This document shows positions 1 to 56,410 of a stretch of 56,410 nt of DNA, piece by piece. The translations under genes were made by a program, and so were the position numbers. How positions within the stretch are numbered: the stretch's first letter is position 1; every line of letters starts with the position of its first letter. This DNA comes from an uncultured Planctomycetota bacterium (GTDB lineage Bacteria; Planctomycetota; Phycisphaerae; SM23-33), in contig CAITIS010000078.1 of assembly GCA_903892515.1 (NCBI GenBank), positions 1 through 56,410 on the forward strand. The letters are read 5' to 3'. The notes under the pieces were generated by a model, which was not told the DNA's origin, did not search any database, and saw nothing but the letters and a program-made list of their open reading frames with translations.

Positions 1-2
1 AG

Positions 3-137
3 AAGGCCCGCCACTACCCACGGAAGAAGACCGAACGCCCCGCCGGACGCCCCAAAATCCGCACGGCCACACACGCCGAAATGCTGGCAGCACAGGCCTG
101 GGGCTCGCCCAGAGCTCCAAATTACTTTGCGGCGTAG
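3..137 (+). CDS. C-terminal fragment of an unidentified protein, possibly a transposase
   Basis: The frame beginning at base 3 is open from the contig edge to a TAG at 135-137 and encodes about 44 residues. It is rich in Arg and Lys in its first half (RHYPRKKTERPAGRPK) and ends APNYFAA. Its codons favour G or C in third position like neighbouring genes. Basic, Pro-rich tails of this kind occur at the C-terminus of DDE transposases, which is the only reason for that suggestion. The start and any catalytic part lie outside the window. It could also be a chance open frame. Confidence 0.3.
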   Translation, partial: KARHYPRKKTERPAGRPKIRTATHAEMLAAQAWGSPRAPNYFAA

Positions 138-250
138 GGTGGCATGGTCAGCCCGCTGTTCAGGGCTGGCCATGCGGTGAGCGTCCATGCATGGCCAGAC
201 TAAGACGACAGCCTGGCCATGGCACCCGGCACCCCGTACGGTCTCAGCAG

Positions 251-2395
251 CTACGGCAAACAGGGCCCGCCCAGCACCGATACGCCGTAAGTGCAGATGA
301 ACATGCGCTTGGTATTGGCCGGGTCGAAGGTCAGGGCGCAGATTGAGCGGAAGGGGACTTGCTCGTATACCTTCCAGCTCTTGCCCGCGTCCTGGCTGTA
401 CCACAGCCCCTGGCCGGTGCCGAGATAAACCAGGTCGGGCTGATCGGGATGGAACTTTACCGTCAAGGCCTGCACAAAGCTTGGCGGCATCCACTTGGCC
501 GCGTCCTGGTCCGTGAAGGTGCGCTGCCAGGTCTTGCCGTCGTCGGTGCTGCGGTAGGCCCCGCCTTGAGCCGCTCCTGGCGTGGTGGCGGCCGATATGA
601 CCAGCGTCTTTTCATCGGCTGACACCGCCACGTCGGTGGGCCAGAGCAGCTTCGCCTCGGCCGTGAGATCATGCCAGCTTTCGCCGCCATCGGTGGAGCG
701 CCACAGGCCGCCGGGAACCTTGAAATCCCGGCCGGTGCGCGAGCCGGTGATCAGGCAGTACAGGTTGCCGCTCTTGGGGCTCATGTACAGCCGGCAGACG
801 TGCATATTCCCGGCGTTGCCCAGGCCTTTGGACTTATTCACCCAGGTCTTGCCGCTGTCGGTGGACTTGTACACGCCGCCGTCATATAGGCCGGCGTACA
901 TGGTGAGATTGTCCGGCGTGGACTTGGGATCGATCACCAGCGCGGTGGCCGGCAGCAGCGGCAGGCTGTCCTTGCCCAGCACGCGCCAGGTCGAGCCGCG
1001 GTCGTCGGAGGCGCAGATTCCGCCGGCCGATTCGCGGCTCTCGGTGCCGATAGCGATCCAGTCGGGGATCATGTGTTTGCGGCTGGCGGCGGCGTACATG
1101 CGGTCCTTCACGAAGGGATCAAACAGGACGGCGTAGAACGTGTTGGACCAGGGGCATCCCGTGGCGGACCAGCTCCACGACTCGCCGCCATCGCGGCTGC
1201 GGGCAAAGCCGATGTCCTGGTACTGAATATAGTGATCCTTGGGATTGGACGGGCTGATGAGGTAGCCTGAGGACACGGTCACCTCCAGGCCAGTGGACTT
1301 GAGCCGTTTTCCGCCGTCCAGGGCCACGTCGGTGATCTGCTTCCAGGTCTTGCCGCCGTCGGTGGTGCAGTCGAGTTCAGCCTGGGTGGCCATGAACGCC
1401 CGCTCGGGATTGGTCGGGTCGATGCCCATTCCCAGCGGCACAATATAGTAGCCCCAGCTCAGAAGGGTCTGCGTCCAATGCTTGTCCACGTTGGCAGCGC
1501 CTGGCTGCTGGATCAGCCCGTTCCAGGTCTTGCCGCCGTCGGTGGTGCGCCACATCTGAATACCCTTCTGGGCCACGTAAGCTACCTGGGTCTGGCCAGG
1601 CAGGATGAGCACGTCGGCCTGCTTATCCCACGGCTGGACCACGTTCCAGGTGACGCCCTGATCGAGGGATTGCACCAGTCCCACGTCCTGCACCGTGGCG
1701 TACAGGCAGGAAGCGTTCTTATCGGACGCGCCCGCCAGGCTGGTGATGGCGTGTGTCTTGGCCTGCTCGACGGGCAGGCTGGCCCAGGTCTGGCCGCCGT
1801 CCTTGCTGCACAGGAGCGTGCCGGATGGCTCGGCGCCGGCGGGCTTGCCGGCCACAAAGGCCGCATCGCCCAGCAACGCCAGGCCACTGCATGCGTCTTG
1901 GCTGATCTGCTTCCACGTCTGGCCGCTGTCAGACGAGCACCACGCACCGGCGTCGGAGCCGACCAGCAAGAAACCGTCCTTCTCCCGGCTGGCAAGCAAG
2001 TGCGTGAGTGTGCCCTTGAAGGGACTGGGCTCTGCGACGGCCGGCGACCACGTGAGCCCCTTGTCCTTACTGGCCAGCAGCGTGTTGGGCTCACGCAGCC
2101 AGTACATGGCGTCGCGGCTGAACGTCGGGCGAATCCTGTTGCAGTTGGATATCTGCTTGTAATGCAGCAGGTGCCAGGTCTTGCCGCTGTCGGCGGAGCG
2201 ATACATGCCGGACATGTCGCAGGATACGAACAGGATGTTTGGATCGTCCGGGTGCACGGTCGGCGTGAAGATGCCGCCGGCCCCGCCGATGCCGATGACG
2301 TCAAAGCCGTCAACCTTGATCCAGTCCTGGCCAAGCGCCGTCGCGCACAAGCACGCCATTGCCAGAACCGCCGCGATACCCACTCGATGTGCCAT
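251..2395 (-). CDS. Secreted Asp-box (BNR) beta-propeller protein, GH74/VPS10-like
   Basis: The product is about 714 residues. I chose the ATG at 2395 because GGAAAGGA lies just upstream and because it opens a normal Sec signal peptide (hydrophobic stretch LAMACLCATALG) directly before the mature start QDWIKVDG. About 13 Asp-box motifs of the form S-x-D-x-G-x-T-W run along the chain, for example SADSGKTW, TTDGGKTW, SRDGGESW and SQDAGKSW. Asp boxes sit on turns between propeller strands and are typical of sialidases, sortilin-type propellers and GH74 xyloglucanases. The number of boxes and the length fit a double propeller as in GH74, but I cannot identify catalytic acids with confidence, so enzymatic activity is open. 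It is likely exported and may bind or cleave polysaccharide. The next gene upstream on the same strand is a secreted SGNH esterase, which fits a carbohydrate theme. Confidence 0.8.
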   Translation of the reverse strand: MAHRVGIAAVLAMACLCATALGQDWIKVDGFDVIGIGGAGGIFTPTVHPDDPNILFVSCDMSGMYRSADSGKTWHLLHYKQISNCNRIRPTFSRDAMYWLREPNTLLASKDKGLTWSPAVAEPSPFKGTLTHLLASREKDGFLLVGSDAGAWCSSDSGQTWKQISQDACSGLALLGDAAFVAGKPAGAEPSGTLLCSKDGGQTWASLPVEQAKTHAITSLAGASDKNASCLYATVQDVGLVQSLDQGVTWNVVQPWDKQADVLILPGQTQVAYVAQKGIQMWRTTDGGKTWNGLIQQPGAANVDKHWTQTLLSWGYYIVPLGMGIDPTNPERAFMATQAELDCTTDGGKTWKQITDVALDGGKRLKSTGLEVTVSSGYLISPSNPKDHYIQYQDIGFARSRDGGESWSWSATGCPWSNTFYAVLFDPFVKDRMYAAASRKHMIPDWIAIGTESRESAGGICASDDRGSTWRVLGKDSLPLLPATALVIDPKSTPDNLTMYAGLYDGGVYKSTDSGKTWVNKSKGLGNAGNMHVCRLYMSPKSGNLYCLITGSRTGRDFKVPGGLWRSTDGGESWHDLTAEAKLLWPTDVAVSADEKTLVISAATTPGAAQGGAYRSTDDGKTWQRTFTDQDAAKWMPPSFVQALTVKFHPDQPDLVYLGTGQGLWYSQDAGKSWKVYEQVPFRSICALTFDPANTKRMFICTYGVSVLGGPCLP

Positions 2396-2520
2396 GGTGC
2401 GTCCTTTCCATATCTGGGTGAGAGAAAGCCGAAGGCTGAAGCTAACCAGACGCAGGCCCCGGGTCAACGACTGAAGACGACTGAAGAATTACCACGCAGG
2501 CCAGGTCGAGCGATGTACGC

Positions 2521-2553
2521 GAGGCCCACCTCTCGTGGAGAAAGGTGGGCCTC
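2521..2553 (-). terminator. Hairpin downstream of the SGNH hydrolase gene
   Basis: An 11-bp perfect stem (GAGGCCCACCT pairing with AGGTGGGCCTC) with an 11-base loop lies 55 bases past the stop of the minus-strand SGNH gene. There is no T-tract, so it is only terminator-like and may simply stabilise the mRNA 3' end. Confidence 0.35.
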
Positions 2554-2607
2554 ATGATTACATTCGACCCAGCCTACGCTCTGGGCAGATACGGGGGAGT
2601 TCCCGCT

Positions 2608-3870
2608 CTATTTTGCCGCCTCCAGCGTATTCAGCACGCTCTGGGCGAAGAGTTCATGCCCGGCCTTGCCGAGGTGGACGTTGTCCTTGGCCCAGTAGCC
2701 GCGCTTCTGCGCGTCTTCGGCCGTGCCGGCCTTGTGAAACTCGGCTTGCATGTCCAGCAGGCCGACCTTCTTCTCCGCGGCCACGTCGCGATACGCCTGT
2801 ACCAGGTCCTTGTAGTCGTCCCATTTCTCGAAGCCCGGCAGCGTCGAGACCAGCAGGATGTCGGCCTGGCCCTTCGTGTCGCGGCGGATGCGATCGACGG
2901 CCTCACGCAGGTACGACTTCATGTCCGCGCCCGACACGCCGTTGTCGAAGTCGTTACCGCCAAAGCACACAACCACCAGATCGGGAGTGGGGGCCAGCTT
3001 CTCCCAGCGTGGCATGGTGATGATGTTCTGGGCCAGCGTGGTGCCGCCGATGGCCGGGTTGACCAGCGTGGCCTTGCACTGGTGCTTCTCCTGGAGCTGC
3101 TTGACCAGCACTTCCGACCAGAGCACTTCGCGATTGGCCCAGTGCTTTTTGTCGCTGAGCGAGTCACCCATTGTCACCAGCGTGATGGGTTTGCCGGCCT
3201 TGATTTTGCCGGCAACGCGGGAAAGCCCCGTGCTGGCAGCCGTGTAGTCGGTGGCATCGACGTCGATCTTCTTTTCGATGGCGAAGTTGTCCAAGCTGTA
3301 CGAGCAGGCCGGGTACGTGCCCCAGTAGTACCACTTGCCGACCTGGATGTACTTGAACTCCGAGGGCTTCATGCCGGCCTTGACGTCCACGATGGCGCCC
3401 TTAATTTCGGGCATCAGGGCCTTCCACGGCACGGTGATCTTGGTCCACTCGGTGGAGTTGATGGGAAAGCAGAAGCCGAACCGCTTGGCGAGCGAGTCGT
3501 CGGCCAGCTCGATGCCGCCCCAGCTTTCGCTGCCGTCGCCCTTGACATAGAAGCTAAAGCCGTCCGTCTGGTCCCAGTCGGGCGAGGGCGTGATCTTGCC
3601 GCCGGGGAAGATGGCCGGGCCGCTGCCCACGAACGTGAACTTGCACGCTTTGCCAAACTTGCCGTCAACCAGTTCGACCGAGCCGGAGGCGACCTTTTCT
3701 TTGTTGTCCTTATCTTTGGGATCCTTGGCGACCATGGGGGGCTGATGCGTCACGGTGTCCATGTCCAGGAACACGGTTCCGCTCTCGGCCGCACGGGCAA
3801 CGGGGACGGTGAAGAGCAGCGACGCGATCATGGCCACAAGGACGACAAGTAGCACACGGGGGGTACTCAT
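2608..3870 (-). CDS. Secreted SGNH-family esterase with N-terminal carbohydrate-binding-like domain
   Basis: The product is 420 residues from the ATG at 3870, which has AGGAG seven bases upstream and opens a signal peptide (LLVVLVAMIASLLF, cleavage near ARAAES). Residues about 30-205 look like a beta-sandwich of the CBM11/CIA30 kind. Residues 225-420 form an SGNH hydrolase: block I GDSLS with nucleophile Ser237, Gly275 in block II, GGND with Asn306 in block III, and DNVH with Asp396 and His399 in block V. SGNH hydrolases with such modules usually deacetylate plant or algal polysaccharides (acetylxylan or rhamnogalacturonan acetylesterases). The substrate cannot be read from sequence. It probably acts outside the cytoplasm. 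Confidence 0.82.
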   Translation of the reverse strand: MSTPRVLLVVLVAMIASLLFTVPVARAAESGTVFLDMDTVTHQPPMVAKDPKDKDNKEKVASGSVELVDGKFGKACKFTFVGSGPAIFPGGKITPSPDWDQTDGFSFYVKGDGSESWGGIELADDSLAKRFGFCFPINSTEWTKITVPWKALMPEIKGAIVDVKAGMKPSEFKYIQVGKWYYWGTYPACSYSLDNFAIEKKIDVDATDYTAASTGLSRVAGKIKAGKPITLVTMGDSLSDKKHWANREVLWSEVLVKQLQEKHQCKATLVNPAIGGTTLAQNIITMPRWEKLAPTPDLVVVCFGGNDFDNGVSGADMKSYLREAVDRIRRDTKGQADILLVSTLPGFEKWDDYKDLVQAYRDVAAEKKVGLLDMQAEFHKAGTAEDAQKRGYWAKDNVHLGKAGHELFAQSVLNTLEAAK

Positions 3871-4056
3871 GAACTGACTCCTGCTTGCGCCGCCGGATAC
3901 ATGTTCCGCCGGCTGAGATGAGGGAACAGACGCCACATGGCGGAGGTTACTGTAGCACGTGGCCTGGCGGAAGGGGAGCGATTTGCCTCCGGCACATTTG
4001 CTGGTGAACGACCTGTTGTTCCGGCAGCGGCTTGCCCCGGAGGGGCAAAGGCCTGT

Positions 4057-4272
4057 AGCCACGGGTGGAGCGTAGGCCGCCGAAGGCGGACGCCGCGCAA
4101 CCCGTGGGTAGGGTGGTTGTTTCACCCGCCCCGGCAGGGGCGGAGGAAGGCCACGATTTCGACCGGGCCGGTGAGGCTCCTTCGCCCCTCCGGGGCGAGA
4201 GCAAGAGAGCCTCGTTCCACGGGTTCCGCGTCCGGCGGCTTCGCCGACCTGCCGCTCCACCCGTGGCTACAT
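4057..4272. repeat. Long imperfect inverted repeat in the 3871-4579 gap
   Basis: The arm at about 4057-4110 (TAGCCACGGGTGGAGCG then GGCCGCCGAAGGCGG) is matched by a reverse-complement arm at about 4218-4272 (GGCGGCTTCGCCG then GCTCCACCCGTGGCTA). Smaller hairpins of the GCCCCTCCGGGGC type lie between. Short open frames here have no recognisable protein and I regard the gap as non-coding. The rest of 4273-4579 shows nothing I can name before the promoter. Confidence 0.6.
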
Positions 4273-4579
4273 GCCTCGGCCCCGCTGGGGCCGACCAGAT
4301 CAAAACCCGCTTCACCGAATCAAAGCCTTCTTCAAATCAGAAGACCAAAGCTCTTTCAATGTTCGAGACCCCGACGTGAGCGACTTGCGCTTCTCGCCAG
4401 GAAAGCAGGCCGCTCACCTTCGCTGCCCCACGCCGTTCTGCGGCAGGTGTGATACCCGTGCTCGCGTCTGGCTCCCCGTCCGCAGAACCCCTCACAAGAC
4501 GGCGCTGGGGACCCTGCGGACCCTACTGCTGCTACCCTACATGCCTTCCCGACCTATACTGGATTTACAAGTTAACCTA

Positions 4580-4619
4580 TTGACCGGGAAGGGGAAGCAC
4601 CGATAATAGGGCGATTATC
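4580..4619 (+). promoter_or_regulatory. Sigma70-type promoter with overlapping palindrome, upstream of the GT2 gene
   Basis: TTGACC (4580-4585) and GATAAT (4602-4607) each match the sigma70 consensus at five of six positions and are 16 bases apart. The -10 box is also the left half of the perfect palindrome GATAAT-AGGGCG-ATTATC (4602-4619), which could be an operator. The glycosyltransferase ATG is about 95 bases downstream. Confidence 0.45.
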
Positions 4620-4712
4620 CTTCCCCGCTGATCCGGTACGGAACTCTGACGCGCAGCGTTGTGGTTTTCGTGTATCGGGCCGGGATGGAGAATCTTGCAG
4701 GACGGACTTTAT

Positions 4713-6245
4713 ATGGATTGGCTCGACATCTCCAAGCATATCTTGATGGTGGTTTACACCTTCTGTCTCGTCATGGTGTGCGTGTACGGGTTCCACCGCT
4801 ACCTGATCGTCTTCCTGTACTACCGCCATCGCAGCAAGGCCCCCAAGCCCGCCGGCACGTTCAAGGAACTGCCGATCGTCACGGTGCAATTGCCCATGTA
4901 CAACGAGCAGTACGTGGCCCAGCGCATCATCGAGGCCACGTGCAAGATTCGCTGGCCCAAGGACCGCTTGCAGATCCAGGTGCTCGATGACAGCACCGAC
5001 GATACGGTTCAGATCGCCGCCGATGCCGTGGCGAAGGCCCGGACCGAAGGGTTTGATATCGAGTATGTGCATCGCAACGACCGCTCGGGCTACAAGGCCG
5101 GGGCGCTGGAAAATGGCCTCAAGACCGCCAAGGGCGCGTTCTGCACCATCTTCGATGCCGACTTTATTCCCGATCCCGACATCCTGTACAAGTGCATCGA
5201 TTACTTCACCGACCCCAAGGTGTGCGCCGTCCAGACGCGCTGGGAGCACATCAACCGCAACGATTCGTGGCTGACCAAGACGCAGGCTATCTTCCTGGAC
5301 GGCCACTTTGCCATCGAGCACGTGGCCCGCAATCGCAGCGGGCGGTTCATGGCCTTCAACGGTACGGCCGGCACTTGGCGCATCGCCTCTATCCGCGACT
5401 CCGGCGGCTGGCAGCACGACACGCTGACGGAGGATATGGACCTGTCCTTCCGCGCCCAGCTTCGGGGCTGGAAGTTCATTTTCGTTCCGCACGTGACGGC
5501 CCCGGCCGAGCTGCCGCCGGAAATGAACGCCTTTAAGGCCCAGCAATTCCGCTGGACCAAGGGCGGGGCCCAGACGGCCATCAAGATGCTGCCCAAGATC
5601 CTTGCCTCCAAGGCGCCGCTCAAGGCCAAGATCGAGGCGACGTTCCAACTGACGTGCTTCAGCGTGCACCTGTACGTGCTGGTGCTGGTGGCGCTGCTGT
5701 TTCCTGCCATGATGATCCGCGACCTGCCGATGATGCAGTACGGCACGCCGGCGCGGGCGATCTTCGACGTGCTGGTCTTTGCCCTGGCGACCATGTCGGC
5801 CACGGTGTTCTACGTGGCCAGCCAATACGAACTCTTCCGCGACTGGCGGACGGTGCTCAAGTACATGCCATTTTTGATGGCCTTGGGCATCGGCGTGAGC
5901 CTGTCCAATACCAAGGCGGTGCTCGAAGCGCTGCTGGGCAAGCAGAGCGAATTCGTGCGGACGCCCAAGTTCGCCGTCGGCTCGTCCCGGAGCGCCGAAG
6001 CCACCCTGCAGGCCACTACCGTCAAGAAACGCAAGCGCCGCATCCTGCCCTACATCGAGTTCGCCTTTGGCCTGTACATGTCGGTCTGCGCCGTGATGAG
6101 CATGATGAGCGTCAAGTCGCTGCTGACGGCGCCGTTCCTGATCCTGTTCGCCTTCGGCTTCTTCTACGTCTCGATCCTGACCTTCGCCGGCCAGCGCGTG
6201 GCCAAGCCTGTCAAGTCGGTCGAGTTGGTGGCGGAAGAAGCGTAA
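4713..6245 (+). CDS. Membrane family 2 glycosyltransferase, cellulose/glucomannan-synthase-like
   Basis: The product is 510 residues from the ATG at 4713. An upstream TTG at 4659 is in frame, but the ATG immediately precedes the expected N-terminal membrane helix (residues 9-27). The processive GT-A signature is complete: DD at 92-93, DAD at 148-150, TED at 239-241 and QQFRW (QxxRW) at 277-281. Four or so membrane helices follow (about 310-332, 350-370, 384-398, 450-492). This layout is that of processive polysaccharide synthases such as CslA-type glucomannan synthases and related bacterial GT2 enzymes, which polymerise sugars from NDP-sugars and extrude them. There is no PilZ domain. The product polymer is unknown. 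It seems to be a single-gene transcription unit. Confidence 0.87.
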   Translation: MDWLDISKHILMVVYTFCLVMVCVYGFHRYLIVFLYYRHRSKAPKPAGTFKELPIVTVQLPMYNEQYVAQRIIEATCKIRWPKDRLQIQVLDDSTDDTVQIAADAVAKARTEGFDIEYVHRNDRSGYKAGALENGLKTAKGAFCTIFDADFIPDPDILYKCIDYFTDPKVCAVQTRWEHINRNDSWLTKTQAIFLDGHFAIEHVARNRSGRFMAFNGTAGTWRIASIRDSGGWQHDTLTEDMDLSFRAQLRGWKFIFVPHVTAPAELPPEMNAFKAQQFRWTKGGAQTAIKMLPKILASKAPLKAKIEATFQLTCFSVHLYVLVLVALLFPAMMIRDLPMMQYGTPARAIFDVLVFALATMSATVFYVASQYELFRDWRTVLKYMPFLMALGIGVSLSNTKAVLEALLGKQSEFVRTPKFAVGSSRSAEATLQATTVKKRKRRILPYIEFAFGLYMSVCAVMSMMSVKSLLTAPFLILFAFGFFYVSILTFAGQRVAKPVKSVELVAEEA

Positions 6246-6255
6246 GACAACGGCT

Positions 6256-6504
6256 GGGCCACAGAGGCACAGAGGACGCAGAGAAGACAAGATTGCAGAT
6301 ACAAGACAGCGGCTTCGGGATTCCCGGGGCCGCTGCTGTTTTTCACAGCAGGCAGGGCGGGCACCGCCCGCCGTCCTTTGCCCTGGCCGGAACCCGTCGG
6401 GCGATGCCCGACCTACAGCTTTCGCATTCCCGAGTCCGCTTCTGTTTTTCACAATTCAGCCTCTTCTTTTGCCTTTCTCTGAGCTCTCTGCGCCTCTGTG
6501 GCCC
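6256..6504. repeat. Inverted-repeat element of the CAGAGG class
   Basis: A 13-bp perfect terminal inverted repeat (GGGCCACAGAGGC at 6256-6268, GCCTCTGTGGCCC at 6492-6504) encloses two direct copies of a 35-base motif of the form TTCsssATTCCCGrGkCCGC..TGTTTTTCAC (about 6311-6347 and 6419-6454). The left arm is purine-rich and continues CACAGAGGACGCAGAG. Related purine-rich arms recur elsewhere in the window. No protein is encoded. Confidence 0.6.
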
Positions 6505-6629
6505 ATTTTGCCTTTCCTGCCACTTCGGCACTGCCGGTCTGCCGGATAGCGCCGATTGGCGGGGTTTGGCAGGTTTGCGGAGGGGGTCAGAACGCTGCAT
6601 CGTACGCGGGCGCAAAAACTTACGGTTTT

Positions 6630-6645
6630 TGGCACTCTGCTTGCT
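6630..6645 (+). promoter_or_regulatory. Candidate sigma54 (-24/-12) promoter for the receiver-groES-groEL unit
   Basis: The string TGGCAC (6630-6635) is followed, with exactly ten bases between the GG and GC dinucleotides, by TTGCT (6641-6645). This fits the RpoN consensus TGGCACG-N4-TTGCW at all positions except the seventh. The predicted transcription start is near 6655, about 35 bases before the ATG at 6690. I see no CIRCE element (TTAGCACTC-N9-GAGTGCTAA) between here and groES. Confidence 0.5.
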
Positions 6646-6689
6646 CTAAATGTTGCGTCACGAAGTGTGCGCGGCGAGAGGTGAGTGCC

Positions 6690-7124
6690 ATGGTGGCCGG
6701 CGCGGCAGTCAATCAGGAACGGGATCATCGCAGACATCTGCGTTTGGTTCTAAGCGGAGAGGCCAGTGAGTACGTCGAGGCCTTGGACCGAATCGTCGGC
6801 CCGGGGCTGATCGAAACGTACCGCGTCCGCCGGCCGGCGGAGGTGCTGGAACTCGTTCGCGTCGGCGTGCCCGATGCCGTGGTGATCGACCCGGAGGCCG
6901 TGCACGTGGACGCGCTGAAGTTGCTGCGGAGCATCCGGCAGGTGAATCAAGGCCTGCTGGTGGTGCTGCTGACGGGCAAGCTGGATCGTCGCCTGCTGGA
7001 AGAGGCTTTGCGGCTGGCGGCGTTTTCGGTACTGGCCAAGCCGCTGCAACTGGAGCAGTTGCTGGTGCAGGTGCATAGGATGATGATTCGCATGAACATC
7101 GCCCTGCGGCAGGGCGGTTTCTGA
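6690..7124 (+). CDS. Degenerate response-regulator receiver domain protein
   Basis: The product is 144 residues from the ATG at 6690, preceded by GAGAGGTGAG. An ORF open further upstream has no ribosome site. The fold looks like a CheY receiver: the phospho-acceptor position is Asp67 (VVIDPE), the conserved Thr is Thr95 (VVLLTG) and the conserved Lys is Lys117 (AKPL). The acidic pair expected after beta-1 is missing (LVLSGEASEY), so metal-dependent phosphorylation may be impaired. There is no output domain. It lies 174 bases ahead of groES on the same strand, which suggests but does not prove a link to chaperonin expression. Confidence 0.7.
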   Translation: MVAGAAVNQERDHRRHLRLVLSGEASEYVEALDRIVGPGLIETYRVRRPAEVLELVRVGVPDAVVIDPEAVHVDALKLLRSIRQVNQGLLVVLLTGKLDRRLLEEALRLAAFSVLAKPLQLEQLLVQVHRMMIRMNIALRQGGF

Positions 7125-7130
7125 AAAACA

Positions 7131-7290
7131 AAGAATAGCCGCAGAGAACTCAGAGAGATAACCACGAAGGCACAAAGGGAGAGTACACAAAGGGCACGAA
7201 GGACACCGGCATTTCAAACGGCTTCTTCTTTGTGACCTTTGTGACGAACGTCTTTGTGGTCTTTGTGGTGACTGAACTTTTGAAAAGGAG
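7131..7290. repeat. Purine-rich/pyrimidine-rich imperfect inverted repeat upstream of groES
   Basis: The left half repeats variants of CACGAAGGCACAAAGG, and the right half repeats the complementary CTTTGTGACCTTTGTG and CTTTGTGGTCTTTGTGG. The two halves could fold into a long hairpin in the groES leader. It is the same class as the elements near 6256, 18210, 23571 and 41745. Confidence 0.5.
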
Positions 7291-7298
7291 CTACGCAG

Positions 7299-7619
7299 AT
7301 GGCCAAGGCCAAGAGCACGGAAAGTGGCAAGAGCAAGATTCGTCCGCTGGGCGAGAAGGTTCTGATCCAGCGGTTGGAAGCGGAAGAAAAGACCAAGGGC
7401 GGCATCGTGCTGCCGGACACCGCCAAGGAAAAGCCCCAGAAGGGCAAGATCCTGGCTGTCGGCGACGGCCGGCTGATGGACGACGGCACAAGAGCGGCCT
7501 TCCAGGTCAAGGTCGGCGACATGGTGTTGTTCGCCTCCTACGCGGGCACGGAGATCAAGGTTGACGGGCAGGAACTCATGCTGATGGATGAGTCGGAAGT
7601 CCTGGCCATTCTCGACTAA
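7299..7619 (+). CDS. groES: Co-chaperonin GroES
   Basis: The product is 106 residues and starts at an ATG with AAGGAG eight bases upstream. It forms the seven-membered lid of the GroEL folding chamber in the cytoplasm. Family marks are [12 protein letters not shown], the mobile loop [18 protein letters not shown] and the C-terminal [10 protein letters not shown]. About ten extra residues ([10 protein letters not shown]) precede the usual start. The groEL gene follows 59 bases later, as is usual. Confidence 0.97.
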
Positions 7620-7678
7620 CACCACGACGCCCGGCCAACGCTGGGCGATTTACGCAACTTTCAGACGGAGCAAACACG

Positions 7679-9319
7679 ATGGCAAAAAAGAAGATTACGT
7701 TCGATACCGAGGCTCGCGAGTCGATTCGCCAGGGCGTCAAGAAGCTGGCCCGCGCGGTCAAAGTGACGCTGGGTCCCACTGGCCGCGTCGTCGTCATTGA
7801 AAAGTCCTTCGGCAGCCCGACGGTGACCAAGGACGGCGTGACGGTCGCCAAGGAAATCGAGCTGGAAGACCCCAACGAGAACATGGGCGCCCAGATGGTC
7901 AAGGAAGTCGCCAGCCAGACTTCCAACATCGCCGGCGACGGCACGACCACGGCCACCATTTACGCCGAGGCCATTTTTGAAGAGGGCCTCAAGAACGTGG
8001 CCGCCGGCGCCAAGGCCATGCAGCTCAAGCGCGGCATCGAGAAGGCGGCCGCTGCCGTCATCGAAGAACTCAAGCGCATGAGCAAGCCCATCAAGCGGTC
8101 CGAGGAGATCGCCCAGGTCGGCACCTGCGCCGCCAACCAGGACGCCGAAATCGGCAAGATGATTGCCGAGGCCATGGACAAGGTCGGCAAGGACGGCGTC
8201 ATCACGGTTGAGGAAGGCAAGGGCCTGGCCACGGCCGTCGATCTCGTCGAAGGCATGCAGTTCGACAAGGGCTACATCTCGCCGCACTTCGTGAACAAGC
8301 CCGAGACGATGACCTGCGAGCTGGAAAACGCCCTGATCCTGATCAGCGAGAAGAAGATCACGTCGATCAAGGATCTGGTTCCGCTGCTGGAGAAGATCGC
8401 CCAGTCCGGTCGGCCGCTGCTGATCATCGCCGAGGACGTCGAGGGCGAGGCCCTGGCCACGCTGGTGGTCAACAAGCTGCGCGGCACGTTGCAGTGCTGT
8501 GCGGTCAAGGCCCCTGGCTTCGGCGACCGCCGCAAGGAAATGATGCGGGACATCGCCGTGGTCACCGGCGGCAAGGCGCTGATGGAAGACATGGGCATCG
8601 CGCTGGAGAGCATCCAGATGAGCGACCTGGGCTCGGCCAAGCGCGCCAAGATCGACAAAGAGAACACCACCATCATCGAAGGCGGCGGCAAGACGCCCGA
8701 CATCAAGGGCCGGATCGACCAGATCCGCAAAGAGATCGAATCGACGACCTCCGACTACGACCGCGAGAAGCTCGAAGAGCGGCTGGCCAAGCTGGCCGGC
8801 GGCGTCGCCCAGATCAACGTGGGCGCTGCCACTGAAGTCGAGATGAAGGAAAAGAAGGCCCGCGTCGAGGACGCCCTGCATGCCTGCCGGGCTGCCGTCG
8901 AGGAAGGCATTCTGCCCGGCGGCGGCGTGGCCGTACTGCGGGCCCGCAAGGTGCTGGAGAAGGCCAAGGCCACGTGCGCGACCGAAGATGAGAAGACCGG
9001 CATGGACATCGTGTACCGCGCCCTGGTCCAGCCCATCAAGATGATCGCCCAGAACTCCGGCTTGGACGGCTCGATCGTGGCCGCCAAGGTCGAAGAGTCC
9101 AAGGACGTGAACTTCGGCTACGACGCCCTGGCCGGCGAGTACCGCAACATGGTCGAGGCCGGCATCATTGTGCCGACCAAGGTCGAGCGGACCGCCCTGC
9201 AAAACGCCGCCAGCGTCTCAGGCCTGCTGCTGACAACCGACGCGATTATCAGCGACCTGCCTGAGAAGAAGAAGGGCGCCGCCATGCCCCCCGGCGGCGG
9301 CATGGAAGACATGTATTAG
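7679..9319 (+). CDS. groEL: Chaperonin GroEL
   Basis: The product is 546 residues, normal for the family, and is the ATP-driven double-ring chaperonin. The ATP-binding motif GDGTTTAT and the equatorial motif [15 protein letters not shown] are intact. The ATG has ACGGAG upstream. The C-terminal tail is short, ending [10 protein letters not shown], and lacks the (GGM)n repeats of many GroELs, although a Met-containing end is kept. It shares a transcript with groES and is followed by a strong terminator. Confidence 0.98.
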
Positions 9320-9325
9320 AAGCCC

Positions 9326-9424
9326 GCTAACTGGTTGATTCGTGAACTTGCTAACTCGTTAATTCGTGAGTTTGTGAATTCGTTGATTCGTGAATTCGTT
9401 AACTCGTTAGTGCGGTAATTCGGT
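9326..9424. repeat. Degenerate AT-rich tandem repeat after groEL
   Basis: Roughly eight or nine tandem variants of an 11-12 base unit of the form GTTnATTCGTGAA / TTCGTTAACTCGTTA fill the space between the groEL stop and its terminator. The tract is far more AT-rich than its surroundings. Units alternate between TTCGTGA and CTCGTTA cores. I cannot assign a function. Confidence 0.7.
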
Positions 9425-9436
9425 AAACAGACACAC

Positions 9437-9476
9437 AGCGGCGGGTCGAGGTTTCCTCGGCCCGCCGCTCTTGTTT
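9437..9476 (+). terminator. Rho-independent-like terminator of groESL
   Basis: A GC-rich stem (AGCGGCGGG-CGAGG pairing with CCTCG-CCCGCCGCT, one mismatch) with a TTT loop is followed by CTTGTTT. It lies about 120 bases past the groEL stop. Confidence 0.7.
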
Positions 9477-9481
9477 GGTGC

Positions 9482-9513
9482 CATGCCTATACGCGTACTC
9501 GCGGATAGGCATG
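9482..9513. repeat. Short palindrome
   Basis: CATGCCTAT at 9482-9490 pairs with ATAGGCATG at 9505-9513 around a CGCG-containing centre. It adjoins the groESL terminator. Confidence 0.5.
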
Positions 9514-9576
9514 TGAGGAGCCGCAGGAGCATCCCAAGGCGGACTGATAGCCAGGCGTCCTGTTTGTGGCTTGTCA

Positions 9577-9608
9577 CGTGGCCGCTGGACGCCGCGGCCA
9601 CGGCACCC
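9577..9608 (+). repeat. Family A hairpin repeat
   Basis: CGTGGCCGC and GCGGCCACG flank the loop TGGACGCC, followed by GGCACCC. Further partial copies of the GGCACCCAT tail follow at once. Near-identical copies occur at 10840, 20566, 44241, 52251 and, inverted, at 56341. Confidence 0.8.
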
Positions 9609-9701
9609 ATCCTGTGGCACCCATCCTGGCACCCATCGTGTCGTCATCGGCGGCGGCATGAGGGACATGTACTGGATGCCAGTCAACTGCCGTCGGCGCG
9701 C

Positions 9702-10718
9702 TCACGGCATCGTCAGCACGACTCGGAAGCGGGCCTTGTTTGTGATCATCCGCTCGTAGGCCTTGGCGGCCTGTTCCAACGGGAACGCCTCGACCATCGG
9801 CCTGACGCCGGTCAAGGCCGCAAAACGCATGGTATCCTCGGAGTCCTTGGCCGTGCCGCTGGGCCAGCCTGTCACCGACCGGCGCGCCACAATCAACTGG
9901 AGGGGCGTCACCTGCAACGGTTCCGTTCCCGCGCCCACGATCAGCAATGTGCCATCAACGCCCAAGCCATCGATGACGGCCGACATGAGCTTGCTGCTGG
10001 GGGCGGTGGCGAGAATCACGCGTGCGCCGCCCATCTCGGCCAGCGCCTTGGCTGGGTCGGCCTGCTGGGCGTCGATATACCCGTGGGCGCCCAAGTCCGT
10101 GGCGAGTTGTTTCTTGTCCGCTCCGCCGGAGATGGCCACGGTGTGAAAGCCCATCTTGCTGGCGAACTGGATGGCCAGGTGTCCCAGCCCGCCGATGCCC
10201 TGAATGGCCACCAAGTCGCCAGGCCGGGCGCCGCTGTGGCGCAGGGCGTTAAAGGTGGTGACGCCGGCGCACAGCATGGGCCCCGCCAGCGTGCTTTTCA
10301 GTTCATCGGGGATGGCCGCCAGGGCATCCTGCGGCACCACGGTGTACTGGGCATAGCCGCCGTCAAAGCTCAGGCCGGTCACTTGCCCGTGCTGGCAGGT
10401 GATGAAATCGCCGCGGCGGCAGGGTTCGCAGGTGAAACAGTGGCCACCCTCCCAGCCCACGCCGACGCGCTGACCGACTTTCCAGCCGGCGACGCCCGGA
10501 CCGAGTTTGTCGACCGTACCGGCGATCTCGTGGCCAGGGATGCGCGGATACTCAAGCCCCGGCATGAGCCCGTCCTTGGCGAAGATGTCGCTGTGACAGA
10601 TGCCGCAGGCCTCCACCTTGACTCGGACCTGGCCGGGCTTGGGCTCGGGAATGTCCCGCTCGACCAGCTCGAACTCGCCCTTTGGCCGACCGACTTGAAC
10701 CGCCATCATTTTCGCCAT
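9702..10718 (-). CDS. Zinc-dependent alcohol dehydrogenase (MDR family, AdhP-like)
   Basis: The product is 338 residues from the ATG at 10718, which has GGGAG seven bases upstream. It should oxidise primary alcohols or reduce aldehydes with NAD(P) in the cytoplasm. Catalytic zinc ligands are Cys41 (GICHSD), His63 (GHE) and Cys150. Structural zinc is held by Cys94, Cys97, Cys100 and Cys108 in the C-x2-C-x2-C-x7-C lobe. The Rossmann motif GIGGLG is at 174-179. Length and motifs match the one-Cys4-lobe alcohol dehydrogenases such as AdhP or AdhA. The exact substrate cannot be told. It is isolated between repeats and has no operon partner. Confidence 0.9.
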   Translation of the reverse strand: MAKMMAVQVGRPKGEFELVERDIPEPKPGQVRVKVEACGICHSDIFAKDGLMPGLEYPRIPGHEIAGTVDKLGPGVAGWKVGQRVGVGWEGGHCFTCEPCRRGDFITCQHGQVTGLSFDGGYAQYTVVPQDALAAIPDELKSTLAGPMLCAGVTTFNALRHSGARPGDLVAIQGIGGLGHLAIQFASKMGFHTVAISGGADKKQLATDLGAHGYIDAQQADPAKALAEMGGARVILATAPSSKLMSAVIDGLGVDGTLLIVGAGTEPLQVTPLQLIVARRSVTGWPSGTAKDSEDTMRFAALTGVRPMVEAFPLEQAAKAYERMITNKARFRVVLTMP

Positions 10719-10839
10719 CGTGTGCTCCCTGTCATGGATGTGCGACTTTTCATTGTAGGGGGCCGATCCGAACGCCGGCCGCTTTCCATGATCCAAAGCT
10801 TGCCAGGAGATATGAAGTGGACTGGGTTTGGCCCCGTCA

Positions 10840-10871
10840 CGTGGCCGCTGGACGCCGCGGCCACGGCACCC
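10840..10871 (+). repeat. Family A hairpin repeat
   Basis: The copy is identical over stem and loop to the one at 9577 (CGTGGCCGC, loop TGGACGCC, GCGGCCACG, then GGCACCC). It lies upstream of the divergent adh start. Confidence 0.8.
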
Positions 10872-10948
10872 GACCTGGAGCCCGACCTAGACGGTAGACA
10901 TGACACGGACGCGATGGGCATTGGCGAACTGTGGCTCTCCGCCGCCGT

Positions 10949-11938
10949 TTATAACCGGAACGTTATTCCCACCAGCCATTCGGCCGCCGGGGTCGCCTGG
11001 TTTACGCCGATATTGACGGCTGTATCCAGCGAAACGTTGGGCGACACCGAGTAGATTACGCCCAGATCAACGCTCCCCTGGCCCTCCTGATGCCCGGTCG
11101 CGACGTGCGAGACGTATTCCACGTAGAAGTCGTACCGCTTAAAGAAGACGCGGTCCACGCAGACCGAGTTAAGCCACCCCGCACAGTAGCTGGTGTTACT
11201 GGAATTGCGTTCCAACAGCGGCGTGGTCATCAGGCCCAGGTGAACGCCCGCCGGCATGTTCATCAAGAACGGGAAGTTGACCAGGGCCTCAGTCCAGCCA
11301 TTACCGAGTACCCGCCCGGCAGTGGGCAGTTTGACCTGAGGCTGAATGCCCAAGGCCGTGGCCCACAGTTTCGCGCCGCTGTCGTTGCCCCAGAGGTTGA
11401 GCTTGCCGCCGAGCACCGTGTCGCCGTACCCGTTGGCCCGAGTCGTCTGGCCGCTCAGGGAATCGTGGCCCTCCAGGAATCGGTACGAGTTGGCAATGAC
11501 GTTGAGTTCCAGGTTGTTCAGGATGCCGGTCCGAACGTTGAACTGGCCCAGGTCCCACGTGTCGCTGCGGCCAGCGTGGTTGTGCACGTGCGTGAAATCC
11601 GCCAGCCCGGTCTCGACCTGCACGTGCCCGGCGTCAACGGTGTGGGGCGTGTTGGTGATGTTGGGCCGGTCCAGATCCATTGGCCGCATTAGGTTTGCCG
11701 GCGTGGGGTGGAAGAGCGTGTAGCCGTTCTTGTCGCCATTTGACGCAGCGGCGGCACGGCTGCTGCTGGCCGGAGCGGTGGTAGGGGCCGCTCCAGAAGG
11801 CTTGCTCGCCGCGAACATCCCCAGCCAGGTCGGCTGACTACTGGGGCCATCCCCGCAAGCGGTGCGAGCATCGTGGGCCAACACCGCCACCAATGACAAT
11901 GCCGCGATAGCCTTGGCGACTGTGATTGCGGTTCTCAT
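10949..11938 (-). CDS. Predicted outer-membrane/transporter-like beta-barrel protein
   Basis: The product is 329 residues from the ATG at 11938. Another ATG at 11980 is possible, and neither has a strong ribosome site. A signal peptide is evident (AKAIAALSLVAVLAHDARTA) and is followed by a low-complexity Ala/Ser/Thr linker (about 40-65). The body carries alternating aromatic strands and motifs such as VDAGHVQVETGLADF, NNLELNVIANSYRF, GDTVLGGKLNLWG and a final aromatic-rich GITFRL. This pattern resembles the PF13557-type outer-membrane proteins associated with phenol degradation clusters (MetA pathway). I infer an outer-membrane barrel, and the cargo is unknown. Confidence 0.55.
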   Translation of the reverse strand: MRTAITVAKAIAALSLVAVLAHDARTACGDGPSSQPTWLGMFAASKPSGAAPTTAPASSSRAAAASNGDKNGYTLFHPTPANLMRPMDLDRPNITNTPHTVDAGHVQVETGLADFTHVHNHAGRSDTWDLGQFNVRTGILNNLELNVIANSYRFLEGHDSLSGQTTRANGYGDTVLGGKLNLWGNDSGAKLWATALGIQPQVKLPTAGRVLGNGWTEALVNFPFLMNMPAGVHLGLMTTPLLERNSSNTSYCAGWLNSVCVDRVFFKRYDFYVEYVSHVATGHQEGQGSVDLGVIYSVSPNVSLDTAVNIGVNQATPAAEWLVGITFRL

Positions 11939-12209
11939 CGTTGGCTGTTTTGTAAAGGTATCGAACCTGCTCCGCAACATCATATAAAGGCGAGGCGCGG
12001 CCGTCACGCGTGGGATGCCAATGGCGGCCGCACCAGTTCGGGCTACAGGCCAGGCCGGCGGCATGACAGTTCTCAATTGGGCCATAGGCGGCATAAGGGA
12101 CGCTGGGTATGATGATGGGCTGGCCCTTCTGATTGTGACCCTTTGGCTGGGCCTGGAGAATGTTGGCTTGCTCCGTAAGATGTCCCTCAACCGGAGCGGG
12201 GAGAACATC

Positions 12210-13757
12210 GTGAAACGCCAAGGCCGTGAGCAGAAGGCTGTGCCCTCCATCAGCGGCAGCACTGCGAATCTGCCCACCCAGCAGCTGGTTTCGACCATCG
12301 TGGAATCGGCGTGCGATCCGATCATCGTGGCAAGCCCAAGCCTGCACGTTCAGTACGCCAACCCCTCTGCCTGCCAGGCTCTCGGAATGACGCAGACGCA
12401 GTTCATCGGAATGTACCTCGGGGATGCTTTTCCGGCCCGCGTTTTCCGTCAAATGAAGAAGAACGCTCGCACGGTCTTTTCTTCCGGCAAGCCTCTCACG
12501 CTCAAGGAGTGGCTGCCACAGAACGGGCAGGACAGATGGATGGATGTCCGCCTGACGCCCCTCAAAGGGCCGGACGGACGCACTGAGGCGGTTCTGGCCG
12601 TGTGCCGCGACATCACGGATTACGAACGAGCACGTACAGAATTGATCGAAAGCAATGCCTTGCTTCGGAACATTTGTGGCCGGACGGCTCAATTGATCTG
12701 CGTGAAAGACCGTCAGGGCCGGGTCATTATGGCAAACCCGGCCATGTTGCGATTCATCGGCAGATCCAAATCGCAGGTGATCGGCAAGAGCGATCTGGCG
12801 TTCGTTGCTGATGCCGCACAAGCCGCACGGATCATGAAGAATGATCGTCGCATCATGAGGACTAAGAGCACTGAGACGGTGGAGGAGACGGGTAGCTCGC
12901 CGAACGGCCCGTGGATTTGCCTCACGTCGAAGTCGCCGTACGTGGATGCACATGGCAATGTCCTGGGCGTGATGGGAATCGGCATGGACATCACCGAACG
13001 CAAGCGAGCCGAGGAGGCGTTGCGGAGAAGCGAAGCCGCCCGTGCGATGCATGCGAGAATAACTTCAGCTCGCGAGGAGGAGCGACGGCGCGTGTCCCAT
13101 GAACTTCACGATTCCGTTGGTCAAAAGCTTGTCGTTGCCCGTCTCAAGACGAAGGAACTTGTGGAGAAGGAGTCCGCGGGGCGAGCGCCGTCTTTGGCGA
13201 CGCCGCTGGCTGATCTTTACACGCAGCTTGGGGAACTCTGCGAGGAAGTTCGGCAGGTTGGCCGCAGTATCTACCCCTTTGTGCTGGAGGCACAAGGTCT
13301 CGCCGCCGCTCTGAGACAGATGGCCAGAGATTGCGAGTCGGCGCGCACCAGGCTAACCGTCCGTTGTGACGAGGCGGGCGAGAGTGTCCGTTTCGCCCGG
13401 CCAACGGAGATAGCCTTATACCGAATCACCCAGGAAGCTCTTGCGAACGCGCTTCGTCACGGCAAGCCCAGGAGCGTGAGCATGACCCTGAACTGCGCGA
13501 AGGGACAAGTTCGGCTGACCATAGCAGACAACGGAAGAGGGTTTTGCCCGGAGAAGGCGACCAAACGCGGTCTCGGACTGGTTTCGATGGAGGAGCGAGC
13601 AAAAGCCATTGGAGCGACGTTTCGCGTGAGCTCCAAGCCGGGGCGGACCTCTGTCCAGGTGCGGCTGGCTGCCAAAGCTTCCGATGTCCACGAACCGGCT
13701 AAGCGTGCGCTGCCAGGCCTCGGCGGCCGGGCTTTAGACCGCAGCCGACGCGAGTAG
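12210..13757 (+). CDS. Two-PAS sensor histidine kinase, NarX-type (HisKA_3)
   Basis: The product is 515 residues from the GTG at 12210, chosen for its GGGGAG ribosome site; an open frame runs further upstream without one. Two PAS domains (about 25-140 and 147-268) precede a HisKA_3 dimerisation helix with the phospho-acceptor His300 in HELHDSVGQ, and a HATPase domain with EALANALRHG (N box) and DNGRGF (G1). No membrane helix is seen from this start, so it is probably a cytoplasmic sensor. NarX-type kinases normally phosphorylate LuxR/NarL-type regulators, and none is encoded nearby, so it is an orphan. It is divergent from the barrel protein gene. Confidence 0.87.
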   Translation: MKRQGREQKAVPSISGSTANLPTQQLVSTIVESACDPIIVASPSLHVQYANPSACQALGMTQTQFIGMYLGDAFPARVFRQMKKNARTVFSSGKPLTLKEWLPQNGQDRWMDVRLTPLKGPDGRTEAVLAVCRDITDYERARTELIESNALLRNICGRTAQLICVKDRQGRVIMANPAMLRFIGRSKSQVIGKSDLAFVADAAQAARIMKNDRRIMRTKSTETVEETGSSPNGPWICLTSKSPYVDAHGNVLGVMGIGMDITERKRAEEALRRSEAARAMHARITSAREEERRRVSHELHDSVGQKLVVARLKTKELVEKESAGRAPSLATPLADLYTQLGELCEEVRQVGRSIYPFVLEAQGLAAALRQMARDCESARTRLTVRCDEAGESVRFARPTEIALYRITQEALANALRHGKPRSVSMTLNCAKGQVRLTIADNGRGFCPEKATKRGLGLVSMEERAKAIGATFRVSSKPGRTSVQVRLAAKASDVHEPAKRALPGLGGRALDRSRRE

Positions 13758-13857
13758 AGCGAGCATAGCGTGTTTAAGAGAGCCGTGGCGTACACCCCCG
13801 GCCTCCTGTGCTTCGGCTTCAGTTGACGGGCGTTCCATCTTCCGAAAGGGGCAGCAT

Positions 13858-14196
13858 ATGAGCACGTTTCTGGTGACGTTCCTCGTGATGGCCGTGGTCA
13901 ACTGGGTTCTGCTGATGATCGTTGTGCCGATTGCCCAGAGACTCACCGATGGCACGATGCTCCTTTGGGGCGAGGCCTGGTGGAAGCTGGCCGTGGTGGC
14001 TGCGACGATCACCGTTATCAGCGTATTCTTGCGGCCATTCGGATTCGTCGGCTGGATCGCCGAGGGAGCCGTGCTGTGGCTTCTGATGTGGAAATGGTTC
14101 GACACTGAATGGCTAGGAGTAGTGATCATCGTTCTGGGCAAGGGGATTCTGGGCATCCTGGCCATGTTCGCCCTGATGGCACTGCTGTTTCGTTGA
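13858..14196 (+). CDS. Small four-helix membrane protein of unknown function
   Basis: The product is 112 residues from an ATG preceded by GAAAGGGG. It is almost wholly hydrophobic, with helices near 4-26, 40-58, 64-82 and 86-110. I recognise no family. It follows the histidine kinase by 100 bases on the same strand and could be cotranscribed. Confidence 0.6.
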   Translation: MSTFLVTFLVMAVVNWVLLMIVVPIAQRLTDGTMLLWGEAWWKLAVVAATITVISVFLRPFGFVGWIAEGAVLWLLMWKWFDTEWLGVVIIVLGKGILGILAMFALMALLFR

Positions 14197-14291
14197 GCGG
14201 GCGGGGAAAGGTTTGCGATGACGAAGGCGAGATACTCGCCGTTGGCGTGTGCCGGCACATTAACGGGCAAGCGAGGCCGTGGCGGCAGCCA

Positions 14292-14320
14292 GTAGGGCGT
14301 GCAACTGGTTGCACGCGGGG
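14292..14320. repeat. Family C hairpin repeat
   Basis: GTAGGGCGTGCAAC-TG-GTTGCACGCGGGG has an 8-bp stem CGTGCAAC/GTTGCACG. A second copy is at 52315-52343. Confidence 0.65.
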
Positions 14321-14330
14321 AGCGATCGCA

Positions 14331-14375
14331 CATAGGTAGAGTCGCATGACGACGCGACTCAACCTATGGCACCCA
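14331..14375. repeat. Family B hairpin repeat
   Basis: CATAGGT-A-GAGTCGC pairs with GCGACTC-A-ACCTATG and is followed by GGCACCCA. Compared with the copies at 42670 and 44287, a T-A pair replaces a C-G pair in the stem, which is a compensatory change. The remaining sequence of 14197-14457 has no gene I can support. Confidence 0.75.
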
Positions 14376-14457
14376 TTCGGATCACTTGGCGCCGGCTCGA
14401 AGCCCTCGACGCCCTTTTGAATCTTCGCGACCTACGCGTTCTGCGGTTGAGTAGCTC

Positions 14458-15738
14458 TCAGTGCAGGCCGCTGGCGTCCTTGTAGAAGACTCGCTTGGCC
14501 TTGCCTTCCTGGCGCGGCAACTGGCCGGGGGCAAAGATGTCGCCCTTGGGCGAGAAGCCCAGGGCCTCTTTCAGGTTCTTTTCCACGATGTAGCCGGTCA
14601 CGCCCGCATCGGCCTCGACGTTGATACGCACGTCGCGGATGCCGTCGACTTCTTCGATGATGATCTGGTAATTTGGCCGCACGCCCGGGATCGCCATGAG
14701 CGCCTGCTCGACCTGCTTGGGGAAGAAGTTCACGCCCTTGACGATGAGCATGTCATCGACCCGGCCCATGATCGGGGCGATCCGCACGTGCGTCCTGCCG
14801 CAGGCGCAGCGTTCGCGCGAGACGATCCGCGTCAGGTCGCCGGTGCGGAAGCGGATCACCGGCAGGGCCTCGCGCGTCAGCGAAGTCACGGCCAGCTCGC
14901 CCAGTTCGCCATCGCGGACGGGCTTATGTGTGGCCGCGTCGAGCAACTCGACATAGTAATGGTCTTCCCACACGTGCGTGCCATTGTGGGCGGGGCAGTC
15001 CTGGCCCAGCGTGCCCACGCCGCCGGTTTCGGTCATGCCGTAAATGTCGAAGACTTCGATACCCAGGCCGTCGATGAACTTCCGCTTGAGCGAGTCGCTG
15101 AAGGTCTCAGCCCCGAAGATGCCGATCTTGAGATCGGGCAGCGCGGCCTTCTCCTCTTCCAGCACTTCCATCACGCGGATGCCATACGACACCACGCCCG
15201 TCAGCACCCGGGTCCCAAAGTCGCGGGCCAGGCGAATCTGCCGCGTGGTGTTGCCGGCGCCGGTGGGGATGACGAACATGCCCAGCATTCTGGCGCCGTG
15301 GTAGAAGCCAAAGCCGCCGTTAAACAGCCCAAACGACGGCGTGATCTGGATCGCGTCGCCGGGTAGCGCCCCGGCCATCGCCAGGCAGCGGGCCATGCAC
15401 TGGGCCCACTGCTGCAGGTCGGGCATGGTGTAGGGCATGACCACGGGCGTGCCGGTTGAGCCGCTGGACATGTGCATCTCCACGAGTTGCCGGCGGTCGA
15501 CGCAGCACAAGTCGAGCGGGTAGCTCTTGCGGAAGTCCTCTTTGTCCATCAGCGGCAGCTTGGCCACGTCGTCCAGGCTGCGCACGTCCTGCGGCGAAAG
15601 CCCGGCGGCCTTGAAGCTCCTGGCGTAGGCCGGGCTCTTTATCGCCTGCTGCAGAACGGGCATCAGCCGCTTGAACTGCGTGTCGCGCAGCTCGTCCACC
15701 GACGCCGTTTCCGCCTGCTTGTTGAACATCGTGGTCAT
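14458..15738 (-). CDS. paaK: Phenylacetate-CoA ligase-type arylacetate-CoA ligase
   Basis: The product is 426 residues, normal for PaaK. It activates phenylacetate or a related aryl acid to its CoA thioester with ATP in the cytoplasm. The adenylation motifs are present: SSGSTGTPVV at 91-100, IYGMTETGG and RTGDLTRI. A CxCG pair follows (CACGRTH), as in many PaaK proteins. Its ATG at 15738 overlaps the iorB stop in ATGA, so translation is coupled. Next to iorAB, it suggests that aryl acids from aromatic amino acid breakdown are converted to or from CoA esters here. Confidence 0.92.
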   Translation of the reverse strand: MTTMFNKQAETASVDELRDTQFKRLMPVLQQAIKSPAYARSFKAAGLSPQDVRSLDDVAKLPLMDKEDFRKSYPLDLCCVDRRQLVEMHMSSGSTGTPVVMPYTMPDLQQWAQCMARCLAMAGALPGDAIQITPSFGLFNGGFGFYHGARMLGMFVIPTGAGNTTRQIRLARDFGTRVLTGVVSYGIRVMEVLEEEKAALPDLKIGIFGAETFSDSLKRKFIDGLGIEVFDIYGMTETGGVGTLGQDCPAHNGTHVWEDHYYVELLDAATHKPVRDGELGELAVTSLTREALPVIRFRTGDLTRIVSRERCACGRTHVRIAPIMGRVDDMLIVKGVNFFPKQVEQALMAIPGVRPNYQIIIEEVDGIRDVRINVEADAGVTGYIVEKNLKEALGFSPKGDIFAPGQLPRQEGKAKRVFYKDASGLH

Positions 15739-16319
15739 ACCGCTTTTCTCCCGAGATCAAAGGCCCGTACGTTCACATCGAGGTGTTTGGGCGCGACGGA
15801 TGTCCGGATCGCCTCTTGCCAAGCTTCCGCCGGCAGGTCCAGGCCATTGGACATGGCGCCGAGGATGACGAGATTGGCCGTGCGCGTGTTGCCGGCAGCG
15901 GCCGCCAGCTTGTCCGCATGCACGTACGCCAAGCGTGGGAATAGCGCTGCAAGTCGCTGCGGCACGTCCTCGGGGTAGCTGGCCTGGCCGCTGGAGACCG
16001 TCACCGGGACGATCGCCTGGCTGGAGACGACCGCCAAGCCGTCGGGGGCCAGGAATTGCGCGAAGCGGATCGCTTCGATCTGTTCCAGCGCCCCCAGCAC
16101 CGCGGCTGTGCCTTCGGGCACCAGTGGGCTGTGAACCTTCGTGCCGTAGCGAATCTGCGCGATGACTGATCCGCCGCGCTGGGCCATGCCGTGTACTTCG
16201 TTGGTCTTGACGTCAAAGCCGGCATGCATGGCCGCCCTGGCGACGACCTCGCTGGCCAGCAGGATGCCCTGGCCTCCCACGCCCGCCAGCACGACGCTTA
16301 CGGTGTTCTCGGCGATCAT
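15735..16319 (-). CDS. iorB: Indolepyruvate:ferredoxin oxidoreductase, beta (gamma-domain) subunit
   Basis: The product is 194 residues from the ATG at 16319, which overlaps the iorA stop (ATGA); a longer open frame would intrude into iorA. It carries the family opening VVLAGVGGQGILLASEVVARAA and the loop HGMAQRGGSVIAQIR typical of the 2-oxoacid:ferredoxin oxidoreductase gamma domain. With IorA it oxidatively decarboxylates aryl pyruvates (from Trp, Phe or Tyr transamination), passing electrons to ferredoxin. Its own stop overlaps the paaK start. Confidence 0.93.
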   Translation of the reverse strand: MIAENTVSVVLAGVGGQGILLASEVVARAAMHAGFDVKTNEVHGMAQRGGSVIAQIRYGTKVHSPLVPEGTAAVLGALEQIEAIRFAQFLAPDGLAVVSSQAIVPVTVSSGQASYPEDVPQRLAALFPRLAYVHADKLAAAAGNTRTANLVILGAMSNGLDLPAEAWQEAIRTSVAPKHLDVNVRAFDLGRKAV

Positions 16320-18073
16320 AGACCTTCCTCGACGGCGGCAACGGCGCCGAACTTGCAGACCTGTTCGCACATGCCGCAGCCGGCACACAGGACTTCGTTA
16401 ATGACGGGGGCGGCGCCTTTAGCTCCTTCGGCCGCTGGGCAGCCCAACTTGAGGCACAAGCCGCACTTCTTACACACTTCCGAGTTGATCTTGCGCTGCG
16501 GGCCGGGGCGCTTCTTCTCGCGCAGCACGCACGGGGCCGATGAGACGATCAGGGACGGCTCGCTGGCGTTCAGCTCTTCCGTTATCGCCTGCTGCGTGGC
16601 GTGGAGGTCGTAGGGGTTGACCGTCCGCACGCGTTTGACGCCGCAGGCCCGGGCCAGTTCTTCAATCGACGCCGCCACGGTGGTTTCGCCCATGAGCGTT
16701 CTGCCGGTGCCGGGGTGGTCCTGATGGCCGGTCATGGCCGTGGTGCGGTTATCCACCACGATGATGGTGCTGACGCCGCGGTTGTACACGATGTTCAGCA
16801 GGCCCGTCAGCCCGGAGTGGAAGAAGGTCGAATCGCCGACGATGCCGACGATCTTTCGCTTCTCCCCGGCCTTGTCCATGCCGTGGGCCAGCGTGATGCC
16901 GCCGCCCATGCACAGGATCGTGTCGATGCGCGACAGGGGCTTGAAAACGCCCAGGCTATAGCAGCCGATGTCGCCGGTGACGATGACGTCGTGTTGGGCC
17001 AAGGCGTAAAAAACGCTGCGGTGCGGGCAGCCCGGGCACAGCACCGGCGGCCTGGCTGGCAAGTCGGCGGCCTGGGCCGGCGGGGCGGGGATGGAGAAGC
17101 TCTTGCCTTCCATCGCGGCCTTGGCCTGAGCCAGCCGTCCTGGGGAAAGCTCGCCGATGCCCGGCACGAACTGCCGGCCCTTGCAGGCGATGCCCAGCGA
17201 ACGGATGTGCTCTTCCAGGATGTCGTCGAGTTCCTCGACCACCAGCACCTGCTCCACGCCGGCGGCGAATTCGCGAATGAGGGCGTCGGGGAAGGGGAAG
17301 GACAGCCCCAGTTTCAGCACGCTGGCGTCGGGAAAGATTTCGCGGACGTATTGGTAGGAGATGCTGCCGGTGATGATGCCCAGTTTGCGGTCGGACCATT
17401 CGACGTGGTTAGCGGCACAATTCTCCGCCAGTTCTCGCAGCTTGCCCAGGCGATCTTCGAGCTTGGTCCGCATCACCCGGCCCCAGAGCGGGATGGGCAC
17501 GAAGCGGGGCGGATCCTTCTCGAACTTGATGGCTCTCCCGGTTTCCTGCCGTTCGCCCAGCGTTACCAGGCTTCGGCTGTGGCTGACGCGGGTGGTGGTG
17601 CGCAGGATCACGGGCGTGGTGAACCGTTCGCTGATTTCAAAGGCCAGGGTGGTGAAGTCCTTGGCCTCCTGCGAATCGGAGGGCTCGAAGATCGGCACCT
17701 TGGCGAAGCGGGCGAAGTGCCGGGTGTCCTGCTCGTTCTGCGAGGAGTGCATGCCCGGGTCGTCGCCCACGCAGATGACCAACCCACCGACCGTGCCGAT
17801 GTACGCCAGCGTCATGAGCGGATCGGCGGCCACGTTCAGGCCCACGTGCTTCATGGTCACCAGGCAGCGGGCGCCGGCCAGGCAGGCCCCGGCGGCGACT
17901 TCCAGGGCGACCTTTTCGTTGGGGGCCCATTCGCAATACACTTTGTCGCGGTGGGCCACGAGGGCCTCGAGGATTTCCGTCGAGGGCGTGCCAGGGTAGC
18001 CGCTGGCCACGGTCACGCCGGCTTCAAAGGCGCCGCGGGCGATGGCTTCATTTCCGGAAAGTAGCTCGATCAA
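16316..18073 (-). CDS. iorA: Indolepyruvate:ferredoxin oxidoreductase, alpha subunit
   Basis: The product is 585 residues from the TTG at 18073, chosen because GGAG lies five bases upstream and because the protein then begins MIELLSGNEAIARGAFEAG, the usual IorA start. The TPP-binding region is present (GDIGCYSLG near residue 375 and GDSTFFHSGLTGLLN near 425). The C-terminus holds two ferredoxin clusters: CKKCGLCLKLGC and CAGCGMCEQVC. The enzyme makes aryl-acetyl-CoA, CO2 and reduced ferredoxin from aryl pyruvate and CoA and is oxygen-sensitive in known members, hinting at anaerobic amino acid use. It heads the coupled iorA-iorB-paaK operon. Confidence 0.95.
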   Translation of the reverse strand: MIELLSGNEAIARGAFEAGVTVASGYPGTPSTEILEALVAHRDKVYCEWAPNEKVALEVAAGACLAGARCLVTMKHVGLNVAADPLMTLAYIGTVGGLVICVGDDPGMHSSQNEQDTRHFARFAKVPIFEPSDSQEAKDFTTLAFEISERFTTPVILRTTTRVSHSRSLVTLGERQETGRAIKFEKDPPRFVPIPLWGRVMRTKLEDRLGKLRELAENCAANHVEWSDRKLGIITGSISYQYVREIFPDASVLKLGLSFPFPDALIREFAAGVEQVLVVEELDDILEEHIRSLGIACKGRQFVPGIGELSPGRLAQAKAAMEGKSFSIPAPPAQAADLPARPPVLCPGCPHRSVFYALAQHDVIVTGDIGCYSLGVFKPLSRIDTILCMGGGITLAHGMDKAGEKRKIVGIVGDSTFFHSGLTGLLNIVYNRGVSTIIVVDNRTTAMTGHQDHPGTGRTLMGETTVAASIEELARACGVKRVRTVNPYDLHATQQAITEELNASEPSLIVSSAPCVLREKKRPGPQRKINSEVCKKCGLCLKLGCPAAEGAKGAAPVINEVLCAGCGMCEQVCKFGAVAAVEEGL

Positions 18074-18135
18074 GGCAACTCCGTTCCCGGCGTGGGAGTA
18101 GCGTCCGCGTAAGCGGGCCAACCAGCCGAACCCTA

Positions 18136-18164
18136 AGAATAATGAATTGCGGCCCCTGCATCAA
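18136..18164 (-). promoter_or_regulatory. Candidate promoter of iorA-iorB-paaK
   Basis: On the minus strand TTGATG (18164-18159) and TATTCT (18141-18136) are separated by 17 bases, each matching the sigma70 consensus at four positions. It lies about 60 bases upstream of the iorA TTG start. Confidence 0.3.
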
Positions 18165-18209
18165 GAATGGTCGTGGGGCTCAGGACGTACGGAAAAGAGA
18201 AGACCGGCA

Positions 18210-18379
18210 TTAACCGCCGAGAGCGTAGAGATCGCCGAGAGCGACAAGGTTGCGAATTCCAGACGTCAAAAGAGACATGGCTGGAGTTCTGAGTTGGTGC
18301 CGAGGATTACCATGCTGATGATACAGGAAAGCTGATATCCACGTTGTATCTTGGCGCTCTCTGCGGCCTCGGCGGTGAA
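18210..18379. repeat. Inverted-repeat element upstream of xylB
   Basis: A left arm TTAACCGCCGAGAGCGTAGAG at about 18210-18230 is partly complementary to CTCTGCGGCCTCGGCGGTGAA at about 18358-18379. It belongs to the same purine-rich/pyrimidine-rich class as the elements at 6256 and 23571. Nothing else is evident between the iorA promoter and xylB. Confidence 0.5.
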
Positions 18380-18453
18380 CGCCTCTGTCTTTGCCTCTTG
18401 CCGTTGCCTCCTGGGCCTGCTTCAATTCACCCACGCACTTAATGGAGAGAGCA

Positions 18454-19983
18454 ATGGCATATTTTCTGGGTATCGACGTCGGCACCAGTGGCACCAAGAC
18501 CCTGCTGATGGACGTGCGCGGCAAAGTCCTCGCTGCGGCCAACGGTGAGCATACCGTCAGCACGCCTCATCCGGCGTGGAGCGAGCAGGATCCGCAGCAG
18601 TGGTGGTCGGCCACGGTGAAAGCGGTCAAGGCCGTCATCGCCAAGGCTGGCATCGACGGTCGGCAGATCGCCGGCGTCGGCCTGTCCGGCCAGATGCATG
18701 GACTGGTGCTGCTGGGCGGCGACGACAAGCCGCTGCGGCCCGCCATCATCTGGAACGATCAACGCACCGCCGGCGAAGCGGCTGAGATTGAGAAGAAGGC
18801 CGGCGGCAAGGCGGCGCTCATCAAGATGGTCGGCAACGTGGCCATGACCTCGTTCACGCTGACCAAGCTGCTGTGGGTGCGCAAGCACGAGCCCAAGGTG
18901 TACGAGCGCGTGCGGCACATGCTGCTGCCCAAGGACTACGTACGGCTGCGGCTGACGGGCGAATATGCCGGCGACGTGTCGGACATGTCCGGCACGCTCA
19001 TGCTCGACCAGCGGAAACGCGACTGGTCGGACCAGTGCTTGTCGCTGTTCGGGATCGACCGCTCCATCCTGCCGCCGGTGTACGAGTCGCACGAGGTGAC
19101 GGGCAAGGTGACGGCTGAGGTGGCGCGGCAACTGGGCTTGGCGGTCGGCACGCCGGTCGTGGGTGGGGCGGGCGACCAGCCGGCCGGCGCCGTCGGCAAT
19201 GGCATCGTGACGGAGGGGCTGGTCTCAGCCACGCTGGGCACGAGCGGCGTGGTCTTCACGCATTCCAAGAAGTACGTGACCGACCCGGCTGGGCGGGTGC
19301 AGACCTTCTGCTCGGCGGTGGCGGGGGAGTACTGCATGTTTGGCTGCATCCTGGCGGCCGGCGGCTCGCTCCAGTGGTTCCGCAACGCCCTGGGCCAGCA
19401 CGAAGTCGAGCAGGCGGCCAAGGCGAAGATCGATCCGTACGAGTTGCTGACGCGCGAGGCCGCCAAGGCCCCGGTTGGCTGCGAGGGGCTGTTCTTCCTG
19501 CCGTACCTGACGGGCGAGCGGACGCCGTACGCCGATCCGTACGCCCGCGGCTGCTGGATCGGGATGACCGCCCGCACGAGCCGGCGCGAACTGGTTCGCT
19601 CGGTGATGGAAGGGGCGACCTTCGCCATGAACGACGCCCTGACGATCTTCGGCCAGCGCGGCGTCCGGCCCAGGCAGGTTCGGCTGTCGGGCGGCGGGGC
19701 ACGCAGTGCGTTCTGGCGGCAATTGCAGGCGGACATCTACGGCACGACCTGCGGCACGGTGCGGACGGAAGAGGGCCCGGCCTACGGCGTGGCGATCCTG
19801 GCGGCCGTCGGGGCCGGGGCGTACAAGAGCGTGCCCGAAGCGTGCTCAGCCATCGTGAAGGTGACACGTCAGATCAAGCCCGACGCCAAGGCCAAGTCGG
19901 CGTATCAGAAGTTCTACAAGCAATACACGCGGCTGTACCCGGCCTTGAAGGGCGAGTTTGCCGCCATGCGGGATTGGGCGTAA
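18454..19983 (+). CDS. xylB: Xylulokinase (FGGY family)
   Basis: The product is 509 residues from the ATG at 18454, preceded by GGAGAG. It phosphorylates D-xylulose with ATP, feeding xylose into the pentose phosphate pathway. The N-terminal phosphate motif FLGIDVGTSGTK (4-15), the sugar-binding SGQMHGL (78-84), NDQR (101-104) and the catalytic Asp241 in GAGDQPAGAVG fit XylB better than glycerol or gluconate kinases. No xylose isomerase or transporter is nearby. Confidence 0.93.
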   Translation: MAYFLGIDVGTSGTKTLLMDVRGKVLAAANGEHTVSTPHPAWSEQDPQQWWSATVKAVKAVIAKAGIDGRQIAGVGLSGQMHGLVLLGGDDKPLRPAIIWNDQRTAGEAAEIEKKAGGKAALIKMVGNVAMTSFTLTKLLWVRKHEPKVYERVRHMLLPKDYVRLRLTGEYAGDVSDMSGTLMLDQRKRDWSDQCLSLFGIDRSILPPVYESHEVTGKVTAEVARQLGLAVGTPVVGGAGDQPAGAVGNGIVTEGLVSATLGTSGVVFTHSKKYVTDPAGRVQTFCSAVAGEYCMFGCILAAGGSLQWFRNALGQHEVEQAAKAKIDPYELLTREAAKAPVGCEGLFFLPYLTGERTPYADPYARGCWIGMTARTSRRELVRSVMEGATFAMNDALTIFGQRGVRPRQVRLSGGGARSAFWRQLQADIYGTTCGTVRTEEGPAYGVAILAAVGAGAYKSVPEACSAIVKVTRQIKPDAKAKSAYQKFYKQYTRLYPALKGEFAAMRDWA

Positions 19984-20018
19984 CGGATGAGCGGCTTTCG
20001 CGAGGGTGTGCAGCCGGC

Positions 20019-20098
20019 GTAGGGTGTGCACGTCGTTTGTGCATACCATGCCTCGGGACATTTGATTCCCGTGTGCACAGACGACGTGCACACCCTAC
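20019..20098. repeat. Family D inverted-repeat element, copy 1
   Basis: An 80-base element starts GTAGGGTGTGCACGTCGT and ends with its near-perfect reverse complement ACGACGTGCACACCCTAC. A second copy of similar size is at 20704-20782. The two bracket the small gene at 20132. Confidence 0.75.
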
Positions 20099-20131
20099 GT
20101 GATGTTCGCGTGGGCGTACGCAGGATGAACT

Positions 20132-20557
20132 ATGGCGATGAAGCGAAGACTGTTGCGATGGCTGCTGGGTGTGGACGAGCCCGAGGCACCGTCGGGCGAA
20201 GGGCCGGAGGTGGGGCGGGCATTGCCCGCCGCTGATGGCGCAGTCGCGTCATCGTCTGGGCCGACGCCTGCTCCGGCGCCGCTGGTTGAAGGTTCATCGC
20301 TACCGTCCGAGCCGAAGGAGCCGCCGCCGGAAGAGCGGCCTTGCGTCATGTGTGGCGGGACGAACTTCCGCTGGGGCTGGCTGGAGAGCGGGCTGTACGG
20401 CACGGGCAAGGGCACGTCGGCTGAGCAATCCAAGTTCGTTAAACACAAGACTCGCTTCGGCGATTTCGTCGGCCTGCGGGCCCGGCTGTGCATCGGCTGC
20501 CTGCACGTGGCCATCTTCGCCCGCCAGGACGAAGATGAGGAGCCGGCCCAGCCGTAG
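20132..20557 (+). CDS. Small protein with CxxC pairs, unknown function
   Basis: The product is 141 residues. AGGATGA precedes the ATG. A basic start is followed by a Pro/Ala/Glu-rich disordered segment (about 15-68). A compact C-terminal part follows with CVMCGGTNF (near 71) and CIGCLH (near 120), a spacing compatible with a zinc ribbon. I do not recognise the family. It follows xylB on the same strand and is framed by the two family D repeats. Confidence 0.65.
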   Translation: MAMKRRLLRWLLGVDEPEAPSGEGPEVGRALPAADGAVASSSGPTPAPAPLVEGSSLPSEPKEPPPEERPCVMCGGTNFRWGWLESGLYGTGKGTSAEQSKFVKHKTRFGDFVGLRARLCIGCLHVAIFARQDEDEEPAQP

Positions 20558-20565
20558 CGTCTCTT

Positions 20566-20597
20566 CGTGGCCGCTGGACGCCGCGGCCAGGGCACCG
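20566..20597 (+). repeat. Family A hairpin repeat, decayed
   Basis: CGTGGCCGC, loop TGGACGCC, GCGGCCAGG, then GCACC. One stem base differs from the other copies, breaking a pair. Confidence 0.65.
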
Positions 20598-20703
20598 GGC
20601 TTCCGCTTGTGCCGCCCCTTCGGGGCTCTGCTCTTGAGCGACGTGACCGGGGGCTCACGCCCCCGGCCACAATAGTTTCGGCCCTTCGGGCCTTACAACC
20701 GAG

Positions 20704-20782
20704 TACGGTGAGCATGTTGTTTGTGCACACTATGCCGAGGAATCGCGGGTTGGCGTGTGCATCGACGACATGCACACCCTAC
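20704..20782. repeat. Family D inverted-repeat element, copy 2
   Basis: The arms GCATGTTGTTTGTGCACAC and GTGTGCATCGACGACATGC are largely complementary, and the right end is CACACCCTAC as in copy 1. The centre differs in sequence but is of like length. Confidence 0.7.
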
Positions 20783-20793
20783 AAGTCTTGGCG

Positions 20794-20837
20794 AAAAAAA
20801 AAAGAAGCCCTCCCGGATCGCTCCGGGAGGGCTTTTT
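20794..20837 (-). terminator. Strong rho-independent terminator of the M50-enolase gene
   Basis: A 13-bp perfect stem (AAGCCCTCCCGGA at 20805-20817 with its complement at 20822-20834) and a four-base loop are followed on the minus strand by a run of ten T after two bases. It lies 18 bases past the stop at 20855. On the plus strand it also has a T5 tail, so it may work both ways. Confidence 0.9.
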
Positions 20838-20854
20838 GCTTTGGCTGACAGCCT

Positions 20855-23302
20855 TTACTTCACGCTGTACAGTGACTCGCGGTCGATGTTGCCTTCGAGC
20901 TTGCGGAGGATGTCCGACAGCTCGACGCCTTCGCGGGCGGCCACAAGGCGGCCCAAGGCCAGCGACGTCGACAGGATGGCATTCATGCCCAGGTTGGCCT
21001 TGCGCTGCGCCACGGCGATCTTCTGATCGGCCGTCGCGCTGGCCGGAATCTTGCCGCGCTCGGTGGCCAGCTTGACTTCCAACGCCAGCAGTTGCTTGTC
21101 GATCTCGACCAGGCCGGCGATCTCGCTGATGGCCTTGCCGACGAACAGCGGGGCAATGTACTTCTCGACGTTCTCCGAAGCGTTCAAGCAGCCCTTGCCG
21201 TTGTACCGCTGCGCCCTCCGCCACAGTTCCGACAGGGCCGCGTCGTTCTTGGCGGCGATGCCGGCCGTGTCCAGGCCCTTCTTGAACTTGAAGGTCTTGC
21301 CGCCGTCCTTGCTGTCGAACAGGTCGGCAAACTTGTCGGTCGAGGGGCTCTTTTCGATGATGCTGTCGATGAGGTGAATGGCCTCATCAGTGCCAGCCGA
21401 CGTGCCCAGCGGGGTCGCGCCCTGGTAGGTCACGCCGTTTTCCAGCCGGACGGTCACGCCCACGGTCGGGATGCCGGCGTTGGTGGCCACTTCGGTCGCC
21501 ATCATGTCGGCGATCTTCATGTCCGAGGGGATGGGCTTGGTGATCTTGAAGCCCTTCTGAGCCATTCGCATCAGTTCGACGATGCGGGCGTACTTGATCA
21601 GACGCTCGGTGTTGGCGCCGCCGCCGCACTTCATGCCCATGGCGTCCACGGCAAAGGCGATGTCCGCCTCCATGGTGTCGTTGGGGCTCTTGGAACGGTG
21701 AGAGATAACCAGTTGGTTGCCACGGCTCTTGGCCGCGTGCGTGGCCAGCAGGGTCTCTGACAAGCACCCGATCTGGTTGGCCTTGATGAGGGCCGTGTTC
21801 ATCAGGCCGTTCTCAATGCAGCGGATGATGGTGGAGTCCTTGGTCGTGACCAGGTCGTCACCGATGATGAAGACCTTGTCGCCCATTTCCTTCATGAGCA
21901 TCTGCCAGCCGCTCGGATCGTCCTCGGCGAAGCCGTCTTCGATGCTGACGATTGGATACCTGACGACCCAGCGTTTGTACATCTCCACGAGTTCTTCCGA
22001 AGACATCGTCTTGGGCTCTTCGCCCCGCCAGAAGAAGTACTGGCCGATGGCGTCGGACTTGTTGGCGTGCTCGCGGTAGGCAATGGACAGTTCAGAGCAG
22101 GCCGGGTCCAGGGCGATGGCGACGTCCTTGCCTGGCACGAAACCGCAGTCCTTGATGGCCTGCACAGCCACTTTCAGGGCGCGTTCTTCGGGGCACTCAT
22201 CGTCGGCCTGCTTGGAGTAGGCGCCGACCATGCCGCCTTCCAGGCCGATGCCGACGAAGTTCATGCCTTCGGAGTCCTGCACGATCTGGATCACGCGCGT
22301 CTGCAGCGCGTTGGTCATGCGCTGGGCTTCAACGTAGTCGGTAGAGGACAGGGGCAGGAACATGAATTCCTGGAAGGACAGGTTGCCGCCCTGTTCTTCG
22401 GTGTGCCGGCCGCCCATCAAGCAGTTGCGGTACTGCCAGGGAGCGCGGACGCTCTTGCCGTCGGGCAACTTGATTTCCTGCATGCGCTTGTTGATCATCA
22501 TCTGCTTGACCGAGGCCGGATCCCACTTGAACGAGGCCCGCACGGCGGCCAGTTCGGCTTCCTGCGCCTTGGCGGCAGCGCCGGACATACGAGCGCGATA
22601 CGCCTTGACCGCGCCGTGGTCAGCCAGCAGGCGGTCCAACAGGGCCACCACGCCGATGGTGAAGAACAACCGGCCGAACCACATGATCGGCAAACCGGCG
22701 GCGTTGCCGTGCTCGCCTTTCTGGGCCAACATGAAGCCAAGGGCCAGAATGATGATGCCCGGAACCAGCGTGAACATCGACAGCTTGCCGCTCATGAGCG
22801 GGCCGGCGGCCGAGACGCCCAGGTTCTGGGTCTTGACGTCGGGGAAGTAGTTGCCGGCTTCCTTCTTGATGCCGCGGAACTTGCCCCAGGGAATCAAGAG
22901 AACCATCTTGAAATAGCCGGCCGGGTTGAGGTTCTTCTCGCCTTCAGCCAGCAGTTCTGGACGCAGGTTGCTGGTCTTGACGGCGGCGATATAGTGGCCC
23001 ATCTCGTGGACGCCGATGTTGATGTGCCAGCTCAGGTACAGGATGAGGGCCGAGAACCACAGTTCGATGCTCAGGGGGCTGAACATGAACTTCAGCACTT
23101 CGCCGGTGTCCCAGTTCACGCCCTTGGTGAGCATGAACAGCGAGCTTAGGAACGCGGCGTGGAAGGACACCAGTTTGTGGTTGGCGATAACCCAACCCTC
23201 TTCCAGGTTCCCCTGCCGCAGGTTGTGGCTGGGCGTAAAGCCAAGGCTTGTGCCCAGGCGACTAAGGCTCTGGCGAATTCTCGCAGCCCATGTACCGATC
23301 AT
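20855..23302 (-). CDS. M50-like membrane metalloprotease domain fused to a circularly permuted enolase
   Basis: The product is 815 residues from the ATG at 23302, which has AGGAAAGGAAGAGAAG just upstream (an in-frame ATG at 23386 would add 28 residues). Residues about 46-223 form a membrane domain of about four helices with HEMGH at 99-103, the zinc motif of site-2-type M50 peptidases, and SAAGPLMSG resembling the family's AGPLAN turn. The NxxPxxxLDG motif is absent; Asp223 (ALLDRL) might supply the third ligand. Residues about 287-582 are the enolase barrel: His300, Glu312 (QEFM), Glu355 (GLEGG), Asp399, Glu455 (SIEDGF), Asp482, Lys507 (KANQIG), His535-Arg536-Ser537 and Lys558 align with yeast His159, Glu168, Glu211, Asp246, Glu295, Asp320, Lys345, His373-Ser375 and Lys396. 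Residues about 600-807 are the enolase capping domain, normally N-terminal: GIPTVGVTV, PLGTSAG with Ser635 (yeast Ser39), YNGKG and KANLGMNAIL. A roughly 55-residue insert separates the Ser635 loop from YNGKG. I infer a membrane-tethered, possibly active 2-phosphoglycerate dehydratase. The role of the protease-like part is unknown. Confidence 0.9.
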   Translation of the reverse strand: MIGTWAARIRQSLSRLGTSLGFTPSHNLRQGNLEEGWVIANHKLVSFHAAFLSSLFMLTKGVNWDTGEVLKFMFSPLSIELWFSALILYLSWHINIGVHEMGHYIAAVKTSNLRPELLAEGEKNLNPAGYFKMVLLIPWGKFRGIKKEAGNYFPDVKTQNLGVSAAGPLMSGKLSMFTLVPGIIILALGFMLAQKGEHGNAAGLPIMWFGRLFFTIGVVALLDRLLADHGAVKAYRARMSGAAAKAQEAELAAVRASFKWDPASVKQMMINKRMQEIKLPDGKSVRAPWQYRNCLMGGRHTEEQGGNLSFQEFMFLPLSSTDYVEAQRMTNALQTRVIQIVQDSEGMNFVGIGLEGGMVGAYSKQADDECPEERALKVAVQAIKDCGFVPGKDVAIALDPACSELSIAYREHANKSDAIGQYFFWRGEEPKTMSSEELVEMYKRWVVRYPIVSIEDGFAEDDPSGWQMLMKEMGDKVFIIGDDLVTTKDSTIIRCIENGLMNTALIKANQIGCLSETLLATHAAKSRGNQLVISHRSKSPNDTMEADIAFAVDAMGMKCGGGANTERLIKYARIVELMRMAQKGFKITKPIPSDMKIADMMATEVATNAGIPTVGVTVRLENGVTYQGATPLGTSAGTDEAIHLIDSIIEKSPSTDKFADLFDSKDGGKTFKFKKGLDTAGIAAKNDAALSELWRRAQRYNGKGCLNASENVEKYIAPLFVGKAISEIAGLVEIDKQLLALEVKLATERGKIPASATADQKIAVAQRKANLGMNAILSTSLALGRLVAAREGVELSDILRKLEGNIDRESLYSVK

Positions 23303-23570
23303 TGCTTCTCTTCCTTTCCTCATCTTGGAAACGGCCCGTGTCCGCGACACATCGCGGCGGACCTTGTCAAAATACTGGAGCTTCATCCTGGAGCTTCCAC
23401 TTCGCTGGGCCCAGACGCCTTATGAGCGTTTGGGTAGCCTCTGCCCGCCTTGGGGCAGGTAAAGAGCGAATCACTATGCCAAGAAGTGGGGGAGAATGCA
23501 ACTGTCGGGGTCGGAGATTTTTCGCACCGGTGGTCGTGCCCCGGCCGGAGCCTCGCCAAACGGCCTTAGT

Positions 23571-23685
23571 AACTATCTCAAAAGCGGACTCACCGCGGAG
23601 ACCGCAAAGCCCGCGAAGCTGAAATGTCTCAAAGAAGCTCCTCTCCGCGTTCTTTGCGGTCTCTGCGGTGAGTTCTGAGATAGTT
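23571..23685. repeat. Inverted-repeat element next to the PAS kinase stop
   Basis: Perfect 10-bp ends AACTATCTCA and TGAGATAGTT enclose arms CACCGCGGAGACCGCAAAG and CTTTGCGGTCTCTGCGGTG. It ends two bases before the stop codon of the minus-strand kinase and so may also shape its mRNA end. It is the cleanest copy of the purine-rich class. Confidence 0.7.
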
Positions 23686-23687
23686 TT

Positions 23688-26600
23688 TTAGCTGTCACCT
23701 TGGGCGAAGCGCAGATCCGTCTGCACGCTGGCCTGGACCTTCGTGCCGCGCGGGCCGGAGTGAATGGTAAAGACGCCGCCGGCGGTCTCGGCTCGTTCGC
23801 GCATCTTGGGCAGCCCCAAGCCTTTGCCGACCGCGGTGGCGGTGTCGAAGCCCTTGCCGTTGTCCGAAATCGTCAGAATCGCTCGTCCGGGTTCGTAATC
23901 CACGGTGATGGCGATGCGGGTTGCCTGGCTATGGCGAATGGCGTTATTCAACGCCTCCTGGGCGATGCGAAAGAGAGCGATCTCTGCCATCCGGTCAAAA
24001 CGGGCTGCAGGGCCGTCCACACGCCAGCGCACCTGCACTCCGACGTGGGTGAAGTCGCGCGACAGTTGCAGCAAGGCCGAGTGCAGCCCCAGCGACTCCA
24101 GCGTGGGCGGATACAACCCTTGGCAGATGGAGCGGACCTCGGTGATGAGATGCTCCACCAAGATGGACGCCCGCTTCTGGGCCGGCGCCATGACCTCACC
24201 CGAGCCGCTGGTCGCCAATTCGTGGACGGCCAGTTGCAAGGCGATCAACCCCTGGCCCACGGAATCGTGCAGTTCGCCCGCCAAGGTCCGACGTTCTTCC
24301 TCCCTGGCCGTCGCCAGCTTGGCCTGGGCTTCTTCCAAGGCCTTTTGTTGCCGCCGTCGTTCCGTCACGTCGCGGTCGATGCCGACGACAAAAAGCCTGT
24401 CGCCGTCGCGGAACGGCACGCCCGTCCACTCCAAGTAGTTCTCTTTCTTGTCGGGTCGCAGCCAGGAGCTAAAGCCGGTCTGAAGCTCGCCCCTGAGCAG
24501 TTGATTCCGTCGTTCGGCGGATGTGCCGGGCCACAACGAGCTACGTGTGTAGAAGCCGGAAAGATTCTCCGCCTGCATCAACTCCTCACGCGAACGTCCG
24601 GTCATCTCGACATATCGATCGTTGCAGAAGACCAGCCGGGAATGCAGCGTCTTGGGATTCAGTTCCACCACGTTGATGCCATCGGCGGAGTTCTGTAGAA
24701 TCAGCCGCAGCAGCCGTTCATTCTCGGCCGCGACCGCTTCCATCTTGCGCCGGGCGGTGATGTCGCGATTGATGCCCACGACGTAGAACCGCTTGCCGAC
24801 CCGGAAGGAAGCGCTCGTCCACTCGTGATAGTTCTCCTGGCCGTCGGGGCGCAGCCATGAAAAGATCCCGCTTTGGCTCTGGCCGCTCAAGAGCTGCCGC
24901 CTCTGCTCGGCCGGACTGACGGCGGTGCCCTCCCTGGGTATGGAGAACCTCGACAGGCGGCTCGCCCGCATCAATTCCTCGCGCGACCGGCCGGAACTCT
25001 CGACGTACCGGTTGTTACACAGCACCAGCTTACGCCGGAGCGTCTTGAAATCGACCTCCACGACGTTGATGCCGTCCATCGAATGCTGCAGCACCAGTTG
25101 CAGCAGATGCTCATGCTCCCGCATGGCCTCTTCGGCCTGGCGGCGGGCGGTCACGTCTCGGTCGATGCCGACGACGAAGAGCTTCTTGCCGACGTAGAAA
25201 GGCACGCCCGTCCACTCGAAGTAATTCTCCTTGCCATCCGGACGACGCCAGCTCGCCAGACCGCTGCGTGGTTCGCGGGCCAGGAAGCCACGCCGCCGCT
25301 GGGCGGGCGTCCGCGCCGGAGGCGTGATCGCGATATGCCACTCGTCAATGTTCGGGTTCGCCATCAACTCCTGCCGCGACCGACCGGACATCTCCACGTA
25401 GCGGTCGTTGCACAGCACCAACCGGCGGCGGAGAGGCTTCAACTCCACCTCGGTGATGTTGATTCCGTCGCTCGTGTGCTGCAGCAGCAATTGCAGCAAC
25501 TGCTCACGCTCGGCCAGTGCGTTCTGGGCCTGCTTGCGCGCCGTGATGTCTCGCGCCAAGCCCTGCACGCCCACGAGCTTGCCATTCCGTCGCAACGGCG
25601 AAGTCATGGCCTCTAAGCTGATCCGCTTGCCCTGGCTGGTGATGACGTCGTATTCAAAGGGCTGCGCCAGACGCCGGCCGGCGCGGCGGCGTCCCAGACG
25701 CTCGCGCAGCAGATGGACGTGTTCTGGCACCACCACAGCGGCCATGTTCATCTTCAGCAATTGTTCGAGCGGGTAGCCCATCAACCGCTCGGCTCCGCGG
25801 TTGCCGAAGGTGAAGTTGCCCTGCAGGTCTGTCTGAAAGATCACGTCGGATGTATTGTCAATCAAGTGCTCCAAGTCCGCTTTGGAGCGGCGCAAGTCCT
25901 CCCGCGCCTGCCGATCCTGCGTGATGTCCCGCAGCAACCCCAGCACCGCCCGCACCGAGCCGTCGTCCGCAAAGATGGGAGAATAGGTCGCGTCCTGCCA
26001 GAACTGGCCATTAGGGTGCCGGACAGGCCACTCCATGCGGCAAGGCCGTTTGGTGCGGAAGACACGCTCGACCGCGCGAAGACGCATACGGGCGTATCCG
26101 GGGCTAAGCACGTCTTTCAGGAATCTTCCAGTGCACTGCTTGCTCGTGATGCCGTACTTTTGCTCCAGGTCCGGGGCGATATGAATGAACTCGATGAGGC
26201 CGTCACGACGATACACGGAAACCAGCATTCCCACTGTGGAAGAGACGATGGCTCGAAACAGGCTCTCGCTCTGCCCCAACGCCTCCTGTGCCCGCTTGCG
26301 AGCGGAAATGTCCCGCACGATCGACAGCACTAAATCGGGATGCTGGCCGATCAGCCGGGCGCTGATCTCCACGGGGCGAGTCTTGCCGGATGAATGCAGA
26401 AAGCGGTGCTCCGAGACACCCTGGCCACGCTGGCGGACGTCGTGCATTGCCTTCTTGGCAGCGGCCAAATCTTCTTTGGTGCCAGGCGTCAAGGCGGGTG
26501 CGCTGAGGCCCAGAAGCTCTTCTCGCTTCCGCCCAAGCAATTCGCACGCCCGTCGGTTCACATCCAGAATCGTCCCCTCGGCCGTCCTGACGAAGATGGC

Positions 26601-26753
26601 ATCGTTGAACAAGTCCAGAAGCCCCTCTAAACGCTGGACCTGCGCCGCCAGTGGGAATTTGGAGCGTGGCCGGGACGACTGCTTGGCGGTCTTGGACCGC
26701 CTCGGCGAGCCGCTGCCAGGCCTTCGCTTAGATGAAAGAACAGACTTGCTCAT
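23688..26753 (-). CDS. Six-PAS sensor histidine kinase with a triplicated PAS unit
   Basis: The product is 1021 residues from the ATG at 26753, which has GGAG upstream. After a basic low-complexity start come three ordinary PAS domains (about 40-155, 165-285, 292-408), then three near-identical PAS units (about 417-541, 549-671, 679-801). In these the motif LLQLxLQxxxDGIN...LCNxRYVExxGRSREELM recurs exactly every 131 residues. The catalytic part is HisKA_3 with His829 in ELHDSVGQ, then a HATPase domain with EALNNAIRHS and DNGKGF. No membrane segment is visible, so it is probably a cytosolic sensor. No response regulator is adjacent. Neighbouring genes give no clue to the signal. Confidence 0.9.
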   Translation of the reverse strand: MSKSVLSSKRRPGSGSPRRSKTAKQSSRPRSKFPLAAQVQRLEGLLDLFNDAIFVRTAEGTILDVNRRACELLGRKREELLGLSAPALTPGTKEDLAAAKKAMHDVRQRGQGVSEHRFLHSSGKTRPVEISARLIGQHPDLVLSIVRDISARKRAQEALGQSESLFRAIVSSTVGMLVSVYRRDGLIEFIHIAPDLEQKYGITSKQCTGRFLKDVLSPGYARMRLRAVERVFRTKRPCRMEWPVRHPNGQFWQDATYSPIFADDGSVRAVLGLLRDITQDRQAREDLRRSKADLEHLIDNTSDVIFQTDLQGNFTFGNRGAERLMGYPLEQLLKMNMAAVVVPEHVHLLRERLGRRRAGRRLAQPFEYDVITSQGKRISLEAMTSPLRRNGKLVGVQGLARDITARKQAQNALAEREQLLQLLLQHTSDGINITEVELKPLRRRLVLCNDRYVEMSGRSRQELMANPNIDEWHIAITPPARTPAQRRRGFLAREPRSGLASWRRPDGKENYFEWTGVPFYVGKKLFVVGIDRDVTARRQAEEAMREHEHLLQLVLQHSMDGINVVEVDFKTLRRKLVLCNNRYVESSGRSREELMRASRLSRFSIPREGTAVSPAEQRRQLLSGQSQSGIFSWLRPDGQENYHEWTSASFRVGKRFYVVGINRDITARRKMEAVAAENERLLRLILQNSADGINVVELNPKTLHSRLVFCNDRYVEMTGRSREELMQAENLSGFYTRSSLWPGTSAERRNQLLRGELQTGFSSWLRPDKKENYLEWTGVPFRDGDRLFVVGIDRDVTERRRQQKALEEAQAKLATAREEERRTLAGELHDSVGQGLIALQLAVHELATSGSGEVMAPAQKRASILVEHLITEVRSICQGLYPPTLESLGLHSALLQLSRDFTHVGVQVRWRVDGPAARFDRMAEIALFRIAQEALNNAIRHSQATRIAITVDYEPGRAILTISDNGKGFDTATAVGKGLGLPKMRERAETAGGVFTIHSGPRGTKVQASVQTDLRFAQGDS

Positions 26754-26943
26754 GCCCCTGCTCCTCTGTGGGAACGCCGGACCGGCGTGCGGCAAGGCAG
26801 TATTCTACGGCCAGCCGGCGTTTTCGTCACAGCTATTCCAGCGCCGACCTTGGGTTAGGGGTATCCGCCTGACTGGCCAAGGCCGAATGAATCTGCGGGC
26901 CGACAGTTTCTCATCTCCAGCCAAGCGGTTAGAATGTCCGTGA

Positions 26944-28044
26944 ATGGGAAGGCTTGTCTCCAGCTATGGTGCCGCAAAACCCGTGCATATCGGCTTGGTG
27001 GCCGGGCCGAGCACGATTGAGAATCTCGGCCCGGTGATTCGTCACCTGGTGGTGGGGCTGCTGGACGAGCCGATGCGGATGAGCCTCATCTGCCCGCGGC
27101 ACGCCCAACTGCAGGAGCTTCACCTGCCTTGCCCGCCCGTGGGCGTGCACGAGTACGACATGCCCAAGCTTCCGTTCTTGCGGCGTCGTGCGATGGACGA
27201 TCTGAGCGAAGACCTGGCCCAAGCGGAGGTCACATTGTTGCAGGCCCTGGACGTCGACGCCATATCCACGACCGCCGACCTGGCGGCCCGGCTGGACCTC
27301 AACTATGTGACGTGGGCGTATTCGTGCTGTCGGGAGTGGCCCCTGGCTGACCCGCGCTGCCTGACGATGCTGGCGGCTAGTTCCGCCATTTACGAAACGG
27401 CCGCGGATGCGGGCGTGCCGCCGGAGCGGCTTGGGTTGCTCCGGCCGGGCGTTCATCAGACGCGATCGGCCACTTGTTTCGTCACGCCAAGTCATGTCGC
27501 TGCCATCGTGGCCGCTGCCGACCTTGACCTGTACGCGCCGGTGGCGGCGGCCCTGCAATCCTTCGCCGACCTGAAAGCGGCGGGGCGGCAGTGCGTCTTC
27601 TTCCTGGTCGGCAATGGCCGGGCGGAACGGGCGCTGCGCCAACAGGCTGAGAAGCTCAACCTGATGGACGAGCTGACGTTCGTGGATCGGACGGGACCCG
27701 AGCAGTTGACGGACATCATCAAGGCCGCCGACCTGTTCGTCTGGCCGGCGCCGACGGATCGCGTGGACATCGAGTTGCTCTCTGCCATGGCCGGCGGCGT
27801 GCCGGTGCTGGTGGCCGACCGCGGTATCGCGGACTTTGTCATCCCCGATCAAACGGCCTTGGCCTACCCCACGGCCAACGCCAACGCCCTGACCGAACTG
27901 CTGCTGTCGCTGCTGGACAACCACGACTACGCCCGCGAACTGGCCGAGCGCGCCTTGGCCCACCTGCGCGAAAATCATTCCCCGGCCCGCATGGTCTGCA
28001 ATCTGGCCAATCTGTACCGAGCGATTCTGGGCGTGCAGACGTAA
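26944..28044 (+). CDS. GT-B glycosyltransferase (GT4-like)
   Basis: The product is 366 residues and is divergent from the PAS kinase (gap 190 bases). The C-terminal half has the GT4 donor-binding layout: FFLVGNGRAERALRQQ, FVDRTGPEQLTDIIKAADLFVWPAP and ELLSAMAGGVPVLVADRGIADFV, with the acidic residue at the EXnE-like position (DIELLSAMAGG). No membrane helix is seen. It would move a sugar from an NDP-sugar to an unknown acceptor. It stands alone. A short tandem of the unit GGGAATC follows its stop (28045-28075). Confidence 0.8.
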   Translation: MGRLVSSYGAAKPVHIGLVAGPSTIENLGPVIRHLVVGLLDEPMRMSLICPRHAQLQELHLPCPPVGVHEYDMPKLPFLRRRAMDDLSEDLAQAEVTLLQALDVDAISTTADLAARLDLNYVTWAYSCCREWPLADPRCLTMLAASSAIYETAADAGVPPERLGLLRPGVHQTRSATCFVTPSHVAAIVAAADLDLYAPVAAALQSFADLKAAGRQCVFFLVGNGRAERALRQQAEKLNLMDELTFVDRTGPEQLTDIIKAADLFVWPAPTDRVDIELLSAMAGGVPVLVADRGIADFVIPDQTALAYPTANANALTELLLSLLDNHDYARELAERALAHLRENHSPARMVCNLANLYRAILGVQT

Positions 28045-28085
28045 GACTCGGAATCGGGAATCGGGAATCGGGAAGTGGGAGCGAC

Positions 28086-29039
28086 TCAGCGGAGGCTGAA
28101 GGTCTCATCCGCCGGCGTCAAGGCAAGCGGGTCGGGCAAGCTTTGCCGTAGCGACTGCACCGGCGCGAAGATGTCTCCCAGCGTGCTGACGCGCTCGACG
28201 GCCTGGGCGGGCGAGAAGATCGCCGCTTCGGCCGGCTCTCCGGCGGCGATGGCTGATACTTCGTCCCACGTCAGCGGCATCGAGATGCGCGGCGGATCGA
28301 CCGCACGCAGCGAATACGCGCAGATGGTGGTCTTGAAGTCTTCGTTTTGGCCCCAGTCGATGAACACCTTGCCCGCGCGCAGGGACTTCCGCATGTTCGT
28401 CACGATCAGCGGATCGCGTTGCTCCAATAGCCCGGCAATGGCGTGGGCGAACTCCTTGGTCTGATCAAACGTGGCAGGCGCGTTCAACGGCACATACAGG
28501 TGCAGCCCCTTGCCGCCGGAAGTCTTGATCATGCTCTGTAAGCCGATTGACTCCAACAAGGCCCGCGCCGCCAGTGCCACCTGCGCGCATTCCCGCAGCC
28601 CGGCCGGCGCGCCCGGGTCGAGGTCGAAGACCATGCTTGTCGGGCGCGACAGATCCTCCGACCGCGACAGCAGGACATGCATTTCCAGCGCCGCCAGGTT
28701 GGCTACCCACAGCAGGGCCGCCCGCGAATTGGCCACACAGAAGTTCACGTTCGTCCCGCGCCGCGCCCGGTGCTGCTGCGGCACGCAAACGGTATCGATC
28801 CACTCGGGGTGGGGCGGGCATTGCTTTTCGTAGAAGAACTCCTCCCCGGCGCCATCGGGATAGCGTTTGAGCGTCAGTGGCCTGGCCTGTAGATGCGGCA
28901 GCATGGCCGGGCTGATGCGGTCGTAGTAGTCAATCACCTGGCCCTTGGTGAAGCCGCTGCGGGCGAACAGCACCTTGTCCAGGTTGGACAGCTTGAGTTC
29001 CCGGCCATCGATATCCACGACCACGCTGGGCGTCTTCAC
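28086..29039 (-). CDS. ligD (polymerase domain): LigD-type NHEJ polymerase (PolDom, AEP superfamily)
   Basis: The product is 317 residues. It is a stand-alone version of the LigD polymerase domain, which adds ribonucleotides at broken DNA ends. The catalytic pair Asp139 and Asp141 (VFDLDPG), the SGGKGLH loop and Asp228 in VFIDWGQN are present. The GTG start at 29039 overlaps the Ku stop as GTGA, so the two are coupled. There is no ligase or phosphoesterase domain in the chain; the ligase is a separate gene in the same operon. Confidence 0.93.
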   Translation of the reverse strand: MKTPSVVVDIDGRELKLSNLDKVLFARSGFTKGQVIDYYDRISPAMLPHLQARPLTLKRYPDGAGEEFFYEKQCPPHPEWIDTVCVPQQHRARRGTNVNFCVANSRAALLWVANLAALEMHVLLSRSEDLSRPTSMVFDLDPGAPAGLRECAQVALAARALLESIGLQSMIKTSGGKGLHLYVPLNAPATFDQTKEFAHAIAGLLEQRDPLIVTNMRKSLRAGKVFIDWGQNEDFKTTICAYSLRAVDPPRISMPLTWDEVSAIAAGEPAEAAIFSPAQAVERVSTLGDIFAPVQSLRQSLPDPLALTPADETFSLR

Positions 29040-29869
29040 GCCGTCCTCCTTCGCTTATGCGGGTGCTGGGAGGGCGGAGGCTGCTGCTGCCGCTCCTTGC
29101 GGGCCTTGGCCAGGCTCTGCTCCAGTGCAGCCATAAGGTTGATGACGCGGGGCGGCTTGCCGACAGGCGGCGGTGCGGTGACCTTCAGGCCGTGGGCCTT
29201 CTTTTCGATCAGTTGCTCCAGCCGCTGCTGGTGCTCGCTGTGATATTGCCGCGGGTCAAACTCCTGCTCCAATGCCCCGATAAGCTGCTGGGCCATCGCT
29301 AACTCTTTCTCGCCGGCGTTCACCTCTTCGGGCAGGCCTGAAAGTTTCTGAGGCAGGATGACTTCGTCGGCGAAACGCATCGTGTGCAGGCAGATCGCGC
29401 CCTCGACGACGCGCAAGGCCGCCAGGTACTCGTGATTGCGCAGAACCAAGTGAGCGATGCCAACCTTGTTTTCCCGCGCCATCGCTTCAGCCAGCAGGCG
29501 GTAGGACTTGGTAGCGCCCTGCTCAGGCAGCAGGTAGTACGGATGCTCGAAGTACAGCGCGTCGAGATGGTCGGCATTCACGAAGGCGACGATGTCGATC
29601 ACGCGGCTTGACTCGGGCGCCGCGGCCTCAATTTCCTGCTCCGACAGCACGACGTACTGGTCGGGCGAGACCTCGTAGCCCTTGACGATGTCCTGGCGAT
29701 CGACTTCCTTGTCCTCGGCCGCACATACCGTGCGATACTGGATGCGGGACATGTCGCTCTTGTGGAGCTGATGAAAATGGATGTCTTTGTCTCGCGTGGC
29801 GGGCACGAGCTTGACGGGGATATTGACCAGCCCGAAGCTGATCGATCCGCTCCAGATTGACCTGGGCAT
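29036..29869 (-). CDS. ku: Ku homodimer protein for non-homologous end joining
   Basis: The product is 277 residues, normal for bacterial Ku. It begins MPRSIWSGSISFGLVNIPVKL, the family signature, and contains the bridge region with YRLLAEAM and ENKVGIAHLVLRNHEYLAALR. The C-terminus is basic and Pro/Gln-rich (ends HKRRRTA), a feature that modulates DNA threading in known Ku proteins. It encircles double-strand break ends and recruits the ligase and polymerase. It lies 15 bases after the ligase stop. Confidence 0.96.
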   Translation of the reverse strand: MPRSIWSGSISFGLVNIPVKLVPATRDKDIHFHQLHKSDMSRIQYRTVCAAEDKEVDRQDIVKGYEVSPDQYVVLSEQEIEAAAPESSRVIDIVAFVNADHLDALYFEHPYYLLPEQGATKSYRLLAEAMARENKVGIAHLVLRNHEYLAALRVVEGAICLHTMRFADEVILPQKLSGLPEEVNAGEKELAMAQQLIGALEQEFDPRQYHSEHQQRLEQLIEKKAHGLKVTAPPPVGKPPRVINLMAALEQSLAKARKERQQQPPPSQHPHKRRRTA

Positions 29870-29884
29870 AGTTTGCTCCTCTCG

Positions 29885-30919
29885 TCATGTCGCCTTCGTG
29901 TTCACATCCGAGTCCGCGTCGATATGGGGCGTCTCGCGCACGACCTGCGAAGGCGACTTGTCAGGCCGCAGGCCCTTGTACGAAGGGTGCCGCAGCGAGC
30001 CGTCTTCCGTCCATTCGCGGAACTCTATTTCCGCCACCAGGGCTGGACGGATATAGCAGGCGTCCTTCCGCGGCGGAGGCCCGGTGAAGGGGCTCTGCTC
30101 CTGGGCGTGACCGTTCATCAGGCCTCGAAGTTTCTCGCGGTCGGCGGCGTCAAAGCCCGTGCCGACGCTGCCGGCATAGCGCAACTGGCCGCGGTCATAG
30201 TACCCCAGCAGCAGTGCGCCGATGGTTGGTGGCTGGCTTCCCTGCATCGGCACCCAGCCGCCGATGACGAACTCCTGTCGATTGACGATCTTGATCTTGA
30301 GCCACAAGCCCGTCCGTAGCGCTGGGATGTACGGGCTGTCGAGTTCCTTGGCCATGGCGCCTTCGATGTTGTTTTCGCGAGCGGCCTGGAGCAGTTGAGT
30401 GCCTTGGCCGGGGTGGTAGGGCGGGGTGCGCCAAGTCTCGCCTGCCAGTCGCAGACCTTCAAGCAACTCGCGGCGCTGGACGTACGACAGCGGCATGAGA
30501 TCCCGGCCATCGTGATAAACCATGTCGAAGACCATGTAGCAGATGGGCACGTCGGCCATCACCCGGCGGACATCGTCGGCCTGAGTCAGATGCATTCGCC
30601 GCTGCAGTAGATGGAAGCTTGGCCGCGACAGAGCATCCAGGGCGACGATCTCGCCGTCGAGGACCGCGCTGGCCTTGCCCAGCGCCGACCCCATCACGGC
30701 CAGTTCGGGGTATTGGCCTGTCACGTCGGCCAGGTTGCGGCTCTCCAGCCGCAGTTGTCGGCCATCCCAGAACGCCAGCACGCGCTCGCCGTCCCACTTG
30801 AATTCAAAGCCGTACCGGCCTTGGTCAGCGGGCATGTGAGCGAGCGTAGCCAACATCGGCTGGACGTGCAGCGGCATGACCCCTGGCGAACCCGCTCTGC
30901 CGCACAACTTACCGGGCAT
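29885..30919 (-). CDS. ligD (ligase domain): ATP-dependent DNA ligase (LigD ligase-domain type)
   Basis: The product is 344 residues from the ATG at 30919; a TTG at 30958 is an alternative. It seals breaks with ATP. Motif I is FEFKWDGER with the adenylated Lys41, and LDGEIVALD (motif III region), EGAMAKELDSPY (motif IV) and LWLKIKI (motif V) follow. A C-terminal OB-fold part is present. It is the first gene of the ligase-Ku-polymerase NHEJ operon. Confidence 0.92.
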   Translation of the reverse strand: MPGKLCGRAGSPGVMPLHVQPMLATLAHMPADQGRYGFEFKWDGERVLAFWDGRQLRLESRNLADVTGQYPELAVMGSALGKASAVLDGEIVALDALSRPSFHLLQRRMHLTQADDVRRVMADVPICYMVFDMVYHDGRDLMPLSYVQRRELLEGLRLAGETWRTPPYHPGQGTQLLQAARENNIEGAMAKELDSPYIPALRTGLWLKIKIVNRQEFVIGGWVPMQGSQPPTIGALLLGYYDRGQLRYAGSVGTGFDAADREKLRGLMNGHAQEQSPFTGPPPRKDACYIRPALVAEIEFREWTEDGSLRHPSYKGLRPDKSPSQVVRETPHIDADSDVNTKAT

Positions 30920-31080
30920 ATCTTCACCCAACCGCCTGGATGAGGGGGCATCGCACAACTGACCTCGCCACCGTTGGCGTCGATGGCGCCGTCGTGTCGT
31001 TTGCCCCTCTCCAAGGACAAACTTCGTCCGACTATCACATTATAGGGTGGCATCCAGAACTGAGGGCCCGGGCCTTAGAC

Positions 31081-31195
31081 GCCCGTTGAACAAGGCCGCT
31101 TTCGTGTCGCGGGCGTCTCGCCCGCGCTCGCATCTGCCGAGATCTCGATGGCTTCCAGACGCGGGCGAGACGCCCGCGACACTTATTCAACGGGC
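31081..31195. repeat. Family F nested inverted-repeat element, copy 1
   Basis: Outer ends GCCCGTTGAA (31081-31090) and TTCAACGGGC (31186-31195) enclose inner arms GTGTCGCGGGCGTCTCGCCC and the reverse complement ending GCCCGCGACAC, themselves hairpin-forming. The rest of 30960-31290 holds no gene. Confidence 0.75.
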
Positions 31196-31290
31196 TGTTA
31201 GACAGGCAGAGCCGGCATGGCCACGGCGGTCATCGAGCCATCCAGCGAGAATCTCGCCGGCTTGGTCGCCAAACTGATGTGGAACTGTGT

Positions 31291-31828
31291 TTAGGGATGC
31301 CAAGGCGCATCGTACCCCCTTTGGATTAGTTCGTCATGTTCGATGTAGTCCGGGGCGAGCCAGTCGAGCATGAGCGGTGGCAGGCGGATGAGGGCGGGGT
31401 TGGTGTCTGGCCGAAGTTTCTGAATGATCTGCCAGGGGGCCTTGATTGTCTTTGTTCATGTTTGGGCGTAGCAGGTTGTACCAGGCCTGGTAGCTGGCGA
31501 GGCGTCGGTGGAAGTCGCGCACGCCCGAGAAGTTTTCTAAGTCGAAGAACTCATCTTCGATGGTTCGATGCACGGTTTTGACGTCGCTGTTGTAGCTCCA
31601 GGCCTTGATGGGGATGCGTTTGTGAATGGCGGAGAGGCCCTGCACCACGCAGCCGAAGCCATCGCGTGTGCCGTCCTGGCGCAGGCCGCCGATGAACTCT
31701 GAGCCGTTGTCGCTCTGGCACTTGATGCCCTTAACCTCTACGCCGCAGTCGCGCAGGTGCTGGAGGATGATGCGGATGAACAGGCAGGCGTTGGTGGCAG
31801 TCTTCTCCCGGACATAGCCCAAGAACAT
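31291..31828 (-). pseudogene. Decayed integrase-core (DDE) transposase fragment
   Basis: The frame contains REKTATNACLFI, QSDNGSEF and TVHRTIEDEFFDLENF, typical of the integrase core of bacterial transposases, but the N-terminal half is missing. The frame then breaks at a run of five G (31435-31439 on the plus strand). Removing one base restores a sensible tail, GPWQIIQKLRPDTNPAL to RGYDAPWHP, ending at a TAA (31291-31293). Truncation plus frameshift make it non-functional. Its first codon overlaps the stop of the RND gene, so the remnant abuts that gene exactly. Confidence 0.8.
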
Positions 31829-34800
31829 CAGGCCGCTGCGGACTTATCGGGCGGCGGCGGCTTGTGGCGCAGGCGATGTACCAGCGACTCGACGGCGTAG
31901 AACGTAAAGGGGATGAAGAAGATGGCGATGCACGTGGCCGCCAGGAACCCGCCGATGACCACCGTTCCCAGGATGCGCCGGGCGATGGCGCCGGCCCCGG
32001 AGGCGAACCACAGCGGCAGCAGGCCCAAGACCATGGCAAAGGACGTCATCAGGATCGGGCGAAGCCGCAGCCGAGCGCCGGCCAGGGCGGCATCCAGAAT
32101 CGATTGCCCTTTCTCCAGTTCGGCCTTGGCAAAGGCGACGATGAGAATCGCGTTCTTAGCCGACAGCCCGATGAGCATGACGATGCCGATGTGAGCATAC
32201 ACATCGTTGTCGAAGGTGGGGCTTACCCAGCGGCGCAGCAACAGAGTCGCCAGCGCCCCGAACACCGCCACGGGCGTGACCAGCAGCACGCTGAATGGCA
32301 GCGACCAGCTTTCGTACTGGGCCGCCAGGATGAGAAACACGAACAGCAGCGACAGGACGTAAATGACGGCAGGGGGGATGCCCTGCTCGGCCTGTTTTTC
32401 CTGAAAACTCATGCCCAGGTAGTCGAAGCCCATCTCACGCGGCATGGTTTGGGCGAAGACCTCTTCCATGGCCGCCATCGCCTGGGCCGAAGAGTATCCG
32501 GTGGCGGGCAGGGCGTTGATCTGGGCCGAGCGGAAGAGGTTATACCGCAGCGTGAATTCCGGCCCGTAGCGTTGATCGATCTTCACCAAGGCCGATAGCG
32601 GCACCATCGTGCCCTGGTTGTTGCGGACGTAGAAGCGCTCAATGTTTTCGGCCTTGGTGCGAAACTCGCCGTCGGCCTGCACATACACCTGCCATTGCCG
32701 CCCGAACTGGTTGAAGTAATTCACCAGCACGCCGCCCATAAACGTTTGCAGCGTGCGGTATACGTCGTCGATGGCCACGCCCTGCTTGAGGACTTTGTCC
32801 CGGTCCACGTCGATGTAGACCTGCGGCACGGAAGGCAGGAAGGTCGAGGTCAGGCCGGTAAGCTCGGGGCGTTTGCGTGCGGCCTGCATGTATCGGTCAA
32901 AGTTCCCGGCGAGGAACGCCACGTCCTGGCCGGAGCGGTCCTCCAGGATGAAGTTGACGCCGCCTGATCGGCCCGCGCCAGGAATGGCCGGCGGCGGAAA
33001 CGTGAACACGACCGCCTGCGGCAGCGCCGACAGCCGGGACGTAAGGTTAGCCTTGATGGCTTCGTACTGCTCATCGGGGTGGGTGCGCACGCTCCAGTCC
33101 TTGAGCGTAACGAAGAAGAAGCCGCTGTACGTGCTGTAGGCCGTGCTGAGCAGGGAAAAGCCCACCACCGACGTGTAGTGCTTCACGCCGGGGGTGTCGT
33201 GCAGAATCTGCTCGATCTGGCGGCAGACCTCGTCGGTCCGCTGGAGCGAGGCCGCCTGGGGAAGCTGGATGTTCACGTACAGATAGCCCAGGTCCTCATC
33301 GGGCATGAAGCCCGAAGGAAGCTTTCCGTCCAGCCACCACGTCGCGGCCAGCACTGCCAAGAGCAGCAAGGTGGCCATGCCCAGGCGGCGAATGAGCAGC
33401 CCGCTGACGCCCAGATAGCGATCCCTCAGCCGGCCGAAAAGGCGGTTGAAGCCGCCAAAGAACCTCGCCAGCGGGCCTTTCTTCTCGCGCTTGGGGCGCA
33501 GCAGCAGGGCCGCCAGCGCCGGGCTGAGCGTCAGGGCATTGAAGGCCGAGAGAATCACGGAAATCGCGATGGTCAGCGCGAACTGCTGATACAGCCTTCC
33601 CGTGATGCCCGGCAGAAAGATGCTGGGCACGAACACGGCCGTCAAGATCAAGGCGATGGCAATGACCGGGCTGGCCACCTCGGACATGGCCTTGGCCGTC
33701 GCCTCCTTGGGCGACATGCCTTCTTCAATGTGCCGCTCCACGGCCTCGACGACCACAATGGCGTCATCGACCACCAGGCCGATGGCCAGCACCAGCCCGA
33801 AGAGTGACAGCGTGTTGATGGAAAAGCCGAAGAGCGGAAACACCGCGAACGTGCCAATGAGCGAAACGGGCACGGCCAGCAGCGGAATGAGCGTCGCCCG
33901 CCAGCCTTGCAGGAACAGGAACACTACGAGAATTACCAGTGCCAACGCTTCAAAGAGCGTGGTGACGATTTCCTTGATGCCGGCGGTTACCGAGGCGGTG
34001 GTGTCCAGCGAAACGGCATAGTTCAGCCCGGGTGGAAAACGTGTTTTGAGTTGCTCCATCTGCCGGCGGATGCCTTTGACGGCCTCGACGGCGTTGGAGC
34101 CGGGAGTCTGGTAGATCGCGATGATGGCCGAGGGCTTGCCGTCCAGCCGGCCCTTGAGGTTGTAGACCTGCGCCCCCAGTTCGACCCGGGCCACGTCCTT
34201 CAGCCGTACGATCGAGCCATCAGGGTTGGCTCGCACCACGACTGCCCCGAACTCCTCGGGCGTGACCAGTCGGCCCTGGGCCCGGACCACGTACGTGTAT
34301 TCCTGCCCCGGCGGCACCGGCTCGCCGCCCACCTGCCCGGCCGGGTTGACCGTGTTCTGAACGGTCAGGGCGTTGAGAATCTCCGGGACCGTGATCTGAA
34401 GCTTGGCGAGCTGGTCAGGGTCCAGCCAGAAGCGCATGGCGTACTGCCCGGCCCCAAAGACCAGCACCTGCGTTATGCCCGGAACGCGTGCCAGCACGTC
34501 GTTGATGTTGATGTAGGCGTAGTTGGCCAGAAACGTGGCATCGTACGAATCGTTGGGCGAATACAGGCCGATCAGCATCAGCGGGGCGGCTGTCGACTTC
34601 AAGACCGTCACGCCGTAGTTTCGCACATCCGGCGGCAGTTGCGGCTCGGCCTGGGTCTCGCGAATCTGCGTGAGGATCTGGTCGGTGTTGGGGTCGGTGT
34701 TGACGTCGAAGTCCACCGTCAGCCGCATGGTGCCATTGTTGGCGTTGATGGAGTACATGTAGTTCATGTAGTCCACGCCGCTCATCTGCTGCTCGATGGG

Positions 34801-34989
34801 CGTGGTGACGGATTGCTCCACCGCCAGGGCGTCGGCCCCGACGTACGTAGCCGACACCTGCACTTCCGGCGGCACGATCTTGGGGAACTGTGCCACCGGC
34901 AACGAGAGCATGGAAGCGGTCCCGATAATCACCGTGATGATCGAGATCACAATGGCCACGATTGGCCGGTTAATGAAGAACTTGATCAT
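31828..34989 (-). CDS. RND multidrug efflux pump inner-membrane subunit (AcrB/MexB, HAE1 family)
   Basis: The product is 1053 residues from the ATG at 34989 ([17 protein letters not shown]), four bases after the stop of the membrane fusion protein gene. The duplicated RND layout of twelve helices and two large periplasmic loops is clear. The proton-relay pair is in TM4 ([19 protein letters not shown]), and family strings [22 protein letters not shown]-like and [14 protein letters not shown] are present. It exports drugs or other amphiphiles by proton antiport. No TolC-like gene is in the window. The transposase relic lies directly downstream. Confidence 0.95.
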
Positions 34990-34993
34990 AGGT

Positions 34994-36208
34994 TCACTCG
35001 GTGGGGCTCCGTCCTGACGCAACGGGAGCCGGGGCGGCAGGGAGACTGGCCGCCGTGGCAGTGGCGGTTTCGGCTGCGAACGCCACTGGCCGGACCAATT
35101 CGCCGTCATGCACCTTCTGAACGCCTTCGGCCACCACGCGCTGGCCGGGGCTCAGACCTTTCAGGATCGCCCACTGGGCATCCGTACGCTCGCCCACCTC
35201 GACGGCCACGATACGCACCCGGTTGTCCGGGCCCACGACCGCCATCTGATAGCTGCTCTGGGTTTGCGTCACCGCCCGTTGCGGCACGAGCATCACGCCC
35301 TGTTGCGTGCCGATCTGGCCCCGAATCCGGGCGAACTGGCCGGGACGCAGCGTGTTGCCGGGGTTGGGAAACGTGGCTACGACTTGGATAGAGCCCGTCC
35401 GTATATCCACCTCGCGCTGGAGGGCGTACAACATGCCCTGCTGCGGATAGACGTCACCGTTGGCCAGGGTCATCTCCAGGCCCATCTGGAAAGGCTGGCT
35501 GGTCGAGCAGGCGGCCTGGGAGGGAAGCTTTCGGCAGGAGAGGTAATCCTGCTCGCTCATCGTGTAAATGGCCTTGATTGGGTCCAGCGTCGAGACGGTC
35601 GTCAGCACGGGCCCGCTCACAGGTCCGCTGGGGCCAACCAGGTCGCCGACCTGGGCATTGACCAGCCCGGTCACGCCATCGATGGGCGAGGTGATCATGC
35701 AGTAGCCTAAGTTGAGCTTGGCCGTCGCGATGGCGGCCTTGTCGATCCCCAATTGGGCGGCCAGGGCCTCGGCGGCGGACTGCGCCGCGTCGTACTCGTC
35801 CTGCGTGGCCGCTTGCTGGGCGAACAGCTTGGCCTGGAGCTTGGCCTCGACGACGGCGTGCTTCCACAACGCCGTGTCCTTGTCCAGCGTGGCCATAGCC
35901 TGATCCAACACAGCCTGGAAAGGCCGGGGGTCGATCCGAAAGAGCAACGCGTCCTTCTTTACATAATCGCCCTCGTTATAGTCCTGCGAAATGAGGTAGC
36001 CGGTGACCTGGGCGCGGATCACGGCGTTCACGAAGCCATCCAGCGTGCCGATCCACTGGCCATAGATCGGAACGTCGCGCTGCTGCACCACGGCCACCCG
36101 AACCTCGGGCGGTTGTGGCGGCTGGGCCGTCTTGTGGCAACCAACCACAGCCGCCGCCATCGCGATGGCCAAGGCCAGAAACGCCGCTGATCGCCAATTC
36201 ATACGCAT
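34994..36208 (-). CDS. RND membrane fusion lipoprotein (AcrA/MexA-like)
   Basis: The product is 404 residues from the ATG at 36208; other in-frame ATGs at 36202 and 36223 are possible. A lipoprotein signal peptide ends in a lipobox (AAAVVGC). The lipoyl-like halves ([25 protein letters not shown] and [19 protein letters not shown]), the alpha-hairpin ([13 protein letters not shown] to [18 protein letters not shown]) and beta-barrel ([14 protein letters not shown]) are in family order. It links the RND pump to an outer-membrane channel. The C-terminal Ala/Thr/Pro tail is low complexity. It is the first gene of the two-gene pump operon. Confidence 0.93.
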
Positions 36209-36505
36209 TCCGCGCTCATCCATCGATGATGTCGTCTGCTCATCAGGCTGCTCGCACAGTTCGGCAGTCGCTCGGAACCTCGCGCCAGCCATCTCCAATG
36301 GCCGGAGTGCTTGGCCTCTCGCCGCACATCGGCGCTGTTGCCTTCCAGTAGCCTCTGGACCATCATAGGGCCTGACAATGCACAGAACTTGAGGCAGAAC
36401 CTGAAGATGGCTGTGTCCACTTCGCCGTTGTGGCCGCAAAAAAAAAAGCTGAGAAAGACTGTAGTTTTCCGATGTTGGGCAGGCTATTCTGTGGTTGACG
36501 ACTTT

Positions 36506-36575
36506 GAGGCTAGCTCTCCCCCTAGCTGGCCTCATTCCCCGAGTCCCGCTCTCCCCCCGGCGGGACTCTTTTTTT
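36506..36575 (+). ncRNA. Structured leader or small RNA ending in an intrinsic terminator
   Basis: In the 496-base divergent gap, a hairpin (GAGGCTAGCT pairing with AGCTGGCCTC, 36506-36533) is followed after seven bases by a classic terminator (GAGTCCCGC pairing with GCGGGACTC, then TTTTTTT, 36541-36575). No plus-strand gene precedes it, so it must end either a short RNA or an attenuated leader of the lipoprotein gene starting at 36705. I do not recognise a known riboswitch. A run of ten A at about 36438 lies upstream. Confidence 0.5.
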
Positions 36576-36704
36576 GCGCACTCAGGACCCACCCTGCCGC
36601 CGAGGCAAGAACGCGTCCGCGAGATCCGTATTGAACTGGCCATCCGGCGTGGCTACCGTGTCAATGTGCATTTCCTCAAACAGGCTCTCGACGAAAGGAC
36701 CAAC

Positions 36705-37715
36705 ATGCGGCATGCGACGTGGATGTTCCTGGCGGCGGTGATTGTTCTGGGCTGGGGATTGGGCGGCTGTGGCTCGCCGGTGGCGGAGCATCTCGCAGCG
36801 GTGCAGACGATTCCCGGCGGTGGGGAAGGCGGCTGGGACTACATCACCATCGATTCTTCGGCCGGGAGGGCCTACGTCGCCCGTTCCACCCGGGTGATGG
36901 TGATAAGCCTGGGCGGCCAAGGCCTGGTGGGCGAAGTGGCCGACGTGGCAGGGGCGCACGGTGTGGCCTTGGCGCCGACCCAGAACCTGGGCTTTGCTAC
37001 CAGCGGCAAGGACGGCACGGTCAACGTCTTTGACCTCAAGACGCTGGCTGCGCTCCGCAAGATCCCCGCCGGCCAGAAGCCCGACGCCATCTTGTTCGAC
37101 CCGGCCAGCCGGAAGGTCTTCGCCTTTAATCACGGCAGCGGCGACGTGACGATCATCGATCCGGCCAACCTCGACGCCGCTCCCGTCACGCTGGCGGTAG
37201 GGGGAACGCTGGAGTTCGGCGTGACTGACAACGCTGGCCGTGTGTACGTCAATGTCGAGGACAAGTCCGAGGTGGCCGTCATCGATAGCAAGCAGGGCAA
37301 GGTGATCGCTCGCTGGTCGGTCAAGCCCGGCGCCCAGCCGACCGGGCTGGCCATCGACGTGACGCACCGGCGGCTGTTTGTCGGCTGCTCCAACCGCAAG
37401 ATGATCATCCTGGACGCCGATTGCGGCAAGCTGCTGGGTGACGTGCCGGTGGGGTCGGGCGTGGATGGCGTGGCGTTCGACGCGAGCCTGGGCGTGGCCC
37501 TCAGCGCCAATGGCCGCGACGGCACCGCCACCGCCGTGGCCGAGTTTGCCCCCGGCCAGTTCGCTGCCGTCCAGACGATCACGACCGCCAAGGGCGCCCG
37601 CACGGTTTCGGCCGATCTCGGCAAGCACCGGTTCTATTTCCCATGCACTCAGCCGGCCAAGAGCGGCAAGGGTGAGTTCGGCCTGCTGGTCGTCGGCCCG
37701 CCAGCGAAGAAGTAA
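36705..37715 (+). CDS. YncE-like seven-bladed propeller lipoprotein
   Basis: The product is 336 residues from the ATG at 36705 (GAAAGGA upstream). A lipoprotein signal with lipobox LGGC anchors it. Repeats of the type GxVxVxDxxT...P with AILFDPASRKVFAFN, GDVTIIDPANL, GRVYVNVEDKSEVAVID and RRLFVGCSNRKMIILD match YncE/40-residue YVTN-family propellers. Such proteins are extracytoplasmic and often of unknown ligand. It may be controlled by the terminator-bearing leader upstream. Confidence 0.8.
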   Translation: MRHATWMFLAAVIVLGWGLGGCGSPVAEHLAAVQTIPGGGEGGWDYITIDSSAGRAYVARSTRVMVISLGGQGLVGEVADVAGAHGVALAPTQNLGFATSGKDGTVNVFDLKTLAALRKIPAGQKPDAILFDPASRKVFAFNHGSGDVTIIDPANLDAAPVTLAVGGTLEFGVTDNAGRVYVNVEDKSEVAVIDSKQGKVIARWSVKPGAQPTGLAIDVTHRRLFVGCSNRKMIILDADCGKLLGDVPVGSGVDGVAFDASLGVALSANGRDGTATAVAEFAPGQFAAVQTITTAKGARTVSADLGKHRFYFPCTQPAKSGKGEFGLLVVGPPAKK

Positions 37716-37810
37716 GGGCTATTTCGGCTCAACAACGCGGAGCCTGCGATTGCCGCCCGCATTGCCGTTGTGTACTGCCCATTGCCATCGGGCTGTGGTA
37801 GCATCTGGCC

Positions 37811-39343
37811 ATGGCCAAGGAGCGGCTGGGCATTTCCACGGCGGCACGAGTCGCACTTATGGGTGCGGCGCTTTGCTGCGCTATCTTCGGCTGCCCGCGA
37901 AAACAGGATGCTACGCCCAGCACGTCTGAACATGGTCCAAGCACGTCTAAACATGGTCACGCCAACGACAGCGTGACCATGCCACCTGCGAGCAGGCCAG
38001 CTTCCACAGGTGCATTGGCACTCACGAGCGCATCGGCGCCCACGAGCACATCCGCGCCGATTTCGGGGATGATTCGCGACCTGGCCGAGATGCCGCAGGA
38101 CGCGACGGCCTATCTTGATGCCCACGCCGATGAGCCGCTCGTGGATGACAAGACGCAGCAGGCGATGCTCGAGAACTTTCGCCGCAGCTTCTTTGCCGTC
38201 TGGGACGGCAAGGGCGTTGCCCCGCCCGTGCAGGTCGTCCGGCAGCGGTTCGAGCGGTTCATCACCAACCCGGGCTTTGGCGAGAACTTCCAGGCCGTCG
38301 GCCCCGACCACATTGGCGACCTGCAGGAGCAGGCCCAATTGGAAAGTTTCCCCAACTGTGGCCGACGCGCCATCACGATCCGCAACAGCTCGGTGCGCGA
38401 GTTGCCCGAGCAGCGGCCGATCTTCGCGCTGCCGCCCGACCAGCCTGCCGACGGGTATCCCTTCGATCTGCTGCAAGCATCGGCCGTGTGGGTGGGCTCC
38501 CCGCTGTACGTCTGCCACGTCGGCCGCGACGGCGCGTGGCTGTATGTGCGGGCGGGCTTTGCCGCCGGCTGGATGCGGACCGACGACGTGGCGTACGTCG
38601 ATGACGCCTTCGTTGAGCAATGGCAGGCGCTGCCGCTAGCGGCCATCGTGAAGGATGACGTTGCCCTGACCGACGTCGATGGCATCTATCGCGCCACCGC
38701 CCACATCGGCGCGGTCTTTCCGCTGGCAGGGCAAGAGCAGGACAAGCTGGAGATACTTGTTCCCGCCGCCAACGAACGTCGCCAGGCCGTGGCGGTGCAT
38801 GCGTTCTTGCCGGCTGAGCAGGCGCAGTCGATGCCATTGCCGCTCGCGGCTACGCATATGGCCGAACTTGCCAACCAACTGCTCGGCCAGCCGTACGGAT
38901 GGGGCGGGCTGTACGAACTTCGCGACTGCTCGTCGGCGTTGCGCGACCTGTTCGTGCCGTTCGGGCTGTACCTGCCGCGGAATTCCGGCGCCCAAGGCCA
39001 GTCCGGGCAGGTCGTGCGGATGGAAGGTCTTGTGGGCCCCGAAAAGGAGCGGCTGCTGCTGGAGAAGGGGAAACCCTTCCTGACGCTGGTACACATTCCC
39101 GGCCACATCATGCTGTACATCGGGCAGCACCATGGCCGGGCGGCCGTGCTGCACAATTACTGGGGCGTTCACACGCAAACTCAAGGCCGCACCGAGCGGC
39201 ACGTGCTGGGCCGGTGCGTCATCACCACGCTTCAACCTGGGCTGGAGTTGCCCAATCTTCTTCCTGGCGCCGACCGCCGCGAGCGCGTCGACGCCATCAT
39301 TCTGTTGGACCCGCTGGCGGAGGCTGGTAATGAACTTGATTGA
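37811..39343 (+). CDS. NlpC/P60 cell-wall endopeptidase lipoprotein with SH3-like domains (YkfC-like)
   Basis: The product is 510 residues. A lipoprotein signal with Cys28 (AIFGC) and a Thr/Ser/Pro linker (about 35-85) come first, then SH3b-like modules (about 185-335), then the NlpC/P60 domain with catalytic Cys373 (RDCSSAL) and His432 (GHIMLYIG). The motif PYGWGGLYELRDCSS and LPRNS follow the YkfC type, which cuts gamma-D-Glu-diamino acid bonds of murein peptides. Its end overlaps the epimerase start by 14 bases, and a DUF819 permease follows, giving a murein-peptide salvage set: peptide release, epimerisation and perhaps uptake. Confidence 0.85.
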   Translation: MAKERLGISTAARVALMGAALCCAIFGCPRKQDATPSTSEHGPSTSKHGHANDSVTMPPASRPASTGALALTSASAPTSTSAPISGMIRDLAEMPQDATAYLDAHADEPLVDDKTQQAMLENFRRSFFAVWDGKGVAPPVQVVRQRFERFITNPGFGENFQAVGPDHIGDLQEQAQLESFPNCGRRAITIRNSSVRELPEQRPIFALPPDQPADGYPFDLLQASAVWVGSPLYVCHVGRDGAWLYVRAGFAAGWMRTDDVAYVDDAFVEQWQALPLAAIVKDDVALTDVDGIYRATAHIGAVFPLAGQEQDKLEILVPAANERRQAVAVHAFLPAEQAQSMPLPLAATHMAELANQLLGQPYGWGGLYELRDCSSALRDLFVPFGLYLPRNSGAQGQSGQVVRMEGLVGPEKERLLLEKGKPFLTLVHIPGHIMLYIGQHHGRAAVLHNYWGVHTQTQGRTERHVLGRCVITTLQPGLELPNLLPGADRRERVDAIILLDPLAEAGNELD

Positions 39344-40388
39344 GAGCGTGAGTTGTCGCATCGTTCGCCGCAAGCTGCGTACGAGTTTCACCACGGCGCT
39401 GGGTTCCAAGAACGTCGCCTCCAGCGTGCTGGTGGAGGTATTGCTGGCGGACGGCCAGAAGGGCCTGGGCGAGGCGCCCACGAGCTTCGTCCAGCCGCAC
39501 GAGACGCTGCCGGCCATGCAGGGAATCTTCCGCCAGGGGCGCGACTTCTTCCGCCACAAACCCATCAATGACTATGAGCGTCTGCTGGCGACATTCGCCG
39601 CCGGTTACCCGGGCTTTCACATGACCCTGTCGGCACTGGAGGTGGCGCTGTTCCGGGCGAACCTGTACGACAAGGGCCGGGGCGAATTCGAGCACTGGGG
39701 CGCACGGCAAAAGAGCATCCAGACGGACATCACGATTCCGTTCCTGCCCGTGGCCAAGCACCTCAAGAGCTGGCTGGCCAAGGTCGGCAAGACGGGCTTT
39801 GAGCATTACAAGGTCAAGGTCAGCGGCCAGGTCGAGCGCGACATGACCTTCGTCAAACAGGTGCGCGACGAACTGGCCACGTCGGGCCTGCCATTCGCGC
39901 TGCGGCTGGACGGCAACCAGGGCTACTCGGCCAAGAGCTATCAGCAGATGCTCCGCAAGCTGGAGAAGGCGCGGATCGCCCCAGAGTGCTTTGAGCAGCC
40001 GCTGCGGCGCGACGACTGGGCGGGCTTGCGCAAGCTGCCCAAGGACGTGGCCGTACCGCTGATTCTCGACGAAACGGTCTTTTCGGCCGAGCAGTGCCGG
40101 CAGGCGCTGGACGAGCGAATCTGCCAGGGCGTGAACATCAAGATCGCCAAGAGCGGCATCGCCGAATCGGCCAAGATCCACCGCGCCGTCCGGCAGGCCG
40201 GGGCCAAGCTCATGATCGGCTGCATGACCGAGACCATGGTGGGGCTGTCGGCCGGCATTCACCTGGCGGCGGGACGCGGCGGGTTCGACTTCATCGACCT
40301 CGACTCGGTGCATCTCATGTCGCCGGGCAAGGCCTTTGGCGGCGTGACCGTCACCGGCTGCCGCTACCACGTTGCGGAGGAGCAATGA
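39330..40388 (+). CDS. Dipeptide epimerase (L-Ala-D/L-Glu epimerase type, enolase superfamily)
   Basis: The product is 352 residues from the ATG at 39330 (GGAGG six bases upstream), within the end of the NlpC/P60 gene. Enolase-superfamily, muconate-lactonising subgroup residues are in place: Lys161-x-Lys163 (KVKVSG), Asp194 (LRLDGNQGYS), Glu222 (CFEQPL), Asp247 (ILDET) and Lys274 (KIAKSG). The two-lysine arrangement is that of 1,1-proton-transfer dipeptide epimerases (YcjG/YkfB). With an NlpC/P60 partner the likely substrate is L-Ala-D-Glu from peptidoglycan. The stop overlaps the DUF819 start (ATGA). Confidence 0.9.
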   Translation: MNLIESVSCRIVRRKLRTSFTTALGSKNVASSVLVEVLLADGQKGLGEAPTSFVQPHETLPAMQGIFRQGRDFFRHKPINDYERLLATFAAGYPGFHMTLSALEVALFRANLYDKGRGEFEHWGARQKSIQTDITIPFLPVAKHLKSWLAKVGKTGFEHYKVKVSGQVERDMTFVKQVRDELATSGLPFALRLDGNQGYSAKSYQQMLRKLEKARIAPECFEQPLRRDDWAGLRKLPKDVAVPLILDETVFSAEQCRQALDERICQGVNIKIAKSGIAESAKIHRAVRQAGAKLMIGCMTETMVGLSAGIHLAAGRGGFDFIDLDSVHLMSPGKAFGGVTVTGCRYHVAEEQ

Positions 40389-41584
40389 AGCTCCTGGCGG
40401 CGCCACTGACAGACCCGCTGGCGATCGTGGCCGTGCTGCTGAGCATCGAAGGCGTGGTGCTGCTGCTGGCGGATTGGAAGCCGACGCGGAAGTTCTTCGA
40501 CTACGTTCCGGGCATGTTCTGGATCTACTTCCTGCCGATGATCGCCAACACGCTGGGGCTGCTGCCCGCCAGCAGCGGGGTGTACGACGCGGTCACGCGG
40601 TACTTCCTGCCGGCGGCGCTGATTCTGCTGCTGCTGTCGGTGGACGTGGCGGGCATCGTGCATCTGGGGCCGCGGGCGCTGACGGTGATGCTGGCCGGGT
40701 GCGTGGGCATCGTGCTGGGCGGGCCGCTGATGCTGCTGATGTTTGGCCGCTGGCTGCCCAAGGACGCCTGGATGGGCATCGGGGCCCTGTCGGCGTCCTG
40801 GACGGGCGGCTCGGCCAATATGCTCGCGGTCAAGGCCGCCAATAACGTGCCCGACAGCATCTTCCTGCCCATGGTCGTGGTGGACACGATCTGCCCGTAC
40901 GCGTGGATGGCGCTGCTGATGCTGCTGTCAGCCTACCAGACGCGGATCGATAAATTCTTCCATGCCGACGTGTCGATGGTTGAGGAACTGTCGCGGCGGT
41001 ACAAGTCGCTTCAGCAGCAGCCCCAGGCCCCGGCGCTGCGGCACATCGTGACGATGTTCATGCTCTCAGCCCTGGTGACGTGGGGGTGCGTGGCGCTGTC
41101 GGGGGCGCTGCCAGGGCAGGGGGGCAAGCTCAACTTCTACCAGTACGTGGACCCGCGCGGCTGGGCGATCATCCTGGCCACCACGGCGGGCGTGCTGCTC
41201 TCGTTCACGCCGGCCAAGCGGCTGGAGGGCTTTGGGGCGTCGCGCTTCGGCTATGCCATGCTGTACTTCGTGCTGACGACCATCGGGGCCAAGGCCAGCC
41301 TGGCGGCGTTGGCGTCGGCGCCGATCCTGATCGTGATGGGCTTCACCTGGATTGCGTTTCACGGCCTGGTGACGCTGGCGGCGGGGGTGGCATTGCGAAC
41401 GCCCGTGTCGGTCATGGCAGCGGCCAGCCAAGCCAATATCGGCGGCACGGCCTCGGCCCCAGTGGTCGCCGGCGTGTACAACCCGGGCCTGACGGCCGTC
41501 GGGCTGCTCATGGCCGTGCTGGGGAACATCCTGGGCACCTACCTGGGCCTGCTATGCACCGAATTGTGCCGGCGGGTGAAGTAG
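40385..41584 (+). CDS. DUF819-family membrane protein, candidate murein-peptide permease
   Basis: The product is 399 residues with about ten membrane helices. The ATG at 40385 overlaps the epimerase stop. DUF819 marks include GALSASWTGGSANMLAVKAA, PMVVVDTICPYAWMALLM and QANIGGTASAPVVAGVYNP near the end, two inverted Gly-rich re-entrant-like segments as in secondary carriers. The family has no firmly established transport substrate that I know of. Its coupling to a dipeptide epimerase and a cell-wall endopeptidase argues for uptake of cell-wall dipeptides or export of a product. Confidence 0.82.
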   Translation: MKLLAAPLTDPLAIVAVLLSIEGVVLLLADWKPTRKFFDYVPGMFWIYFLPMIANTLGLLPASSGVYDAVTRYFLPAALILLLLSVDVAGIVHLGPRALTVMLAGCVGIVLGGPLMLLMFGRWLPKDAWMGIGALSASWTGGSANMLAVKAANNVPDSIFLPMVVVDTICPYAWMALLMLLSAYQTRIDKFFHADVSMVEELSRRYKSLQQQPQAPALRHIVTMFMLSALVTWGCVALSGALPGQGGKLNFYQYVDPRGWAIILATTAGVLLSFTPAKRLEGFGASRFGYAMLYFVLTTIGAKASLAALASAPILIVMGFTWIAFHGLVTLAAGVALRTPVSVMAAASQANIGGTASAPVVAGVYNPGLTAVGLLMAVLGNILGTYLGLLCTELCRRVK

Positions 41585-41665
41585 GATAGGCCTGAGGTCG
41601 GAAGGCTGAGGTCGGAGGTCTGAGGCCGGAGGCAGGAGGTATGATGTCAGGGGCCGGAGGTAGGG
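41585..41665. repeat. Short degenerate tandem repeat
   Basis: Seven or so copies of a unit near AGGTCGGA/AGGCCGGA follow the DUF819 stop. At 41745-41795 a purine/pyrimidine-rich stretch of the CTCCGTGTTCTCCGTGACC kind follows. No gene is seen before the terminator at 41807. Confidence 0.55.
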
Positions 41666-41806
41666 CGGGCAGGCCTGCCCGCGTCTTTTGCTCGTCTTTT
41701 GCCCCGGCATCGCCGACTCGGTTCCGTTCATGTCTTTTCTTTCTCAACCATGCTTTTGCATTTCTCTCCGTGTTCTCCGTGACCTCTGTGGCAGAAATGC
41801 ATGCGC

Positions 41807-41854
41807 AAAAAATCAGCGGGGCTGGGGAAAGGAGGAGAAACCCAGCCCCGCTGA
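41807..41854 (-). terminator. Rho-independent terminator downstream of the flavin reductase gene
   Basis: A 14-bp perfect stem (TCAGCGGGGCTGGG at 41813-41826 with its complement at 41841-41854) is followed on the minus strand by six T. It lies about 160 bases after the flavin reductase stop. Confidence 0.8.
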
Positions 41855-42015
41855 AGGGGGTACAAAGGCCTTTTTGCAGCCCTTGTCTAGTTCGCTCGTT
41901 AATACAACGCTCAGTCCGGCCGGAAGGTTCGATTCGGTTGAAAGATTTTCTTGAGGGGTGCGTCGCGGCCACGGTTCCCGCGGGCGAGGCGCCCGCGACA
42001 CTACGCCCGGCCGGC

Positions 42016-42585
42016 CTAGATGAACTGCGGCCACTTCACCATTTTCTTTTTGAGATTCAGCGTCCGGCCATCGACCACGAAAGTTCCGTCGCCGTTGGCA
42101 TGGATCGTTCGGCGCTCTTTGCGTCTGGGATCGGTCCACGCCTTGACGACCTCCAGCACGAAGAGGCAGTACTTGTTGGCCAAGGTGGTGTTGGCTACGC
42201 GGCATTCAAGATTGGCCAGGCACTCGGCGATGAGCGGGGCCTGAACTTGTTCCGCCGGCAGGGGCGTAAGGCCAATGCTCTTGAACTTGTCCACGTCCTG
42301 GCCCGAGCAATTGCCAATCTCAACCACCTTGGTCGCGATATCGACCGTGGGCACGGCAATCACACATTCCTTGGTGGCGCGCAGGGCGGCAAAACTGTGG
42401 TTGGCGGAACTGACGATGCAGCCGATCAGCGGCGGCTCGAACTCCATCATCATGTGCCAACTCATGGTCATGACGTTGGCCTTCTTCTTGTGCATCGTCG
42501 TGACCAGCACGACCGGGCCCGGTTCGATCAGATGGAAGACCTTGGAGAGTGGGAACTCGGTCATGATTTCCTGCCCTTGTGCCAT
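42016..42585 (-). CDS. Flavin reductase-like domain protein
   Basis: The product is 189 residues from the ATG at 42585, preceded by CTGGAG. The chain fits the flavin reductase-like split-barrel family: PGPVVLVTTMHKKKANVMTMSWHMMMEFEPPLIGCIVSS for FMN binding, then CVIAVPTVDIATKVVEIGNCSG. Such proteins bind FMN and reduce flavins or act as ferric or other reductases in the cytoplasm. The redox partner is not evident. It stands alone between repeats. Confidence 0.85.
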   Translation of the reverse strand: MAQGQEIMTEFPLSKVFHLIEPGPVVLVTTMHKKKANVMTMSWHMMMEFEPPLIGCIVSSANHSFAALRATKECVIAVPTVDIATKVVEIGNCSGQDVDKFKSIGLTPLPAEQVQAPLIAECLANLECRVANTTLANKYCLFVLEVVKAWTDPRRKERRTIHANGDGTFVVDGRTLNLKKKMVKWPQFI

Positions 42586-42669
42586 GTGGTCTCCAGAGGC
42601 AAAGTGGAAATGCAACACGTCAAGCTTAGGCGCGGTCCCGCCGGCAAGATTTGGTGTGAACGAAACTCA

Positions 42670-42714
42670 CATAGGTAGAGCCGCAAGAAAGCGCGGCTCA
42701 ACCTATGGCACCCA
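42670..42714. repeat. Family B hairpin repeat
   Basis: CATAGGT-A-GAGCCGC pairs with GCGGCTC-A-ACCTATG, then GGCACCCA. It is nearly identical to the copy at 44287. Confidence 0.8.
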
Positions 42715-42831
42715 CGCCCGATTGGCGGGACTCGCCACGGCGCTCGGCCCACCCTACATGAACGGCAGGGACGGTCTCTTCGGCTCCGGTTTTCCGGATT
42801 CCCGATTCCGGATTCCGGATTCCCCGCCTCT

Positions 42832-43989
42832 CTACATCTGGTCGGAGTAATCCAGGTGCTTCAGGAATTCGTCGTTGGTCTTGAACTTCTCCATTACGCG
42901 CAGGAGTTGGGGCATGTCCTGGTCGGCATTGAGCGTGCTGAGGAACCGCCGCAGCATGTGGACCTTGGGCACCTTCCACTGTTCCAGCAGCAGTTCTTCC
43001 TTGCGGGTTCCAGATCGCGAGATATTCACGGCCGGCCAGATTCGCTTCTCGGCCAGCTGGCGGTCCAGTTGCAGTTCCAGGTTGCCGGTGCCCTTGAACT
43101 CTTCAAAGATCAGGTCGTCCATTCGGCTGCCGGTCTCGACCAGGGCGGTGGCGATGATCGTCAGCGAGCCGCCGTCCTCGATCTTGCGGGCGGCGCCGAA
43201 CAGCCGCTTGGGAATTTCCATGGCGCGGATGTCCATGCCGCCGGTCATGGTTCGGCCGGAGGTTTCGATGTGCCGGTTGTACGCTCGGCCCAGGCGGGTG
43301 AGGCTGTCCAGCAGGATGACGACATCCTGGCCGAACTCGGTCATGCGCTTGGCCCGCTCGATGGTGAACTCGGTCACGCGGACGTGGTTGGAGACATCCT
43401 GGTCGTTGGTGGACTGGATGATCTCGGCCCCGAGAACCTTGCGCTTGAAGTCGGTGACTTCCTCGGGCCGCTCGTCGACCAGCAGGATAATCACGTGGGC
43501 TTCGGGACTATTGACGAGGATGGCGTTGGCCATCTGCTGGAGCAGGATGGTCTTGCCCGAGCGGGGCGGGGCGACGATCAGGCCGCGCTGGCCCTTGCCC
43601 ACGGGGCAGATCAGGTCCAGCACGCGCATCTCCATCGGGCCGCCCTTGGTCTCAAGCTTGAACTGCGGCTTGGGGTCCACGACGATCAGGTCGGCGAAGG
43701 CCACGATGTCGGGCCACTCTTCGTAAGGCCGGCCGTTGATGCGGATCATGCGTGTGACGCGCGGTCCGGCCTTGCGCTTCTGCGGCATGTTGGCCTCGGC
43801 CTCGATCACCAGGCCGGTGCGGAGGCGGTCGCCGCCGACAAAATCCTTGGAGATGAAGGCGTCGCCGGGACTGGCGCGGAAGTCATTCTTGGGTTGACGA
43901 AGGAAGCCGTAGCCCTTGTCCGTAATCTCCAGAACGCCCGAAACCGAAACCATCTCGCCCGTAAAATCGTTGCTGTTGAAATCTGTCAT
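42832..43989 (-). CDS. rho: Transcription termination factor Rho
   Basis: The product is 385 residues from the ATG at 43989 (CTGGAG upstream). Rho is a hexameric RNA helicase that ends transcription. An RNA-binding cold-shock-like part (SGVLEITDKGYGFLR, FISKDFVGGDRLRTG) is followed by the ATPase with Walker A APPRSGKT (Lys146), Walker B VVILLDSLTRLGRAYN and the Q/R loops. It is shorter than E. coli Rho (419) because the N-terminal helical bundle is missing. The gene is alone and its leader carries a T7 stretch (about 44106-44112) that could be an autoregulatory signal. Confidence 0.96.
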   Translation of the reverse strand: MTDFNSNDFTGEMVSVSGVLEITDKGYGFLRQPKNDFRASPGDAFISKDFVGGDRLRTGLVIEAEANMPQKRKAGPRVTRMIRINGRPYEEWPDIVAFADLIVVDPKPQFKLETKGGPMEMRVLDLICPVGKGQRGLIVAPPRSGKTILLQQMANAILVNSPEAHVIILLVDERPEEVTDFKRKVLGAEIIQSTNDQDVSNHVRVTEFTIERAKRMTEFGQDVVILLDSLTRLGRAYNRHIETSGRTMTGGMDIRAMEIPKRLFGAARKIEDGGSLTIIATALVETGSRMDDLIFEEFKGTGNLELQLDRQLAEKRIWPAVNISRSGTRKEELLLEQWKVPKVHMLRRFLSTLNADQDMPQLLRVMEKFKTNDEFLKHLDYSDQM

Positions 43990-44199
43990 GCGAACTCCAG
44001 AAGCTCCCGCGAATTAGCGATAGAGAAACCCCCACACGGTTCATCAAACAGGAAAATCGGCCGGACCCCGCCGCGCCGCTTCGTCATAATACCCTGTAGT
44101 TGCGTTAAAAAAAGCCCCTCTCGCGTAAAATCTGCAAATTTCTGGGAGGGGGCCACTGGGATGTGGCTCGCGGTGGCTGCTTCTCTGGGCCACTTTTGT

Positions 44200-44272
44200 G
44201 GGTGCCACACCTGCGGTGTCTGCAGATGTGCTCGACGTCACACGGCTGCTGGACTCCGCAGCCGTGGCACCC
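44200..44272. repeat. Full-length family A composite element
   Basis: Terminal inverted repeats GGGTGCCAC (44200-44208) and GTGGCACCC (44264-44272) enclose a first imperfect hairpin (CACACCTGC/GCAGATGTG) and the family A hairpin CACGGCTGC, loop TGGACTCC, GCAGCCGTG. The stem differs from the copy at 9577 at paired positions. A matching full element lies at 53918-53986. Confidence 0.75.
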
Positions 44273-44286
44273 AGGCTCGACCGCCG

Positions 44287-44331
44287 CATAGGTAGAGCCG
44301 CAAGAAGACGCGGCTCAACCTATGGCACCCA
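44287..44331. repeat. Family B hairpin repeat
   Basis: CATAGGT-A-GAGCCGC pairs with GCGGCTC-A-ACCTATG with GGCACCCA following. It is 14 bases from the family A composite. A short tandem of the 15-base unit GCAGGCACCTACTTT (44332-44400) then fills the space to the hisA stop. Confidence 0.75.
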
Positions 44332-44408
44332 CTTTACGGGCACCTACTTTGCAGGCACCTACTTTGCAGGCACCCATTTCCGCGGGCAACCATTCGCGGG
44401 CAGCCATC

Positions 44409-45128
44409 TCACCTGGCCAGCGCGATGGCTGCGGGCAGATCGATCTTGCCCTCGTACCAGGCCTTGCCGATGATCGCGCCGGCACAGCCAATGTCGCGGC
44501 AGGCCTTTACGTCCTCCAGCGTGGTCACGCCGCCCGAGGCGATGATCGGCAGGCCGGTGAGCTTGACCAGCGATGCGGTCCGCGTCAGGTCGGCTCCCGC
44601 CAGCATGCCATCCCGGCCGATGTCGGTGTACACGATGGCTGCCAGCGGCAGCAGGGCGGCCTTGGCAGCCACTACCTCGAGGGACAGGCCCGAATCCTGC
44701 GTCCAGCCATGTACGGCCAGTTGCCCGCCGCGGGCGTCCAGTCCCAGCACGACCCGGCCGGCCAGATCAGGGCGCCAGCTGAGGCGTTCAAACCACGCCC
44801 AGTCCTTGAGAGCGGCCGAGCCGACGATGACGCGGCGAACGCCCAGTTCCAGGGTGGCTTGGACGGAAGCGTCGTCGCGGATGCCGCCGCCCAACTCGAC
44901 ATCGATTTGCCCGGCCCGGCAGATTCCGCGAATGGCCTCGGCGTTGGTCCGCTGGCCGGACTTGGCCGCATCGAGGTCCACGACGTGGATCCAGCATGCA
45001 CCGGCGGCGACGAACTGCCGCGCAATGTCCGGCGGAGAATTGCCGTACGTCGTCTGCCGGTCGTAGTCGCCCTGTTGCAGGCGGACGACTTGGCCAGCTC
45101 GCAGGTCAATGGCCGGAAGGATTTCCAT
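44409..45128 (-). CDS. hisA: Phosphoribosylformimino-5-aminoimidazole carboxamide ribotide isomerase (HisA)
   Basis: The product is 239 residues, normal for HisA, a TIM-barrel enzyme of histidine synthesis in the cytoplasm. The start MEILPAIDL places catalytic Asp8, and Asp131 (GLDARGG) is the second acid. TDIGRDGM near 168-175 and the phosphate loops GGGIRD and ASGGV are intact. No other his gene is in the window. A terminator hairpin sits directly ahead of its ribosome site, which suggests attenuation. Confidence 0.94.
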   Translation of the reverse strand: MEILPAIDLRAGQVVRLQQGDYDRQTTYGNSPPDIARQFVAAGACWIHVVDLDAAKSGQRTNAEAIRGICRAGQIDVELGGGIRDDASVQATLELGVRRVIVGSAALKDWAWFERLSWRPDLAGRVVLGLDARGGQLAVHGWTQDSGLSLEVVAAKAALLPLAAIVYTDIGRDGMLAGADLTRTASLVKLTGLPIIASGGVTTLEDVKACRDIGCAGAIIGKAWYEGKIDLPAAIALAR

Positions 45129-45145
45129 GGTTGTTGGTCTCTTTG

Positions 45146-45182
45146 AAAAAAAGCGAAGTGGCGGGTTTTTGGCCCGCCACCT
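45146..45182 (-). terminator. Terminator or attenuator between the OmpA lipoprotein gene and hisA
   Basis: GTGGCGGG and CCCGCCAC (45158-45165 and 45173-45180) form an 8-bp stem. On the minus strand it is followed, after five bases, by seven T (45152-45146). Only 17 bases remain before the hisA ATG, too few for a separate promoter. Confidence 0.65.
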
Positions 45183-45220
45183 CTGGTACGCTCGTTCTTT
45201 CGCCGATCCGATGTCGGCTG

Positions 45221-45317
45221 TACTAGAACTGGTTTCATAACCGTAGCACGGGCGTCCCGCCCGTGGCTAAGCACCGTCAAACGGCTGAAAGACTCATGGG
45301 CGAGACGCCCATGCTAC
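45221..45317. repeat. Family E double-hairpin repeat, copy 1
   Basis: A 97-base unit starts TACTAGAACTGGTTTC and holds two hairpins, CACGGGCG/CGCCCGTG and CATGGGCG/CGCCCATG. It is about nine-tenths identical by eye to 54006-54103. Confidence 0.8.
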
Positions 45318-45345
45318 GTTGTAAAACGACTGCTGGCCGCAGTTG

Positions 45346-46026
45346 CTACTTGATGGCGATGATGTCAACGCGGCGGTTCTTGGCCTTGCCCGCCTTGTCG
45401 GTGTTGGGGGCCACCGGGTGGGTGGACCCCATGGCGATCGTCTCGATCCGGTCGCCCGCGATGCCTTGGCGGATCAACTCACGCGTGACCATCATGGCTC
45501 GGTTGGCCGAGAGGTCGAGGTTGTCGTCCCACTGCTTCTTGGTCTTGACGATGGGGTCGTTGTCGGTGAAGCCGTACACCTGCACCATTCCGCTGGGGTA
45601 GTGCGACTTGATGGCGGCGGCGACTTCCTTGAGCTTGGCCTTGCCACCTGGCGTGAACTCGGCCTTGCCGGGGGAAAACAGGATGTCGTGCGTGATGGTG
45701 ATCTTGGCGCCGGTAGTGGTCTCCTGCCAGCCCTCGGGCACGGCCTCGTGCTTCTTGGGCTCGGCGGCCGGCTTGGCGCTGGCGCGCTGACGCTCCAACT
45801 CCGAAATGCGCGTGTCCTTGCCGATGAGCTGGTTCTGGAGATTCTGGTTCTCTGACGTCAGGCGAGCGTTCTCGTCCTGCAGGGCCTGCATGCCAGCGAG
45901 CTTGGTTTGCAGCTCCTGGTTCTTGGGCTCTTCAGAGGCGGCCTTCTTGTTGAAGTTGTCCTGGCAGCCAACGACGCCCAGCGAGGCAACGAGCAGGACG
46001 GCTGACAATAGGCTCAGGCGGTTCAT
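45346..46026 (-). CDS. OmpA-family peptidoglycan-binding lipoprotein
   Basis: The product is 226 residues from the ATG at 46026 (AAGGAG upstream). A lipoprotein signal with lipobox GVVGC is followed by a heptad-rich coiled coil (about 38-85, ELQTKLAGMQALQDENARL and on). The OmpA C-like domain covers about 105-226, with the peptidoglycan contacts in NLDLSANRA and KNRRVDIIAIK. It anchors the outer membrane to the wall or acts as a trimeric coiled-coil spacer, in the manner of Lpp plus Pal. It has no Tol genes beside it. Confidence 0.88.
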   Translation of the reverse strand: MNRLSLLSAVLLVASLGVVGCQDNFNKKAASEEPKNQELQTKLAGMQALQDENARLTSENQNLQNQLIGKDTRISELERQRASAKPAAEPKKHEAVPEGWQETTTGAKITITHDILFSPGKAEFTPGGKAKLKEVAAAIKSHYPSGMVQVYGFTDNDPIVKTKKQWDDNLDLSANRAMMVTRELIRQGIAGDRIETIAMGSTHPVAPNTDKAGKAKNRRVDIIAIK

Positions 46027-46111
46027 CTGGATCTCCTTTTCCACGCAGTTATTCCGCGGGCCGAAACTGGCGCGGATTATACAACTCGCGGAAAAAGAAA
46101 CCACAGATTTT

Positions 46112-46456
46112 TCACAGCTTGACTTGGGGATTTGGCTCGGCAGCGGCCGGTTGGCTTTGACGCTCGGCCGCAATGTCGTGCAGCATCTTTCGCTCGGCCC
46201 GCTGCTTCTTGATGTCGGCGCCGAGGCGGAGGCTGCGGATCGTCCGCGGCAACAGCCAGAACAGGTCCAGGAAGATGATGATGCCGCCACCGGCCGCTAT
46301 CAGCAGCCAGGCCGCCCGGCTCAGCTCGATATCGCGCGTCACTACGTGCAGCTTCCACGTGTCGCCCGTGTTCATCAATACAATGATGCCCACGAAGGCC
46401 ACCACGCCCGCACAGATCACCAGCAACACGTAACCGCTCAGCAGTTTCAGGTTCAT
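46112..46456 (-). CDS. Small two-helix membrane protein, unknown function
   Basis: The product is 114 residues with two hydrophobic helices (about 7-28 and 49-69) and a charged C-terminal tail with a short coiled coil (ADIKKQRAERKMLHDIAAERQ). The overall shape resembles Asp23/Gls24-associated or LapA-like membrane proteins, but I see no decisive motif. It lies 85 bases upstream of the OmpA lipoprotein gene on the same strand. Confidence 0.6.
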   Translation of the reverse strand: MNLKLLSGYVLLVICAGVVAFVGIIVLMNTGDTWKLHVVTRDIELSRAAWLLIAAGGGIIIFLDLFWLLPRTIRSLRLGADIKKQRAERKMLHDIAAERQSQPAAAEPNPQVKL

Positions 46457-46488
46457 GGTCTATATTCTCCGCGACCCATTGTAGGTTC

Positions 46489-46639
46489 GTGTCGCGGGCG
46501 TCTCGCCCGCGCTAGGCCTGCGTTGGCATGCCAACTCCGATAGTTCGGGATGACCATGTTGGCCGATCCGAGCAAGGTCACCGCACAAAACGCGGATGAC
46601 CATGCCACACGCCAAGCGCGGGCGAGACGCCCGCGACAC
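46489..46639. repeat. Family F inverted-repeat element, copy 2
   Basis: The end GTGTCGCGGGCGTCTCGCCC is matched by a perfect reverse complement finishing at 46639. The centre (about 100 bases) is unrelated to that of copy 1. A half copy occurs near 41980-42003. Confidence 0.75.
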
Positions 46640-46651
46640 ATGCCGGCCGGC

Positions 46652-48322
<1,671 letters not shown>

Positions 48323-48358
48323 GTAGTGTTTCCCGGATAAAGTCAGGGTAATCTTAAG

Positions 48359-48388
48359 ATAATACTCTAAACCCACGCGCGCAGTCAA
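48359..48388 (-). promoter_or_regulatory. Sigma70 promoter of rpoD
   Basis: On the minus strand TTGACT (48388-48383) and TATTAT (48364-48359) are separated by 18 bases, each five of six to consensus. The predicted leader is about 30 bases. Its position also excludes the in-frame TTG at 48388 as a start. Confidence 0.6.
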
Positions 48389-48508
48389 CCTGCAACTGCC
48401 ACTGATTCCTCAGGTTTCTTTCGGCGGTCTCTTAGAAATGTACGTTCCAAATCGGCCGGAGGGGCATATATTCGGTCGCATGCCGACCCACATTCCAAGC
48501 CGAAGGTG

Positions 48509-49012
48509 TTAGCTCGTCGCTCGAAGTGCTCGCTCCGACTCAGAGATTATGCGGGCACAGGCTTCCCGGGTCTCTGCGGACCGGGCTGTGTGCTTCTTGA
48601 GATGCTGGAGCATTGGGTTGACCGACTTGTGCAAGAACGCGCCCGGCGTGACCGCCACCATGTAAGGCTTGGAAACGCTGAAGATTTTGCAGCGACTCAG
48701 ATGCTTCAGCAGCACGGCGTATTCGTCTTTCGGGCGGCGGCGAGCCCACACGACCCGAAAGTGTGGCGGCAGCACTGGGACAACGTTGTTCCTGAGAAAG
48801 TCATGCCATCCTCGCTTTGAGGTGCAGACCAGAAAGACAGTTCCAACTTGGCGTTTCCTGAAGATGCGAAGCGATATGGCGTCCCTGATGCTGAACAAGA
48901 GTGCAAGCGGAACGCCGACGAAACATATTAACGGAGACACCCAAACGAAGAGGATTATCAGAAGAATCGCTACTGCGATGGTTGCGACAGTATGCAGGCG
49001 TTTCTTCATCAT
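48509..49012 (-). CDS. Hypothetical membrane-anchored protein
   Basis: The product is 167 residues from the ATG at 49012, with an N-terminal hydrophobic hairpin (about 5-40, AILLIILFVWVSPLICFVGVPLALLF). A soluble, basic domain follows (YAVLLKHLSRCKIFSV, SETREACARIISESERALRA). I recognise no family. It ends a same-strand series after yjbQ and the zinc-ribbon gene. Its codon use is less GC-biased than its neighbours, a possible sign of acquisition. Confidence 0.55.
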   Translation of the reverse strand: MMKKRLHTVATIAVAILLIILFVWVSPLICFVGVPLALLFSIRDAISLRIFRKRQVGTVFLVCTSKRGWHDFLRNNVVPVLPPHFRVVWARRRPKDEYAVLLKHLSRCKIFSVSKPYMVAVTPGAFLHKSVNPMLQHLKKHTARSAETREACARIISESERALRATS

Positions 49013-49060
49013 GCTTGAGCACCGCGGCCGCGACACTTTCTCTGCTTCTTCTCAGCGGCG

Positions 49061-49573
49061 CTACGCCAACGCGGCCTTGAGGGTATTCAGGAAGCCCATG
49101 CGGATCTTGGCCGGAATGGCGTCCAGGGCCGGTTCGAGGATGTCGCCGGAGATGAAGCGATCGACCTCCGAACGGGCCATGCGCTTGACCTTCTTCAGTT
49201 CGGCCAGATGCGTCTTGGCTCGGTCCAGCTTGCTGCCGGCCATGTCCAGGCAGTAGTTAACGATGTACCCGTGCAGGTCTTCGGGCTTGAGATCGTCTCG
49301 CATCTCCATCCCTTGCGGGCCGGCGGCCAGTTCGGGGTTGCCCAGTTCGGAGATCAGGGCGTGGCTTTGGCGGCGAATTTCGTCCAGTTCTTTTTGCCGC
49401 CGGGCCTCTTCGTCGGCGTCCTCGGGCGCCAGGTCGTAGATCTCGTCGTCCTTGATGGGCGAGGGGATGTAGTTGGAGGCCTGGCAGTACGGACAGCGTC
49501 CGCGTCGGCCGCCCGCTTCGTCGGGGGCCACGATCTTCTTGCCGCACTTCTCGCAATTGAAGGTGATGCTCAT
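49061..49573 (-). CDS. Zinc-ribbon protein of unknown function
   Basis: The product is 170 residues with GGGGAG upstream. The start MSITFNCEKCGKKIVAPDEAGGRRGRCPYC is an N-terminal four-Cys zinc ribbon (CxxC...CxxC) like those on many planctomycete regulatory or membrane proteins. The rest is acidic and helical (about 45-170) with no clear domain. It lies 3 bases after the yjbQ stop, so the two are cotranscribed. Confidence 0.7.
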   Translation of the reverse strand: MSITFNCEKCGKKIVAPDEAGGRRGRCPYCQASNYIPSPIKDDEIYDLAPEDADEEARRQKELDEIRRQSHALISELGNPELAAGPQGMEMRDDLKPEDLHGYIVNYCLDMAGSKLDRAKTHLAELKKVKRMARSEVDRFISGDILEPALDAIPAKIRMGFLNTLKAALA

Positions 49574-49576
49574 GCT

Positions 49577-49990
49577 TTACTCCCCAAGGGCCTTGATGAC
49601 CAGCCGCTTGGGCCTTTGGCCATCGAACTCCGCATAGAATACCTGCTGCCAGGGGCCCAGGTCCAGTCGTCCGGCCGTGATCGGGATGATTACCTCGTGA
49701 TGCACCAGCAGGTTCTTGAGGTGCGAATCGCCGTTGGTCTCGCCGGTGGCGTGATGGCGGTAGTCGGCTTTGAAGGGGGCCAGGTGCTCGAGCCAGTCGT
49801 CGATGTCTTGCAGCAGGCCCGACTCGGCATCGTTGATGAAGACGCCGGCGGTGATGTGCATGGCCGACACCAGCACCATGCCCTCGGCAATGCCGGACTG
49901 CGCCACCAACTCTTCGACCTTGTCGGTGATGTTGATGTACTCGCGATGCTTGCGGGTGTTAAAGGTCAGGTAGGCGGTCTTGGATTTCAT
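49577..49990 (-). CDS. yjbQ: YjbQ/UPF0047 family protein
   Basis: The product is 137 residues, the usual size. Family signatures are [48 protein letters not shown] and [22 protein letters not shown]. The conserved His/Asp/Glu cluster binds metal. YjbQ proteins have been described as secondary thiamine-phosphate synthases, but the physiological role is unsettled. It leads the pair with the zinc-ribbon gene. Confidence 0.9.
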
Positions 49991-50030
49991 GGATCACCGG
50001 GTTTTCAATTCTCACAAACGCCAAAGTCGG

Positions 50031-50100
50031 CAGGGATGCAGGGGATTCAGGGGATGTTGTTCTTTCAAAGAACCGAAGGTCTTCATCCCTTGGATCCCTG
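50031..50100. repeat. Imperfect inverted repeat
   Basis: GCAGGGATGCAGGGGATTC-like arms face TCATCCCTTGGATCCCTG. A related pair of arms occurs at about 54115-54160. Confidence 0.4.
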
Positions 50101-50265
50101 CTAAGGCTTCTTCTTGTTCACCGCCGCCAGGGCGATCAGCGTTACCACGGCCAGGGCGGCCAGCAGCATCAGCGCGGTCATCATTTTGAAGAGAATCTTT
50201 GCGACCAGCAGAACCAAGGCCACCACCAGCAGCATTGTCACTAATCGTTGCGTTGGCGCCGCCAT
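50101..50265 (-). CDS. 54-residue membrane microprotein
   Basis: A short gene encodes 54 residues: a basic start (MAAPTQRL), two close hydrophobic stretches (about 8-25 and 29-49) and a Lys-rich end (NKKKP). AGGTGA sits just upstream of the ATG at 50265. The gene is divergent from the radical SAM gene. I know no family. Its clean ribosome site and transmembrane pattern make it more than a chance frame. Confidence 0.55.
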   Translation of the reverse strand: MAAPTQRLVTMLLVVALVLLVAKILFKMMTALMLLAALAVVTLIALAAVNKKKP

Positions 50266-50349
50266 CTTTCACCTCATCTGGCCGCCGATGCGTATAATAC
50301 CCTCCCGCGGGCCCGCAAGGCCAGTGGGCCTATGGGCCTGTGGAGAACC

Positions 50350-52122
50350 ATGCAAAACGTCTCTGACATCATAAGTCGCGAACTGTTGCCGCGGGTCCGC
50401 AAGCCCGGGCAATATATTGGCCGGGAGACCAACGCCCGCTACCCCGACTTCTCGGCCGCGGAGGTCCGGCTGGCACTGTGCTACCCCGACTCGTATTCCG
50501 TAGGCATCTCGCACCTGGGCAGCCAGTTGCTGTACCAACTCGTCAATGACATGCCCGGCGTGGCCTGCGACCGGGCGTATTGCCCCATGCCCGACGCTGA
50601 GGCCGTCATGCGTGCCCGCGGCGTGCCGCTCTTTGGCTGGGAGAGCCGCTGCCGCCTGGCCGACTTCGACATCGTGGGCTTTTCGCTGGCCCATGAAGGC
50701 TGCCTGACCAACGTGCTGACCATGCTGGACTTGGCGGGCATTGCGATTCACGCGGCCCAGCGCAAGCAGGGCGATCCCATCATCATCGGCGGCGACTCGA
50801 TGGCCGACGCCCCCGAGCCGATGGCCGATTTCATCGATATCTTCTGCGTGGGCGACGGCGAGTGCATGCTGCCGGAGTTGATCGAGCTGGTCGGCGCCGC
50901 CAAGGCCACGGGGGCCAGCCGCGACGACATCCTGCTCCAGGCCGCTCGACAAATCGCCGGCGTGTACGTGCCGCGCTTCTACGAGGCGCAGTACAACACC
51001 GACGGCACGCTAGCTGGCATCCGGCCCACCGTGCCGGGCCTGCCCGAGAAAATCGCGCGTCGGCACTTGGACTGCCTTTCTGATTCCCCGGGGCTGGTCA
51101 AGCCGCTGGTGCCGCTGTCGGAGGCGGTGCATGACCGCGTGACCATCGAGATCATGCGTGGCTGTCCCAATGCCTGCCGCTTCTGCCAGGCTGGGCACGT
51201 GCGAAACCCCATCCGCTGCCGCAGCGTCGATGAGATCATCGCCATCGCCGATCAGGCCATCGCCGCCACCGGGTATCGCGAGATTTCGCTGCTGAGCTTG
51301 TCCACCAGCGACTACCCGCAGTTCGCCGAGTTGATCGACCGGCTCAACGCCATTTACACGCCGCGGAACATTTCGCTGTCGCTGCCGTCGCTGCGCGTGG
51401 ACAGCCAGTTGGCGACAATTCCCAAGCTGACCAGCCAGGTTCGCAAGCATGGCCTGACCATCGCGGCCGAGACCGGCAGCGAGCGGCTGAGGCGGTCCAT
51501 CCGCAAGAACATCACCGACGAAGCGATGCTCGCCGGCGTGACGGCCGCGTGGCAAGCGGGCTGGCGCAGCGTCAAGGTGTACTTCATGGCCGGGCTGCCC
51601 GGCGAAGGCGAAGCGGACATCGACGCGATGTTCGACCTGTGCCGCCGCCTGAGCGACAGCCGCCGGGCCGTGGACGGCCAGCGCGGCGCCATCACCGCCT
51701 CGGTCTCCTGGCTGGTGCCCAGGCCACACACGCCGATGCAGTTTGCCGCCGCCCGCACGGAAGAATATTACTGGTCGGTGCGGAACCGCCTGCGCGAGAT
51801 GTCGCGCCGCAGCGTGATCGCGTTCAAGTTCCACCGCATCGAACGCAGCCTGCTGGAGGCGGCCATTTCGCGCGGCGACCGTCGGCTGGGCAAGGTGATC
51901 GAACTGGCCTGGCGGGCGGGGCAGCGCTTCGACGCCTGGGATGAGTACTTCGACTTCAACAAGTGGCGGCAGGCGTTTACGGACGCCCGCGTCGATCCGG
52001 CCTTTTACGCCAACCGCGAGCATGACTTCGCTGAGTGCCTGCCGTGGGATCACATCGACTCCGGCCGGCCCAGGCAGGTGCTCGAGACGCAGTACCAGCG
52101 CATGCTGGCTGAGCTTGAGTAG
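50350..52122 (+). CDS. B12-binding-type radical SAM protein (TIGR03960-like)
   Basis: The product is 590 residues from the ATG at 50350 with GGAG five bases upstream. The N-terminal half (about 35-200) is B12-binding-like (GISHLGSQLLYQLVND, GFSLAHEGCLTNVLTMLDL, IIGGDSM, GDGECMLPELI). The radical SAM core has CxxxCxxC in MRGCPNACRFCQAGH, followed by SLLSLSTSDY and AETGSERLRR. This order and sequence follow the TIGR03960 group, often beside a DUF2344 protein, which is absent here. The reaction is unknown. Confidence 0.88.
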   Translation: MQNVSDIISRELLPRVRKPGQYIGRETNARYPDFSAAEVRLALCYPDSYSVGISHLGSQLLYQLVNDMPGVACDRAYCPMPDAEAVMRARGVPLFGWESRCRLADFDIVGFSLAHEGCLTNVLTMLDLAGIAIHAAQRKQGDPIIIGGDSMADAPEPMADFIDIFCVGDGECMLPELIELVGAAKATGASRDDILLQAARQIAGVYVPRFYEAQYNTDGTLAGIRPTVPGLPEKIARRHLDCLSDSPGLVKPLVPLSEAVHDRVTIEIMRGCPNACRFCQAGHVRNPIRCRSVDEIIAIADQAIAATGYREISLLSLSTSDYPQFAELIDRLNAIYTPRNISLSLPSLRVDSQLATIPKLTSQVRKHGLTIAAETGSERLRRSIRKNITDEAMLAGVTAAWQAGWRSVKVYFMAGLPGEGEADIDAMFDLCRRLSDSRRAVDGQRGAITASVSWLVPRPHTPMQFAAARTEEYYWSVRNRLREMSRRSVIAFKFHRIERSLLEAAISRGDRRLGKVIELAWRAGQRFDAWDEYFDFNKWRQAFTDARVDPAFYANREHDFAECLPWDHIDSGRPRQVLETQYQRMLAELE

Positions 52123-52250
52123 CTGCACGGCGTGCCTGATCCTGTAGGGCGGGTCGAAACGGTGGGGTGGGCCGAAATTGTAGGGTGGGCCGAGCGAAGC
52201 CCGTCGTTGGGCGCAGCGAGTCCCACCAGTTCCGGCCAAGCGCGGTGGGA

Positions 52251-52343
52251 CGTGGCTGCTGGACTCCGCAGCCACGGCACCCGACCGTAACTCATCGATC
52301 TGCAATCTTCGGGCGTAGGGCGTGCAACTTGTTGCACGCGGGG
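52251..52343. repeat. Family A and family C hairpin repeats
   Basis: Family A is at 52251-52282 (CGTGGCTGC, loop TGGACTCC, GCAGCCACG, then GCACCC). Family C is at 52315-52343 (CGTGCAAC-TT-GTTGCACG). Upstream at about 52180-52230 are GTAGGGTGGGC-CCCACC arms. The family A stem has a compensated T-A pair in place of C-G. Confidence 0.75.
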
Positions 52344-52377
52344 TGGGCGTTGCGGGCGGGCTATTTGGACACATCAC

Positions 52378-52406
52378 TTGAACATTTGCACCGCTGCTAT
52401 TACTCT
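52378..52406 (+). promoter_or_regulatory. Weak candidate promoter of the MttB-like gene
   Basis: TTGAAC (52378-52383) and TACTCT (52401-52406) are 17 bases apart, about 27 bases ahead of the start. The -10 box is weak. Confidence 0.25.
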
Positions 52407-52432
52407 CACCGGCCAATCAGAGAGGAATTGAG

Positions 52433-53893
52433 ATGGAACCGATTCGTTTGTTGTCGCGGGAGCAGATGGAACAGATCGACATGGCCGCGCGCGAGATTCT
52501 CGCCCGCACCGGCATGATCGTGCGGTCGCAGGCGGCGCTGGAGCTGCTGGCCAAGTTTGGCTGCGAGGTCGACCGGCCCAATGAGCGCGTGCGCTTCCCG
52601 CGCGATCTGACCGCCCACGTCGTGGAGAAGATGCGGCAATCGCATCTTCGGCCCAGCCAGCCCGAGCGGATGCCCGTGCGCTATTCCCACGTGCGTTTCA
52701 AACCCACGCCGCACCAGGTCCACCAGGACTTCACCGTCAGCGCCGGCGGCTTTGTGCCCTTCATATATGACCTCGACGGCCAGCGCCGCCGCGCCAATGG
52801 CCAGGACGTGCTGTGCTCGATCAACATGGTCAACCACCTTGGCCAGATCAACCTCACGGGCCTGCCCGTGAGCGATCAGGACGTGCCGCCCGACCACCGG
52901 CCGGTGCTCATGGCCTGCCAGCTTGCCCGGTACACGCGCAAGCTCGGCGGCATCGAGACCTTCAGCCTCCGCGACGTCCGGTACATTCACGAACTGGCGA
53001 TGATCGTGGCCGGTTCGGAGCAGGAGTTCCGCCGCAACCCGCGGATCGTCGGCTATGCCGAGGTCCGCTCGCCGCTGTGCTTCGACCGCAACATGATCGA
53101 CATCTTCATGGAATACGTCCGCATGGGCATCCCCCAGACCGTGGACACCATGCCCTGCGGCGGCACGACCGCGCCGATCACGCTGGCGGGCATTCTGGCG
53201 CTGGGCGCGGCCGAGACCATCGCGCCGATGGCCCTGGCGTACGCGGTGCGCGACGACGCCATCGTGGGCATGGACATCAACCCCAGCTACGCCGACATGT
53301 CCAGCGGGCTGTACCGCTACAGCGGTTCGGAACGCCTGCGGCTGCTCATGGCCCGCATTCAACTGCTGTCGGAATATTACGGCTGCCCGACGGGCGTGCA
53401 CGGCGGCAAGACGGATGGGTGCTTCCTGAACGAGCAGGCCGGAGCGGAAAAGATGTCCTCGATGCTGCTGGCGGTGCTGGCCGGGGCGGTGGGCTTCGGC
53501 ACGGTGGGGGCCATTGAAAACGCGGTTACGTTCTCGCCGACGCAACTGGTGCTCGATGACGCCATGGCCGGGTATGTCCGGCACGCCATCAAGCCCGTCG
53601 AGGTGAACGCCCAGACGCTGGCGACGGAGCTGATCGAGTCCGTCGGCCCGGGCGGGAACTTCCTCAGTCACGACAACACGGCCGACAACTTTCGCAGCGA
53701 ACTGCTGCTCTCTTCACTGTTCCCGGCCCACGCCTGGGAAGCCGCCCACTCGCATCCCGAGCTGCACGACGCCACGCGCCACGCCGCCGAGATGGCCAGG
53801 GCACTCTGGCAGCCGCCCGAAGCGCCGGTGCTGTCGGATGCCCAGCTCAAGGCTGTTGACGAACTGGAGACGCGGTACGAGCGCGAGAACTAG
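52433..53893 (+). CDS. Trimethylamine methyltransferase (MttB) superfamily protein, non-pyrrolysine
   Basis: The product is 486 residues (AGAGGA upstream). It matches the MttB barrel family, e.g. AREILARTGMIVRSQAALELLAKFGCEVD, TMPCGGTTAPITLAGILALGAAETIAP, SGSERLRLLMARIQLLSEYYG and a C-terminal HD-rich tail. There is no in-frame TAG, so it lacks the pyrrolysine of true TMA methyltransferases. Such non-Pyl members demethylate quaternary amines such as glycine betaine or carnitine by methylating a corrinoid protein. No corrinoid protein or reactivase is near. Confidence 0.9.
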   Translation: MEPIRLLSREQMEQIDMAAREILARTGMIVRSQAALELLAKFGCEVDRPNERVRFPRDLTAHVVEKMRQSHLRPSQPERMPVRYSHVRFKPTPHQVHQDFTVSAGGFVPFIYDLDGQRRRANGQDVLCSINMVNHLGQINLTGLPVSDQDVPPDHRPVLMACQLARYTRKLGGIETFSLRDVRYIHELAMIVAGSEQEFRRNPRIVGYAEVRSPLCFDRNMIDIFMEYVRMGIPQTVDTMPCGGTTAPITLAGILALGAAETIAPMALAYAVRDDAIVGMDINPSYADMSSGLYRYSGSERLRLLMARIQLLSEYYGCPTGVHGGKTDGCFLNEQAGAEKMSSMLLAVLAGAVGFGTVGAIENAVTFSPTQLVLDDAMAGYVRHAIKPVEVNAQTLATELIESVGPGGNFLSHDNTADNFRSELLLSSLFPAHAWEAAHSHPELHDATRHAAEMARALWQPPEAPVLSDAQLKAVDELETRYEREN

Positions 53894-53917
53894 AACTCTG
53901 TCCGGCCTAGATTGTCG

Positions 53918-53986
53918 GGTGCCACACCTGCGGCGTTTGCAGGTGTGTAAGAGGCACGGCTGCAAACGCCGCAGCCGTGGCACCCA
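53918..53986. repeat. Full-length family A composite element
   Basis: GGGTGCCAC (53918-53926) and GTGGCACCC (about 53977-53985) are terminal inverted repeats. Inside are hairpins ACACCTGC/GCAGGTGT and CACGGCTGC/GCAGCCGTG, and the segment GGCGTTTGC reappears inverted as GCAAACGCC. Confidence 0.8.
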
Positions 53987-54005
53987 CACTATTGCCCCGA
54001 CAAGG

Positions 54006-54103
54006 TACTAGAACTGGTTTCACAACCGTAGCACGGGCGTCCCGCCCGTGGCTAAGTACCGTCACAACGGCCGAAACACTCATGGGCGAGACGCCCATGC
54101 TAC
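54006..54103. repeat. Family E double-hairpin repeat, copy 2
   Basis: The same TACTAGAACTGGTTTC start and the same two hairpins as at 45221-45317, with a few substitutions outside the stems. It follows the family A composite by 19 bases. Confidence 0.8.
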
Positions 54104-54170
54104 AGGGCTACACGGGATGCACGGGATTGGAGATTCCGTTTCTATCTCCTGCATCCCTGCGGGCGTGGCA

Positions 54171-54448
54171 AGAGTTTCTGGCATGTTGTAACACGTGGGC
54201 CAGTATGTTCTTAGCCCGTAGGGCGTCTGAAAGTAGCCCCGCCCCGCAGCGCAGCAAGGGCGGGGAATACGGGAGGCTCTGCTAAGAGCCCCTTGCGGGC
54301 GACTGAGGATCGGACGCCGCCCTTGAGCTTCAGTCGCCCCTGAAGGGCTCGGAATGCTGACGCCGGTCAACCCCGCCCTCCCTGCGGTCGGGACGGGGCT
54401 ACTTTCAGACGCTCTTCGAGCTAGGAAGAGCCGGTGCCAGAAACTTTG
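54171..54448. repeat. Large palindromic element
   Basis: Outer arms AGAGTTTCTGGCA (54171-54183) and TGCCAGAAACTTT (54435-54447) enclose inner arms GCGTCTGAAAGTAGCCCCG (from 54224) and CGGGGCTACTTTCAGACGC (54393-54411), the latter pair perfectly complementary. Smaller G/C-rich hairpins lie in the middle. No protein is evident. It could be a non-autonomous mobile element. Confidence 0.75.
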
Positions 54449-54507
54449 GGCACACCCTCTCTGCCTGATCGGGCGATTTGGCTTCGAAGAGGCGTGGGGG
54501 ATCGGCT

Positions 54508-55194
54508 ATGCTGGGCGGCGTGAAATCAATCCGCAAGTTCTGGCGGCCGTGGATGTGGTTCGTGGCGGTGCCCCTGGGGCTGCTGGCTGTGGGCGGCGGG
54601 GCATGGACGTACGAGCGGTTCGTCAACAACAACTTCCACGAGGTCGTCGCGGGCAAGGTGTACCGCTCGGCCCAGCCCAGCGTCGGCGAGTTCCGCCGCT
54701 GGAACGAGCGCTATCACTTCCGCACGATCATCAACCTGCGCGGCGACAGCAAGACTCCGCCGCTGGTGGCCGAGATCGCCACGGCCCGCGAGCTGAACGT
54801 CAAGTACGTGAGCGTCCCGCTGCCCAACACGCGGCTGCCGGCGGCGTGGGCGCTGCAGCGAGTCGCGCGGGCCATCGAAAAGTCCGCCCAGCCGATGCTG
54901 CTGCACTGCCGGGCCGGCGCCGACCGCACGGGCGTGGCGAGCACCATGGCGGCCATGGCCATTGGCGGGGAGAGCTTCGAACAGGCCCGACGGCACCTCG
55001 GACCGATGTACCTGCACTTCGACCACGACCCGACGCACGTGAGCGGATGTATCGAGCAGTACGAGCAATACTGCCGCCAGAGCAAGGGCGGCCAGACGGG
55101 CGGCTGGCCTGAGTTCCGCGCGTGGCTCTTTAATGAGTTTCGGGGCTTCGACGAGCCCGAGCCGGCAGAGTTGACGACCCAGCCGGGCGATTGA
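54508..55194 (+). CDS. Membrane-anchored dual-specificity/tyrosine phosphatase-like protein
   Basis: The product is 228 residues from the ATG at 54508. One N-terminal membrane helix (about 15-33, MWFVAVPLGLLAVGGG) is followed by a phosphatase domain with the P-loop HCRAGADRTG, catalytic Cys about residue 132, and the upstream NLRGDSKTP loop. This fits the bacterial dual-specificity or tyrosine phosphatase families that act on phosphoproteins, phosphoinositides or cell-surface polymers. The substrate is unknown. Confidence 0.85.
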   Translation: MLGGVKSIRKFWRPWMWFVAVPLGLLAVGGGAWTYERFVNNNFHEVVAGKVYRSAQPSVGEFRRWNERYHFRTIINLRGDSKTPPLVAEIATARELNVKYVSVPLPNTRLPAAWALQRVARAIEKSAQPMLLHCRAGADRTGVASTMAAMAIGGESFEQARRHLGPMYLHFDHDPTHVSGCIEQYEQYCRQSKGGQTGGWPEFRAWLFNEFRGFDEPEPAELTTQPGD

Positions 55195-55198
55195 GAAC

Positions 55199-55366
55199 GG
55201 TGGGGCGGGCACTGCCCGCCATTTGCGGGTGAGATTGTAGGGTGGGCCGAGCCCGCTGTTCGAGGGCGAGTCCCACCTCCGCCAGAACCAGATGGCATAC
55301 CATCGCAGGCGTCGCCGGAAGTGGTGGGGCTCGTCGCAACAGCGCTCCTCGACCCACCCTACATTA
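55199..55366. repeat. GTAGGGTGGGC/GCCCACCCTAC inverted arms
   Basis: GTGGGGCGGGCACTGCCCGCC (55201-55221) and TGTAGGGTGGGCCGAG (from 55237) face CTCGACCCACCCTACA near 55350. The class also occurs near 42728 and 52180. No gene is seen in 55195-55420. Confidence 0.45.
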
Positions 55367-55420
55367 GCATTATGCGTCCGCGAGGCAGCCTCGTGCTATC
55401 GCGAGTCCCGCCTGCTGAGC

Positions 55421-56263
55421 TTACTTCTCCGGCAGCGAAAGGTCCGCCCAGACCATCGGGTGGTCGGATGCGCCGCGTTCGATGAATCCCTTGTCCGTCA
55501 CGGCCAAGCCGCGGGCGATGATCCAATCGATGCGACGCCCCTGGCCCTGCCCGATGGGCGCCGTTGCGTCCGTCACGCCCGGGGTGTGCAGCAGGGCCGA
55601 CAGGACTGGATCATCCTGCGATGAGTTCATGTCGCCCACCAGGATGGCCGGCTCGGAGAGGCTTAAAAACAGGTCGGTCAGCGCCTGGAGTTGCGTCTCG
55701 CGGTATGGCCGGAGCGTGACGTGCGCGATCAGCAGATTCACCGGCCGATCTTGGTACTTCAGCCGCACCAGCAGAGCGCTCTGGAAGGTGTCATTGCCGG
55801 GCGGGCTGGGGAGCATCATGCGCTGCCAACTGAGGACCGGCAGGCGGCACAGCAGGCCGTTGCCGAAGTAATCCTTCCCGAACTGGCGCTCGCTGGGGCT
55901 AAAGAGCCACGGCAGGTTCAGCCGCTCGGCCAGGTCGCTCAGCATGCCGTCGCCGCGGACCTCGTTGAGCCCGGCCACATCCACGCCCTGCAAGTTCTTG
56001 GCGGTCCTGCCCAGGTCAAATCGCCCGTCGAGCCCCTTGCCGCTTTGGATGTTGTAGCTGGCGATGCGGAAGGTCTTGCCCGCAGCTGCCGACGGGGCGG
56101 GGCCATTGAGCGTCCGGCCATACGCGGGGAGGGCGGGGGACTTCCGGCTGTATTGCCAACCCACAAACCCCACCGCCCCGGCCAGCAGCACGGTGGCGGC
56201 AATCGACCAGATACGCCAGAGCTTCGTGCGGTTCGGCTTGTCGCTTGCGGTCGGGTTCTCCAT
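55421..56263 (-). CDS. Membrane-anchored endonuclease/exonuclease/phosphatase (EEP) family protein
   Basis: The product is 280 residues from the ATG at 56263. One N-terminal membrane helix (about 18-36, IAATVLLAGAVGFVGW) precedes an EEP domain: SYNIQ, GLNEVRG (catalytic Glu), VGDMNSSQDDP and the final SDHPMVWADL. EEP members hydrolyse phosphodiesters in nucleic acids, lipids or sphingomyelin. The anchor suggests an extracytoplasmic phosphodiesterase. The right contig end lies about 150 bases upstream of its start. Confidence 0.88.
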   Translation of the reverse strand: MENPTASDKPNRTKLWRIWSIAATVLLAGAVGFVGWQYSRKSPALPAYGRTLNGPAPSAAAGKTFRIASYNIQSGKGLDGRFDLGRTAKNLQGVDVAGLNEVRGDGMLSDLAERLNLPWLFSPSERQFGKDYFGNGLLCRLPVLSWQRMMLPSPPGNDTFQSALLVRLKYQDRPVNLLIAHVTLRPYRETQLQALTDLFLSLSEPAILVGDMNSSQDDPVLSALLHTPGVTDATAPIGQGQGRRIDWIIARGLAVTDKGFIERGASDHPMVWADLSLPEK

Positions 56264-56340
56264 GAGAAGTAGCCTAACCGTTCCCACCCGAACAACGCAA
56301 TTGCCAGAAGGCCCGTGCCGCAGTGGCGCGAGTGCGGGAT

Positions 56341-56372
56341 GGGTGCCGTGGCCGCGGCGTCCAGCGACCACG
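56341..56372 (-). repeat. Family A hairpin repeat, inverted
   Basis: Read on the minus strand: CGTGGTCGC, loop TGGACGCC, GCGGCCACG, then GCACCC. Only one stem base differs from the copy at 9577. It abuts the adapter sequence. Confidence 0.75.
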
Positions 56373-56376
56373 TTTA

Positions 56377-56410
56377 AGATCGGAAGAGCGTCGTGTAGGG
56401 AAAGAGTGTG
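56377..56410. other. Illumina adapter sequence at the contig end (artefact)
   Basis: From 56377 the sequence reads AGATCGGAAGAGCGTCGTG and continues through TAGGGAAAGAGTGT, the TruSeq adapter string. It is not genomic. Confidence 0.93.

Follow-up and report, generated by a model that had tools for sequence, protein, structure and literature searches.

Can an enolase that is anchored in a membrane do the work of the ordinary soluble enzyme? One gene in a 56,410-nucleotide stretch of DNA from an uncultured Planctomycetota bacterium (the window) raises this question. The gene joins an M50/site-2-protease-like membrane domain to an enolase in which the barrel precedes the cap. From the sequences, the best explanation is that the protein works as an enolase while tied to the inner side of the membrane, and that it is likely the only enolase of the cell. 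We give this reading a probability of about 0.7.

The reading frame (20855-23386, minus strand) is open over 843 codons with no internal stop. It holds all parts of the protein, just as the first-pass annotation had described. The likely translation start at 23302 was chosen from an upstream purine stretch and from the lengths of homologues: the purine-rich AGGAAAGGAAGAG just 5' of it is a possible ribosome-binding site, and the resulting 815-residue product is about the size of many homologues. This start is Met29 of the longest frame, and hence the residue numbers of the first-pass annotation are shifted by 28. We number residues by the 843-residue frame; the earlier numbers are these minus 28 (Table 1).

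Table 1. Features of the fusion gene, of other genes in the window and of the dikinase-like gene at locus L042. Coordinates are window positions, except in the last line, where they refer to L042.
Feature	Position	Strand	Remarks
Fusion coding sequence (likely)	20855-23302	-	815 aa + stop
Purine-rich AGGAAAGGAAGAG	23308-23320	-	possible ribosome-binding site
M50/site-2-protease-like membrane domain	22607-23212	-	residues 59-260
HEMGH	22994-23008	-	residues 127-131; H, E, G and second H invariant in 55/55
AGP turn	22799-22807	-	residues 194-196; Pro196 invariant; Gly195 replaced by Ala in 22/55
Stretch with invariant Asp251 and Asp256	22619-22636	-	candidate third zinc ligands
Enolase TIM barrel, ahead of the cap	21551-22465	-	residues 308-612
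Enolase N-terminal (capping) domain, after the barrel	20897-21520	-	residues 623-830; Pfam Enolase_N and rotated alignment
Catalytic loop PLGTSAG	21392-21412	-	includes Ser663, equivalent of E. coli Ser42
Indolepyruvate ferredoxin oxidoreductase alpha-like protein	16316-18121	-	POR_N, TPP_enzyme_C, Fer4
Histidine kinase with several PAS domains	23688-26795	-	domain scan
Ku-domain protein	29036-29869	-	domain scan
Dikinase-like protein (L042)	3208-5880	-	PPDK homology; at a further 20 loci; outside Planctomycetota

Two sets of relatives were compared. A protein search yielded 1080 homologues of comparable length (E <=0.001), 120 of which were listed. A genome collection yielded 67 fusion loci, and 54 of these hold full-length fusions besides the window's own. 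The databases call the homologues 'enolase', 'phosphopyruvate hydratase' or 'hypothetical protein'. Because the source annotations use these names, the architecture has been hidden from view.

The enolase part contains both enolase domains, in swapped order. In a Pfam scan Enolase_C matches residues 318-604 (E 1.6e-56) and Enolase_N matches residues 723-824 (E 8.6e-15), C-terminal to it. This bears out the earlier claim that the cap follows the barrel, and every motif of the series that had been listed with that claim is present in the order given. When the enolase part is rotated and aligned with E. coli enolase, 159 of 419 positions are identical. We compared 12 catalytic residues (E. coli numbers H159, E168, E209, D246, E290, D317, K342, H370, R371, S372 and K393, which we take to have metal or catalytic roles, plus S42). 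All 12 are kept in the window protein and are invariant in the 55 full-length fusions, including Ser663 of the catalytic loop.

The permuted order is also found in the relatives. A strict test looked for seven motifs: 98 of the 120 listed homologues and 51 of the 55 full-length fusions have all seven, and have them in the permuted order; the other 22 and 4 proteins miss one or two motif expressions, and order was scored only with all seven. The NCBIfam enolase model TIGR01060 scores 250.7, split over three stretches, against a cut-off of 300. The barrel, the cap with its catalytic serine loop and the metal and catalytic residues of an enolase are all there, and what differs is the cap-then-barrel order. 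By sequence, the enolase part is a true circular permutation, a permuted variant rather than a canonical member of the family.

The membrane domain is harder to assign. H127, E128 and H131 of the HExxH motif lie within a predicted membrane helix (residues 107-137), and a turn of the AGP type follows. Asp251 and Asp256, both invariant in 55/55, are candidates for the third zinc ligand. The LDG motif is absent. Peptidase_M50 matches residues 122-265 with an E value of 0.13 when the window protein is scanned alone, and the scores (12 and 13.2 bits) stay below the Pfam cut-off of 27.2. Among the 55 full-length fusions, 49 give weak M50 matches (E up to 1; best E 1.4e-6), and PF02163 is precomputed on 17 of the 120 listed homologues. 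Searching the sequences of solved structures with a profile of the membrane domain gave no match. Motif and weak Pfam matches together point to an M50-like domain, for which any proteolysis is putative. Of the M50-like domain in the first-pass annotation, the HExxH and the AGP-type turn are confirmed, with a Pfam score below the cut-off. Three further invariant histidines, His70, His76 and His121 (23024-23179, minus strand), lie outside HExxH and are not explained by the M50 signature.

The domain might instead be a degenerate M50 anchor or a different metal enzyme, and cleave no protein. We consider this quite possible, at clearly less than even odds. The HExxH and the Asp, kept in 55/55 proteins, argue for a working metal site. 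A Foldseek search with the predicted model of the domain returned nothing at E <=0.001, and the site-2 protease 3b4r came at rank 47. Still, 3b4r is the first VIA row in the structure comparison.

The enolase inventory of genomes bears on whether the fusion replaces the ordinary enzyme. The source draft genome has one enolase match, and it is the fusion. In the window's GTDB family (35 genomes; the order sample has 38), 9 genomes carry the fusion, 20 the canonical enolase, 6 neither and none both, where the 9 fusions include three pieces that are broken in frame or cut at a contig edge. The chance of zero overlap is 7e-5 if genomes are independent, a condition these genomes do not satisfy. Because the two never occur together in the 35 genomes, the fusion likely does the job of the ordinary enolase in this family. 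Among 197 genomes from the phylum, only the window's genome reaches a fusion-level score; 184 others stay at the canonical level, none with an E value stronger than 5.1e-52, and the remaining 12 have no match.

Outside the family the picture is mixed. We examined 50 of the 66 genomes with fusion loci (completeness not stated). Canonical enolase is also present in 29, which counts against the fusion being the sole enolase in general. Twenty have the fusion only; six of these belong to the window's family, and G256, also among the twenty, has an additional fragment that is unclear. One genome has none. These are draft metagenome-assembled genomes, so the canonical enolase may be unsampled in any single one. 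A weak match that might have been a second enolase in G215 was rejected, as it is by eye a MenC/mandelate-racemase-like member of the superfamily.

As for the pathway context of the family, the archaeal-type phosphoglycerate mutase occurs in all nine fusion genomes of the family and pyruvate kinase in six. Against our best explanation count the three genomes in which pyruvate kinase was not found and the search for iPGM_N, which found it in 0 of the 9. In one relative, G224, a match to phosphoglycerate mutase stands some 4 kb away from the fusion (C43:183724-184233 and 188119-190593).

The reading of an active, tethered enolase that replaces the ordinary one draws on the residues, the exclusion pattern and the pathway context. 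Under this reading the enolase part would interconvert 2-phosphoglycerate and phosphoenolpyruvate beside the membrane. A basic N-terminus and basic loops would place both termini in the cytoplasm. The zinc-metalloprotease-like domain would at least tether the enolase, and it may also cut a substrate, with the enolase domain in control. The enolase would sit where M50 proteases such as SpoIVFB have their CBS regulator, on the cytoplasmic side. Where a lineage keeps the canonical enolase, the fusion probably serves a special purpose, as an enzyme or as a sensor. Outside Planctomycetota it would mostly be a second enolase that works with a neighbouring dikinase-like phospho-histidine protein.

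This neighbour emerged from a comparison of 68 loci (the 67 and the window), whose flanks are of unequal length. A dikinase-like protein of about 890 residues recurs at 21 of the 68. Its gene lies within 500 bp of the fusion at 20 of these 21 loci and stands tail-to-tail downstream at 18; at three WOR-1/Margulisbacteria/Saganbacteria loci it is upstream. The WOR-1 locus L074 has three related dikinase-like genes in the 8 kb or so that precede the fusion on its upstream side. Residues 136-622 of the L042 protein align with pyruvate phosphate dikinase (best E 2.2e-22). All 20 aligned proteins keep the histidine that aligns with the phospho-histidine of that enzyme and presumably has the same role. 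No PEP/pyruvate barrel is recognised in the last 270 residues, and the scores against TIGR01828 are 111 and 128, with a cut-off of 843.

Of 46 fusion genomes, 19 have strong dikinase-like matches (E <=1e-150), 22 have matches only at the level of ordinary dikinases and 5 have none. Not one of the 19 genomes belongs to the window's family or to other Planctomycetota, and the match in the window's genome reaches only 24%. In a set of 81 genomes, all from one class and centred on a Terriglobia genome (limits E <=1e-60 for the fusion and E <=1e-40 for the dikinase-like gene), the same 4 carry both genes and 77 carry neither, where the central genome and one other were previously known carriers. 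In this Terriglobia set adjacency and co-occurrence are mutually consistent. Perhaps the fusion acts together with the dikinase-like protein outside Planctomycetota.

The surroundings of the fusion in Planctomycetota are different. A glycosyltransferase-like gene is the sole neighbour family common to the window and at least three relatives. Fusions of other Planctomycetota have different recurrent neighbours, in up to 12 loci. There a 180-residue protein adjoins the fusion upstream (12 loci), and further upstream stand a 255-residue protein that is RNase III-like by eye (8 loci) and a STAS-like protein (6 loci); the loci named for these neighbours are L089, L091, L094-L097, L099, L060, L065, L069 and L073. 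Elsewhere in the window, the Ku-domain gene suggests end-joining repair in the source organism.

The first-pass annotation had offered two functions, a glycolytic enzyme at the membrane or a sensor that steers a protease, and the pair is partly supported: the first is our best reading and the second a rival. According to the second, the protein is mainly a site-2-type protease, and the permuted enolase senses 2-phosphoglycerate or phosphoenolpyruvate and switches intramembrane cleavage. The invariant HExxH with its two later Asp fits such a protease, as do the weak M50 matches and the adjacent dikinase-like gene. Moreover, the 29 genomes that keep a canonical enolase leave the fusion free for another task. 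But in the window's family the fusion occupies the place of the canonical enzyme, and a mere sensor need not retain all 12 catalytic residues in all 55 proteins. Nor is there an evident substrate, the shared neighbour being the glycosyltransferase-like gene. We think this function unlikely.

A more elaborate version combines both functions in one membrane switch, and we regard it as doubtful indeed. Here the permuted enolase would read and also turn over 2-phosphoglycerate and phosphoenolpyruvate, while the phospho-histidine arm of a headless PPDK, having no PEP barrel of its own, would dock with the neighbouring enolase barrel. The carbon state at the PEP node would then be passed on to regulated intramembrane cleavage, and in the window's lineage the switch would be the cell's only enolase.

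An assembly chimera or a frameshift join of two genes, conceivable in a draft of 159 contigs (90.9% complete), has practically no chance of being right, because independent copies exclude chance or a join error: HExGH occurs in 118 of the 120 listed homologues (the other two are short, 629 and 665 residues), both enolase Pfam domains in all 120, and the 54 further full-length fusions come from seven phylum-level groups. The fusion is genuine, and the artefact that the first-pass annotation had named as its own possible undoing is answered by the homologues.

May the two parts also exist apart? A search for free-standing membrane domains gave 60 matches; the six that we looked at are by eye partial or frame-broken pieces of the fusion. 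In P0135, on a 3.9-kb contig, the membrane domain runs into a histidine-kinase ATPase instead of an enolase, and this may be a chimera. The search for a free-standing permuted enolase gave 7200 matches, 120 of which were listed and 14 checked. All 14 are colinear with the fusion, each spanning a part of it. P0187, P0201 and P0242 start just after the membrane domain. P0201 looks like a broken frame: its contig is as long as that of P0172, a piece of the membrane domain whose tail seems to be out of frame. The tails at the ends of P0187 and P0242 look unrelated. A natural split form may thus still exist. Two other candidates break at a run of 100 N and are scaffold gaps: L095, where the fusion stops behind the barrel, and L101, which has just the membrane domain. 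L101 lies in a 6.5-Mb 'chromosome' record (G283) with no Enolase_C match, and 'chromosome' in the record titles of L095 and L101 does not prove completeness. At L080 the fusion frame is broken.

The fusion is widespread. Its 67 loci span Planctomycetota, Acidobacteriota (mostly Terriglobia), Elusimicrobiota, Myxococcota ('Deltaproteobacteria'), WOR-1/Saganbacteria/Margulisbacteria, Fermentibacterota, Verrucomicrobiota and other bacteria. Three fusions from WOR-1/Margulisbacteria/Saganbacteria (L074, L081 and L100) are 1131-1183 residues long, with a longer N-terminus and extra C-terminal residues; a Pfam scan of the L100 protein named no domain in these additions.

A tree was built from the 55 fusions and 50 canonical enolases with a quick method, which gave long-branch warnings; in it each kind forms one side of a single, fully supported and very long branch. 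Thus the permuted fusion likely arose once, long ago, although the root is unsure. The window's family groups with the fusions of Acidobacteriota, Elusimicrobiota and Myxococcota, apart from other Planctomycetota. The placement suggests horizontal transfer.

Few enzymes of central metabolism are as conserved as enolase. If our best explanation is true, a core glycolytic step can move to the membrane, by way of a permutant that occurs in many phyla and that takes the place of the soluble enzyme within one family. The fusion also makes a link between metabolism and intramembrane proteolysis open to test. To our knowledge the order of the enolase domains is the same in every described case. Full-text literature searches, which covered their sources in part, brought up no account of an enolase that is permuted or fused to an M50 domain, and the first-pass annotation likewise knew of none. 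To the extent of these searches, neither the architecture nor the permutation nor the gene pair seems to have been described.

Taken singly, every part is a member of a known family or is similar to one. With canonical enolase (EC 4.2.1.11; Enolase_N and Enolase_C; TIGR01060) the fusion shares the barrel and cap sequence and 12 of 12 residues. Unlike that enzyme, it has the cap after the barrel, a membrane domain in front and insertions in the cap, scores below the TIGR01060 cut-off and forms a separate group in the tree. SpoIVFB and RseP are M50/site-2 proteases, and members of this family carry CBS or PDZ domains. The fusion resembles Peptidase M50 (PF02163; M. jannaschii S2P, 3b4r) in the HExxH within a predicted membrane helix, the AGP-type turn and a later invariant Asp, but its scores are low, it lacks the LDG motif, it has additional invariant His and it carries an enolase in place of the CBS or PDZ domains. 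The dikinase-like neighbour shares with pyruvate phosphate dikinase the homologous region and the aligned histidine, but not a recognised PEP/pyruvate barrel. Finally, moonlighting enolases also stand at a membrane or at the surface, the membrane being the predicted place of the fusion, but they are ordinary enolases without a transmembrane domain. PMC5014317 treats surface enolase.
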